The notes under the pieces are model-generated. The model had not been told where the DNA came from, did not search any database, and saw only the letters and a program-made list of their open reading frames with translations. This document shows, in pieces, positions 1 through 64,000 of a DNA stretch of 64,000 nucleotides. The position numbers were made by a program, and so were the translations under genes. Positions within the stretch are counted from its first letter, which is position 1. Every line of letters begins with the position of its first letter. Source of the DNA: Macrocystis pyrifera (Eukaryota > Sar > Phaeophyceae > Laminariales > Laminariaceae); NCBI GenBank assembly GCA_031763025.1, contig JASSKH010000042.1, positions 558,001 to 622,000 of the forward strand, read 5' to 3'.

Positions 1-459
1 CTGCTTCCATGTACGCTGATTGACGACGACTGCAGTTCAACAACCGTTACATGCACGTCTGCAAAATACCCCCGCCTTCCTTAAATCCCAAGTAGTTTTC
101 CCCCGATAACACATGGGTGCGGCAATTACAACAACGACCACCATTTGTGTGGGAAATCTACAACTTCACCCACTATCACCGCAGGATTGATTCCACTCTA
201 ATTCCCACAAGTAGTTTGACCCCCAAACATGGGTACAGTGAATTCGAAAAGCGGTAATAATGACGTCGCAAAGTTTCAGCGAGAATAATAGAAGCCTTAC
301 CATTGAGATTTTTTTCGCTGAGAATCAAAACCGAAACGTAGGCGTCCCTCGCAAACCCTTAACAACCGCAAAAAAACACATCCCACGCCAATTCCACTCA
401 CTTTTGTCCGCATAAACGCAGGGTTCAGCTCTAAAGGGATTGCATCCAATTTTACTCAC

Positions 460-3400
460 CTGACCGGTGCTACGGCTCAGGCAGGGGTTTGCCTTGATTA
501 TAGTATAATAGCCCAAATATTTGTCACTGCCGGAGCTCATCAACCGAACACCAAGCACCATATGATAGCTGTACCAACTATGGCTGGATCAAATGTATCA
601 CGCTAGGCGTGAACAGAAGGACTGCTTAGTATGAATACCGATGTCTGAACCGTCCTTATGTTTCGAGCCAGATTGGTATGAGGTACACCCTGGTAGGTTT
701 TTAATATTTTTCGTTTGGTGCCCACCAGGTTGTTTATCGGGCCTACTGCCGCAGCTTACCCCCCTGGACGAAAATATAAGGAAAGTTTATACATTCATAC
801 TAATATCGAACGGACCATACATTTACGCGCAGAGTGGTATGTTATATATATATTTATTAAGGTTGCTGATAGGTCCCCAAGTGAGTCGCCTCAGAAAATG
901 TACCAGAATACTACAGAGAAAGCTGGCTCCAATCGTATCCCCGGCCACCACTAACAAAATCTCGAACAAAACCTCCAACAAAAGCTCGAACAAAACAAAA
1001 CAAACAAACAAAAAAACAAGGCCACGGCTTACCTCCCGTCACGAGAACACCGCCGGATGCCTCCATGACTTCGGTTGATAACGGGCGAAGGCAGCTTAGA
1101 GCCACGACCTTCCCGGTGTGAAACGTCCTCAGGGAGTTCACCCCGCTAGCAGGCATTCCTGGCTCGGCCGTATGCCGCTCAATGTCCACGAAGATGCTAT
1201 GAAGACTGTATATTCCAGCCGTGTAGACAGAACCAACACACGAGTTCCCGGATAGTGCGAGCGGGGACGGCGAAAAATACTTGGGGGGTCATATCGAGAC
1301 CGTTTCTGACCAGTTCGACGGAGGAGTATCAATTTAGGGTATCGCGGTGCCATCACGCTGGAGCACACGGTCATGTCGGGGCAACACGACGATTAGCTAC
1401 AGTAGTCTAGCAGGTTGTCCCTTTTGCCAACCAGCAAATTCGCGGGGCATCACTCTTCGGCGGCGGTCTTCTTTTTTTTGTGAGAGTAAGAAAAGGCAGG
1501 AGAAGGCAAAACGCCCGTGAGAGGGAACCAACGCCGAAACGTGAGGCGAAGCAAAAAAGAAGGTTCCAGGCACTCAACAGGCGCGAAAAATGACTTATTG
1601 TCTGCGTTACCTTCCGTTTGACGAGCCCACCACCATCTTGTCGTACAAGGGACTACAAGCCATCGCAACAGAGGGGCAAGGATCTTTGTCATCGCATCGA
1701 AGCTGAATGCTGAACTCCACCTGAGAAAGAGAACGGCAACATCGCCGCGAATTTGAGAGCCACCAAGGAGGTTAACAGGACAGGTTAAGGTACTTTCCCT
1801 CGCACGGGTCGTATATTTATGGCGTTGAGAGTGAACGCATTTCTTTTGAAATTTGATGCGGGGGTGTAACACCCTACGGCGTCGAGTGTCGCGCTAATGG
1901 TGTCGACAAATACAAATGTTTGCCCGTTGGACGAGAGCAGCTAATAAGAAATATTGCGACACGTCTAGTCCGAGCTTGCAGCGATATCGTGTCCCCTCTT
2001 CACCTGCGTGGTCACACAAGCCAGGTCGGCAAGGGATCGGAACGCTACTTCTCAACAACACTCAAATTCTGCGGCGAAGATTTAACCGGCAGCTGTCTCA
2101 AGTAATAAAACTCACCTCGAGACCCCCTCCAGGCTGCGACGGAAGTCTAAGCCACTCAATTGAGCCGTCGCTACCAGTAACGATGATGTGGGTTTTTGTC
2201 ATGAGCAGCCCAATCGCTTTCCAGTTGCTCTCGGAGTTTTCCCGTGCACGTTTTAGCGTTGTGCAGGAGGAGTATCTGCCTGTGTTGGAGTCAAAGCAGG
2301 CCTGGCGAAAGGGCAACCGGGGGCTTAGGTGCGGTAATGAAACCGACGCTCGGCAAGGCGATCACAAAGGACTTTGAAAACGGCACAGTACACTACGGAG
2401 AGAGAAACACCTACCAGATACATATTAATAACACCTGGTATCATATGCAAGCCCTTGAACACTCCGTCGTCTACCGCAGCGTATGGTGGACAATTATGGG
2501 CGATGGTCGGTTCGAATGGTCCACAACGAAAACATCGACCCAGTGCCGATGTTGACGCCGACCTGTGGAACAATTCAGCTGTGCTTGGTCATGCCGAGGC
2601 GCGATATATTTTGCGAAAAGATTCGAGCAGCATCGAGCCGCGGTCGTGTGTCGACGAAACATAAACATACCGTGCAAATACATAGTACAGTGCGCCTGGT
2701 GCAACTTCTAAACGTGCTACTATTACTAGTACTACAGTGGTAGTAGTACTAAACTACGTGTGACGTGTGTTACGGTAGCAACAGCATCTCTTCTGATACG
2801 GATTGCCCGCACCATGCTTGCCCTCTCTCACCAATTGTCCCGGCTCATTTGCGGCCCAAACAGTGCCCTCAAGCCCCCAGCAGTGGCAGGTGAATACGTC
2901 GTGCTTCCCATCTCCCATTGTCACGAGACTTTCGAGTTGAACCATCTCTGCTGCGGCGACAGCGCCTGCCGCGTCTGCTGTCTCGCGGCGACTACCCTCC
3001 GCCGTCGACAGGCGGCGCGCGAGCGAAGCCGCGGCTGAGCTTTGATCCCCTACAACGGCAGAAATTCCATTCCTCTGATCGGCTGTGCCGGAGGCAATTA
3101 GACCCCCGGAAGCGTCGTCCCTCGCGAGGCCATCCTCTCCTCCGGGAGAGTTGCGCTTACTCTTTCCTTGAGGAGAAGGCGCCCTAGCCTTGGTTGGAGA
3201 AATTACCTGTTAAAGTCACCGGCACCGGCACCATCAACCGATACCCCACACAAAAGTTGTTGGGGCTGTTTTCAACCAAAGATGTCAGGAGATGACAACT
3301 TCGGGCGCCGTCAGTTACACCTGTAGAAGCTCCCACACGAAAAACTACCCCGTTATTTCCAGAAGAACGTTCGTCGCAGGCCCGACATGCCGTCTCCTGA

Positions 3401-6400
3401 CACGTTTGCTTTCAATGCTATATGCCGGTATCGGCTTCTGCCCACGGGGGCAGATCGACCTGACAAATCGTCGCTTAAAAAACGTCGAGGGGCTTCGACA
3501 TATTGCATACAGGAACGTTGCTGTTGTTTTCTTTTTTCGTCTGCGGACCCTCACCCAGTTGTCGACGAGGTTGTCAATCCTCCAGAAGTAGAGACCACTG
3601 GCTCCTCCGATGCAAAGCTGGTCGGAATCCGCCGGGTTGAAGCTGAGGAATGTCATGTCGCCAGGAAGCACGGCCTCGACGACCTAAAAAAAGCGGGGGT
3701 TTTGCAGTTCAGGTTCGTGGGGAGGCTCGCTACGTACGTAGTCAGGACTCGGCACTAAATTTAGCCAGGAACTCCACAACTATCTCACACAAGATGCAGA
3801 GAGGGGAGACACTTCCGCGCTGAATACCACCACTTATCACATTCTTCGGTGGGATTTGTTGGAAGGAATATACCGTAGCCACCTTCGCTCCGCATGAGCA
3901 CGGATCTGTCACGCAGCTCTGTCGAGGTGCGGAGCAAGGCAAGGCAAGTCAAGTCACCTTCTCTCCTGTGAGCTTTGCTTCATCTGTGGATTCCTTTTTC
4001 ACGTTCCAAACTGTTGCCAAGTGGTCCGTGCGATTCCCAAACGCTGCGACCCGTGCCCCGTCACGGCTGAAAGCCACATCCGTGTATCGGAGGTCGGTGC
4101 CGCCAAGGAGGGTACCACACAACACCATCCCCGGGTAGCTGCGGGCACGGGTCAGGCGGGATCAGTTGTCAGGCCAGGGTGGATTCGTCCGACCAAACAA
4201 TTTCGTGAACCAGAGCTCTCCTCTCCTCTCGTCTTACCATCGAGGAGGAGGGGGCGGCTACGACTGGAAGCGGAAACATTCAATTTAAGCTCGAGCGTAC
4301 GATTTATTTTATTCGCCTTTTGTGTTCGTCCATATACAATACCATTCTGTCCCAGAATAAACTGCATTGGGTTAGCCACGAATATAAGCTACGTATATCA
4401 CGTTTTGCACCGTATGACGCTGACTATTGACAAAGAGTCCTTATTACGTATTCGTACGACCAAGAGAGGGCGAAAAAAAAAAAAAAAACGTGTTTTAACA
4501 GGGGATGGGCGGCTACCATCCCCTGTTTTAGCTTAGACCGAAATATAAGCTACATACCGAGGTGGTATGACGTTTGGTACCATACTAGGTACCACTACTC
4601 TCGAAATGGACAAATAGGCATGATTACACATTCATGTCACAACCAGGGGACTACAAAAAACGTCCCCGGGGTATGCCCAGGGGGTACCCGGATAGCATCC
4701 CCGGGTTTCCGCAGTAGTGATGGCCGCTACCAGTACTCACCTCGACTCTTGCACCTCGCTTATGGGTGTGAAAAAGTCCCACTTTGATCAATTGTAGAGA
4801 GGGCACAAATTGGAGTTGGACTTTTTTATTAGCGTTTTGGTCCGGGGAGAAACTTCCGAATCCAATGCAAAACAGTTTTTTTCTAAAAATACGATGTGCC
4901 TTGCCACAGCATAGTCGGTCGTGAGGCGACCTCCGTTGGGTCGACATGTGCGAGGTTAGCATATTGGTCTATCTTGCCGTGTTTGTGCTCTCCGGCTGCT
5001 CTAACCCATGGCGGAGAACAAAAAAAGCTGCAAAACAGACCTGCAGCCAAAGATATGAGCCCCAAGGGCCAAACGAAGTTTAGTTTTCTGGGACGGAGTG
5101 GTATGTTGTATGTACGTCAATATTATGAAATTGACCTGGATCACAACGTAAAAATATCGTACACCAACCACCGGAAGCCGAGGTCAATTAACATACCCCC
5201 CCTCCCTCCCCTGTAAGGGATGCATGGTCAATGGTCAAATGACTAAGGCAAGCAACAAATGAGTATATACGCCCCCCCCTGCGACGACCAACTACGAATC
5301 CCGCGCTGAAGTGATATCGTGCGTCTGGGCCAAACTGTGCCCGGCAACTGGTGTCGAACAAAGCTAGCGGTACACGACTAGCGTGTTATGCATAGTGTAT
5401 TATGTGAATCGTGTAACAATGACCACCCCCTTTTCAGAAAATTGAGCATATCACCAATGACTACATCGCATATACATCCTTCGCTCACTTGGCTGCATAG
5501 CCTTGCCCCTTTGGCTGCATTGCCGCGGGCCAATGCCATGTGATACAGGAGTAGAACGGGAAATAAAAACCATGCCGGTACCTGTATAAATGTATGGCCG
5601 GGTTGATTCGCCAGCGGGACACACGGCAAGTCGCCCGGCCCTCCAATTGGCTGCCACCGCCGATATCCCCGCCCATTCGTTCTCCTCCCACAAGCACTCG
5701 CCATCGCCGTCACCCTGTGTTGTTCATTCGAAATCGATCGAAGCAGCCATTCCGTGGGTTAGTAATGCTACAGATACGAACATAGATAATACAGCAATAG
5801 GCTTATGTTTATCCGCAGACGTATTCAACATAGATGACCAGGGGGGGGAGGGGGCCCCTGGCTGCTTCCCAAGAGTTGCGTTTTTCTAATCGATACAATT
5901 AAATTGTAACCCCATCCCCGACCGCTTACGGAAACTAAAATGTCAATATGACGACGTTGTGGTGCGGTAAAATTGCGATCGTAACACGACAACTTTGGCG
6001 GCTCATACATACGTAAGAGTATCCCCAGACGTATTCAATAAAAGGTCCATTGCCGAAGGTATTCGTCGCCAGTGTCTGGTTTCGTCACCTAAAAAAAGGT
6101 TCATAATCGGATGTACTGTGTATCTACAGTACTGAAGTAGCAAGTACTCGTGCTCGGGACGTACCAGGATTTTGCTGACATCGGTAAAGCAGCAGCCTAT
6201 AAGTATCGCCAGCCCTGTCTCCGTGCGCACCATGACGCGCAAATTGGGTCTATGTAAGATGACTTGGTACGACGTTTTGACATGCTCCAATGCCCGCGCA
6301 TCTCATTTTTTTATCGTACTCGTCGAATATTAGCAGGTACGTACCTGTTATCGGTATGAGCATCAAAGGATAGGCTTGTCTGTCCTGTCTGCCATGATGC

Positions 6401-6773
6401 TCTTTGCTCTCTCTACATGGGGATACACGATCGTCAGTCACCAGCAAACCGGAAAAATATAATAGTACATACCGAACACACAACTGTCGTAGCCACCTAT
6501 CTTGTGCTATAATGTCTTAGGCCTAGCGCAAGTGACACGTATCATATGCCGACGACCGCACACTACCCTGTACCACACCAGAACGTACCAAATACAATCT
6601 GCGACACGTGAAGAAAATCAATATATCGTCAAAAGTGATACCTTGTCCGGTAGAAGATGTGTGATGCGCACAGCGCTCCCAAAACAGTATGCTACGCTGC
6701 TCTCGTCGACAAACGTGAGCCGCGTCCCAGGGTAGGCGAGGGCCCGCTTTGGGAGCAGGCTTATGGCCGACAT
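460..6773 (-). CDS. CFAP43-like WD40 flagellar protein, multi-exon, 3' end beyond window
   Basis: Spliced gene read on the minus strand, built from GT-AG exons with matching phases. Exons found: 6642-6773 (44 codons from ATG at 6773, ends GACAAG|gtatca), 3958-4138, 3555-3683, 2832-3206, 2116-2301, 1033-1279, 552-583 and 460-492. WD40-type strands are visible: DVAFSRDGARVAAFGNRTDH and ATVWNVKK in 3958-4138, FNPADSDQLCIGGASGLYFW in 3555-3683, VFTCHCWGLEGTVWA in 2832-3206, IIVTGSDGSIEW in 2116-2301, FHTGKVVALSCL in 1033-1279, and a split blade VTG|AIVGTAIIWCL across 1033/583. The order and spacing of blades, and the N-terminal 'FVDESSVAYCFGSAV' segment, resemble CFAP43 (WDR96), an axonemal protein of the tether/tether-head complex; CFAP44 or another WD40 protein is possible. 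At least one exon between 6641 and 4139 and one between 2831 and 2302 were not resolved. The micro-exons 552-583 and 460-492 are the least certain. The gene runs off the left edge, so the C-terminal half is missing. Confidence 0.68.
5205..5280 (+). repeat. Dispersed repeat, inverted copy at 19515-19600
   Basis: The segment around GGTCAATGGTCAA...TGACTAAGGCAAGC...AAATGAGTA ending in a C run (5272-5279) is matched by the reverse complement of 19515-19600, which ends in an equivalent run. The homopolymer at the same edge of both copies suggests it is part of the repeat. No coding potential is seen. Confidence 0.6.
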
Positions 6774-9700
6774 GATGCAAGTGTACCGACGAGAAAAACG
6801 CAGCCTGGGCGGTGTGCTGTTAATAATACATAGCGGTTTCATATAAACAAAACGCCATCCATCTCTTTACAACAATGTGAGGGGTTTGGGGACGAATAAA
6901 GCCCGTTCCATGTGGTGCCTGCTCTGTCATTCAGGAACCCAGGGAACGGAGCCGAGAGAAGCAACCGCATTTAAAGAGGACACAGCTGCAGCTGTGTCAT
7001 CACAGGTGAGCCTAGGCGCAATCTAACGGAGGTATGCAGCACGTGCGGCGTTGACGTTCCCCACAGAAGTGATGAGCACGCCATGTGTACTGGTATAGTC
7101 TTGTTGATCCTGTCCTTGCTATGTCATCCAGATGTCCGGCGAAAACTTGTACACTGCTGTACCTGACTACTGTCTACGGGCGTAGCAGCAGTTACTGTCA
7201 AGACGGGTCTGAAGTCGTACGGGGTGTGCCCCACGGGTGGCAAGGAACGCAACACAGCTGACGGCGATAGACATGGATATGTAGCCCAAACGAAACCTCA
7301 CCGTCTACAAACCTGACGGCGGTTTTGTCGCGACATGGAGATGGAGAGCTTATTCATCTGTCTATTTTAATAATCCTGAGTCTAGAAGACGTGCTGCTGT
7401 CTGTACGTACTGCTGCTGTATTCAGTATGATAGTAGTTTCCAAGAGTGAAGCTGACTGACAGGTAGGTCATCACAAATGGCGAAACAAGAGATTCAGGCC
7501 CCGCTGCTGCTGTACGATGATGTCTTATATTATGCCACTATACATGATCGTTCCAGTGTTCCACGGGAGGATGTTTTACCATGCTCGGTGTACAGCACAG
7601 CAGGGAGACGCTGCTATTCGTGAGGCGTTGACTTTTCCGTGTATTTCGTTGTACAGAAGTAGCAGCAGTGTTTTGTACCTGCTTTATTCGTATTTTGAGG
7701 GTCGGTAGGGTGCTATACTCGTATCAGTGTACCAGTATTCATACCTGGTAAGTAGAACTGGTACAAACAACTTGCTTGCGAGTCGTAATTTGGGCCAGTA
7801 TACTTGTTTTTGCTCTATATATAACACATGTGTGATGAACCGTAATTTCAGTTTCTCCAGCCTTGATGTTGACTATACATAATATTAACATTATTAATAC
7901 CAGGTATATTAATATTAATACGCATTCATGTTAATATGTGACCACAAACTGCTGGTTGCTGTAGAACTATTATCAATAATGCATTTAATAGTAGACGATT
8001 GTTACAGATCATACTCTTGCAGCTGTGAGTGTTAATAATATTAATAGCATACGGTGGTACAGCTGTAGTAGACTATTATTTACTGTCTGTAGAGGTATGC
8101 TGATGAACAAAGAAAACTTTGGGAACCCCCCCCGAAAAACTTCCCAACAGAGCGAGCGACCAAAAAAAGGATGTAAATTTGCTGTTTTCAACCGTCTACG
8201 AGCACGGTGTCGGTATGTAGTATTAATAGTAATAGTAATGGTAGTATCATGTCGCGCCCGTGCTGCATGCATGCATGTACGACTGTTTCTTTGCCTTGTC
8301 ACTCGTCACTTGTGACTCGGACGTCAATTTGTAGAATCACGCAGCCATCGGTGGCCATTGCTGTAATCGTCACTTTTTGTACGTCATTTCCACCCTCTCA
8401 ACTCTCAAGAGGGCTGGCTCGTTGTGAGTGAGTGCTACTGCTGCTACTGCAGTCTATAAAGTAGTTGCGCGTCTTTTTGACGCCATCCTCCTCGAACATA
8501 CCTGGTACAAGCATATGCAGGCACTGCAACAGCAGTAGTTGAACCTTCCGACGCACGGTTTGAACATACATACGGTAAGCATTACTTGTACGCACAGCAG
8601 TAGTCGCAGCGAACAAGGGGTAGTAGTTGCAGCAGCAGTAGGAGCAGCGCCAGGCACCTGCTAATAATATCATTAGTATTGAACATCAACATTCAACCAT
8701 ACAGCAGAGAGTAGCATTATCATTTTCTGTTCCTGTGCTACGAGTACGGAGTGCGGAGTGTTTAACGACAAAATCGAAGTGAAATGTGCAAGAATATTGA
8801 ATGTATGGACCATCTGTTCGTCGGGAAACACCATGCTGATTTAATGATTTCAGATTTCAGATTTCAGTGACGACCAGCTGTAGTTGTTGCGCAGTTGGTT
8901 GTGCAGGAACCTTGAAAGGGCTTGTGCGTGTTTGTCCTCCTGGTCGTCCGTCCGAGCACGGGGACGCTCAATCGCTCGCCCTCGACCAATACGAGCCGTA
9001 CCCCTTCACGATATTTCTTGTTCTGTCTTAGTTAACCCCTCACCAAGCCTCCTCAAGTCTCCCGTCGTGTATATGGTAACCGATCGGAGATGACAAAGCT
9101 AAAAGATGACACTGGCGCTGCTCGTGACTCATCACTCGTCGACCGGCGTAACTTCTGCTACTGCTACTGCTACTGCTTCTGCTACTGCTTCTGCTACTGC
9201 CTGTAGGTGCCATCCAGCGAAGGGGTCGCAGTACATGGACAATATACCCGAGAGATCAGGGGCAGCCGGCAGCGACCAAGAATCCCAACTATCAGCGATG
9301 CTGTCTAGCCCGTCTGCCGGGGGCATGAGATTGGCAGGCAACTACGCCCACCGCGGGTCACCCGGTCAGTTTTTGTTTCAAATCCGCGAGTCTTCCATTT
9401 TCAGAGCCTGCACGTATTGTAGTAACCAGGTTGAGCATACTTGTGTTGTTTTTGCTGTATCTCGTATTTCGAGAAGTATACCATGACACCTACCCAAGCA
9501 GCAGTAGTGGTATATCATATCACACGTGCAGCAGTGGCTCTTGTTTCGTGCTATTAATAGTAAGTCCTTGGAAGTGTGGGTACTAATCGGTAGTGTGAAG
9601 CTCATAGAACTGGACTTTCGAACTGCTGCCTGTGTGCAGATGTACCTGGTGTATATTTCCTTTATTAATAGTATTATTAATATTAATAGCACAAGCCTCA

Positions 9701-10290
9701 AACCCTTCGTACATGATACACACACATGTCCCTGTGGAGTTGTGGATTTCAAGATGGGTACCGTCTTATTCAATCTGGCCGATTTGTCAACCTTGCTGGC
9801 CCACTACATTTGACATTCGCGTGCTCGCGCACAAAAGTAGCTGCACATCCGTACAAAAATAATCCTGTTGTCAGTTACTAAGTTGCTTTAATACTTGATA
9901 TGTGTGCATGCATGCGTTCGTCGATCCCAGGCTACGGGGTGGCCTGGATACGCCGAGGATGGTGATCTATTATACTAATATTACTTATAGCAAGACACAC
10001 ACGTTAATGCGGCTGCTGGTAGAATCATGTGATCAAGGTCGGTGTTCCCCCAGAAGCACGTGTTGACGTACAAGTAGCCATCGTGCTTATACCGGTATAG
10101 ATTACAGGCTCCATGAAACAGGAAACTTCCCGACTTGACCGTAAGACTGCACTTGAGTTTGACCGGACCGGCTTTCAGGACTTATGGGCGTGTGTTCACG
10201 CGATTCCGAATGTTTTGGACGCACTTACACACACACCCTTTCTAGGTGAACATCGAGGCGAAAAGTCAGGATGCGGGCCGACTTCTTTTG
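6774..10290. other. Intergenic stretch, no convincing gene
   Basis: No exon with both splice logic and protein-like composition was found, apart from one weak candidate at 9207-9364 (plus), bounded by ctgtag and gtcagt, whose phase does not join the exons at 10296. The stretch holds TAATA/TATTAATA-rich patches (7870-8060, 8215-8240, 9660-9690), a CTGCTA trinucleotide patch (9155-9200) and a perfect self-complementary ACACAGCTGCAGCTGTGT near 6980. It lies between the minus-strand WD40 gene start (6773) and a plus-strand gene, so it may carry both promoters; no recognisable promoter element was identified. Confidence 0.4.
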
Positions 10291-10295
10291 TGCAG

Positions 10296-12953
10296 TCCGT
10301 CAGCCAGTCCACCATGCCCACCGCTGACAACCTTTTGAAACAGCAGTACTTGGTATGTGACAGTGAAGTAGTGCAAGGAACTCTCGGGCCCTAACTCTGC
10401 GACCGTTGCTGTCCGAAATGCCGCTTGCAGGCGTGGTTCGGAGAGCGGCTAGCCGACCTATATCAATCATCCGCTCTACTTCGGTCCCCGGGCAGCTGCA
10501 AGATAGATCGCAGCCGCCTGCTGCACCGGGAGCCGGGGGGGGCAGCGGAGGGAACACGACGACCAGCAGCAGGAGGGCCCTACACGTCCGAGACAGGAGC
10601 CTGCAGCAAGACTTGAAAAGCAACGCGGCTGGAGGGTTTGGTGGCATCGTACAGTCGCTGCCCATCCCTCAAGCTCCGCTGCTGGCAGGGTCCCTGCCCC
10701 CGTCACGCTTTTTGGATGATTTGCCACCCCTCAGCCTTGGCCCGCAGGTGCGGTGGCTCGGTCGGTTTGCGAACGGGATGTTATTTTTTTGTTTTGTTGC
10801 CAAAGCACTTACAGAAGGGCGGTGATGTTTGTTTAGATGCTGGGTCCAACAAACGTTGAGCGGTTTCATTTTCTTCAAACCATTCTTGTTGTTGGGTTTT
10901 GTAGCCCCATATAGGTATCCGTGTGCTCGTATAACAAAAAAGACACGTAGCCTCCTTCTTTCTTTTGATTGCGGCCAATTTTTTGCGAATTGTTGCAGCA
11001 GCGACATAGTAGCCGACACAGCAGTAGTGCTTTAAAACATTTTTGTTCAGTATTTTGACCCTCGACCAAGCTGTGTAACAGGCTGGGTCCAGCGTACGTT
11101 GGGTTACATGCTAGTCGGGTCCCCGTTCGACTGTCGGGTGTGATATCTCGTGCTCCGTGTTTTTTCTCCAGTCTTTATTCCACTTTTTCCTCTCTAATTT
11201 CGATAATAAACTATCTCGGCATTTTCCGTGCTGCTTCGGTACGTCCGACTGCTTGCTCAGGCTGACGTCGAATCGTTCACTACTGACTGTGGCGCTCTCT
11301 CGACGTCGTTGAAGGCAAACCGGCTGGTGAGATAAGCGGTGCACAAGCTCATGAATGTTTATAAATGACACTTCGGAATATGGTCTGTTGGGTGGGTAGT
11401 TCGATTGTGAATTGCGCACTATTAAATCTACCAAACTACCAAATTAGTTGACCTCTCGCTATATAATACTCGTATATATACGGATCTTGGAAATAATCGC
11501 CGTGGCTTTATTGCTGCTGATGGCTACGTTGTTGCTCCGCTCTGCAGCACCCTTATTTACTAACTATCTACCGGGGTACAGAGTAGTACCAAAAGTACCA
11601 AAAGTAGTACGTACCGAAACAATTGTAGTACCGAAAGTAGTACCGAAAGCAGTACGTGCCGAAAGTAGTACCGATAAAAGACCATGTCTCATTTCTTAAT
11701 TCATAGTACGTATGGTATGGGCAAGTGCTACGATAGGGGTACAAACTATTAATATTAATAAAGCATTGTTTGCCCATATTATATCCGACTGACTATTCAC
11801 AGGCTCCTTAAGGGCACCGAGGAATTAACCACTTAATGCATGCCTTACGGCCGGAATGTCGTTGTTTGTGTTTCGCACTACATTCGGTTAGATACCTATA
11901 TTTTGCTGTAGGCGATGCATGGGATTAATTGATTGTCGGGTTGCACTTTCACTTTTCTCAAGGTTGGGTTTTGGGTGACTTGCTATCAGAATAGACCTCA
12001 ACTGAGAAACCTCACAAAATGTTGGATTCACCTCTATCGTAGCATGTATTATTAATAAGTATTTCAGATACTATATACACTATGTATATACCAGGTATAC
12101 TTACTGCAGTACCTGGTATATACTAGCACAGTAGGGTATGCCTGGTACGAGTATGGTATATTTAGTACGAAGTATATATGGTATACTTGGTACCAGGTAC
12201 CAAGGTAATTTTTTGCGTGGATTTTTTTCTCCATTCTTGCACCTTTCCCTCGCCCCCCTCCCCATCTCCCCCCGCATGAACTCTCTGTCTCGTTCTGCAA
12301 CTGCTCTCCTGTCCTTTTTCTTGCCCTTCGGTTGGTCTTCGTTGCGGTTGACAGTATGCGACGTCTTGCCCTGCCAATCTAGGAGGGCATTTCGGCCGAC
12401 CCCCAGGACTTACCTCGTCCATGTCTGTGCTCGAAGAGGCAGCTCTCGACGAAGAAGAGGAGGGAGAGGAGCCGTCTCCGAAACCGAAGAGCTTAACCGC
12501 TCTTTCCATCTTGGAGTCGTTGGCGAGACAGGTGGATAAGGATGCTGCTGAGGTACCTGCAGGCGTTCCCGGTGGAGACGCGCGATCCGTAGAATCTTTA
12601 GGCGACAGCAGTGGAGAGCGACTGGCTATCGACGACGACGTGTTCGAGTTGGAGGGGCTTGAGGTGAGTTGGCGGTGAGACCCATGTGTGCCTGTCCCTC
12701 CTCCCTCTTGGCGGTGGCCCGTAGCACGAACGCTGATATGATATCATTAACACTCTGGTTACGTTGTCGGTGTTGGCTGTCGATAAAATGTTGGTTGCGG
12801 ACGCTTCTGCTGCTGCACAGCAAGCAGTTAATGTGTGGAGTGCGCGATGTCTCATTAAAATGACGTCCCTGCCATCTATTTTGTGGGCAGGTGGCCGACG
12901 ATCTGGCGACTCTCTCTCTCTCCGAAGCGGGCGCCAGCAGCAAAATGTCGTGA
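10296..12953 (+). CDS. Unrecognised acidic low-complexity protein, 3' exons
   Basis: Four plus-strand exons with good splice signals: 10296-10352 (19 codons, ttttgtgcag|...|gtatgt), 10496-10747 (84 codons, gggcag|...|gtgcgg), 12383-12663 (atctag|...|gtgagt) and 12891-12953 (gggcag|, ends TGA). The first join is phase 0 to 0. The last is phase 0 and gives FELEGLE|VADDLATLSLS with a stop at 12951-12953. Exon 12383-12663 needs one overhanging base from upstream, so an exon between 10748 and 12382 is missing or a boundary is wrong. The protein is rich in Gly, Ser, Pro and acidic residues (LDEEEEGEEPSPKPK; DDDVFELEGLE), suggesting a largely disordered C-terminus. I do not recognise a family. Earlier exons must lie upstream; 9207-9364 is a weak candidate. 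The minus strand of 12416-12510 is also open and ends in a good donor (GACGAG|gtaagt), but it has no consistent partner exon. Confidence 0.5.
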
Positions 12954-15094
12954 CTCGGTGGAAGTGCGATGAGCTATATAATGCCCACGGCAGGGTGGGC
13001 TGCTCAAGCAAAACGTTCTGGATTCTCATGCACGTAACCCCTTAGCCGAAGTGCCACGTTTCCCTAATGCTGTCGGCCCCGTGTTTAGGCGACACGTGTA
13101 TTTATCGTGCTCTAGAGCCGCCCAGGTGCGAGCTCGAGGCTGCCTACGGATGATGCCGACTGGCGGTCAATGCGCGGAGCAGCAGTGTTACCCCGCGATA
13201 GGCATTTTCTGGATTGTGTTTTTTGCTTGGAACCTGTGTTCTCTTACGTGTAAGTGTGCGTGTGGGTCGAGAGGGCGTATGAATGGAATTGGCTATTAAA
13301 GCATGTGTTGTGCGTTCAGTGCGTTCAGTGGAAGCCTAGGCCAGGACCGGTATGCACACACGCAAATACGATAGGTACAGCCTGCGAGTGAGTGAGCGTT
13401 GCATCGTTCATGATTCCGTTTCGTGTTTATTTTTGTGGTGGTCCCCATTTGTGAGCCCCGGACCTTACGTAGGCTGGGGTAGAAAGTGCATTGCGTCGGA
13501 AAAGCCCGAGTGCAAACGCATGTTGTGAGCCTGTGGGTGGCAATTGTGACTTTTTAGTTGCCTCGACAGGTTGCGGGCAGTTACGTTTGATTTGAACATA
13601 ATAGATACTCACCAATTATAAAACGACGGGTTTTTACTTTGTATTAAGCAAAAGATACGCTGCCATGTTCATTCGGGCACAGCTACAGTAGTATACGTGC
13701 ATGTTCGACGTTCAAGCAGGAAAATAAGTGTACTGCGTGGGGTACTCGAACATTCGTTGCATTTTCGTTGGGGGCGGTTACTTAAGTTATAATAATGATG
13801 CGGGCACACTCGTAGAGCCTTCCAAGTTTCAAGGCACTGGCGTGGGAAGGAATAGGGCGAAATACAGGTCGTCATCCGTCTGCTGCGACATTTAGTTCTG
13901 TTTGCTGGAGCTAGAAGCGCCACGAGGATCGCTCCTGGAGTGCTTTACAAACCAGTGCCTCATAGCTCGTCCTCCTCTGTACTTAATTATTTACCTATTG
14001 AGAAAATCCTGCAAAGTCTTTGATCTAATTGGGAAGCCCGCGCTCAAACCTGGGCGCCTCTTGTTTGAGAGCAAATCATGCTGTATGGACAATCAACGGG
14101 GTGATAATGTGTCTCAGGCACCGCTCCAAAACGAAGAGCGAAGTATGCTCCATGAACAATTAGCAGGGCGATTTCGATGTCCGTCTAAGGCACCGCACCA
14201 AAATCTAATCAGAAGACACATCCTGGCGCTTTCACGACAGCCCGGATCACACTGCTGTACAGACTGCGTATTTGGTCTCCCGTGAAACGGCACACGTGCT
14301 TTCGTCGGGTGATCGAGCCCACAGCCGCCCAACGTTTACCTCATCAACTTCATTAATTTTTCCCCGCCGTCAATTTTTCTCGCTCGGTTTCTACCTACTA
14401 TGTACTTGGTACTCTGTACATGCGTCGAGAATTCCTAGTGGGGAAAAGGCTCGACCACAAGGGAAGACGATTTTTTGTCCCGCCGCCTTTAACGTTGAGG
14501 CCCTTTCTTGTCGCGGATTGGACGTTTCTCGTACGGTCTTGAGTCTACCCTACTCTGGCGCCGGCTTTTCGTGTGCAACGTCTTTCCAGCGTTTTTGTTG
14601 TCGACCGCTGCCATCGCCATTCCTGCCTCCACTCCGCGCATATTGTACTCGCTAAGCTGCAGGCGGGGCAGCAGCGAACGCGTGAGGGGGGAGGGGGGTG
14701 TTACGGATTTGCTCAAGTATGGGCACTACCGCCGAGGTTGCGATGCAATACACTGTACCTGGTGATGAGGAAAAGAGGCTGTCACTCCATTGAAAATCAA
14801 TAGTGAGAGGAACTTGACGATCTTGTAACAATGTTGCTGGCAAAAATGGTCGCTTTCGTGTGATTCAACGTGGGCACAGGAAGCACAGCAGTGGCGAGCG
14901 TGTTCAAAACCTTCACACACGTCCTTGCTTGGCCGTACTTGGGTACCACTGTGTTTGTGGCAGGTACACATCTGGGCGGCGCTTTGACGCAGTTGGGGTG
15001 CAACGCGAACACCGCAGTCCCTGGTACCAGCAAGGTATTCCATAGGTTTCTAGGAGCAAAATTAAACACCTGTCCCACTGAACAAAATGCCACA

Positions 15095-15366
15095 AAACAG
15101 TACAGTGATTTTTTTGCCAGTTCACGGGACATTGTTTCAAACCAGAAAATCAGGTACACCAAACCCAAGTTCGATAACGTTTTCTGTCACGGTATACCGT
15201 TTTCTGGTAAAATATCCATGCCCGTCCGAGCCACAAAAATGAAAAAAAAACGGTACATCAGTGTATTTTTGCCAGTTTACGGTACAAAAAATACGACAGT
15301 AATCAGGACACACCAAACCCAAGTTAGATGACGTTTTCTGTCATGGTGTACCTTTTCTGGTAAAAT
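15095..15366 (+). repeat. Two-copy direct tandem, about 145-bp unit
   Basis: The block containing 'TTTTTGCCAGTT' then 'ACACCAAACCCAAGTT' then 'ACGTTTTCTGTCA' then 'TTTTCTGGTAAAAT' occurs at about 15110-15215 and again at about 15265-15366, with scattered differences. The tandem explains the 153-residue open frame across 14870-15331, which is therefore not a gene. Confidence 0.6.
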
Positions 15367-15668
15367 GCCAATGGCTGGTGTAACATCCGCGCTCATGAAT
15401 ACAAGCGCTTTCTCGTATTCATCCGAATAGTCAAGCGTAGCTTATACTTCTGAAGAAATACCTCACGAGTGAGAAAAATACCAAAAACGGACGAAACCGA
15501 GGAAAAAAAACGTTAAGAATCGGCAAAAAAAAAAAAACGGAAAAAAAAACGGCTAAAAAATAAAAAAAAATGATCGTCCAAAACTCAAAAAAAAGGCATG
15601 AAATATATTCAAAACTAGGGTCAGCTCTCGAGAGCCTATGGAAAACAGACAACAAAGTATTATATCGG

Positions 15669-15918
15669 TACGTACGTACGAAGTAATGCCTATCGTACTG
15701 AAACCAGGGAAGTCGTATTATCCACTCCCACCGAAAAAAAAATCTTCGAGGACTTGCCACGCGCTCCAGAGGGCACGGATCGCGCCTGGACCTCGACCAC
15801 TGTGTCCGGACGCGCTTCCCCTGTCGACTACTTATCGTTTTGCCGAAAAGTGCTCGAACGAAGAGATAATATATGGTAAAAAAAAATACACAAAAATCAC
15901 AAACATAACTATTAGTAC
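15669..15918 (+). repeat. Dispersed direct repeat, second copy at 17540-17765
   Basis: Both copies carry TTATCCACTCCC[AG]CCGAAAAA, then CCACGCGCTCCA, GGATCGCGCC, CCTCGACCA and TGTGTCCGG, and end in CACAAACATAACTATTA. They are in the same orientation about 1.85 kb apart. No terminal repeats or coding frame were seen, so the class is unknown. Confidence 0.7.
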
Positions 15919-18900
15919 GTACAAGGTTCCCCTCCGGGACGTGCCTACGGGAGTGGCGCAAGAACGAAATAATACTTGTATGAAATACCTGCACTGCCTG
16001 TTTAGGACTTTTGGTTCTTTCAATTTGATTTGATTTTTTTTTTCTAATTTAATTTGCATCTGATTGGCCGAAGAGTGAATACCAGGCAGGATTCGAAGGG
16101 GCAAATGTCCTCATACAAAGCAGTATCATGACACAACTTAGAAAAAAACAATTTGAGTGAAAAGTCTATTGGGACTTTTTTCGTGTGGTTTTTTTAATTT
16201 CAATTTCGAATGTAAAAGTTGATCAGCCTTGATGTAGCATGTTCATGGTAGTTCAACACCCCCGGTGGAGTATGGGGTGATTCTTGGCCGCTTCGGTGAC
16301 CATCGTCGAGGCGATAAAACGCGAACCTCAACGACAGGCGACCGGAGCAATAGCCGCGCCCACGGCCACAGACCATAGCACATCGTACCCCGGCGGTGGC
16401 GCCTCAAAAGAAATCATGGCGGCCGCAAGCCCAATTTTTCGGCCTGCTCGATCGGCCAACCATCACGAAAACCGAGCAAACGAGCAAAAAAACAGAGGAT
16501 ACGCTCGAGACCTCGATAGCTGCATCACCGTTGCTGTTCCGCTCGTGGCGCTTGAGGGCTCCCTCCGCCCACTCAAGACACTCTGAGAGTGATAGTTTCC
16601 TATCCTGCGCCACCAAAAAGAAAAAAATGCTGGCGGCGGCGCACCCACGACAACGCAAACCTCCGCTCTCGTCTACGCTCGTCGCTGTTTGTCGGCTGGG
16701 CGTTGTGTGACGCGGTGCGTTATTCCAGGTTGTTTCGAATTTCTTTTTGTTTGACAATGAATGCGCCGTTTCCCGATAGGGTACAAACACGTTTTTTTTT
16801 TCGAAATCAAATTAAAATTGAGTGAAATTGTTTTTTTTTTTTTCCAAATAGCGAAATTTAGCGTTCCCCGCTAAGATGGGCTCGTAGAACTGCATCCATC
16901 CATCATTAACGTGGAGAACACACACACATATTATTGCGGACAGAGTGGAACTACTGTAGTGTGAGATCACTATTACTACAAAAATGTAAAAAAGGGTACC
17001 GGTATGTGGGTATTGATGCTGAATAGATGGCTTGTTGCGGCGATCAGTTCAATGGTTGCGGCGTAAACGTAAGTGCACAAAAATTGCGTGAGGTCGAGGT
17101 TGCGACATAATACTTGAGTGACCGTCTGAGTACAATACAGTACATACATAGTACATACACTCCCGCAAACTAAAAGTTTTTTGGCGCTCAGGGAATGTAA
17201 AGGTTCACAGATAGACAGCTGCCAGTATCCGGAGTCCGACTACATTTCGTACGCCGAGTACTGAGAGTATTGGAGTACTGGCGGCCAAAATACTGCGAGT
17301 ACCGAGAAGGCCCAAATATTGCGAGCACTTGAGAAGACCCAAATACTAAGAGTACTGAGATTGTGAGCAGTACGGAACCCCGAGAGTACAGGCAAATATG
17401 TATCCGCAGTATCGAAACCCGAAATATTTTGGAATAGAGGCAATATCCCCAATACAGAACCTCGAGGTACTGAGAGTACTCGCAGTACCTATTCCCGCAA
17501 TAAATCAAATTTTGAAAAATAAGAAAAACAATCATACGTACAAATAAGGCCTCTCGTACCGAAGCCAGGGAAACCGTCTTATCCACTCCCGCCGAAAAAA
17601 CAATTGAGCGCTTCCCACGCGCTCCACACAGCAAGGATCGCGCCCGGGCCTCGACCAATGTGTCCGGCCGGGCTTCCCGTATCGAGTATTTTAGCGTTTC
17701 GTCTAAAAGTGCTCGTGCGTATGTTGGAAAAAATACGAAAATTTCACAAACATAACTATTAATATACTATTCATATCTGTACTGATATCCATCTAGGCGG
17801 AAGACGCCCAACTAAGCAATAGTGAACGGTGCAAGAGAGCTGGCACAAAGGGATGAATACCACGGCGGGTGACGGTGGCGTGGGCAATCACAGATCAGGG
17901 CCCATGTCCATAACACCGCACCGTGGCGAAAACGCAATGGCACGGGCGCTCTTCTTGGAGGGCAGGAAAGGCTGCCACACCTGCTCGACTCGTCGAATAA
18001 CAATAAGCTGAGTAGGACGGATTCTGGAAAGGGGGAATTCTTCCCGGTCTCCGATCCATTTCTGGGCGAAAACTCGGTGGCGTCCTAGCTCATTGCGCCA
18101 AAGTCACGGCCACCGTCGCGAGTGCAAGGTGGAGAGATTGTGGGGGGGGGGCGGGGCGGTGGGTGACATCACGAACGGTGATGGAAAGCTAGAACCCAAG
18201 GTTGACGGCACGAACGCCGGCGCTTTCAGTGAAGAGGCTAAGGAAGAAGTACCGGTTCAGGTGGGTGACGCTGGCATCAGGACTTACTTTTGCATAACCC
18301 TTTGTTTTGGCAAGTTGGGCCCAGCTCTGTACCTGAATAGCAGTGGTGAGCTAGAGTTTTGGCTTTACGCCAGCTCCCCCTACTTCTTCATGGCATCTAA
18401 CGCTGCATTACACGACTCTTTGGGGTTCACGCCTGCGCCGTTCTACCTTGTCCTGCATTTCTGCAACAATGCTGTACGGTAGCATACGACGGTAGCATGA
18501 GTCGCGTCTTTTAGTGTCCACGCGGTTCCAATGGTTAGCCTGTAGCATACTTGCTTCTACAACAAGTTTGGTGTCAAGCTTTACACGACTCCTCTTCCCC
18601 CGGCGGCTAAGGCCCATGAGTTTGTGCATGTGTGCGCCTCGACGTCACCCATGCCATGCGGCCTCTCAGGCAGCGTGACCCCAAAACCCACGGCGCATAT
18701 CATCCAAGTTTTTTCTATGGTTGGGGAGACGCGTTATTATGAAGAAAGCGCAGAGGAACTTGAGGCAGTGGAGTAGGCCCTCCGCCACAAGGGTAGGAGT
18801 CAAGACCATGTAGACATAAAAGGAGTGGGAATGGCACCGCTTTTTCCAGACGTACCGAAGATTGGCCGCATCGGTGCGATACGGAAAATTCACGTTGGGT

Positions 18901-20476
18901 GTGAGACCTGATCCCATTGAAGTTCATTGAGTGTCGTGTTGCCGAGTGAATCTATGGCCGCAACGTGAAAAGGATTTTGGATGGGTTTCCCCTCAAGTAA
19001 GTTGTCACTGTTCAGCACAACACCTAACGTTGTCACCGCTGTTTAGTCTTGTTCTTATACGTTGCCACCTGTATCAGGATGATCCCGCCATCATGAACAT
19101 CATAAGCTACTCTTCTGGGGTATTATTAATGCATCGGCGGCCCATTTGGTGAGTAAATCTGCTCAAAGATCCAGCAACCCTTGCTGAGAGAGGAAGCGAA
19201 GGAGGCTGCACGTTAAGGTTGACTGATTGACTACTCCCGATGGCCTGCCAATATAATTCTAGGCAAAGGAATGTTCTGCGGCTGGCGTTCTACTTTATCA
19301 GCGTGTTTGCGGTACAAATCGTATAGAAGAGCACATACGCATCAGCTCGTCGTGCAGATAGATTCTATGGCAGACTGTTGATAACCACGATCTTGACTTT
19401 GCTGTTGTAGGCCGGGGGGGGGGGGGGGGGTGTACTCGATATCATGCATGGCCATAGCCGCACGACCATAGACCCACGCATCCCTACAATGCCGGGACGG
19501 AACATTTCTTTTTAGGGGGGGGGGGCGTACTCATTTGCAGCTTGCCTTAGTCAATTGACCATTGACCACGTATTATACTATCCCTTTCGAGACGGAGCAC
19601 CGTTCCTACTCCTAATAGAGGCACCCCTAACAATTGGGCGCTCATTTCGTTGTTTCCATGTACTACATAGAAAGTTTTTTGCTATTTAGGGGAGGGGGGG
19701 GTATGAGCAGTTGGTACACGGGGCCATGCAGGAATAGTTTAATCGAGTGCTGGGGGTACGGTACCGCGCTGTCTCTCGCTGCGTGTTTCCACCGGCTCAA
19801 TCAGTGTTTAGGTTGTTACATTGAAAGCTTTCATACGTTGTACTCGCCCGTGTAAAATAATCGTCTTCGTGCTTTGAGGCAACGCTAAGGCTTTCCGCAA
19901 TAGAGTGTTTGCGATTTTTTTTTTTTTTTTACTTTTACTTCTCCAAAAATTCTGCCGAGGTAACTTTGTGAGGTAAATTTTTGAAAAAAAGGCAAAAAAA
20001 TACTTCAGCGAAGTCAGGATTTCATCAAAAGTTGCGGTAATTTTTTGCTCTCTGTTTCTGAGGCCTACACGCACCGAGCATTATCCCGACGCAGAACGCA
20101 ACTCAAATCTCGAAGGATCAAAAACACCGAGCATCTTCCATGCCACCATGCTGCTAACCGTACGCATCACGACAACCGTTGGGAGCACAGAGGCTCGAGA
20201 GGTGTAGCTTGGGTATAGCGCGCACGAGCGGCGTTGGATTGTGCCAGCGGGCCGGCGCCGCTGCTACGGTACACGCTTTCGCCCGCTTGGTGACGAGGTG
20301 GAGGATGCGTCGTCCCAACAAAGGACTCGTACTCACACGTACTCGTACTCGTGCTCGTACAGAGCGCGACAGTATGACAGCTCGTGTATCATTTCGATTT
20401 CACCATACTGCGGCTGCAGCAGCCGCGGCGGCGGCGGAGCGGAGCGCGCCGGTGCTGTGGCGTGCGTAGGCCGAGC

Positions 20477-20519
<43 letters not shown>

Positions 20520-20520
20520 C
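20477..20520 (+). repeat. CAG trinucleotide microsatellite
   Basis: A run of CAG units interrupted by TAG and CAA. It gives poly-Ala or poly-Gln/Cys readings in several frames, none supported as a gene. Confidence 0.85.
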
Positions 20521-22770
20521 AATCCAAAAACGAAAGCTGGTTGGTGCTGGTGCTGACGCTGTTTATTTTTGTTGCTCAAGCTGGCCCTAGCTGCGTCTAG
20601 CGTCTAGTTAGCTGCCGCTTGCTGTGTGCTGCTGCTTGTAGTCTTGGGATGCCAGTGGTGGCTTCGCGGTCAACTCTGCCGCCGACACGTTGCTGGGCTG
20701 CCGTTGCTACTCGCACGCTTTTTTTTTTTTTTTTTTTCCGTTCTCCTTTTGTTTGTTTGCCGCGTTGCCTCACCTCCCCACTTCCCTTCTTATTTTCGGA
20801 GGCGTCGCCTGCAGGATTTGGTTTACCTCACTCGCAAACACACCGAAATCGGGAACGGAAGGAAATTCACTTTTTTTAGCGGAAGTATTTTTTTTTAATT
20901 ATTTTTTACCTCTGTCGCAAACACTCCAATGTCCTACTTTGGCGTCGCGGGTCGATCCAGTTATACGTAGCAGGAAATATTGAATATCAAACGTGTGGGA
21001 GATATTGAGGAATTATGTTCCGATAGAACCAATGCTACTATAAATACCTGGAGTGCAATGCATAGTTTGAGTCAGCTGTCAACCTATTAATAGCAAATCG
21101 TACCGGCCACCCTCCAAGTTCAGCACCACTTCAATGACCGTCGCCGTACCTAGGAAGCGCTGTACCCTTTCCCAATCCATCACTGAAGTAGTATGATGTC
21201 GTCGCGGGTATGGAAGCCGAAAATGAGGCGGTTGTCTCGGTTTTAAGCAACAGGGCCGGCCACCTTGAGGAGTACTGTTGAAACATCGAGTAACACACAT
21301 CCCGCTTTTTTTCAGTTTCGGGTGCCCGAACGACACAGTTCCGGTAATGTATTTACTGCATTTGGGCTAACATGACACGTGCTACCCACATCTTGCGTCT
21401 CACGGGTGGTGACGCAGGCATCATCAGGGAAGCACCAAGGCCCTTTCGAGAGAAATATGCGCCCATCAGGACAAACCGCGCGCTCCCGTGGATAGCGGAG
21501 GCCCTGCAGGCGCCACGCGTAGCAGATTGAATCGCCGACGACCTTCAGTTTGAACAAATAGTATGCAGAACATCAAGCTGCTCGAGATCAAGGGGCACCT
21601 GAGTATAGCTGTGCAGTCATCAGTGTCATCGAGGTTTTCGCGCGTTTGCCAGTACGTCGTATCAACTGGGTATTACATGACAGTGGGGGGACAGAAATAA
21701 CGCCATAATCAGTTGTTTGGACCACAAGGCGGGAGGGAATATCAACTGCTGTGTACCAGACGAGCGTTGCCGCGACTTAAAACAGCCGACGGAGAAGACC
21801 TTTTTTTTATTCTGTCGGGTGCGAGTTGGATGCACCCGAGACGAAATACATCAAGCGGGCTTCAATTCTGGTCGGTCGAGCTTGCAAAAGTGGTGTATGT
21901 TGAGCGCAGGCGACCTGGAGAGTACTGTTCAGATCAAACCATATGATGTACGACGCGTGCAGCATGTGCATTGACTCAATGTGTTCCAAGCAGACATCAT
22001 GGGTTGTAGCCGACGCTATTGCTACTTTGATAACAAGATGATATTGGCGTTTTCTTGTGTTGCCCATTGTGTCAATCAACGTTTCCACGTGTCTTGATTG
22101 TTTCGCAAGAATTTGAGGTATACTATCCATGCAAACTACACCCGACACATACGGTCGGTGCACAGCGTCTAAGAGCAGGGTGCTCTTGAGCTATATGTGA
22201 GATCATGTTTAGGTTTGTACGTTTCGGGGGGCTGTGGGAGCAATGATCAACGAAGACTGCTTCTGCGCGGTTCAACCAAGAAGGATTCACGACCGCCACT
22301 GCTGTCGAGGGGCAAAGCGCTAATAACACCAAATCATGAGACCACATTATGTGACAAAGAAGCTACCTGGTACACCATACTGTTAGTATCTACCACCTAC
22401 AACAAAATATGATCTTGACACATCTGTGTGTTTCCACCATGCATAGTCTTCCACCTGCACGTACTCGCTTATTCTTCTTCATTTCGCTCGGTCGGGCAAG
22501 CTGCTCACTCACGGTGAGTGCTCGTGATGTTGTCATAGGCAGACTTCACCGGTCACTGCAGACAAACATCGACCTATTAAAGTTTCCAAGAAGAAAGGGA
22601 AGATGCCTTATCTATATTGATAGAGCAAAAAAGCAAAGAGAGAGTGCCCAGCATACGTGTTGTGTGCAAGTATGAATAAACCCCAAAGCTTCATTGGAGG
22701 CAAGTACTGTAGCAGTAGTATAACAAGGCTGCCTGATGCATGGCGTATGTACTGTTATTGTTCTCCCATT
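20521..22770. other. Stretch without a gene
   Basis: No supported exon. T run at 20719-20737; open frames on both strands at 21079-21974 show no family resemblance or splice partners. Confidence 0.4.
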
Positions 22771-23266
22771 AACTCATCGCCACAATACAATGCATTCTGT
22801 GGTCATCGCCACAATACAATGCATTCTGTGGTCGCAGGATAGGCTCCAATAACTCTGGAATGGAACAACCTCGGCAAAAATAAAAAACTAGCGAAAAATA
22901 ATACCCATGACAACCCTAGCACATCTACACCTCAGACTAAAAAATAAAAGTGAGGTCCGCGCTCGTGCGTATCAAGTACATGCGGTACGCTGTACAAGTC
23001 GCCACACAAACCGAGAAGACCGCATACTACCCAGGAAAAAACAGACAGGATGAAAAAAAAAAAACCACTCGACGTCGAAAAATCGAAAAAAAAAGTCGAA
23101 AAAAAAAATCAAAAATCAAAACGGGAAGAGAGAGAAAAAAACAAAAAAAATCGATTCAAGCAAGAAAGCAAGAAATCAAGAATGAAAAACACACAAGAGA
23201 ATGAGCAGATTTTCGCAGATTGCGGGTTCGCAAGCTACGCGAGGGGTGTAGAACAGAGATAACAGT
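22771..23266 (+). repeat. Dispersed repeat family R1, copy 1 (copy 2 at 57905-58330)
   Basis: Shared landmarks in order in both copies: CTCATCGCCACAA, CAATGCATTCT, TCGCAGGA, CCAATAACTCTGGA, GTGAGGTCCGCGC, ATGCGGTACGCTGTACAAGT, CATACTACCCAGGAA, a purine-rich tract with CTCGACGTCGAAAAATCGAA, then GGTTCGCAAGCTACGCGAG. Copy 1 has an internal duplication of about 30 bp (22777-22835). The long purine tract (23050-23185) resembles a polypurine tract, but no LTR or pol gene is visible. The class is unknown. Confidence 0.75.
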
Positions 23267-23600
23267 AAACAAAAACAAACTAAAATAAAATGTATGCAGG
23301 TCTTTTGCGCTCGCAAGAAAAAAACGGAAACAAAACGAAATCCCGCCTCACTCAAACACATCAGCACCACGGCGAACGCGACCAACTCGAGATGAGTTGC
23401 GACGAAACAAGTCCCACGCGGTAGCTCAAGATCGCCCGCTTCTGCAGATGCCGGAGTTGTGGAGATCGGTAGCGCACAGCTCTCGCAATCAATAATGCAA
23501 ACACACACGACTATTACAGGCAGACACACTGGTAAAAAAATGGGAGCCGAGCCGTACGCACCGCTACGTTTTTTCTGGTCGCTTCGCTCCCTCGGCCTTG

Positions 23601-23870
23601 TATTATGGTATCCCCTCTCCCCTGTTGCGACATTATGGTCTGTAGCAATCGTCCCCTCATCATACCTGGCAGGCGTTATCGCCTGCCTTTCTGATGAGTG
23701 CCTCACCCCTTCGTTCAGAAGATATCTATCTGGCGAGGCAAGCAGCAACTAATACAAGAGCTTATAACTTCTACCATCGTGAGCACCTTGTGTGAGTGAC
23801 CAGACAGAGCAGAACCAAAGGCATCACCTACCTGCTGGCAGTGGTCGGTCCCTAGGTCCATGATGCCCTA
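23601..23870 (+). repeat. Dispersed direct repeat R2 (parts recur at 25499-25600 and 26540-26708)
   Basis: The first part (GGTATCCCCTCTCCCCTGTTGCG ... CATACCTGGCAGGCGTTATC ... GCCTGCCTTTC) recurs at 25500-25590. The second part (CAAGAGCTTATAACTTCTA ... CACCTTGTGTGA ... CGGTCCCT ... TTACACTTAACA) recurs at 26595-26708. The two parts are contiguous here but about 1 kb apart in the second copy, and the SINE pair lies between the two sets. This suggests one longer repeat interrupted or rearranged by insertions. Confidence 0.65.
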
Positions 23871-23886
23871 CACTTAACATATGGCG

Positions 23887-24200
23887 TCTATCGGCAGAGC
23901 ATGGGTCGTTGGTCGTGAGTTCGAATCTCACATCCACCATGAAAACGCGTTTAAAGAAAAGTGAATTTCCTCATGTCAAGAATCTGATAAAAAACATTCT
24001 TCCTGGGTCCTCAGAGATTGTGAAGAACTGCGGACTAGGCACGTGCGGCCCCATACGAAGACCAAGGACCCCGTTGCTCTGAAGGGGGGGAGAGTGATAT
24101 AAGGCTTAGATTGGGTAGGCGAATGGTTAAGCTTTTACCAGTAGCCCAACGGACTAAGACCTGTACGTATGGCGTCGAGGTCCTTACGCAAGACCAGTCG
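23887..24200 (+). mobile_element. tRNA-derived SINE, plus-strand arm of an inverted pair
   Basis: It begins with a tRNA-like head whose B box reads GAGTTCGAATC and which ends ATCCACCA, as a tRNA 3' end would. The body then carries AAAACGCGTTT, CCTCATGTCAAGAATCTGAT, CCAAGGACCCCG and TATAAGGCTTAGATTGGG, followed by a second A-box-like TAGCCCAACGGACTAAGACC (24153-24172). The right arm (24945-25250) is the reverse complement of this at roughly 85-90% by eye. Pol III transcription would run rightwards. The two tRNA-like parts suggest a dimeric SINE. Confidence 0.65.
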
Positions 24201-24944
24201 GAATCTCCCACTACCTGGCATGTATATATATATATAGGTTGGGTTGGTGTCGGTTGGCGACGACGCTATAAACACGCTTCTTACTGCGTGAGCTAGACAG
24301 CCAGGGTACCGTTTTTTTTTTTTTTTTTTTTTTTGGCCGTTACCACGCCTGGCGGTCAAGTTAGATCATTTTGGTGCGGGGGGAACCTTTACTCCGCACA
24401 AGGGGGATGATCGTATCACGTAGTGTGTATATGGTGAGGCACCCACGAGGTAGGTTTCATAGTAAATGCATTGCTGTCTCTGGAAGAGGCCACACCAGAA
24501 ATTAAATCATTTCATTGATGTTGTCATCCATATGCAAGAATATCCGCCTCTAAAGCGGTTCTTAGTAGGATGCAACTCACCCCTCATGCGACTGGCCCAA
24601 CACCTCACGGCGCTTTGCGCTTGGTGCAAGCAATGTCTGCCTGGTCGGTGAAAACCCGACGCGCTCCGTCCCGGCATTGTACGGATGCGAGGGTCTATTG
24701 GTCATACGGCTACGGCCATGCATGATAATGAGTACACCCCCACTGCACACTATTAACGAAGACGGTCGGAGTTTTGTCAGCTCCGATTTTTATCCTGACC
24801 AGAGCGTGGCGGGGGATTCTTCTTTGACCCACCGCGTTTCCCCGGAGGCTACTGAGCTGGTGGAGAACATGTGCCCCCCACAGGGTGACACGTGTCTCCC
24901 ACAGGGCTTAAACGCCGCTGCGCCCTTGGCGCCACAACGCGCCC

Positions 24945-25250
24945 TTCCTTACACAGATGTCAAGGTCTTAGTCCGTTGGGCTACTGATAAAGGGTTCACC
25001 AATCGCCTACCCAATCTAAGCCTTATAACACTCTCCCCCCCTTCGGAACAGCGGGGTCCTTGGTCTTCGTATGGGACCGTACGCGCCTACTCTTCAGTCC
25101 TTCACAATCTCTGGGGACCTAGGAAGAGTGTTTTATCAGATTCTTGACATGAGGAAATTCAATTTTCTTTAAAACGCGTTTTCATGGTGGATATGAGATT
25201 CGAACTCACGACCAACGATCCATGTTAAGGTCTTGATCCGTTGGGCTACC
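24945..25250 (-). mobile_element. tRNA-derived SINE, minus-strand arm of an inverted pair
   Basis: Read on the minus strand it gives TAGCCCAACGGATCAAGACC (A-box-like), CGTTGGTCGTGAGTTCGAAT (B box), ATCCACCATG, then the same body as the plus-strand arm. This copy keeps a more complete tRNA-like head than its partner. The two arms converge on a loop of about 770 bp (24173-24944) that has an open frame but no recognised product. Confidence 0.65.
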
Positions 25251-27699
25251 GGTCAAAGGGTAACCAAGCCGGGTCGTGCTGACAACACTATTTGCTGTGG
25301 GCCCACTTCAAATGTCCCCCGCCTGCATGGCGGATGAAGCAATGTCCACGTGTAATCGGCTACAGCCTTGCAAGTTAGAGGTGTGGGAGTGGGTTGTGAA
25401 GTGCCGCATCTTCGATCCATTTTCCGAATTCTCCGGATTAGTTTGGTTCGTGCGCGAGTTTTCTACGATTCTGCATATACCTTCAGGGTGGGCTAGTGTT
25501 GTGGTATCCCCTCTCCCCTGTTGCGGAATTATGATTTGTAGCAATCGTCCCCTCATCATACCTGGCAGGCGTTATCGCCTGCCTTTCCGTGCCTCGTCCC
25601 TTGTTTTTTTTTTTTATTTAATGCCCCGGAGAGCGAGAGGAAACCCCTGTCCACACTTATTTCTCAAGTTTTCGTGCACCGGTTCGAACTCGGTTCGTTT
25701 CTTCCACCTTGTGTTAAGGTCCCGGGTTGCGGGACACTTTGTATCCCTGGACAGGTCTGCCTTTTAAGTCGGTAAACATTGCACTCACATGTGTTGTTTG
25801 CTTAGCTATAGAAGAAGAGCAGTTCTATTCCTTTCGTGCACGCGGAGACTGAGACCAAGCTCGTGCTCCTCTGGAAAACCCCTGGTTTTCCATCTAAGAT
25901 ACGCCTTCCAAGTGCTACAAATACGTTCCCAGGTAGTTACCGGGCTTTTAATCTCACACAAGACCATATATTAATACTAGCCCACTCTGATGAGCCGTAT
26001 ATGCAGAATTATGGGAAATTCGTGGAAACCCCGATTCCACGAGCTAGAGCATGAGTCGAAGATGCGGCTCCTCAAAACCCACTCCCACACCTCTGAACGG
26101 CGAGGCAACGAAGCCGGCAAAGTACGTAAAAAAATCAGTAAAGGGAAGACCTAGCCTGAAGGGGCAGGAAGAAATCGTCGATGAAAGCCATCGCCATACC
26201 ACCCGCACGGGGGGGGGGCGAGGAAGATGCACGGAAAAGCGAAAAGTGCGTACGGGAACAAAAAGAAAAATAACACGGAGGACGACAAGAACCACCTATA
26301 CCCAGTCCACCACTCTGGAAGCGCGTCCCAACACCGAGCTGGGGTAGGCAGGACAGAATACGCAAAAACACATCCCCGACCCAGTTCAAATATATATAAA
26401 AAAAGAAAACACACCAGAAACATATCGGGCAGACAAAAATTCATCCCCCAAGGCCTAGGAAGACGACAAAAAATAACTAAATAACGAGTGCAGTCAAGAC
26501 GCGAAATTCAGCTATCCCCGGCGGCACCTCGACACTTGGTCGGGCCACGTCGTCCCTTTGTTCAGAAGACATCTGGCAAGGCAAGCAACAACTATTACAA
26601 GAGCTTATAACTTCTAACATCACCAAGCGCCTTGTGTGAATGACCAGAGCAGAGCCAAAGACATCATCAGTCGGTCCCTGCAGTAGGTCCATACTGCCTT
26701 ACACTTAACACTTGCCCATTTTTTTCGGCGCTTTGCGCCAAATGCGTTAAATTGCCCATATTGTAGGAGGTAAGGACCGGTCCTAACGAAGAAAAAAACG
26801 AAATAAAAAACGAAGAGAAGCACTAATTTAATAAAGGGCACGTGAATTTTATTGGTCAAATAAAAAAAATAGTAGAGATCTCGATACCTTCGTTGTCACA
26901 TTTCGTTTAATTTAAGCCCCAGAGTACTTAATTTTCACGAAACGGGTGCCACATAAACGAGATATCGTTACCCAGGGGCCAAGAGGAACGCAGCAGGAGC
27001 TCGAAGAGTTGGGATGAAGTTCCGATAAAGTTACTAAGACCGGTTGACAACCGCACGATGGCTGAGGTAGTGCGTATGGCTGCCAGGCGGATTGGCTGCT
27101 GACGACGGGAGCATGATGTATGGGTAGGGTATGACCAAGGGGTGCCCTCGCAAGAAACCGGGGGATCAGGAAGTGGCTGTGGCGGTATATTTTTCGATAT
27201 GAATGAGTGTCACTCAACATTCAAACGTCTGCCATCTCCAGCGATGGCCGATACACAACTTCTGGAGCACTCCGGGGGGTGCCTCGCGTGTGTGAGTTGC
27301 GTCTATCCACCGTCGTTGTGGAGCGCTATCGCCGGGAATCACGTGCTGCTGTGGCGGTTGAGTCATTCTGAAAAATTTGCACCGCGTACAAATTCGACTC
27401 GGCTTCTTATTATTCGTTCGTTTTTTTTCTTCGTTTTTTTTCTCATTAATACTCAATTGACAACCTGCTGTTTTTTACGAAAAAGCGAAAGTAAGTCTGT
27501 TCGTTTATTTCGTTTTTTTATTCCTCGTTTAAGGACCGCCCCTAAGGCCGTTTCCTATGCGGTTCGATTTCGAACTTCAGATTTGTATTTTTCCTCTCAA
27601 AATCGAATGACCCTACTTATGCAGTCCGATTATGCAAAATCCGACCGGAATTTTTTCGATTTGAGGGTCATCAGATTTTCAAATCGAAAAATGGCATGC

Positions 27700-28180
27700 T
27701 CTCTAAATTCAAGATATTATCCACGACAGCAAACAGCAGCGGAACCATCGATGAGTTGGATGGTGATACAGCTGTATAGCGACGTTGCTTCGCGCCCGAC
27801 GCACGGACGGCACCTCCCTCCGTAGCCAGACTAGAGTCGGCTGGTGCGGGCTCGGGCCTAGAGACCAAGAGAAGAGCACTCGACACGCGCCTCTCCGTGG
27901 ATACGTACTCGTAGACTACACCGCAGCTCAGCTGTACAGCAGCAGCAGCAGTCAAGTCACAAAATCAAACACAAAATACCAAGACAGGTTGACTCTAGCG
28001 CACTCGCCACATCTCTTCGCCACCAGACTAGAGGCAGTCAGCGTGGGCTCGGACGCTTGGGTCCTACGTGCAGGGCAGCGCACCCAGCGCGTCTCCTCGC
28101 GGCGCCAAATCACAAAAACAGCAGTTGGTCTCGGCGTTTGCTCGAATCTCTACACGCACAATAAATCTGATTTTTCCGCA
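27700..28180 (+). repeat. Dispersed repeat R3, copy 1 (foldback copy at 47755-48510)
   Basis: Landmarks: CAGCTGTATAGCGACGTTGC, CGCGCCCGACGC, CTCGGGCCTAGAGACC, TCTCCGTGGA, TAGACTACA, CAGCAGCAGCAG, then GGGCTCGGACGCTTGGGTCC and TCTACACGCACAATAAAT. The first half recurs in the same orientation at 47755-47960, and the whole unit recurs inverted at 48050-48510. It is followed by a 59-bp-period tandem duplication (28213-28320). Confidence 0.7.
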
Positions 28181-28212
28181 TAGGAAGGCCCTTTCGATTT
28201 GTCAAGCTCATA

Positions 28213-28320
28213 TCTGAAAATGCCATCGGGTCAAAATCTGAAGCTCAAAAATCGAACCGCATAGGAAACGGCTGAAAATGCCATCGGGTCAAAATCTGAA
28301 GCTCAAAAATCGAACCGCAT
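28213..28320 (+). repeat. Two-copy tandem duplication, 59-bp period
   Basis: The string CTGAAAATGCCATCGGGTCA, then AAATCTGAAGCTCAAAAATC and GAACCGCAT, occurs at 28213-28262 and again at 28272-28320 essentially unchanged, which implies a recent duplication. Confidence 0.85.
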
Positions 28321-28909
28321 TCGTAGGAAAGACCATGAAATTGCGGCCCGACAAGGGGTACGGTCTACCGGCATTTCCCCCCAAATCGAGATACGGAATA
28401 ATTTTCGAAAACATGCGATTGCGCCGCTTTTGCTTTTTGAATCTTTCATTTTTCGAACTATCCCCGGAAATTTCCGTTGTACGAGTATACACACGTGTAT
28501 CAAGCGTAAATCTGGTATATATACGTGCGTGTATACAATACGTATGATATGTATACGTATACGAGTTTGTTTGACAAACACCGACACACGTACGTATCGT
28601 ACAGCAGTACAGCAGGAGGAGTAGCAGCATACCGGGGTACGAAGTCGTCTTTTTTTTTCGATCTCATTTACTACTGCTGTTTGTTTTCTGCTGTCTCTCC
28701 TTCCTATAAAAAAAATACCTGGTAGTCGTAACTCAGATCCGGGGTAATAAAGCAGGCTCGTCTCCCTCCTCCCCCCTACAGTTCTAGCCTTGCATTCTTT
28801 TATCGCGAGAAGACTTCGGCCTTTTATTCCCTCGTCGACTATTGATAATATAGCATCGAATTGCTACCGCTACTACAGCAGTAGGCGCCCTCAGCAGTTG
28901 ATTCCGTAA

Positions 28910-28990
28910 GTTCGACCCACGTGGGATTCGAACTCCAGCACCAACTTTTATTAATACTGTAGCAACATTTGAGGGTGCCACAAGCCCACT
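28910..28990 (-). mobile_element. tRNA-like fragment
   Basis: Minus strand: GGTCGCCCCAGTGGGCTTGT (A-box-like) and GGAGTTCGAATCCCAC (B box), about 60 bp apart. The acceptor stem does not pair clearly, so it is more likely a tRNA pseudogene or SINE head than a working tRNA. Confidence 0.4.
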
Positions 28991-29940
28991 GGGGCGACCG
29001 GCGCATATACCCGTATGTACTCGTAACAGTTTACCTACCTGGTATCGAGTACCAGTAGGCAGTACAACCAACATGCACGAGTGATGGCATGCACGAGTGA
29101 TGGCACACATCGTACAAATTCACCGATTGTTTCAGATCCTCTGAGCTTATTACAGGCAGGCATATTACAGCAACATATATACCTGATACCAGGTACTGGT
29201 ATACGAGTACGTACCAGGTGCTCTGTACCTGGCACATTAATATAATACAGCAGCAGTACGAGCAGTACTTACGCATGTGATGCTTGTGTCGGTACGAGGT
29301 ACAGCAGCAGTATTATCTCGTTCTCGTACGTATGCACAATAATGAGCACCTACCTGGTGCCAGATGCAGTACGTGTTTTTTAATATAAGAATGTGCATGT
29401 GTGATATGAATGACATGATATCTCAATTTTGAGAATCTGCATGGACGAGATGACGATAGCATGGATAGACTGCTGTTCTGAGCTACGTGCGTACCAATAC
29501 TCCTGTAGTGACAAGGTATAGTATTTTATAAATTTTGAAATACGTCAGCTGTGAGTTCGACTGATTAAATAGTTGATACTCAACTTTGCAAGCTGCGTAA
29601 TACGCCTCGTCTATATTCCATTTTTACCTAATTTTACAAGTATTGGTATAGTATTGTATGATAAGTAACGGTTGGTACACAGGCAGTAGCAGTAAAGTAG
29701 ACATATCGTAAGGCAGGCAGGATCTTGATCACTTCGTACTGCTGTTGTTGTACTTATTGTAGATTAACATAGCTCGCGCACATGAATTCAAATCTACAAC
29801 ACACCGCTTGCCTTGTTTCCCATGAAAGCGCGCATAATCTCCTCGTTCTCTACTTGGTGATTTGGAGAAGTACAGGTATTGGAAGATCTCTCGGCTTCCA
29901 TCGGTAACGGCTGTGCCGTGGGCTGGCCGTTACGCGTCTT

Positions 29941-29943
29941 GCT

Positions 29944-29980
<37 letters not shown>
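29941..29980 (+). repeat. GCT/CTG trinucleotide microsatellite
   Basis: About 13 CTG/GCT units in a row. They give poly-Ala in open frames on both strands: plus 29879-30202 and minus 29794-30114. Neither frame has a recognisable domain. The minus frame ends in a more protein-like NHQVENEEIMRAFMGNKASG and the plus strand of 30120-30350 is also protein-like (LYFMHGYSAELQLVEKLSLD), so a short unrecognised gene could lie at 29790-30470. Its strand is undecided. Confidence 0.7.
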
Positions 29981-29982
<2 letters not shown>

Positions 29983-30650
29983 GGCTCCTTTCCCAATCTC
30001 ACCGGCTCTCACAGTTTTTGTAGACGGCATGGGCAGATCGGAAGTGGATCCATGCTCCGGTCCCCCATGCCCAACGAATTGGAATATGCTCTCGCACAAG
30101 GCACTCGCTTCCATACCGACTGTTGGAGAGCAAGTGCGACACGACAGCAGTATGGGTGCGGCAACAAGCGGAGTTGTATTTTATGCACGGCTACAGCGCT
30201 GAGCTGCAACTCGTGGAAAAGCTGAGCTTGGACTCCAAAGAGCTTGTGCAGGTTTACCCGCCACAGATGACGGCTATGGCAGAGTCGGCGGCAGAGCTGA
30301 CTTCCGAAGCTGAAGGGGGTGTGCTCCGCTGTGGACAGCGTGCTTTGTAGAAGCTGGAGAGCGGTGATGGAGAATGGCGAGCAGCACGCTGCAGGTCCGT
30401 TGCCGTCAAAACGGGGAATCGGGGAGTAAACAATGGTTACCAACCCCGGTTTGAACATGCGCTGAAGCTTGTTAGGAACACCTTGCTTCAAAAAAGAAAA
30501 AGGATCGTGCCCGCCCGTATCTGGGCACAGCCACACGACCATCGACCACCGCTCTCACAACACAGAACGACCCCAACGATAACCTCTAGAGTCGATCAGG
30601 CGAGACGACCAGCAGAAGTTGCAGTGCAGCATTTTGCTATTTGTACGTGC

Positions 30651-33600
30651 ATGAGAGTCCGGTTGGCGATCCTGCAGGCAGCGTTTGGGGCAAGTGCTAG
30701 GACCGCGCGCTACTTCTCAGCTGGTTTATCTGGAACAGCCATGGCGCTTAGCGATGCTCGCGAGACCATGCAAGTCAAGAAGCTATCCAGCAATGCTATC
30801 ATGCCTGTGAAAGGCTCCGAACACGCGGCAGGATTCGACCTCGCGAGGTACGAGTCCAAAGTATGTTGATGTGCTCCTCTGTTGCTGTCTAAAAGTGAGT
30901 TTTTTCGTTGTGGTGGCACTACTCATTACTGCTGCTGTACACTGCTGTGCTGCTGCTGTGCAAGTACAGGTATAATACTCGTAAGTCAGTTGTTTTTGAA
31001 TTTTTTATTGTTTTTTCAAGTTTTTGGCGCGAACGTACCGTCTGGCTCCCGGCTTCGGTTCTGTTCTTTCCGTTTATATCTTCGCCCTTCTGTTATCTTT
31101 CCATCGAAATTCAGATCCGGGGGTCACATGCATAGCAGGCTTTTCTCCTCCCCCCTCCCCACTACGGTTCTTGCCTTGGAAGGCATTTTTATCGCTAGAG
31201 AGAAGACTTCAGCCATTTCTCCCCTCGTCGACTCGCGTCGACTCGTGCCTACCCTCGCTACACACTCTCAGCAGTTGCACAATACCTGGTGATAATTACA
31301 CCTCGGATAACGTAACACTCGGATAACACTTATCTACGTTATGGGGCCTAACACAGGAACGTGGTAACGTACTAACATAGTGTTAGCACTAGAGGAGCGA
31401 TCACGGTAACGCAGTAACACAGTGTTAACTGGAAACCCACGAACGTGCACGAGCCTTAACGTTATGTTGTTGCTCGGTCTCGTCCAGCTCTGGTACAGTA
31501 ACATTATGTTACGCCGTGGTCAGTCCTTGAACTAACACCGTAACACAGTGTTAGGCTTTGACCAAACACGTACGTTATCGCTCTAACATTCCCAGATCGA
31601 TATCCGCATGTTTACCAACACGATAACATAATGTTAGTGTCGACGCAGCGTTAGACGTAACACAATAACATTATGTTACCCTTAGGAGGAGTGTTATACA
31701 CAACACCCTAACATAACGTTACCATGTTCGCCCGCACTACTAACACATGACATTGTGTTACAGATAACACACTAACGTAACATAACGCAATGACCAGCAC
31801 TACTAACACTACGTTATCTGGACCCCCCATCTGATTGCCTTAGGGTCGGATAACGTAACACTTAACGTTAGATACGTTACAGTCTTAGCCGGCCCATGCG
31901 TAACATTATGTTAGGATGTTAGCCTAAATGCGGAAGTCCCTGTAACATTATGTTACGGTGTTACCGTCAGTAAAGATCTGATGGTAACATTCCGTTACTG
32001 TGTTACCATAAAAACCAATCCGGGTCTAACTTTACGATACTGAGTTACCGTTGGGGCCGAAGTCGTTCTAACGTAATGTTACTACATTACCCTTTGGATC
32101 TTCCCGAGATCTAACATGTGTTACCTGTGTTAGTGGTAAAGCGGGCGTGTGGGAGCAACATAGCGTAGCCGTGTTATCCAATTTCGCCGACATCCCAGTA
32201 GGGGATACCTACAAAAATATCCCCGGGGGGGAGGATAGCATAGCATCCCTGGTAAAAAAACGCCTCCATATTTAAAAAACCCAAAACAGGGGATATTTAT
32301 GAGGGATCCCCGCAAAAAAACGCCTCATTTGTTTTTGAGGAAACCCCGCCAGTACGTTATCCATCTATAACACATTACGTTATCCATCTATAACGTAATC
32401 TGCACACTCGCACGTACGAGTTAATACGGCAGTAACATATTGTTGAGTTTAGATTGGGGGTGTACGTTATCTACTAACTTGTGTCACTACATACATTGCA
32501 TACGAGTTGACAGCATTAACATAATGTTATTAATAGTGTTTTATCGATCATATACATACGTTATCCGTTTGACGTATGTTATGTTGTTATGGTAGCAAGA
32601 CTTCCGTAATATCCTCACATAACGTCACTCGAAACGGACTGCTGCTGCGGCTGATACAGTAACATAATGTTAACGTTGTATTGACCATGCACGTCATCTC
32701 TCTAACGTCTGTTACGATAGCCCCTAGGAATTTCACTAACACACTAACATAGTGTTATGTACGCGTTTATTTGGCCGTGTACGTTATCCGTCGAAAGGGT
32801 GTTAGGGTAGCACGAAGAATCCCGCTGACACACTAACATAACGTTACTCGCTACGGGCTGATGCCGCTAACACGGTAACATAATGTTAACGTTTAAGTGA
32901 CCATGTACGTTATCCCTTTAACGTGTGTTACGGTAACCACCAGGAATTCCGCTAACACGCTAACATAGTGTTACTCGCTATGGGCTGCATACCCTAACAC
33001 CGTAACACATATACTGCGGTCAGTACGAGATCAAGGTAACACTCTAACATAATGCTACGCGATCGCCCGCCAATATCGTAACACACTAACACTATGTTAT
33101 CACAAAATCCAGAAAGGAGTTAACACAGTAACGTAATGTTACGTGTTTTTTCCGCTGACGCCTAACATTAACATAAAACGTTAAGTGTTACGTTATCCTA
33201 GGTGTGGATAATTTGAAGCAACAATCCGAGTGAACAAACCGAGTGAGGATTGCGCAATCCTCCTCTACAATTATCGTGGATGAGGGTTGGGGTGTAGGTG
33301 GGGATCGCGAACGAACATAAACGGACCGCTGCTGAAGGTGTACACCTCCTATTAATAGTACGCGCGAGCAGGACATGAAGCAGTTTGCAACCCTCGTATT
33401 AAACGCCCCCACAAAGTCACGAAATATTTGAAAAAATCGATCGGACCGATGGTTCGTACGGAAGGCATCCAGACTAGAAATGAGCACTGGATTAGAAAAA
33501 ACGGTTAACCGCGGTTTTTGAAAACCCGGCAGGTGTTTGCAAATATTCGGTTTTCTAAATATGTATGTGACCGCTTTTTTATTACCTTTTTGCCTTCCGA

Positions 33601-36600
33601 TAATGTATAGTACGTGTTCCATTCCGACTTGAATCGAATATCTTCTAATACCGCAGTAGTATTAATAGTAGTACCTCTTTTGGCACTCTGATGCAACAGA
33701 TATCCCGCTTTCCCTTGAAGGGACGCTGGCGCCCTCAGGAATGCATCAAGTTCCCGCGCAGGCGCTTTGGTAGCATATACATCCGACTTGAATTAGAGTA
33801 CGGGATTGCAACCATGTTCCGTACTTCGTAGTTGTAGAATAGTTGATGCAAAATTACAAGAATCCTGAGCTTTAAACCCTTTTTTGCCCGTTTTCGGGCC
33901 CAAGAAATTACTACCCGTCACGGTAACGAAGTTTCTCCTCCCGCCCCCATCTTCGACGACGACTCTCTACGAGATATAACATCCGCCTGGAGAACAGCAA
34001 CATTATAGTGAAGGCCACTCCTTCATCCGTGATGTAGCAATTGTGCTATGCTCCCTTGCGTAAAATTAAACTTTTTAGCGTTTTTGCGAGTTTTTTTGTG
34101 CTACTCGCTCGCAACTTCGAGTACACGAAAACACCTCGTGAGTCGCTTCTGGGTGCGTACGACCGCCGTCTGGCGCACCCGATACCCTCACACATCCCAC
34201 CAAGAGCATCCCTCAATTTCGCGGGCTGTAGTATCCTGTGAGGAGCTGTAGCTGTCCGTCCGCAAGTGAGGTGCAAACGTTCAGTTGGGGGTTGGTTGTC
34301 TCATCTTGTGCACCCCAAATTTCGACCAATTTCGACCACTGCAGCACCTCTAAGTCGAGATGTAGGCCTCTTTTGAGAACGGGCGGGAGATCAATCTCGA
34401 GAGAAACACAAGCTGCTGTGATGAACCTCTTTCAAGTCACCGTCGCTCTCCGGTAAGCACGAACCAGCCGTAGCTGTAAACGCAGCGTGTTAAACTAGCG
34501 ATATGTTTTTTCTGTTCCGATAAAACATCTAGATATTAGAGTACCCGGAAACCCGGGAAGTAGGGGACGCTTGGGTGCCAGCGTCCCCTTAAGGGATCCT
34601 ACTTGGGCCTTCCTCACTTGGCAAACCCTCGTTTACCCTATGCAAACTCCTCGTCAACGTTCCACTCCCGTCATTGACAGCAGTGCTTCAGTTTCTTCCG
34701 TCCTTGCCCTTGCCGGGTTTTTATTCTACTCCATTTTTGTTTTAGGGCACCCACATCTACACTAAAACGAGCCTGCAGCAATGAACAACGTTATCACGAA
34801 CACGATAGCGTGAAATTTGGGCATGCAAGGTATCCAAAAGAACCAGACACGCACTTGGGAGTACGCGATACGGTGCAAATCGAGGATCAGTAAAGTCACT
34901 CGTGGTTTCCAAAGTTTTTTAGAATAACGCCTCTCGAAGCGTAAGAATTGACCGAATTCTTACGCAGACGGATACATGGATAAAAAAAGCCGGTTTCCGA
35001 TAGACAAAATCAGGCCTTTTTCAATACTGTTGGAATATATTAATTTCGATCGAGCAATCCGATCCACGCATCCCGTCGAAAAACTCGGGGGTATTTCGAC
35101 GGGGTGCCCAATAGACTACACCCCCATTTTGATTGGTCTACATCTCTACCTTGATCCCACCCGGACCTGATCCCATTTGACACCCTTCTCCCACTTGGTG
35201 ATGCAGAAATATCATTAGCCCGGAGCCGCCGGAGGCCGTGAGCGCGAAGCGCGAACCGTAATAGCGCGCGGACTGCACTCAAGTGCTGCAGTCCATGTAT
35301 TGGTAATAGTGCTCAATTTGGGGAGTTTGTCCAGATCGACGTGGCATGTCCCATGAAAGCGAAGCAAGCCACGCCACTTATGTATGAGCTATGAATTCAA
35401 CCCTTTTGTTCAAGGTGTAGCCCATAGCACGCAACCTTGAGCCGTGTCGTCGACTGCTTCAGAGGCGAGATCCATCATTCCCGACCCCCAGGACCATGGA
35501 GCAGCCACAGCACGAGGTCCAACGGCCCCTAGCACAGAGTAGGCCACCCGCGACGCCTGAAAAAAAATCAAGGCCATCGCAAAGCCAGTTTTTCATCCCT
35601 CTTTACTCCCCACACCACACGAGCACCGACCAGGTCACGACTTCGTTCAGAAGTTCGACTGCTGTGTGGGGCTTTGGTGCTGCACGAGCCACGCAAGGCA
35701 TCCCAAGAGCGATACGCAGCCTCCTATAGCCGGTGCCGGCAAAAAAACTCTGCCGCTGGTCGCGGCGCTCCGGGGAGGACGTGTGCCCTCGCTTGCCTCG
35801 CTGGTTGCCCACATGTGTTCGTTGACCCTGTCGCGCTAGTCGAATTTTAGAGCACAATACGCCATTCCTCGATTGAACACAAACTGGAAATTCTCACGAA
35901 ATTCGATTCAAACACGATTCATGAGGGGTTTTCTGCCGTCGACGCCAAATGAGGGGAGGACCCCGGTTCGACTCGACATCTACTGCACTTTCCCTGGGTT
36001 CTTAGAAGGTAGTGTAGGATAGACACGCCAGGTTGTGGTATAGGATCGGTACGGAAGATCCCACAAAACAATCATCAACGATGATGGAGAGGAGAGAGTG
36101 TGTGCGAGGCTCGGGCCTCGCATTCCTATCTGCAGTGTTTACTTGCCACGGGATATTGAACAATCAAGGAATATGGGTGACAACAGTCGTACAAGAAGAT
36201 ACGGATATCCACGACTAGGCGAATGGTGGGACCTACGCAGGACAATATCCGTGCGATGGTTGGGTTCAGAACCTGGAACCCACATTCGTACTATTACGGG
36301 GGGCCATAGTAGATAGGACCAAATGTTGGTGAAAATAGGTAAATATATAGGTTTTTGTGTGTACCGTAGGTCCTAGTTACTATGGTCCCCCGTAATATTC
36401 AACTAAGAAAGTTTATATTCCTTGTTAATGCGGGCCTTTTCACCTCTCAAAACCTGATGCATCTCTATTTCTATATCTATACTTGGTACCTTGTGTAGGA
36501 GAGCATCTCTTGTATCGGATAACTGATATTTGATCAATCTCTCTCGTACCGGCAGAAATAGCTTCTATTCAGTATATGACTATAAAAAGAGCGAGAATGA

Positions 36601-39600
36601 CATCTTTTGTTGGGGGTGGCATTTGGCCGCGGTACAGGAGGTTCAAGTGCAAATACGTGACGCGTTTCTATGTTGTGTTGTAGTGTCTCTGCGATAACAT
36701 TGTTCCATTGACGTTTTTGTCATGTTGACCCCACAGCAGCTGTACCAGTACAGTAGCACCGTTGCACAACCACGCGCGCAGCAGTAGGCGCCCATAACAC
36801 AAACACGATCAAAACTGTTCTTCGACCTGCTGTACGATCAACTTACGTCGCCATCGTTCTGTGATGACGTATGTATGTGCTGCTGTGTCGTGAGAGAGAC
36901 TGAGAGGACCACCAAAGAAGGGTTTCCTTTTAAAGCTCGCTCGATTGAAGAGATGTGGTCATCACAGGCCACTGAAATGCTCTCAATCCGTTCGTCCTAA
37001 ACCTCTCTTTCAGGGCTGGCGGGTGTGTCAGGCCATTTGACCCTCTCTTGTATCCTGACGTGTCTTATCTCAGGATCTCTTATGTTTGTGCACCCAATTC
37101 TGTAGCCTTTTTCATCGCTGTTCATTTAGGTTCGAAATGTGCAAATTACCTAGCCTGAAATTCTAGGTCCGACGAGCAAGCGGCGAAAAAAAAAAAACAC
37201 AGATGATAATACTCGTACCTGGTATACGTCGCGGGAAACGGTAATTCAAAAGATTGCTGGAGCTGGCGGTGAGTAACTGGTCATAGCATTTCTTGCGATA
37301 CGCAAATAGGCGTAGCGTCCCCTCTTCAGAAACGCCTTCATGATATGTTGGAAATCCTACCAGGTACTGTGGTGGAAATCGAGTTTATAAGCCTTAAATT
37401 CATGTAGCGTTTGTTACGTAACATTTTTCGTCTACATTTCCCTACAATGGCGTCGTCGGCAGGACGTGAGATTATGAAGAGCGAGGTCCGTGGTTCGATT
37501 CTCGCCTTCATCCCCCGAAAAAAAGGGGAAAAGGGGAATATCTCATGTTCAAGAACCTGTAAAACTCACTCACTTAGAAAACACCCAGGAAGGAACGATG
37601 AGAGCAATGCGATCATTGCATACTGAGTCCGGTACCGAAAAGTCGGAGGTAAAACTTGGAATAAGCCTTAAATTCATGTAGCGTTTGTTACGTAACATTT
37701 TTAGTCTACATTTCCCTACAGTATCAGATACTGAAAACCACGGACCAGTGGTTATTATAGGCAAGTCTAAAATAACACGGAGCAGTTGACGCCAGCTGTC
37801 TTCCTATCAAATCGCTGAAATAACGCGAACGACACAAGCCATGTTCCAATCAAATCGCTGTATTAATGCGAACCACGCGAAATCACGCCGCACACAAACA
37901 AAAAGAAGACAGATACAGCTCGCAGCTCGCACACCCGCAGTGACCTTCGATCTCGACACAGAATCAACCCACGGTCAATGAGCTTCGAACCGGGCAAGGC
38001 CAATGAGTGTAAATGATGGCCTCGAAGGTATCATGGCAGTCCGTGGTCTAGGGAGAGAGAGGTTGGCCACGGCGTCCTACGCTCTTTGATTAAATTTTCA
38101 AAAAGTTCTGTTTTATGCACATTGCGCGGCGCGGAATTAAAGTCCGCTCAAGCTGTCCCGTGACGTAGAAAATTTGCCGTGGTTATTCCGTTGCGGCAAC
38201 AGCGGTAACTAAAGCAAATGTGCGATTTTCTGGTGTTAACGGAGACCTTCGTCTCAAGCTTGGGGCAACATGTATCCTTGAAAAACCTGGCGCAAAAGTC
38301 GGCGGCTGATGTATACACTTCATTACCTGGTAAAACCCATTTTCGATTACTAACTACAGAGGTATCGTGTGCCTTTGATGTGCGTGCGTGCGTGCGACTT
38401 TTTTGTTTGCTCAGTGCCTACGAGGCTACTGTCCCCGCCGGACGCCAAGCTCTTATCAAGACGGATCTCTCCATCGCCATCCCTCCAAACACCTACGCGC
38501 GAATCGCCCCCCGATCCGGACTGGCAGTGAAGAAGATGATCGATGTCGGGGCGGGAGTCGTGGACTACGACTATCGTGGCCCTGTCGGAGTGGTGTTGTT
38601 CAACCACGGAAGCGAAGACTTCAAGGTCAACAAGGGAGACCGAGTAGCGCAGCTAATCTTGGAGCGCATCTGCATGGCGGATATCGAGGAGGTAAACCAC
38701 ATTTCCTGCATTCCGATTGTTGAGGCCACGGAGGATCTTACTCGCCCCTCCCATCGCCGGGGTTTCCAGGTGGCTATTAATCTCTAGACATTTTTTCGGT
38801 GCAGCCAATCTCGCCGCTATCTTGACACGCTGCTTTTGGGCCGTTCGTGCCTTAGCAGAGAGAGGGTGTATCAGCTTAATGTTCATCTACTCTTAATTAC
38901 CTCCAGATTGGTTATCTGCGATCCTGAACAGAGGCCTACACGTCGATTTTGGGTGCTGCAGTGGTCAAAAACCGGAAGACACAGAATGAGACAACGAAAC
39001 AACCCCAAGCTGAACGTTTGCATTTGACTTGCGGACAGACGCAGCTCCTCACAACCAACCACAGCCCCCGAAATTGAGGCATGCTCCTTACGGGGGTGTG
39101 TGTGAGGGCGTCGAGTGTGCCAGGCAGAAGTCGTAGGCAGCCAGAAATGAGTCACGAGGGTTTTTCGTGAGCTCGGAAGTTGCGAGCCAGCAGTACGAAA
39201 GACTCGCAGAATCACTAAATATTTTGTTTCACGCGCGGGAGCCTCTTGCTATTTTTGTAGTACGATAGTACGATGGCTACATCACCGATGAATAAACGGC
39301 TTTCACCAAACTTTGCTGGTCTCCTGGCGGATAATTTGAAGTACAGTACCAGGTAGTAACCTGGCGTTCCCATGAGAGGTTGTAAGTTATTGGGCCCCAA
39401 AAAGGGCTGAAAAGCTTTAAATTCACTGGGTTTGCAGCAGTTTTCAGAAATTTAGAAAACGGGTTTTTTTTCCAACTATTATTACCTTTGCTCTATTCCC
39501 AAGGCGTTTGTATTATTTGACGAAACGCGTACGTGCGACTACTCGACATCATATTACTGAGAGATCCGCCGCGGCCTAACCGAATCGCGCCCTGCTTCTG

Positions 39601-39906
39601 CAGTTGATGGCGCTGACCGAATCGTTTGGTACATTCTGATGTGCTGGTGTCTTTGCCTACTGTAGACCAGTCAACCGTAACGGCATCATGCGTCCTTGAT
39701 TGACATACTAAAAATATTAGTGTCTCTTTGCATTCGTGCATTTTCAGGTCACGGAGCTATCTGAGACAACGAGAGGAAGCGGGGGGTTCGGTAGCACCGG
39801 CGTTGCGCGCAGCACACTGGGAACTTCTGCGGTGCCAAGCGACGCCAAACGCCCAAAGGTAACTAATTCCCGATTCCGATTCAACCAGACGAGGTTTACG
39901 CGTTTC
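30651..39906 (+). CDS. DUT: dUTPase (dUTP diphosphatase), possible mitochondrial leader
   Basis: Hydrolyses dUTP to dUMP and pyrophosphate, keeping uracil out of DNA and supplying dTMP synthesis; the family works as a trimer. Exons: 30651-30847, 38415-38691 and 39748 onward. Phases agree: GCGAG|T gives Ala-Ser, and GAG|GTC is phase 0. All five motifs are present: AAGFDLASAYE (motif 1, split by intron 1), PRSGLAVK (2), [17 protein letters not shown] with the catalytic Asp (3), [12 protein letters not shown] (4), and [10 protein letters not shown] (5, in exon 3). ATG 30741, in a good context (acagccATGGcg), gives a nuclear-length form. The in-frame ATG at 30651 adds 30 residues rich in Arg, Ala and Ser with no acidic residue ([20 protein letters not shown]...), a likely mitochondrial leader. 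Reading through exon 3 ends at TAA 39904-39906 (about 210 residues). A donor at 39858|gtaact would instead join two further in-frame exons (40372-40476 and 41423-41545). Confidence 0.9.
31298..33205. mobile_element. 1,908-bp TIR element with palindrome array, 8-bp TSD (hAT-like, non-autonomous)
   Basis: The left end reads ACACCTCGGATAACGTAACA... from 31298 and the reverse complement of the right end reads ACACCTAGGATAACGTAACA... from 33205, matching at 21 of 23 positions. Flanks are TGATAATT (31290-31297) and GGATAATT (33206-33213), an 8-bp target duplication with one difference. Eight-base duplications are typical of hAT elements, though P-type is possible. The interior has no coding frame. 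It is packed with short palindromes of the form TAACANNNTGTTA (for example 31372, 31414, 31624, 31670, 31910, 31943, 32661, 32747, 32878, 32962) and with TIR-like GGATAACGTAACAC or its inverse. Around 32460-33000 a unit of about 90-126 bp is visible, beginning near GTACGTTATCC. A different GGGGATA/TATCCCC-rich insert interrupts the array at about 32195-32350. Confidence 0.78.
34066..34400 (+). repeat. Dispersed repeat R5, inverted partner at 38905-39230
   Basis: Landmarks GCTCGCAACTTC, CCTCGTGA, GCGCACCCGATACCCTCACA, CCTCAATTTCG, TGTGAGGAGCTG, TGCAAACGTTCAG, GACCACTGCAGCACC and TGTAGGCCTCT recur in order on the opposite strand at 38905-39230. The two copies straddle dUTPase exon 2 (one in intron 1, one in intron 2), so they could pair in the transcript. 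Confidence 0.75.
36294..36395. mobile_element. 102-bp MITE, TA target duplication
   Basis: Terminal inverted repeats TTACGGGGGGCCATAGTA / TACTATGGTCCCCCGTAA (the right end reads GTTACTATGG), flanked by TA on both sides (36292-36293 and 36396-36397). The interior, AGGACCAAATGTTGG...TATATAGGTTTTTGTG...ACCGTAGGTCC, is shared with copies at 49343-49446 and 57418-57522. The TA duplication and inverted ends point to mobilisation by a Tc1/mariner-type transposase. Confidence 0.88.
37391..37725 (+). mobile_element. tRNA-derived SINE unit flanked by a 57-bp direct repeat
   Basis: A tRNA-like part at about 37447-37517 carries GTCGGCAG (D-arm-like) and GTGGTTCGATTCTC (B box). The body shares CATGTTCAAGAACCTGTAAAA and a final AATAAGCCTTAA with the SINE family at 23887-25250. 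The sequence CCTTAAATTCATGTAGCGTT...CATTTCCCTACA occurs at 37393-37446 and again at 37671-37722 with one or two differences, giving about 1.2 copies of a 278-bp tandem unit. Confidence 0.6.
37763..38120 (+). repeat. Dispersed repeat R4, copy 1 (copy 2 at 63322-63700)
   Basis: Shared landmarks in both copies: GGCAAGTCTAAA, CAGTTGACGCCAGCT, TCCTATCAAATC, CGAACCACGCGAAATCACG, GGCTCGCAGCTCGCACACCC, GACACAGAATCAACCCACGG, CCAATGAGTGTAAATGAT, CCTCGAAGGTATCA, AAAAGTTCTGTTTT. It lies in dUTPase intron 1, just upstream of exon 2. Confidence 0.8.
38905..39230 (-). repeat. Dispersed repeat R5, copy 2 (in dUTPase intron 2)
   Basis: Reverse-complement partner of 34066-34400 with the same landmarks. The two copies enclose exon 2 (38415-38691) with about 4.5 kb between them. 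Confidence 0.75.
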
Positions 39907-40371
39907 TAATTGCCACCATCCACGTACAGTACGTCCATACTCGACTCACGAAACAAGTTTTACAAGACTTCCGTGCACCATAACACCGCCGTGGCACCAT
40001 CGGCGAAAGTTTCTTGTTTTTTGTAGCCGTGTGGGTGACATGGTTGCGCCCGCATGTAGTTTTTTGTGTATTATGAGTAGTCTGAAGTATTTGCTGCTCT
40101 CTACATATCATTAGTTATTTACCGCAATCGGAGCGGCCATTCCGTCTTGTCGAATTCTCGCATCAAAGGAGGCTATATTATACAGGAACAAGCTGTTATC
40201 ATGCCGCCGGTCTCGATGTTGCATACACAGCGCCCCAAAGGAAATAGATGAAGAACTGCGTCCTCATCAGCCTGTAAGTGAAGCCGTCGATGTTTCTCTC
40301 GTATATAATCGGTTGTTGTTTTCTTTCGCTGGCTTGCCATTCGTTGTTGCTGCTGAATACTCGCTGTGCAG

Positions 40372-41545
40372 CTCCCGGAAACAAGCGGTGGCGACAAGAT
40401 ATACATGCTTCTCGGGTGCATTGACCGCGCGTCGCAGGCGTTGGGTTTGGAGACTGATGCTGATCTTGTAGTAAAGGTGAGCCTGTATTTCAGTTCAACA
40501 GGGTGGCGAAATACTCGTGGTGGACCAGGCGCTAAGTTGGTTGGCGCGATGCGCAATCGGCACGGCCGTGCATCCGGCGCTGATATTGAAACCAGAAGCG
40601 ACATAGCTGGAAAACTGTACATTGCAAACAATAAAAAACACATAAACGTATTGCCAAAGGGTGCAAGTAGGTGATGACGCCGATAACATAGGTCAGTTGG
40701 CTTTGTTCGTTTAGAGTCAAGCGCATGATGCCTTGGTTTCATTGGACCCATCGGGAACGTGCATCAGTCACGATTTAGGTTTCGATAGGTGATGGGATGT
40801 CAGCGGTGGTGTCAGCTTGCTTCTTTGTAACGGATACGGCAGTGGGGATGAAATACGAAGGCGTCATTCGTGCTTCATAATCTCAAGATAGGATACGTGG
40901 CTCTCGCCGATGATAGGAATTCGCGCTGGTGGGATATTTTATAGGGATTCGCGCTGGTCGGACGGCGCGGATCTCCGGCTTCACCCAGCTCAAAAGGGTG
41001 CCCTATATTTTCAATAACAAGTACTGTAAACGGACACCGAAAATGTTTCAAATGAGAATATACAGTAGTGGAAACTCGAATCATTCATTGTTAGTCGGCT
41101 GTATATATTAGCATCTTGCTTCGTTCCAAACAATATGACCATATGTTCGTAGTGTCGTAATTTCGAGACGCAGATGGAGCAATGCTGTGGGGCTTTCTTG
41201 TTTTCTGCGTGCAAAAACGACGGCCTTTACCGGCGTGATCCACTTGTTATGATGATACCTCTTGAATACCAAAATAATTCGACATGGCGACACGGGGTCG
41301 GTTCGCATCACTCCAAACTATATATGTGAGCTCGTGGAACGAGACAGCCGATATTTTCTATCCTTCATTCGGTTGAGACGCTGCCTCTGTACCACGTCCC
41401 GTGCGTACCCTGTGTTTGACAGTTGCGGCGCGAGGTGATGTCAGATAGTGTCTCTGTGGTGGCACCTAAGCTAGAGGGTGCTCTGAAGAATTACGCGGAT
41501 ACTGGAGACAAGGGGGCTCTCCTGCTCACCCTGAACTGCATATAA
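40372..41545 (+). CDS. Two further in-frame exons: dUTPase C-terminal extension or separate gene
   Basis: Exon 40372-40476 (35 codons, ctgtgcag|...|gtgagc) and exon 41423-41545 (40 codons plus TAA, tttgacag|...). Both are phase 0, matching the phase-0 donor at the end of dUTPase exon 3 (39858|gtaact), and they read KIYMLLGCIDRASQALGLE and VVAPKLEGALKNYADTGDK. They look like genuine helical coding sequence. Spliced on, they would add about 75 residues after motif 5, where dUTPases normally stop. I do not recognise a domain. They could equally belong to an unidentified neighbouring gene with its start elsewhere. Confidence 0.5.
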
Positions 41546-42121
41546 TGGGGTCAAGAGCGGGACAGGCCCAACACGAAAGGGTTGCCAGGGGTGACACATC
41601 AGGGCGAACAAAGTCAAACCGCGTGTTACCGCCATCCTTGGCTCGGATTGCCACCCGTACGTACGCCCCAAATTCTACTGCTACTGTAGTATAAACCAAG
41701 GAATGCCATTGCAAGGTGCAAGTACAGAGAAGGGAAGGGATTGTCCTACCCGCAGGTTTCCTGTTGGTCAACTTTAATATGTGATTGAAGAAATCCTAAA
41801 CGACTTGCGGCGTTGAATCATAACGCTCTATTATTGCAGCCAGTAGGAATGTGTACAACTACACAATAGGTAGGCGTCTCTCTTGTTCCGTAGTTGATGT
41901 GGTTGAAGCAAAAAACTGGCGTGTGCACTCAGTGCAACCCTCGAGGTCGTCCATGTTTGGAACCTCGCTGGAATATTAAAAGAAAAAACAGTCAAGCTGA
42001 CTGATGTTGAAGATCAGCAAGTAGCGAAGGTAGAACGCGCTCCAACGTCACCGTGGCGAATTTGATATTCGTGGTGCACCGCTGACACGAAATGATGGGC
42101 GGAAATGCTGAACCAGCATCC

Positions 42122-42329
42122 TCACTTATGCTGCTCTGGTGATGGCCGTGTGTGCAACGTAAGCCCGTGCATATCGGCGATCTCGGCCTTCAGAGCGTCC
42201 TTCACCATGCGATGTTGTGCCACCAGACCCTTTCCGCGAAATAGTGGCGACTCGATCTCGATTTTGTACATGCTTCCACAACCCCCAGATATATCTTGAA
42301 CCACAGCCTTCGATGCCTCCACCTTAGAC
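42122..42329 (-). CDS. BolA-family protein (BOLA3-like), last exon
   Basis: Minus-strand exon starting after an acceptor tctgacag and ending at TGA 42124-42122. It reads [11 protein letters not shown], then [33 protein letters not shown] and [10 protein letters not shown]: the BolA fold from its first strand to the end. The Cys of GGCG and the His of AQHRMV match the positions that bind a [2Fe-2S] cluster with monothiol glutaredoxin in BOLA3-type proteins, which help insert Fe-S clusters in mitochondrial enzymes. The usual N-terminal helix and any transit peptide must be in upstream exons at higher coordinates, which I could not identify. A candidate basic leader (MLRRRSLISSRRISW) lies on this strand near 44890 but cannot be joined. 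Confidence 0.85.
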
Positions 42330-42912
42330 CTGTCAGACGTAAACCAAGGCAGGCGGCTCACACTCGTTGATCGTCCCAATCGCGGCCAGTATTCTAGTGA
42401 ACGTCTGTTTGCGGTTGAGGGTAATAAGGTAAGGGTGCCATTCCTTATACAGAAGCAAGGTTGAAAACCAAACTCACAATATGTACGCGCGCGCAGCGCA
42501 TGCCTTGTATGATATGCCTCGTCCAGCAATACGAGCAGGCACGAGTGCCGTATGCGTTGTTGGAAATAAACGGTACTAGTAGTCTCTTCCTGCAATGTCT
42601 GCGGTTCGTGCCGTTTTCTTTAGACTTTTGAATACATCTTTGTTTATTTCCGATAATTAACTCTGGACTCGCTGGTTTGGTACACTGTACACCGCTGATT
42701 TGGCCCTTCCGCGTAATATTCTGCAAGCAACGCGTCCAAATTGGCTTCCGCCTCGCCGAGCCGCGCAGAACGATACACCCCTCCCCCAAAACCCTCTCAT
42801 GTTCTGAAAGCAGCCGCGCTTCGATCTCTTTTCGTTTGGATGGCCCCGGTGCTTCCGTGTGTTATTATTTTTTTCTTTTCCATGATCACTTTTACTTTCC
42901 AGCTGAACTCGT

Positions 42913-42935
42913 TTACGGGGGACCATAGTAGATTG
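42913..42935 (+). mobile_element. Solitary MITE terminal repeat
   Basis: TTACGGGGGACCATAGTA followed by unrelated sequence. The upstream ATCACTTTTACTTTCCAGC matches the sequence next to the composite copy at 54786-54804. Confidence 0.6.
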
Positions 42936-43379
42936 TTATTGGCCTCGATGAAATGCATTCCAGCGCTGTTCTCAGTTTGGTTGTCTTTTTTCTTTGTGAA
43001 GTCGCAGTCGGTTGGTCATAGTCGTACAACAGTAAATTGGAAGGTATTTAATCGTCCCGGTCCTCACTTTCACCGACATACCTGGTAGTCGTACAGCAGT
43101 AATGGTCAGGGGTATCTAGAGAACGATAATTATTTAGTATGAACTGCACAGCGGTCCTTACTTTGACGGACACAGTAGTGGTACAGCAGTAAATGGCCAG
43201 GCATTTAAGGAACGTTAACTAAAAATCAATTCAAAACTACATCGCATCTTCATGGTATTGCCATAGTACACGGCGTACAGCTCAAGGTTCCACAATTCAC
43301 ATTAGGTTCATCAGCATAATATCGTCTGATCTATCCAACGCATCTGTTGGTTGATCTCTAAAGGTACAGACGCAGCTGG

Positions 43380-43690
43380 CACGGGAATGTGTGGCTGACT
43401 CCAGACATGGCACGGAACTCCTCTTATATTACATCCTCGCTGCCGAGTTGACTCGCCTCATATGCAGTATAGAGTTACACCTGACGAGTGGCATTGGTGG
43501 GCACACATTACCCTACTGCCAGAATCCCTTTCCAGCATGGAACTCCCCAATCTACCATGGATCTTATTTGTCGTGTTTCTGAGTACAATAAACATCCCCC
43601 CTACTTTCCAGCATGGAAACTCCCCCAATCTACCATGGATCTTATATGTCGTGTTTCTGAGTACAATCGACATCCCCCCTACTCATTGTA
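43380..43690 (+). repeat. Dispersed repeat R6, copy 1 (copy 2 at 46845-47105)
   Basis: Shared: TTGATCTCTAAAGG, GACGCAGCTGGCACGGGAAT, GGCTGACTCCAGACATG, GAGTTGACTCGCCTCATA, GAGTTACACCTGACGAGTGG, CCAGCATGGAACTCCCCAAT and CTACCATGGATCTTAT. Copy 1 also carries a tandem duplication of its last part (about 75 bp, 43534-43683). Confidence 0.8.
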
Positions 43691-46010
43691 CACGACCATA
43701 CTAATATCCCCCCTGCTCCTGTGCATGATCAATATTCCCCCCGGCTCTGTACATGAAAATGTACGACATCGCAGGGCTGATATATCTTGATATTATAATC
43801 AACTCGAATCAAACTCAGAAAGGTCAAAAATCCACTCTGTAACTCAAAAATCAGATTCTTGGATCAACACTCAAATCCTCAAATCAGTACTCAAATGCTC
43901 AAATCATTCTGTCGCAAACACATGAAAGTCTCGAAATCCAATGCCAGGTAAAACGGCATTCTTCTCGGATCAGGTAAAACGGCATTTTCCGCGGAATTGG
44001 TCCAAAGATATTCAGTGGAATCTCGTCGACTTAGTAACAGTGACCTCCGGGGCCCTCCCCTCGCCAAACGCTACTGGTGTCTACAGACACACAATCATAA
44101 TCATTCGCATTGTCTCCAAGCGCACGCTCGAAAAGAACAACTTACGAATTCGGCGAGACTTGAACCCCCGACCCACCCTGGGGAACTATATAGCACTACC
44201 TGCTGACTACTCAGTCAGTACTGACTTTGAATTAAAGCACAAATTTTCAAGAACCGAAAAAAAATTAAACTCTCAATTTCCGAAGTACTACCCAAACCTT
44301 CCCTCCAAGTCAGAAAACATTGAATATGGACCGCACACGCCCCCAGGCGCTTCATAGTCTCATTTCAGCCTCGTCAAAAACCTCTCCCTCTACTTTATAG
44401 GGAGTTAATGCAAATCATGGAAAAAATCACAAAACAGTAGTCATGCTCATCGAAAGTAAAAATTAAGCTAAGAAAACGCTGGAGATCGCAAGGAACCCCG
44501 TCCCGCAAGGAACCCCGTTCCTCCCGACAAGAGTCTCCCCTTGTCCCCTACTCCAGCCATAGAAACACAGATCGCGACGGTAATGCGAGAGATAGCATAC
44601 ATCTCTTCCTCACTGAAATTTTATTCGACGTTGAAACTACTCGAAAAAACTCTAGTAACTCTCGCGGAATCCAAATCGACCAGAAAAAACAATTCCAAAG
44701 CACAAACAATGAAAATATTCATCCAGATTCACAGGCAACCACATTTCAATAAGAATCACCCCGATGCCCCGAACACTACTGCTGTTGCCTCCGCCGCGGC
44801 TTCCTCTCCGTCCGGTCTCATGGCGTCACCACAGCTCGGGTCATCCAGCTTATCCTCCTGGATGAAATCAAACTTCGCCTCCGCAGCATTGACCCGGCAT
44901 ACACAAGGGATGGGACGTGCATTCGAGCGATTAGGTCTGCATTGGGTGTTTCGCTCCTTTCACGCATTCACTGCTTGTAAACTCTTTGGTATTATAGTTC
45001 AACTTCTCAAATGCTACTGCAAATAAACAGTTACCTGTCGACGAGAATACCTGGTCCCACACTAAACCCATGTGTTCCACGACCACTATATACTTCAGTA
45101 CGTACTTGATGAACATATACAGCAGTAGTACTAAGTAAACTGTTTTCGTCTCAGCTCATACCCATAACTCTACCATCATCATCAGTAGTAACGGGGCAAC
45201 AGACGCTGGACGAGGGGGTGTTCCTCTACTCTGCAGTTCAGTCAGTATTTTACGCAAATCTGTGTCATGTATACTCTGATGTTTCGTTCTCAGCACTATA
45301 CTACTTCTGCTGCTGTACTCGTATAATTTATATTACTCCGTTCACAAATATCTTGCCTCTTGGAACGTAACAAGTAGCACGGGTCGTGCTACACAGCAGC
45401 TGCTACACATCAACCCGATAACTCAAAAACGAGTTACCCGCATGGAAAGATGTAAACACGTGAAACGCCGCAAACAGACGTGTTGGTGTGTTCAACACAT
45501 ACACCTCTTTCTGCTGTACTTGCTCGGTTCTGCCAGCATCAGACCAACGCAATGCCAAACTCAGCAATAGGGTGGGCTTATCAATACTCTTACTGTATGC
45601 TACGTAATGACTTCAAAAAGGTGCACATGGGCGAAGGGTGATTGTGCAGTCATTTAGCTCACATCATTCGCACGTATCCCAACTAAATTCTAGAGTGTTT
45701 TTACCCTTTTCATTTCATACTCGTACTCGTATCGATGCCCAACCAGAGCCCTCGACCAGTCAACCATAAAAAAAAAAGACACACGTCATAGTCCTGCAGT
45801 GTGTCTACAGGATAACTTCAGCGAGGGAAGCTATATATGTATACGTCTGTGCATCTCATTTCATTTTATAAAATTATGAAATAGATCAGCTGTGAGTTCC
45901 GCTTCCAACATTCCCAAATCTCAATCTCCAATGTTTGGAGATTATCTACCATTCTTAAATCGATACACAATCAATCTAAAAACGGAAATCACAGCAATCA
46001 ATCAACAAAG
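43691..46010. other. Stretch without a confirmed gene
   Basis: A plus-strand frame at 44541-45026 (161 residues) is the longest, but it has no recognisable domain. The minus strand near 44890 has a short basic leader-like frame (MLRRRSLISSRRISW) that could be a first exon of the BolA gene at 42122, though it cannot be joined. The rest is AT-rich with CAGCAGTA and TACCTGGT strings. Confidence 0.35.
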
Positions 46011-46310
46011 TCAAACGTGCCTGGTGGGGACATAAGTCCTTGCTGGTGGCGCCTCGGTCCCTTCTCTTTCATCGTCTCTCTTGGGGCAGCGCATCCTGTC
46101 GCGCCCGTGCGCTGATCCCGGACAGATGATGCAGACTCCTCCCCTGCGCCCATCTTCACTCTCTCCCTCGTCTCCTTCCTCGGGGGCAACGTCCCCCCCC
46201 ATCAACCACGTGCGGGCGTGGTGCTTCAGCAGTCCAGGCAGACGATTCTGCCACAACACTTTCAGCGTCGCTCCCGCGGTCTCCACCTTCCCTCCCGGCT
46301 CCTGCCGGCC
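46011..46310 (-). CDS. Possible coding exon, unrecognised
   Basis: A minus-strand frame reading LKVLWQNRLPGLLKHHARTW, an acidic stretch (VAPEEGDEGESEDGRRG) and a terminal THV-type end with TGA near 46011. The composition is protein-like and GC-rich compared with its surroundings. No partner exon or family was recognised, and the opposite strand is also open, so this is tentative. Confidence 0.25.
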   Translation of the reverse strand, partial: GRQEPGGKVETAGATLKVLWQNRLPGLLKHHARTWLMGGDVAPEEGDEGESEDGRRGGVCIICPGSAHGRDRMRCPKRDDEREGTEAPPARTYVPTRHV

Positions 46311-46844
46311 AAACTCCCTCTTTCATATATTATGATAGGTTCTACATCTACGTCGCCAGCGCGCAGCGAACCCACAGATTCAGGTAGATGCCTGGCTATC
46401 CCGGGGTGTTGCAGCAACGACGGTTGCGGCGGCGGCGGTGGTCACGGCGGCGGCGGTAACGGTGGTTACTGCATGCGCTTCATCGTCGCAGCAAAAGTGC
46501 AGCAATCCTCTGACTGCTGACGTTGCTGCTGGAGCTGCTGCTGCCACTGCAACTGCTACTCTCCAGCGCCTTCGCCACCAGTGCCGAGCGAATCTACCAG
46601 GTCCGGCTCAAACTTGGCCCTGCTGGGATCGCTGCTGCTTCTGGTGCGGCACCTCCTGCCTCTCCTTCTCACACACACGTCCTCTCCTCCAGGACCTCGA
46701 CCACTTCTTCAAAATACACACGCTGGCTCCCTGACGAAGCACATCATCTAAAAAGAATAGACATGCTGGAAGCAGATTCCCACCACTCTAGGTTGGCCTG
46801 GGCTACGCTTGCCAATAGAAGATCCCCGGCATTCACTAGTGTGT

Positions 46845-47105
46845 TGATTGATCTCTAAAGGCATAGACGCAGCTGGCACGGGAATGCGTGGCTGACTCCA
46901 GACATGACACGGAACTCTTATATTACATCCTCGCTGTCGAGTTGACTCGCCTCATACGCAGTATAGAGTTACACCTGACGAGTGGCATTGGTGGGCACAC
47001 ATTACCCCGATATCCCAATACCCTCCTGCCAGAATCCCTTTCCAGCATGGAACTCCCCAATCTACCATGGATCTTATATGCCGTGTTTCTGAGTACAATC
47101 AACAG
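46845..47105 (+). repeat. Dispersed repeat R6, copy 2
   Basis: Same orientation and landmarks as 43380-43690, with the last part present once and a short insertion after CACACATTACCC. It is followed by T-rich sequence. Confidence 0.8.
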
Positions 47106-47754
47106 CATCTCTCTTACCAAAAAACCTTTGGAGGCAAGTTTTTTTTTTTTCTATTTTTATTCCTCATTATAATTTTTATCTTTCGACTTGTTTTTTTTCG
47201 TGCTATCTCTTTCATGTGCATACTCTATTGGTACGTAACAATGTATTAATAGTATATCAGTCGCGTAGTTTTGTCACCGCAGAACTTGTATCACTCTACG
47301 AGTAGGATAAAAAAACCGGCACGGACACGGCTTGTGCTGGATGTCGACTTGAGAAAGAACGGTTTAGTATGACAGCCCGTGAAACCTGACGCATATCAAC
47401 CGGCTATAGTCTATCAACTATCATGCTACCCTTCAGGCCTACCTGGTACGGAGCACAGCAGTAGACAATGCATATACTTGAATCCAGAGTGCTACTCGAA
47501 TACCAACCTGCTGTGGCTAACTGGAGGGTGCTTCATCTTTTGTGCCTTGGTTGGCTAGTTATTTTCCATATACTACATTGTTACGTATGCAGTAAGCACA
47601 GAAATATGGGATACACAGCGGTCCTTACTTCGACGGACACAGCCGTACAGGCGTAAATGGCCAGGTATTTAAGGGATTAGTTACTGTAGTACCTGGTACG
47701 AAATACACAGCGGTCCAACACTTCGGTTTCAAATGAAGTGCTACCAGCCGCAGG

Positions 47755-48510
47755 GCATCGCAGCGGCACGAGCAACTGCGCCAGTACACAGCTGTATAGC
47801 GACGTTGCCTCGCGCCCGACGCGCGGTCGGCAGGCGGCGCATCTCTCCGTGGTCAGACTGCAGTCGGCTGCCGCGGGCTCGGGCCTAGAGACCGAGAGAA
47901 ACGCGCTCGGCGCGTACTTCTCCGTGGACACGTATTTGTAGACTACAGCAGCAGCAGTCAGTTGTGAAATACAATTTTTGAGCTCCCGATCGCATTTTCA
48001 GCTGTGAACTTCGCAAATCGAAACAGTCTTCTTATCATGCGAAAAAATCGGATTTATTGTGCGTGCAGAGATCCGAGCAAATGCCGAGACCAACCGCTGT
48101 TGTTGTGGTCTGGTGCCGTGAAGAGACGCGCTGGGTACGCTGCACTGCGCGTAGGACCCAAGCGTCCGAGCCCACTTTGACTGCTTTTCTTTGGTCTGGC
48201 GGCGGAGGGACGTGCCGAGTGTGTTTTAAAAGTCAACTTGTCTTGGTATTTTGTACTTCACAATGTGACTGACTGCTGCTGCTGTGCCGCTGCTGTAGTC
48301 TACGAGTACGTATCCACCGTGAGGTGCGCGACGAGTGCGCTTCTTTTGTTCTCTAGGCCCAAACCCGCGCCAGCCGGCTGTATTCTGGACACGGAGAGAT
48401 GCGCTGACCGCGCGTCGGGCGCGAAGCAACGACACTATAATACAGTTGTGTCACCATCCAACTCATCGATCGTCCTGCCGCTGTTTGTTGTCGTGAACAT
48501 CTTGAATTCA
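47755..48510. repeat. R3 foldback (inverted repeat) copy
   Basis: The left part (47755-47960) matches 27735-27945 directly. The right part (48050-48510) matches the reverse complement of 27720-28175. The two share complementary landmarks such as CGACGTTGC/GCAACGACA and CTCGGGCCTAGAGACC with its diverged inverse, so the block could fold on itself with a loop of about 90 bp (47960-48050). Confidence 0.6.
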
Positions 48511-49342
48511 GAGAGCTTGACATTTTTCAATACGAAAAAGCTGATCACCCAAGTCGTCGGATTCTGTGTCCAACATTTGGCATGGACACTGGATGTCCTG
48601 GATGTTCACGGGTGGAAATAGCGGTTTAGTGTGAAGGACCCAGACCCACACGGTATACCCGGCGGTGTCTGGTGCCAGGTAGCCTGATCTTAACTTACCG
48701 CGTGAAATGAACACAACGAATTGCATATACAACAATTAGATACTCGTACGAGTCGACGAGACGAGGAAAGCGCATGGCTCGAGCTGTTTGCTGCTGCTGG
48801 GACAGTTGCTGGTGTTGCCTGTGTGATAATTACTATTTACTCCGAATTAATGTAGAGCAGGAAGCGACCCTGTCGAAAAACGCTACATAATATATTACAA
48901 ACCCCGTGAGGTCAAGACCTTGCAGCCAGGAGCGCCCTTGCACGGCCGTTTACGAGCGGCAGGCAACGACCTCATTAACACCGTTAACCAAACACGCTGA
49001 GCGAGCAATGCTTCTGCAAGGTGATCCCACTTTAGTTACGATCGATGCGCTGTAGCCAATATACGAAAGATTTCGCTGCTCGTGCCGGACTCTGGCACAA
49101 GCGATTGTCCACAAGCGGCTGTCCCCCCGGTGAGGCTGGGTCGCGTAGCTCAAGGCGCAGGGTTCCGTTGAATCCGAAAATTAGTCCGGGCGGCTTGTAG
49201 GTGTGTCCGCTATCGATTCGCGTGGTATACAGCTCAACGTCGGGAGCGGGTTGGGACCAGATTTTGCGAGGATTGGAGTTTTCCTTGTGACTACGGACAG
49301 ACAAACAGACAGACAAGATTGCAATTACCGCAGCTGAGAATA

Positions 49343-49446
49343 TTACGGGGGACCATAGTAAATAGGATCAAATATTGTTGGTAAAAAATACGCAAGCATA
49401 TAGGTTTTTGTGTACCGTAGGTCCTGTTTACTATGGCCCCCTGTAA
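49343..49446. mobile_element. 104-bp MITE of the same family
   Basis: Left TIR TTACGGGGGACCATAGTA after TA (49341-49342); right end ACTATGGCCCCCTGTAA followed by CA, so the right duplication has mutated. The SINE at 49450-49730 abuts its right end. Confidence 0.85.
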
Positions 49447-49449
49447 CAG

Positions 49450-49730
49450 GAGGTTTTACCCTCAGCGATCTTCTGGACAAGCCGTGGTCACAGGTGTCGT
49501 CCCTTCTCCCCCCCGGTACGTGCCTTCATTTGTATCGCGCATAGGGTTCAGCATTCCCACTGCTCGTCGGTTTTCATTGAAAGTTGCTAACTCACGCTTT
49601 CGCGCTTTCCGCTAATCATTTGTTATGCAAGAAACAATCCCTACGAGTATACACTGGGTGAGACTTCGAACCCACGAAATTGATCTTGGTAGGCACGTGG
49701 ACGACCTACCAAGCCACCGGAGAGATGGTC
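49450..49730 (-). mobile_element. tRNA-derived SINE, family S2 copy 1
   Basis: On the minus strand it starts GGTGGCTTGGTAGG (A-box-like), has GTGGGTTCGAAGTCTCACCC (B-box region), and ends in GGTAAAACCTCC. The partner at 54817-55090 shares the whole length, including CTTTCCGCTAATCA, GTTCAGCATTCCCACTGCTC, GGTCACAGGTGTCGTCCCTT and GATCTTCTGGACAAGCC. Confidence 0.75.
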
Positions 49731-50505
49731 TCGGGTTGAAGGGAAGAGCAGTGCACAGACATCTGTGTGCATGTGTACGTAGGCATGGTCTAATGCTGCA
49801 GTGCTGAAAGGAAAAGCAGTGCTCAGCAGGATATCCAATTACCACCATTTTTTTTCCCTCTGCTCTCACACCTCGCTTGGATACCAGAGGCAGGCGGAAG
49901 AACACCGAGACTCCCTGGCTCTCTTCGCGTGGAACAGCATCCAGCTTCAAGCTCGGTCCTTAGTTTGGCGTTGGCGCCACTTCTTTCGCCCGAGCCGTCG
50001 TGTGGCGTACTTATAGCAGCGGGAGGTCGGCTTTCGCTCGGGAGAGCTGGTATTCCGCGGGGCATACTGAAGCAGGGATATACCTCTTGCGCGTTACACC
50101 TACACTCGCGTGCGCAAATCCACGACCCCACGCGCTGTCGCATTTTTTCATCATTTGCGGAATTTTAGAGATAAAAATGCCTGTACCAATATTTCCCCTG
50201 GTGTTCTATTCCCTGTATTGACGTCTTTCAATCGTTCGCTGGTGCCGTTCGCACATTTTTACCGCCCGACGCCGCTTGAGTATTGAGTAGGGTGAGGTGT
50301 GATACTGCCAGAAAGACGGTCTCTTTCTGCACCTACCCCTAAACCTACCATGGCGATATCATGCGTCATGCACGACACAGATGGCGGTCTATTTCTGAAC
50401 CGAACGAACCGCACTGCGCGCTGCATACTTGAATACAATACGGGACTCGTCGCAGGAGCACAGTGGGGAAAAAAACAGGACTTTTCGCGAGTCACGTGGT
50501 GTTCA

Positions 50506-51665
50506 AAATGTCACGGGTCGGGTCGGGTCCGGAAGTGTTCAAAATGTCACGGGTCAGGTCGGGTCGGGTCAGGTCGGGTCAAGAGCTTTTCAAATCTCAC
50601 GGATCGAGTTTCAACAATTTTCAAAACTCGCGGGTCGGGTCAGGTCATGACCCGCGGGAAACGGGTCACTCGCGGGTCGGGCCAGCATGACCCGCGAGTT
50701 GTTTTTTGCTGACCCGCGGGACGGACCCGCGCATCCGGCTCGCGGATCCGATACATAAACACCTCCCGCTCTCTTACTCAACGGCTTCTCTCGTACCACA
50801 CTCAATAATATTCCAATGGTATCATATCCGAACACTAAAACACCGCCAAATCCAGATGCGCATGCCCACATTCATCCATACGCACTACCGCCAGGCCACA
50901 CAACGCTACGTACGGGGCACTAAAATGAATACCTGGTAAGAAACAGTTTAGGAAGTGTCGGCCCACGGGCTGGATCCGCGGGTCGAACCTGCGGGCCAAG
51001 TTAAATGGTCTCGCGGGTAAAGGTCGTGTATCACGGGTCAATCCGGAGGTGGCGGGTCGGGTCAGGAGGTTTTGAAATCTCGCGGGTCGGGTCGGGTCGG
51101 GTCAGAAGATTTTCAAATCTCGCGGGTCGGGTCGGATCAGGTCAACAGTGTTTCAAATCCCAAGGGTCGGATCAGGTCGGGTCAAGAGGCTTTCAAAATC
51201 TCGCGGGTCGGGTCGGGTCAAGTCAACACACCTCAACATTTTTCCATGCGCACAGCCAGGCCACACAACGCTACGTACGGGGCACTAAAATGAATGCCTG
51301 GTAAGATATAGTTTAGGAAGTGTCGACCCACGGGCTGGATCCGCGGGTCGAACCTGCGGGCCAAGTTAAATGGTCTCGCGGGTAAAGATCGTGTATCACG
51401 GGTCAATCCGAAGGTTTTGAAACCTCGCGGGTCGGGCCGGGTCGGGTCAGAAGATTTTCAAATCTCGCGGGTCGGGTCGGGTCGGGTCAACAGTGTTTCA
51501 AATCCCAAGAGTCGGATCAGGTCGGGTCAAGAGGCTTTCAAAATCTCGCGGGTCGGGTCGGGTCAAGTCAACACACCTCAACATTTTTGGTGGTCGGGTC
51601 GGGTTGGGTCAGCTGACCCGACCGGACCCGACCGGACCCGTGAGGTTGACCCGACCCGCGAAAAA
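50506..51665 (+). repeat. GGGTC-rich minisatellite with 355-bp higher-order duplication
   Basis: Units of CGCGGGTCGGGTCGGGTCA followed by AGAAGATTTTCAAATCT-like spacers repeat every 40-55 bp. A larger unit of about 360 bp (CAACGCTACGTACGGGGCAC ... CCACGGGCTGGATCCGCGGG ... GGTAAAG[GA]TCGTGTATCACG) is tandemly duplicated, at about 50885-51240 and 51245-51600. The array ends with the inverse sequence GACCCGACCGGACCCGACC (51617-51660). Frames of Gly-Ser-Gly-Arg-Val here are by-products of the repeat. Confidence 0.85.
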
Positions 51666-52129
51666 CATGAAAAAACGCACATGTGGCGTACAGTATAGAA
51701 CACCTGCAAATTAATAGAAAAAAACAGCAAAGATTCTGGATTTCTCTTACTTTGAGGTAATGTGCTTTCTACCAGGTTGCCTACACAAATTTAAAACACT
51801 CGGATTTCTGATTTTACTCTAAATATCAGCCTGGTTTTCTTATTAGCCTGTTTCTTATTGTGTACCTGGTACGAGTACGCACGGCATATCGGTGTCTTGT
51901 ACAGCTGTACGTATGATTTTGATTCGATACGTATGGTGAAGGTCTGTACGTATCAAGTTTTTTTTGGGTTGCTTAATTTAAGCATAATCTAAGCAACGTT
52001 GTCGTGCTTGTTTTTTTTTTTTCAACTAAGCATGGTTAACTAAGCAACCGAACTTGGTTGATTCAAGCATCTTATTTGCTGGTTTTGTACTAATTTAGCG
52101 TCGTGGCGCTGCTGTAAGCCTCCGTCAGC

Positions 52130-52621
52130 ATGATACAGGCCGCTCTACTCGTCGTCTTCAACATTGATGGAGAGAGGTGGTACATGTACACCAAACAGCT
52201 CCAGGAAACGTCGTTGCGGGTCTGTGAATCTATTCGAAGGCTGCCTCTTGCAAAATTGGTCGTCTACGACAACACCCCCCACACACTCCCGATGGAGGCT
52301 GATGGCGAAGCACTCCACGACTTTACTGGGTTGGCTCATGGGACGCGCGTGCCAGGGATCCAAGAGTTGAGCGTCACGTGGCACGTGTCGTCAAGCATGG
52401 TTTAGACAAGTTATACCCGCTCTCTCGTCGGCGTCAAGAACATGGTGCTTAGGGAGAGGTTCGACGATAGGGTGCAGGTGGTGGCGTGGGCAGACTCAGT
52501 GGAATGTCTGGAGTCCCGTGCCTTCTTCGACCAGGAGATCAACGGAGTGCAGTGGCCGGCTTTCCTCCAACAATTCACCTTTGGGGGCTTTTTCAAGCAA
52601 ATGTTGGGGGGAGCAACGTAG
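52130..52621 (+). pseudogene. FNIP-like repeat protein fragment with one in-frame stop
   Basis: One reading frame from ATG 52130 to TAG 52619-52621, broken by a single TAG at 52403-52405. The part after the break reads AWADSVECLESRAFFDQEIN and GVQWPAFLQQFTFGGFFKQ, matching the repeat pattern W-P-x-S-L-x-x-L-x-F-G-x-x-F-N-Q-x-I of FNIP/leucine-rich repeat proteins common in some heterokonts and Dictyostelium. The part before the break is less clear (LAKLVVYDNTPHTLPME). Only one to two repeats are left, so it is probably a relic; stop-codon readthrough is less likely. Confidence 0.6.
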
Positions 52622-53267
52622 CCGAGCGCTCTCCAGTTGATCATTGTGATGTCTGACGATTTCGAGCACACTATTTATTGACGGAATCACTTGTTCTACA
52701 GGGATGGGTCGGGGTGAACGTGGGTACGTCCTTTATGTTGGATTAATTTCGAATTTTTGCTGGTGGTGGGCGTTTTTTGGGGTGATTTCATATTCTCGTG
52801 TCTCGTGCCTCCATATTTCTGCGCAATGGCATAAGAAGTTCGGGAGCGTGTTGTACGTTATACTGAACTTAAGTGTGAACACAACTGTTTTTTTTAGCTT
52901 TGACAGGTATACGGGTAGGTTGAAGGACAGTACGAGTATGTCTGCCGGGGAGGAGACGGGGTTAGAAGATGACATGTATACTTGTGCCTGGTATGCGCAG
53001 AAGCTTAGAGAAATTAAGGAATTTGGGTGCGGCGACACTGCAGTTTGTGTGGAATGTGGAACACATTACATACGCGTTTCGCAATACGAAAGCTAGCCTG
53101 GGCGAGTATACTGTGTATGGGTTGAAGTACCAACATGACGGAAGGAAATGAGGTATGGTGGAGGGCATGGAGATGTGCAGGAGAAAGAAAACATACGGGG
53201 TGTGGTGGATGATCAGCAGTACACATTTTTCTTTCAAGCTTTTGTTAAATCCATAGCTGTGGGCTAT

Positions 53268-53545
53268 AAGGCTTACCCTGGGCTGGGTAATAGATCGACC
53301 TTTCACCCCTATAGCTCAGTAGGTAACACCTTCATATTTGACGTCGTCGAGGACACGGGTTCGAAACTCACTTCGAACCTTTCTTTTATAGAAGAAGCGC
53401 TTGCGCGTGCGTCCCTCAACACATATCTCCCCTGGTTCCCCAGGTATTGAAACGAAGCAGGAAGGTCAGCGTACGACGTATACGGTACGGACGCCTCAAA
53501 TATCCCGCCGTTCAGAAGGGGCGAGGGTGTTATAAGGCTTACCGT
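53268..53545 (+). mobile_element. tRNA-derived SINE, plus strand
   Basis: ATAGCTCAGTAGGTAACACC (A box, 53314-53333) and ACGGGTTCGAAACTCAC (B box, about 53356-53372) with tRNA-like spacing. It is preceded by TATAAGGCTTACCCTGGGCT and its 3' part ends CAGAAGGGGCGAGGGTGTTA then TAAGGCTTACCGTGGGCTGG. The same GAAGGGG...TATAAGGCTTA junction occurs in the SINE pair at 24082-24120 and 25010-25050, so these SINEs share a tail module although their tRNA heads differ. Confidence 0.65.
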
Positions 53546-53666
53546 GGGCTGGATAATCGATCGATCTTTTACCTCAAACTACTTATAATTTGAGTAGTTT
53601 GTCCCCAAAACGGGATTGCAGTTCTGAAAATTAACCAAGCAACTTCGTGTGAAGTTGGTCAAGTTA

Positions 53667-54553
53667 CCGTAATAATGGGAGTAAACGCTCCCCAGACGGT
53701 AAACACCCCGGGGCGCTATTTTTAGCGAAAACGGGCAAAATCCGGAGTAAGCGCCCCCTGTCAAAACAAAAATGCGAAAAACGCCCCGGCCTCACAGTAA
53801 ACGCCCCCCCTATCATTGATTTGGGTAAACGCCCCGGGGCCGAGCTGGCAAGTCTTTTGAGTGTGGGAGATGGAGCTGTTTCCGAAGCAGGCAAATGCGT
53901 GCTTTTCATAGGAAACTTCATTCCTGAGAATGGGTTGGTCATGTTTGGCGCAACAATAGCAAAAGTCAGACGCGGACAAAGTCCTTGTCCCAGCCCGGTC
54001 GCCGCTCCACGGTATACCACGAGGCCGTTGTCGTTGCAGCGGAGGCGGGTGTAGTCGATCACCCTGAGCTTCGTCGCTGTCGAGTAGGAGTGCCGCCCCT
54101 TCGGCCCCACTGAACGCTCCAGTTCAAATGTCGGAGGGTAAACGCGAGGAACTGGTCCGCGCTGTACCACCTGAGTAACAGGCGCGGGAACTGGGGCCGG
54201 CTTGCCTTCCCCCGTGGGCGCTGCTTCACCAGGACGACGCAAGCTTCCCCAAGAGTTTAATTGATCGTCAGTGCTTTTGTTGCCGATGGGTGCCTTGTCG
54301 GTGATGCTGGGTTGCGACAATGTCAACACCTACTGCTGTCTTGCTGTTGCTGTGTGCGTGTGAGACGTGTGTGTTTTTTTCTTTTTTTCTTGTTTTTTCG
54401 TTTCACCCCTTGGGGGCCAAAAGCCCCGAAATCTTTTTTCAGAAAACGCCCCGGTATCACAGCAGTAAACGCCCCGGTGCGTCTTTTTGTCTTTTTACAC
54501 CTGCAAAGTCGTACTTGTAGCGCCCCTGGGGGCGTTTGCTCGCATTATTACGG
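53667..54553 (-). mobile_element. 887-bp TA-flanked DNA transposon with pogo/CENP-B-like transposase fragment
   Basis: The left end CCGTAATAATGGGAGTAAAC (53667) and the reverse complement of the right end CCGTAATAATGCGAGCAAAC (54553) form TIRs of about 28 bp, each followed by CGC[CT]CCC. TA flanks both sides (53665-53666 and 54554-54555). The interior repeats AAACGCCCCGG several times near both ends. A minus-strand frame (54329 down to 53664) includes KGRHSYSTATKLRVIDYTRL, resembling the N-terminal helix-turn-helix of pogo/Tigger (CENP-B-type) transposases. The catalytic DDE domain is absent, so this is a deletion derivative. The frame's C-terminal part is just TIR-region sequence. Confidence 0.8.
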
Positions 54554-54670
54554 TAAGTACCCCAAAGCAAAAAGCAATATTCAAAGCAACCCCTTTTTTG
54601 AGGTGCTTACTACTTACCAAACAAACAGCAGCAAGTGCAATACTATCCCTGTACACTTTAATGGTACTAT

Positions 54671-55112
54671 TTACGGGGGACCATAGTATTAATAGTAAGA
54701 CCTACGATACACACAAACACCTACAGCAGTATATTTACCTTTATAGCAAATACTTGGTTCTATTTGCTTTTTTTTTTTTTTTTATCATCACTTTTACTTT
54801 CCAGCCCACTCGTAGGAGGTTTTACCCTCGACGATCTTCTGGACAAGCCGCGGTCACAGGTGTCGTCCCTTCTTCCCCCCGGTACGTGCCTTTAGTTTTT
54901 ATCGCGCATAGGGTTCAGCATTCCCACTGCTCGTCGATTTTCATCGAACGTACAGCTAACTCACGCTCTCGCGCTTTCCGCTAATCAATTTTATGCAAGT
55001 AAAAGTCCCTATGAGCATGCACTCGGTGAGACTCGAACTCACGAAATTGATCTTGATAGGCTCGCGGACCACCTACCAAGCCACCGGGGACGCCGGCTAT
55101 GGTCCCCCGTAA
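54671..55112. mobile_element. MITE ends enclosing a nested SINE (composite)
   Basis: The left TIR TTACGGGGGACCATAGTA starts at 54671 and a right TIR CTATGGTCCCCCGTAA ends at 55112, followed by TA. The left part (54671-54770) matches the 102-105-bp MITE read backwards, with TTAATA and CAGCAG insertions. Then come a run of 14 T, a sequence ATCACTTTTACTTTCCAGC also found at 42884-42902, and a tRNA-derived SINE on the minus strand (54817-55090). The whole may be a MITE that captured the SINE, or two MITE fragments around it. Confidence 0.65.
54817..55090 (-). mobile_element. tRNA-derived SINE, family S2 copy 2
   Basis: Minus strand: GGTGGCTTGGTAGGTGGTCC at the tRNA-like 5' end and TCGTGAGTTCGAGTCTCACC as the B-box region, then the body shared with 49450-49730. 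It sits inside the MITE ends of 54671-55112. Confidence 0.78.
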
Positions 55113-55114
55113 TA

Positions 55115-55835
55115 TTACTGCTGCGCGTATGGGCAGAAGTTGAGCAGTTCACTCAGAGCTCCATCGCTTACTTGAGTATTGACGTCATAGCGTCTTCTGG
55201 TGTGCCCCCTGTGCCCTCTGCATTGCTGAATCCAAGCCGTTGCCCGAATCGCCACAAGTGTGCCCTCCTGATTAACGGGAAGAAGCGAGGATTAACCAAA
55301 AAAATGACTCGCATACATACATACCCCAGTTGGTATTAGTAGTTGTTGTTGTCGTGTACCTCCGGTACGTCCGAAAACATGAACATAAAAAAATCAACAA
55401 CTGGACAACTGGACCACAGAGTTACCTATTTTTTTTACCCACCTTTCCGATCTAGCAAGTGTCGCATTTGTGCCATTAACCGCCATTATCGCTCGAGCCT
55501 CAGCCGAAGCCATTAACTCCAATCGACCATTTCTCGTCATCGCTCGGAGCATGGTACTATTTCGTGGAGCCTTGGGACTTGAGCTTGCTGCTTGGAGGTT
55601 GATGCAGCCTGGAGCTGATCTGCTGACCTTCGACGTTCGGTTGAAAGGGAGTACCGCTTTTTTTCTTTACGAACTCCCTTGTCAATGAGATTTGGTACAT
55701 TATATATTACGTATACATACAGACCTGGGGGAGAAAACCACTGCTGTCTTCGGGGCGTAGGCGGACTGAGTGATAGGGAGCAAGACCCGGAGTAACCGCT
55801 TCTATTCACCAGCGCATTCCCAGCGGGCAGCAGCC
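55115..55835. other. Upstream region of the secreted-protein gene
   Basis: No gene is supported. The open frames here (for example 55470-55688 plus) have no splice or family support. The stretch just before ATG 55836 (ATTCACCAGCGCATTCCCAG) probably holds the 5' UTR. No core promoter element was identified. Confidence 0.35.
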
Positions 55836-57045
55836 ATGAGGGTTTCTCTTCTTCGGCTGTTCCTAGTGTTTGCGACTGTGTGTGTGGTAGCGTTTGGCCA
55901 GGAGACCGCCGAGCAGCCGAAGCCAACGAGGTAGGCTTCATGAAGATGACAGGGTGTGTACTCGACAGATAATATGGACCTGGTAGGGCACACTCTGTGT
56001 CTTGGTGTTGCTTTCACCTTGAGGTAGCTTTGTCGGGATATAGATTGTTGAGGCCGAATCATGCCACAACCACTGCAATTCGCATAACGGCAACACCACT
56101 AACCCACAGAAGTTTGCTTGTTCGGGTTATCTCTCCGGTCGCATGTTTTGCTTGAGATTTGAATGACATGTGCTGTGTGCGCTACGTGTGAGTGTACCAG
56201 TACACAGCTACCTGGTACAAGATCAGTACATGACTAGCTCTGAGCTTCGTAGTGTTTTCCACAACAGAGGCATCTTTGTGCGGCTCCCTTCGACGCTGCC
56301 CCCAATACACCTCGTCACAACAGTATCATCAACTGCCTCCACATGCTCGCTTTTTTTATGCGCCGGTCGAACTGAAACGTGGCTACGCACGCAAGGGATA
56401 TTTTCTCGTGTTATCTCGTACCTGATCGTATGTAGGTTGGCCTCGCGACTCACGACGCACGAAGTGTCATACTCGTGCGTCGTGCGGCTAGTAGCTGTAA
56501 TCGCTGCAACACCGTTTTGATTGATGCCACGGCCGCGGCCGCGGCAGGGGATGTCGGGAAAATTACAACTCGTAAATACCTGTAGCATACTCGTATACTC
56601 GTACCAGAGTACAGCAGTACAGAGTAGAGAGATGCGGCAGCAGGCGCTTGGTTTTTTGAATCGCAACGGCCTCTTGGAAAATATTTTCGTTTTCGGAACA
56701 TCTCGTACATACTCGACACACACGACTGACTGCTGTGTTCGTACGTACCTGGTATTACATGTGTCGTGGCGATGATTGCACTTGGTTTTTCTTCAAGTCG
56801 ACGGCATGCCGCCTCAGGGCCTGGTTGTCTACTCTGTACTGCTGTACCAGGTATATAACATGAACCCCAACTCTCGCCTCCATGCTTCGTCGCCTTTGTG
56901 TTTGCGTGGTTTCAGTTTCCTGAGGAAGCTGCTGTCTCCCGTGGGATTTCTGTACAATAAGGCCAAGAGTGGCCTCGGCAAAATTCGACGGTCCTTCGTA
57001 TCCTCGAAGAAGAAGGCCATCCGAGAGGCCATCGAGAATGGGGAG
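55836..57045 (+). CDS. Secreted or ER-targeted protein, first two exons
   Basis: Exon 1 (55836-55930) starts at ATG and encodes a clear signal peptide, MRVSLLRLFLVFATVCVVAF, then GQETAEQPKPT. Exon 2 (56916-57045, ggtttcag|...|gtacga) joins in phase (AG|T gives Ser) and reads FLRKLLSPVGFLYNKAKSGL, GKIRRSFVSSKKKAIREAIE and NGE, a basic amphipathic segment. The exon ends in phase 0 and the gene continues, but no convincing third exon was found before the repeats from 57,418. No family recognised. The likely signal cleavage is after AFG or VAF. Confidence 0.62.
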
Positions 57046-57417
57046 GTACGATTGCGATTGGATAATTGGGCAAGCCTGCCACGTTGGAGTGGATTACATT
57101 GTGTCTCATTACTGAAAAAAATGGTGCTCCAGCCAAGCCTGTGCTTTTGCAGGGCTTGCTGGAGAAAACCATATAGCTTCAGTACCCAGCAATGCTGCTG
57201 TACGCTTCGAATTTTGATTACGTACGTACGTACCAGGTCGTATCCTTCATACAATAGATGGCCATCATTTTCTTGTTCCGTAATAAGATAGTGGAGCTCA
57301 ACATGTCCAATACAAGAAGAAATGAACGCATTTTGCCTTCTGTCTACCAGGTATTTCTTTTTTATATATATATATTTTCTGTCTATGAATAGGCACAACT
57401 ACTACTATATTTTAGTA

Positions 57418-57522
57418 TTACGGGGGACCATAGTAAATAAGACCAAATGTTGTTAGTAAAAATAAGTAGATATATAGGTTTTTATGTATACCGTAGGTCC
57501 TATTAACTATGGACCCCCGTAA
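57418..57522. mobile_element. 105-bp MITE of the same family
   Basis: Intact TA flanks (57416-57417 and 57523-57524). TIRs TTACGGGGGACCATAGTA / TAACTATGGACCCCCGTAA, with a one-base insertion on the right. Same internal landmarks as the other copies. Confidence 0.88.
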
Positions 57523-57904
57523 TATTACTATTAGGGCGTGCAAGTAGTGTCGGATTGTTGTGGATGTGCCAAGGCTATTAATAGTATTATTTATAGTATT
57601 AGTAAGACTTGTGAACTTCGTGTCCTTTTTTGGCGTGAAAGCTTGTATACACAGGCACGCGTTGTTGACACAACCGAAGTTGGTCTGTTAATAGTACTGC
57701 TGTGTGTACATGACTACAGAGCACTACGAGTCGTAATGCACGTCAGCAAATATTGCTGTGAGTTGGACCAAATTGCTTGACACGCTTCTTGATCATTGAT
57801 AGAATGCTGTAGCTGGTCGGGCGTGCGTTATCATGTGTTAAGATATATTATGTTGTTCTAGTGACACGCGTGGAGGATAGACATGTTGTTGTTGTTGTTG
57901 TTGT

Positions 57905-58330
57905 TCTCACATTAACTCATCGCCACAAGACAATGCATTCTCATGGTCGCAGGACAGCCTCCAATAACTCTGGAGTGGAAGAACACCTCGTCGGTAGAAA
58001 TGAAAAACAAGCAAAGAGCAATACACATGATACTGAAGTACATCTACACCTCAGACAAAAATCAAAAGTGAGGTCCGCGCACGTGCTTATCAGGTATATG
58101 CGGTACGCTGTACAAGTCGCCATAGAAACCGAGAAAACAGCATACTACCCAGGAAGGAATAGAAAGGATGAAAAAAACAACTCGACGTCGAAAAATCGAA
58201 AGCGAAGTCGAAAAAATCAAAAATCAAAAATGGAAGAAAAGCAAGAAAGGAAGCACACAAGAGAGTGCGCAATTTTTCGCAGATTGTAGGTTCGCAAGCT
58301 ACGCGAGGGGTGTAGGACAGAGATAAGAAC
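57905..58330 (+). repeat. Dispersed repeat family R1, copy 2
   Basis: Same-orientation partner of 22771-23266, sharing the landmarks listed there without the internal 30-bp duplication. It is followed by a further purine-rich, A-rich stretch up to about 58590. Confidence 0.75.
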
Positions 58331-58735
58331 TAAAAACACAAACATACTTTTACCCCGCTATTAAGAACAAGAGAGAAACCAAAAGGAAACTAATACTCGT
58401 AGACAAAGAACGAAAAGGAAGACGACAAAGCAAACCAAAAAAAGGAAAAGTAGGTACCTGTACCAAAAAGCAAAAAGGAAGATACAGATAGAGACACAAA
58501 GTGGGGCAAACCGGAATCAAAAAAAAAAAAAAAGGAAAGAGGAGAAAAAAGGAAAAAGAAAAAAAGGAAGAAAAGGGACAAAAGGGGGCGGGGAGACAGA
58601 TAATACGAAAGACAGGCACTGGTGCATACAGACACGCAAGTTGCCCGGGTGGCACCATGCTAATTACTTGGGTCCCAAAGAAGGGAGCGCATCATGACGA
58701 TGATGGCCATACCCAGGCGTCAGTCTGTTGGGCAG

Positions 58736-58736
<1 letters not shown>

Positions 58737-58776
<40 letters not shown>
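58737..58776 (+). repeat. Poly-C run, 40 bp
   Basis: C40 followed by TTTTTCCA and further C-rich sequence to about 58797. It marks the 3' boundary of the LINE; its exact length is prone to sequencing error. Confidence 0.85.
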
Positions 58777-58799
58777 TTTTTCCACCCCCCCCCCCTCCC

Positions 58800-61000
58800 G
58801 CCTTGCCCCCCTATCGCCCCTGCCGTTCCGCGCACGTGCATTGGCGTCAACTGTGGTAGTCGCGATTGCAGCCATCCTGTGCCGTTCTACCGATGCCTCC
58901 TCCTCATCCTGATGCCATTTCCGCATGAAGACCTCCGCCCCTTCCTCGACCCGTCGGAACCATCTACCGGCTTTCTGTGCTGCCTCGCGCCACCCTTCGA
59001 GCTTTTATGGCAAACTCCTTGAGGTCCTCCTCAAGGTACCTCATCCAGTCCCACTCCTGTCCTCCGGAGTAGCGCTTACCCCCGACCATCTCCCCAAACA
59101 TCACCCTCTTCGGCAGACGCTCCTCTCCCATGCCTGCCACAAAGCCCGCAAACAATAGTCTACGCCTGCGTACCGTCGTATCAACGCTCTTGAAGTTTGT
59201 TCTGAGAAGCGCGTTGGCATAAGATAGAATATAGTCTTCGCACGTTCGTTTTCGCCAGCCGAGGCATCGGAGGAGCATCTTGTGGTGGACCTCCTGTAGC
59301 CTGACGTAATCAGTCTTCCTCGGGCTCCAAGTAACGCATCCGTAGAGCAACGTTTCGATCACCTCGGCTCTCAGCATCCGCACCTTCAGGCACAGGCGCA
59401 CACCCGGGCGGTCATAGATTTCAATCTTATACCGCCCGAAGCACGCCCATTGCCTGTAGAGTCGACGTGTTACTTCGACACTTCTGCTCGTCCAATCTGC
59501 GCTGATAGCCCCGCCCAAATACACAAAACTCGAATTGTTGTTTGTACACTCGGCCGGCTGTGGTGACGGTGAACGGCACGTTCCCCCCATCTTTCGTTTG
59601 CAGACACATTATTTCTGTCTTGGCCTCCGAGACCGTCAGGCCGCACGCGGCACATGCAGTCACGATCACCGTCATCATCCTCTCCAGGCCGTTTGGTGAT
59701 CGTGAAACAATGCCCGCATCGCCAGCATACAGCATTGCCCACAATGTCTGGACTTATTTATCCTTCCCCTGTCCGTCGGCGTGTCCAGCCCGTGCAGTTC
59801 CCCCATTCTGTTTCCCCTTCTCCTTTCATTAAGTTGCACCATGCTGTCCGTGATGGCTTCATCAGCGGTGAAGCGTTTCTCCGCCACGCGCAGCACCGCT
59901 GTGAAAAACATGTTGAACAGCAATGGCGCGAGCACACACCCTTGCGGAAGACCCTGCTCCACGTCGAACATATCTGAGCACTCGCCATCATCCAGCCGCA
60001 CGCATGCTCGCATGCCGTCGTGGAATTGGTGGATATCGGTGAGCATTCTAGGTGGCACGCCAAAGCGAGCCAAGCAGTCCACAGGAGGCTTCGGTCGACG
60101 GAGTCATAGGCTTTGGTGAGGTCGACAAAGCACATGAACAGCGAAATGTCCTTCTTCCTTGCCAATTCCTGCAATCGTCGCACCACGAACATCATGTCGA
60201 CCGTCGAACGTTCGGGCCTAAAGCCACACTGCTCCTCTGGCAGGATGCCTTCCCGTTCGCAATAGTCGCTGAGGCGGCGCGCGATGGCTTTGAGGGGTAC
60301 TTTGCCGGCATGCGCGACAAGGGATATGCCACGATAGTTACCACACTCCGTTCTGTCTTTCTTCTTGTGCAACACCTTAATCGTTGCATTCTTCCTTTGC
60401 TGCGGCACGACCCCTCCCCTCCACACAGCGACGATAATCTCGTAGAAGCTTACTTAGGTGTCTGGGTCTCCTTCGTCGGCCAGGACCTCCAGCAGTTCAG
60501 CTGGGACACCATCAAGCCCAACCGCCTTGCGGTTCGCCATCGCCCGGATCGCGTCTACCACCTCGTACTTGGACGGGACGTCATCCAGCGGACTGCACGA
60601 GGGCCATACCTTGAACTCGTCGACGATAGTCGGGTCGAGGGTCAATGACGTGATGTTCAGTAGCTTATGGAACTACCTTACCCATCGTTGCCGGATGAGG
60701 CCGATGTCCCGCAGTAATGTACCTTCTTCGTCCCTGATGTACTGCGACTTGAAAGTCCTTTTCCCTTCCACATCCATCCCCTTAAGGTGCTTGTAGAACC
60801 CAAACTGATCGCCTTCTTGGATACGCCTTTCGAGTTGACTGACGTATTCTTCGAAGAACTTCTGCACTCCGTCCGTCCTCGCACGTGTGAGCTTTTTCGT
60901 GGCAACCTTCAGAGCTTTCCGCAGTTTTTTGTCGTTCGGGTTAGCACGTAGTTGCGTCCTCGCATCTTCCCTTCCCTGTCATCGCGAGTGAACCTCTGCT
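58800..61000 (-). pseudogene. LINE reverse transcriptase ORF remnant
   Basis: Coding core of the LINE. Segments by frame: 61000-60100, 60082-59675, 59744-59427, 59590-58964, with the C-terminal tail (FRRVEEGAEVFMRKWHQDEE) running to about 58800. At least three nonsense codons and three frame changes, plus loss of the first catalytic Asp of the YADD box (YAGD at about 59730), make it non-functional. The TAG near 60670 replaces the Trp expected in a WFHKLLN-type motif. Confidence 0.85.
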
Positions 61001-61140
61001 TTTACCTCTTCGGGCGTACACCAGCCCATCGGCCCTTGCTTGTGACTGTCGTATATACTGGTAGGCCATTCGGTGTCCGCCCTGCCAGAGTCCACAGGAT
61101 GTTTTTGCGAGGGTGACTTTGTCGTACAGCGGTAGCGAAA

Positions 61141-61881
61141 AATGTACACCTGTATACCAGGTACTGCTTTCCCAGCATATGTGTACCGTAGTTGGTCTAG
61201 GATATCATACCGCCCTTCTTTTAGATACGAGTACCATCCCTACGGGAAACCACCCCCGACGCAGGGCCGCGCGCAGACTGGAAAATCATACATCTAACCC
61301 CCCCCCCACAAGGGGCCGAAAATATTTTTTTTGACACATGTTTTCTTTAGTATTCTATGATTTGTGTGACAGCAGTACGACTCGTAGTACTGAGGTACCA
61401 GGTACTGAGGAGCCGTACGTACGTACTCGTACCCGTACGTATGAAGGCGTCGTTTCCACTACTCGAATACCAGGTACCTGGTATCTTGCATATGATGGCA
61501 GGTATATACGATATATCTGGTACCAGGCATTTTCTATACCTTGATCTTAGTGCTATTACTGTTCTCCTTTTACCTGATACTATTGATATTTGGTGGAAAC
61601 AACTATTGTACGTATCATGCTCTATACAAGTGTTACCGAGATATCAGGTGGCTCGTGCAATCAATCCAGCTTCCACATCACACGTGGCGCCAATATGGCA
61701 CACACCCAGCAACCGGTAACGGTTCGCAGTGTTCTACTCCTGTAGCGCTGGGAATAATACGCCTAATCTGGATACGTATAGCAGCATCAGTGCAATATAT
61801 ATAATAAAAAAAAAACGTCAGCAGCAGGCCTCTCAGCAGTGCAGCATGCAGTAGTACCTCGTACAGTGGTTACTAAACCGT
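61141..61881. other. Stretch without a gene
   Basis: No exon is supported. It has a dense cluster of TACCAGGTA/TACCTGGTA strings (61157, 61398, 61471-61482, 61518), a C run (61298-61307) and an A run (61804-61815). Confidence 0.4.
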
Positions 61882-62730
61882 TTCGGGAAAAAAAAAAAAA
61901 AAACTGTGCTCAGCGTGGGTGCTCATGGTGGGTGCTTCCAGGATTTGGAAAAAAAAAAAAAAAAAAAAAAAAAACGCTCAGGATGGGAGGAGGAATAATA
62001 TGACGTGGGCCTGCGTTCAAGCTTCCCGATTTTTCACAGCAAGCTTCGAGTATCGTGCAGTCGACAGCCGCGTGTTCCACCACCTTTTGCCTCGACCTGC
62101 CCCTCCCGCTCTTCCATCACTATGACACGATCTCCGCCGTAGTTATCCTCCAAGCCGCCATCCAGCTCGAGGTTGCGTACTTGTAGCCCCATCACAACCA
62201 AACGCTTACTGGTGGAGGAGGTGGTGAGCCCGGTTGCCCCAACGCTCGGGCGAGTGGGCGTCCGCCGCGCGTGCCTTCTACGCCATCACCGCCCTCCTCA
62301 CCGTCACGCGGCGTGAGGTTGCTAGGTCGCTTGTCTTCATTTTTTCTAAAGATAAGAGGATGCATCCTCCACCTCCTTGCCTGCTGAGATTGCCGAAGCT
62401 ACTTTCTCGCCGCCGAAGAATCACGAACCAAACGACGACTGGTTCGAGGAGATGGCGCGCCTTGTCGCCCTAGGCTATGGCGGCGAGTCAGTGTCAGTCC
62501 CGGACTGCTTGTGTAACGGTACAGGCATCCTTTACCACCTGTGCTCTGTGCCATGACCATTACCCGGAGCAGCTTTGCTCAGGGTAAACCCCTGCTTTTG
62601 CAGCCCGTGACCCTGAGCATCTGGAAAATAAAACGCTCAGTGGAAAAAATAGCCGTCAACATCTTTTATGCGGCGAGACTTTGACAAACGCTGAGCAACA
62701 ATCACCCTGAGCGCTTTTTTTTTTCCCGAA
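61882..62730 (+). mobile_element. 849-bp TIR-bounded element with degenerate coding remnant
   Basis: Ends TTCGGGAAAA...(A run)...TGCTCAGCGTG on the left and the reverse complement TTCGGGAAAAAAAAAGCGCTCAGGGTG on the right. Extra GCTCAG motifs sit inside each end (61917, 61976, 62578, 62633, 62692). A 24-26-bp A run lies at about 61949-61974. Inside is protein-like sequence: a frame at 62400-62551 reads HEPNDDWFEEMARLVALGYG and GESVSVPDCLCNGTGILYHL before TGA. An upstream piece in another frame (ARAFYAITALLTVTRREVA) suggests one frameshift. No target duplication could be defined and the product is unrecognised. Confidence 0.5.
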
Positions 62731-63321
62731 GCTCCCAACTACCAGAACCGCCAGGGTATGCCGGGGCAAACTACTCGTGCAAGTATTATCGATATACCTG
62801 GTATTATTTTACTGCACGCTGTAAGAGGCTCTAGCCGCAACAGTATATAGAAGCCTCGTGTTTTTCGGCAACCAAGTCCCCACCCAGCAGCAACATAAAA
62901 CACGCAAACCAACGGCTCGCAGTGTTCGATTGCTGTAACTGAGGGGAGCGCTATGTACTGCTGCTGTGGTGCCGTGATTCACCCGTACGAGCAAGAATGT
63001 TGCTGCAGCTCGGCCGTAAAGAAAGCGAGGCATGTCAACGCTTTTACGTACCTGTGGTACCGATACCACGTACCTGGTACCTGATGTACAGGATTTACCA
63101 CTTTGTCCGGAAATGTAAGGACTATGTAATATTAAAATTATATCCCAACGGTCCTTACATTACCGGACATACTGGTAGGTAGCGTATCAAACTTTTGACC
63201 ACAGGATTGGCAGGACAAACAACAGCTACAACAAACAACAGAAGGATGCTACTGCTGTAGCTGTATGATGCTCATGGTGTTGCACAACAATATGGCAATC
63301 ACGTTTGATGCTTATCCAAGA

Positions 63322-63700
63322 GGCAAGTCTAAATAACACGGGGCAGTTGACGCCAGCTATCTTCCTATCAAATCACTGAAATAACGCGAACGACGCGAGC
63401 CATCTTCCAATCAAATCGCTGTATTAACGCGAACCACGCGAAATCACGTCGCACGCAAACGAATAAAGACAAAACACGGCTCGCAGCTCGCACACCCGCA
63501 GTCACGCGATGATTCACCTTCGATGTCGACACAGAATCAACCCACGGTCAACGAGCTGGGTACCGGGCAAGACCAATGAGTGTAAATGATAGCCTCGAAG
63601 GTATCACGGGAATCCGTGGTCTCGGGGGCGAGAGGTTGGCCGCGGCGTCCGACGCTGTTCGTCCAAACATTCGAAAAGTTCTGTTTTGTGCCAACGGAGA
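63322..63700 (+). repeat. Dispersed repeat R4, copy 2
   Basis: Same-orientation partner of 37763-38120, with the landmarks listed there. Small indels are present, including an added GCGATGATT-like stretch near 63506. The sequence continues to the window end with a further partial repeat of AAAAGTTCTGTTTTGTGCCA / AAAATGGTCTATTTCTTGCC type. Confidence 0.8.
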
Positions 63701-64000
63701 GGAATCGACAGTTTTTGTCGTCTGTTTTCTACACACTAGCTGCCACACATGTTTTCAGTACATGCTTGCCCCCCCACGCCACATATCACCGACCGGGGTG
63801 TGAGCATTGTGACACTAGCGTGGGTCGGAGCCCCTAACCAGCGCGCTCCGTTCAGAGTTCGTGACGCAGTCGTTGGGTTTGTCGATCGATGTCTACCCTG
63901 AAAAATGGTCTATTTCTTGCCATCGGAGAGGGATCGATATTTTTTCGTCGTCTGTCTTCTACAGACCAGCGCCAAAAATATTTATGATCAGACACCTGGT

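Follow-up and report, generated by a model that had tools for sequence, protein, structure and literature searches.

The 64-kb window, the whole stretch of Macrocystis pyrifera DNA that was analysed, carries a dUTPase gene whose reading frame is continuous once both exons are joined across a 7,567-bp intron. The relatives of the downstream exon in the PDB are dUTPases (best 6.8e-37). A transposable element lies within this intron, at window positions 31298-33205 (Table 1). An earlier sequence-only reading had placed the element inside the dUTPase gene; that placement holds for the gene, and the GT..AG borders together with the frame assign the element to an intron, not to coding sequence. The element fully contains none of the listed ORFs of at least 100 aa. 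Compared with Rfam at gathering thresholds, the window matches no family, a result relevant to RNA readings only. Elsewhere in the window, a reverse transcriptase fragment is found on the minus strand at 59758-60426 (Pfam RVT_1, 1.2e-12).

Table 1. Features of the element and of the gene that houses it, in window coordinates
Feature	Position	Strand	Basis or remark
dUTPase coding exon, end (...GFDLA)	30831..30847	+	donor GT at 30848; joined to 38415, reads in frame
dUTPase intron, 7,567 bp, houses the element	30848..38414	+	GT..AG borders and frame
Left target duplication TGATAATT, border of the sequence-only reading	31290..31297		31297 is the site of the TIR terminal C in other copies
Left terminal inverted repeat (TIR)	31298..31319	+	21/22 complementary to right TIR; genome-wide pattern matches
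Left array, TAAC-8-TAAC-9-GTTA, 42-bp register in blocks	31365..31816	+	perfect at 31365, 31407, 31533, 31658
Internal copy of right-end sequence	31848..31869	+	22/22 complementary to 33177-33198; site polarity flips after it
Middle array, inverted sites TAAC-9-GTTA-8-GTTA	31901..32132	-	42-bp register 31901-32069
Left duplication CCAGTA of apparent nested element	32195..32200
Apparent nested 148-bp MITE-like element (GGGGATACC...GGAAACCCCG)	32201..32348		half-site desert; GGGG...CCCC-type ends
Right duplication CCAGTA of apparent nested element	32349..32354
TIR-like single motifs TACGTTATCC	32353..32915	-	at 32353, 32376, 32557, 32780, 32906
Palindromes 32433 (one mismatch) and 32517	32433..32529	+	in register with middle array
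Right array, TAAC-8-TAAC-9-GTTA with phase steps	32660..33141	+	perfect at 32737, 32868, 32953, 33079, 33121
Right TIR	33184..33205	-	by family comparison, extends one base outward to G at 33206
Right target duplication GGATAATT, border of the sequence-only reading	33206..33213
dUTPase downstream exon	38415..38787	+	38787 is the open-frame stop; Pfam dUTPase 1.8e-31 in ORF 38218-38787

The element is a non-autonomous TIR (cut-and-paste) DNA transposon with an 8-bp target duplication. Its ends were searched for in the 537,376,219-base M. pyrifera assembly (223 contigs), where the 22-bp TIR pattern with at most two mismatches has 1,397 matches (679 + 718) and a reversed-pattern control has none. 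The same ends thus recur through the genome; the sequence-only reading had named the lack of any other copy as its refutation, and that outcome did not arise. Scoring covered 40 of 1,545 candidates, and among the 50 matches listed 30 are near full-length copies. The 30 include the copy in the window, and identity is 93-96% for the remaining 29. A majority sequence was built from 28 of these 30, each of which diverges from it by 1.5-3.9%. Comparison of copies gives a family TIR of 23 bp (CACACCTCGGATAACGTAACACT), one terminal base longer than the 22 bp of the window copy, and places the true ends one base outward family-wide (CACACCTCGG...CCGAGGTGTG). In the window copy, a T replaces the left terminal C. 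Its flanks, TGATAATT and GGATAATT, agree at 7/8 positions by the borders first proposed and at 3/8 by the family border (7/7 for GATAATT), and this copy is a weak example of the 8-bp target duplication.

The duplication is established by the family. Flanks were read at 48 loci, of which 46 gave 47 two-ended elements and two lacked a paired end. The 8-bp duplication is perfect in 20/47 elements and matches at 7/8 positions or better in 31/47, as do 37/2,162 mismatched flank pairs, a control inflated by copies that share flanks. When shared-flank copies are counted once, the figures become 18/40 perfect and 25/40 at 7/8 or better, against 13/1,560 in the control. The target consensus is approximately nAAnnTTn, AT-rich and nearly palindromic. 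Matching TIRs, a duplication of fixed length and dispersed transposase-free copies together place the family among the TIR DNA transposons, as had been proposed from the window copy.

Some copies have multiplied along with their surroundings. Seven (L126, L128, L131, L132, L133, L137 and L140, on contigs C126, C127, C129 and C138) have common flanks: five match on both sides over about 250-300 bp, and L126 and L140 have one flank plus the same target sequence in common with the others. Four of the seven lie within 0.16 Mb on contig C126. Judged by their flanking sequence, all seven are one insertion copied within a larger repeat. A second pair duplicated along with its flanks is found on contig C189 (L103 and L105, at 14.01 and 13.96 Mb). 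Both are full copies whose left TIR adjoins a partial copy ending at 562, inside its internal TIR-like motif, and their right flanks are 99% identical, which indicates that the arrangement itself was duplicated.

The interior of the element is an array of palindromes, as the sequence-only reading had described. TAAC-N5-GTTA occurs 20 times in the element, against a mean of 0.19 and a maximum of 2 in 500 dinucleotide shuffles of it, and all 20 occurrences in the 64-kb window fall inside the element. The exact palindrome noted earlier, TAACANNNTGTTA, is present 14 times inside and nowhere else in the window. Half-sites number 64 TAAC and 51 GTTA, compared with shuffle means of 19.4 and 15.6. Since the majority sequence contains more of them (70 and 54), the founder element was tidier than the window copy. 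The basic site spans 21 bp and consists of three half-sites, TAAC-N4-TAAC-N5-GTTA (that is, TAAC-8-TAAC-9-GTTA) or its reverse. Perfect sites number nine direct and three inverted in the window copy, 12 and five in the majority, and none in the rest of the window. Alignment of 25 units on their palindromes gives a 21-bp site, TAACAC-NN-TAACATNATGTTA; the roughly 21 bp after it carry little or no information. The repeated motif is probably a protein-binding site. Sites of host MYB proteins were considered and rejected: the animal MYB core is TAACNG, which TAACA or TAACG followed by other bases does not fit.

The array had been called loosely regular, which is wrong: the spacing is rigid within blocks and forms a 42-bp lattice with breaks. 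Half-site pairs of the same type at exactly 42 bp number 42 in the window copy, whereas 2,000 gap shuffles average 5.25 and never exceed 15; lags of 84, 126 and 168 are also raised. The majority has 48 pairs at 42 bp, and in 500 shuffles no lag between 20 and 129 collects more than 17. Once the nested insert described below is removed, 15 of the 25 intervals between 26 palindromes (up to one mismatch allowed) are exact multiples of 42 bp, and 19 are within 1 bp of one; the phase is broken by steps of 39, 56, 97, 143 and 89 bp. A pitch of 42 bp is four helical turns of 10.5 bp each, two turns of predicted contacts and two of gap. The spacers had been described as mostly unique, and they are. 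Between units, identity is 72.5% in site columns (composition predicts 29.5%) and 29.5% in spacers (25% expected), a spacer figure that also takes in portions of adjacent sites and a recent duplication of 117 bp. Spacer-only similarity is slightly raised at lags 42 and 126 (0.304 and 0.306, against a mean of 0.249 and sd of 0.018), possibly as a trace of a tandem-duplication origin of the lattice or through unmasked degenerate half-sites.

The orientation of the sites changes along the element. Both outer arms carry them as TAAC-8-TAAC-9-GTTA on the plus strand, and the block at 31901-32132 is inverted. The TIR contains two TAAC half-sites, and the TIR and the internal copy of the right end have the TAAC core in common with the array. 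About 150 bp in the middle of the element looks like a separate nested element. Deletion of its 148 bp plus one CCAGTA (154 bp) shortens the interval between the flanking palindromes from 364 to 210 bp, or 5 x 42. When removal lengths from 100 to 199 are tried in turn, the best are 196, 154 and 112 (counts 20, 16 and 12), which are equal modulo 42, with a next best count of 6; the highest count falls at 196, and the length of 154 is fixed independently by the CCAGTA duplication. The founder probably carried the insert already, since the 28-copy majority has it. A second short palindromic MITE-like sequence, of GGGGGTCCATAGTTAA...GGACC type, recurs by eye inside L131, L126, L201 and L196.

Conservation was compared between half-sites and spacers at two depths. 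In the 28 recent copies, half-sites have changed at 0.0215 and spacers at 0.0190 substitutions per site per copy. Spacers thus change about as fast as half-sites. Equal change in recent copies is as expected of dead copies and says nothing for function. Older relatives are mixed, with constraint on sites visible in some and absent in others. In L189, 75% identical by BLAST, identity is 0.892 in half-sites and 0.837 in spacers (Fisher p 0.004), a value reached by 0/112 shifted masks. L190 gives 0.862 and 0.700 over only 443 columns (p 0.0004; 1/112 shifted masks), and half-sites are also better kept in L139 (2/112). The excess is absent from L142 (25/112), three pieces of L143 (10, 24 and 101/112), L191 (30/112) and L192 (24/112). 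A first tally of ten loci had shown it only in L161, which is part of L189, and slightly in L139. A supposed 1.6-kb subfamily (L131, L132, L133, L137 and L140, with L126 and L128) was discarded, since its common flanks make it one insertion copied; the selection test discarded with it had given 23/406 changes in half-sites and 70/1,092 in spacers. The strongest argument for past constraint is the conservation of sites at exact spacing, set against nearly randomised spacers.

An autonomous partner was sought among the relatives of the element. Of the array elements examined, none has a recognised transposase gene; most were judged by ORF length or by eye, and only three ORFs of all loci were run through Pfam. 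The elements include 20 TIR-bounded or TIR-started elements of other lengths. The 5.8-kb L126 was rejected as a partner because it holds a nested LINE (RVT_1 1.5e-34, Exo_endo_phos 2.9e-7) and not a transposase; the LINE frame, at L126:771-4517, is open over 1,249 aa with endonuclease and reverse transcriptase. From the first 100 TIRs listed, 43 without a listed partner were picked by eye and the interiors of 40 were probed (of the other three, one had already been read as L139 and one was read as L194). The probes match the family at least in part in 29/40 cases and do not in 11/40. Four of the 11 were extended, with no transposase recognised: L186 and L191 are array elements carrying foreign inserts, and in L187 and L188 unrelated sequence lies next to 0.2-0.5 kb of array. 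TIRs with altered subterminal bases gave 56 matches, and all eight that were read match the family majority in part. L190 (C189:1434350-1437600) is a divergent relative whose TIR is perfect but whose array has a different arrangement and is broken by another repeat; by eye, L190 leads into an apparent LTR-retrotransposon pol region. The lineage of L190 may lead to the autonomous partner. At L147 (C125:3379520-3380020), a coding-like G+C-rich stretch without a family match lies about 1 kb inside an unpaired TIR. Outside the kelp, the TIR 15-mer has 33 matches and the two-unit pattern 58 in viral contigs, and a stricter two-unit pattern has 6 in genome contigs; none of these 97 loci of the viral and bacterial collections exceeds 20 half-sites per kb, compared with 58 in the element.

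The superfamily of the element is most likely hAT or KDZ. The hAT dimerisation domain has 150 scored matches in the giant kelp genome, and some of them lie within long open frames, the longest of 629 aa. The 3′ flanks (2.1-2.3 kb) of 20 of these 150 contain no array and no TIR within five mismatches. A sequence common to three of the flanks, AATACCTCGGTA, lies by eye inside the shared hAT 3′ region and was dropped as chance. The KDZ profile PF18758 has no match in the genome, and control genomes are equally silent. Among hAT features, the 8-bp duplication is present; the terminus consensus of hAT elements is 5′-YARNG, which the CACAC... ends do not fit. Among KDZ features, the element has the 8-bp duplication and TIRs of Zisupton. 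The CA..TG ends of Kyakuja are also present, but the 8-bp duplication and the 23-bp TIRs set the element apart from that group.

These observations are probably best explained by a non-autonomous transposon whose 1.9-kb body is a helically phased array of candidate binding sites for a transposase, or a partner protein, acting in trans. One protein would read both the ends and the body, which is probable because the TIR contains two TAAC half-sites. With a 42-bp pitch, all sites in a block would look out from the same side of the helix, where an oligomeric transposase could load cooperatively across the element. Cooperative loading may raise specificity, bring the ends together and out-compete other substrates, and individual copies would decay neutrally afterwards. 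The element would then be a cis-acting substrate of an extreme kind, used by an oligomeric transposase that comes from elsewhere in trans. The transposase-binding scaffold named in the sequence-only reading is favoured among its suggestions, as the TIR itself contains the TAAC half-sites of the array; the binding is a prediction. A bolder form of this explanation is possible, and we hold it only tentatively. The whole cis-acting body would be a nucleoprotein lattice, on which transposase forms an ordered filament or ring stack; over the 1.9 kb, every four turns would hold one unit, trimeric or higher. Spacing and sites would have been preserved by selection and the spacers left to drift until nearly random, giving a super-substrate that titrates and captures the transposase of an autonomous relative and tolerates nested insertions if register is kept on each side.

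The regularity of the lattice could also be inherited and functionless, left over from a tandem repeat that transposon ends once captured and that has since decayed. Such an origin agrees with the faint similarity that spacers retain at lags 42 and 126, and it is also suggested by half-sites that are no better kept than spacers in the recent copies and several older relatives. Neutral decay would erode sites and spacers alike, yet between units the former are 72.5% and the latter 29.5% identical. In an array with spacers so close to random, insertions and deletions should also often break the register, yet 15/25 intervals are exact multiples of 42. The decayed repeat is therefore an unlikely explanation of the array. 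A palindromic site in a lattice of helical pitch would equally suit a host polymerising or architectural protein, and no transposase is tied to the array in the elements sampled. Iteron and EBNA1-type repeat arrays offer an analogy: the array might bind a chromatin, silencing or replication factor, or another non-transposase protein, and be carried for retention, insulation or copying. The ends of the TIR have the TAAC core of the array, however, which links it to the transposition machinery and makes a host-protein array rather improbable.

Two other suggestions of the sequence-only reading fare worse. The many short palindromes recall a foldback-type element with arms that pair into a large hairpin, and there are weak imperfect inverted matches (31942-32010 with 33074-33142, and 31901-31965 with 33035-33099). 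The TIRs are only 23 bp, though, and the site triplets of both outer arms run in the same direction on the plus strand; the longest inverted arms are 65-69 nt at 71-72%, explicable by shared sites. Long arms are thus lacking, and a foldback structure is very improbable. A satellite in formation does not describe discrete, dispersed copies with target duplications, and units whose spacers are 29.5% identical are not the near-identical head-to-tail monomers of a satellite.

Subterminal transposase sites are known, but to our knowledge they are usually few, near the ends and irregular. CACTA/Spm elements carry arrays of short sites for the accessory protein TNPA near both ends, and their deletion derivatives are mobilised in trans. 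The kelp element is like them in its short sites near both ends and in the proposed mobilisation in trans. CACTA/Spm elements differ in their 3-bp duplications, in motifs that lie within a few hundred bases and in spacing that is not fixed.

Among hAT elements, which make 8-bp target duplications as the kelp element does (PMC12730594, in part), the left end of Hermes offers a likeness in its short subterminal motifs, a palindromic pair and a third repeat in fixed phase. According to the partial text of the Hermes study, two BED domains cooperate in binding the subterminal palindrome and another BED domain, the third, occupies a nearby repeat; the exact phase is important, as a shift of one base relative to the TIR severely impairs cleavage (PMC10368747). 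In the same text, the Hermes motifs crowd the tips: each end has five within its first 55 bp, the numbering at the left end runs to at least 15, and no more than two pairs form palindromes (PMC10368747). The kelp element differs in having 12 perfect three-part sites (17 in the majority) on a 42-bp pitch through 1.9 kb. Zisupton elements of the KDZ group resemble the kelp element in their 8-bp duplications and TIRs, and Kyakuja in its CA..TG ends, but Kyakuja has 7-bp duplications and no TIRs (PMC12730594, in part). No phased array is among the features given for KDZ in the portions consulted of the two sources (PMC12730594; PMC12477816). In the brown alga Ectocarpus, KDZ elements make up 1.8% of the genome, and the excerpted transposable element survey gives four hAT families with 128 in a column taken as copies (PMC12477816).

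Galileo, a Foldback-like element of the P superfamily, has several binding sites for its THAP transposase inside long ends, as in the reading proposed for the kelp element, and higher-order multimers have been proposed for it (PMC3688188, in part). The part of that source consulted shows three binding sites in a 1.2-kb TIR with four long direct repeats, against TIRs of 23 bp in the kelp element, and a 42-bp lattice is not among the features it describes (PMC3688188). Among the papers listed by searches of the open-access literature, where subscription papers are mostly not included, none has a title or abstract that describes such a lattice or this kelp family. A high-copy kelp transposon family is described here that the partial texts of the related literature do not mention. 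A 42-bp lattice that stays in register over long blocks, and that can be traced from one side of a nested insertion to the other, would serve as a natural ruler of the packing of an oligomeric transposase on DNA, and it makes models of helical phasing testable by sequence alone as well as by simple EMSA or footprinting. By analogy, the kelp element appears to resemble the palindrome-plus-one site of Hermes and the long TIR of Galileo, but it is longer and more regular. By this evidence, it is a new family whose lattice is a variant of the known transposase-binding subterminal arrays.
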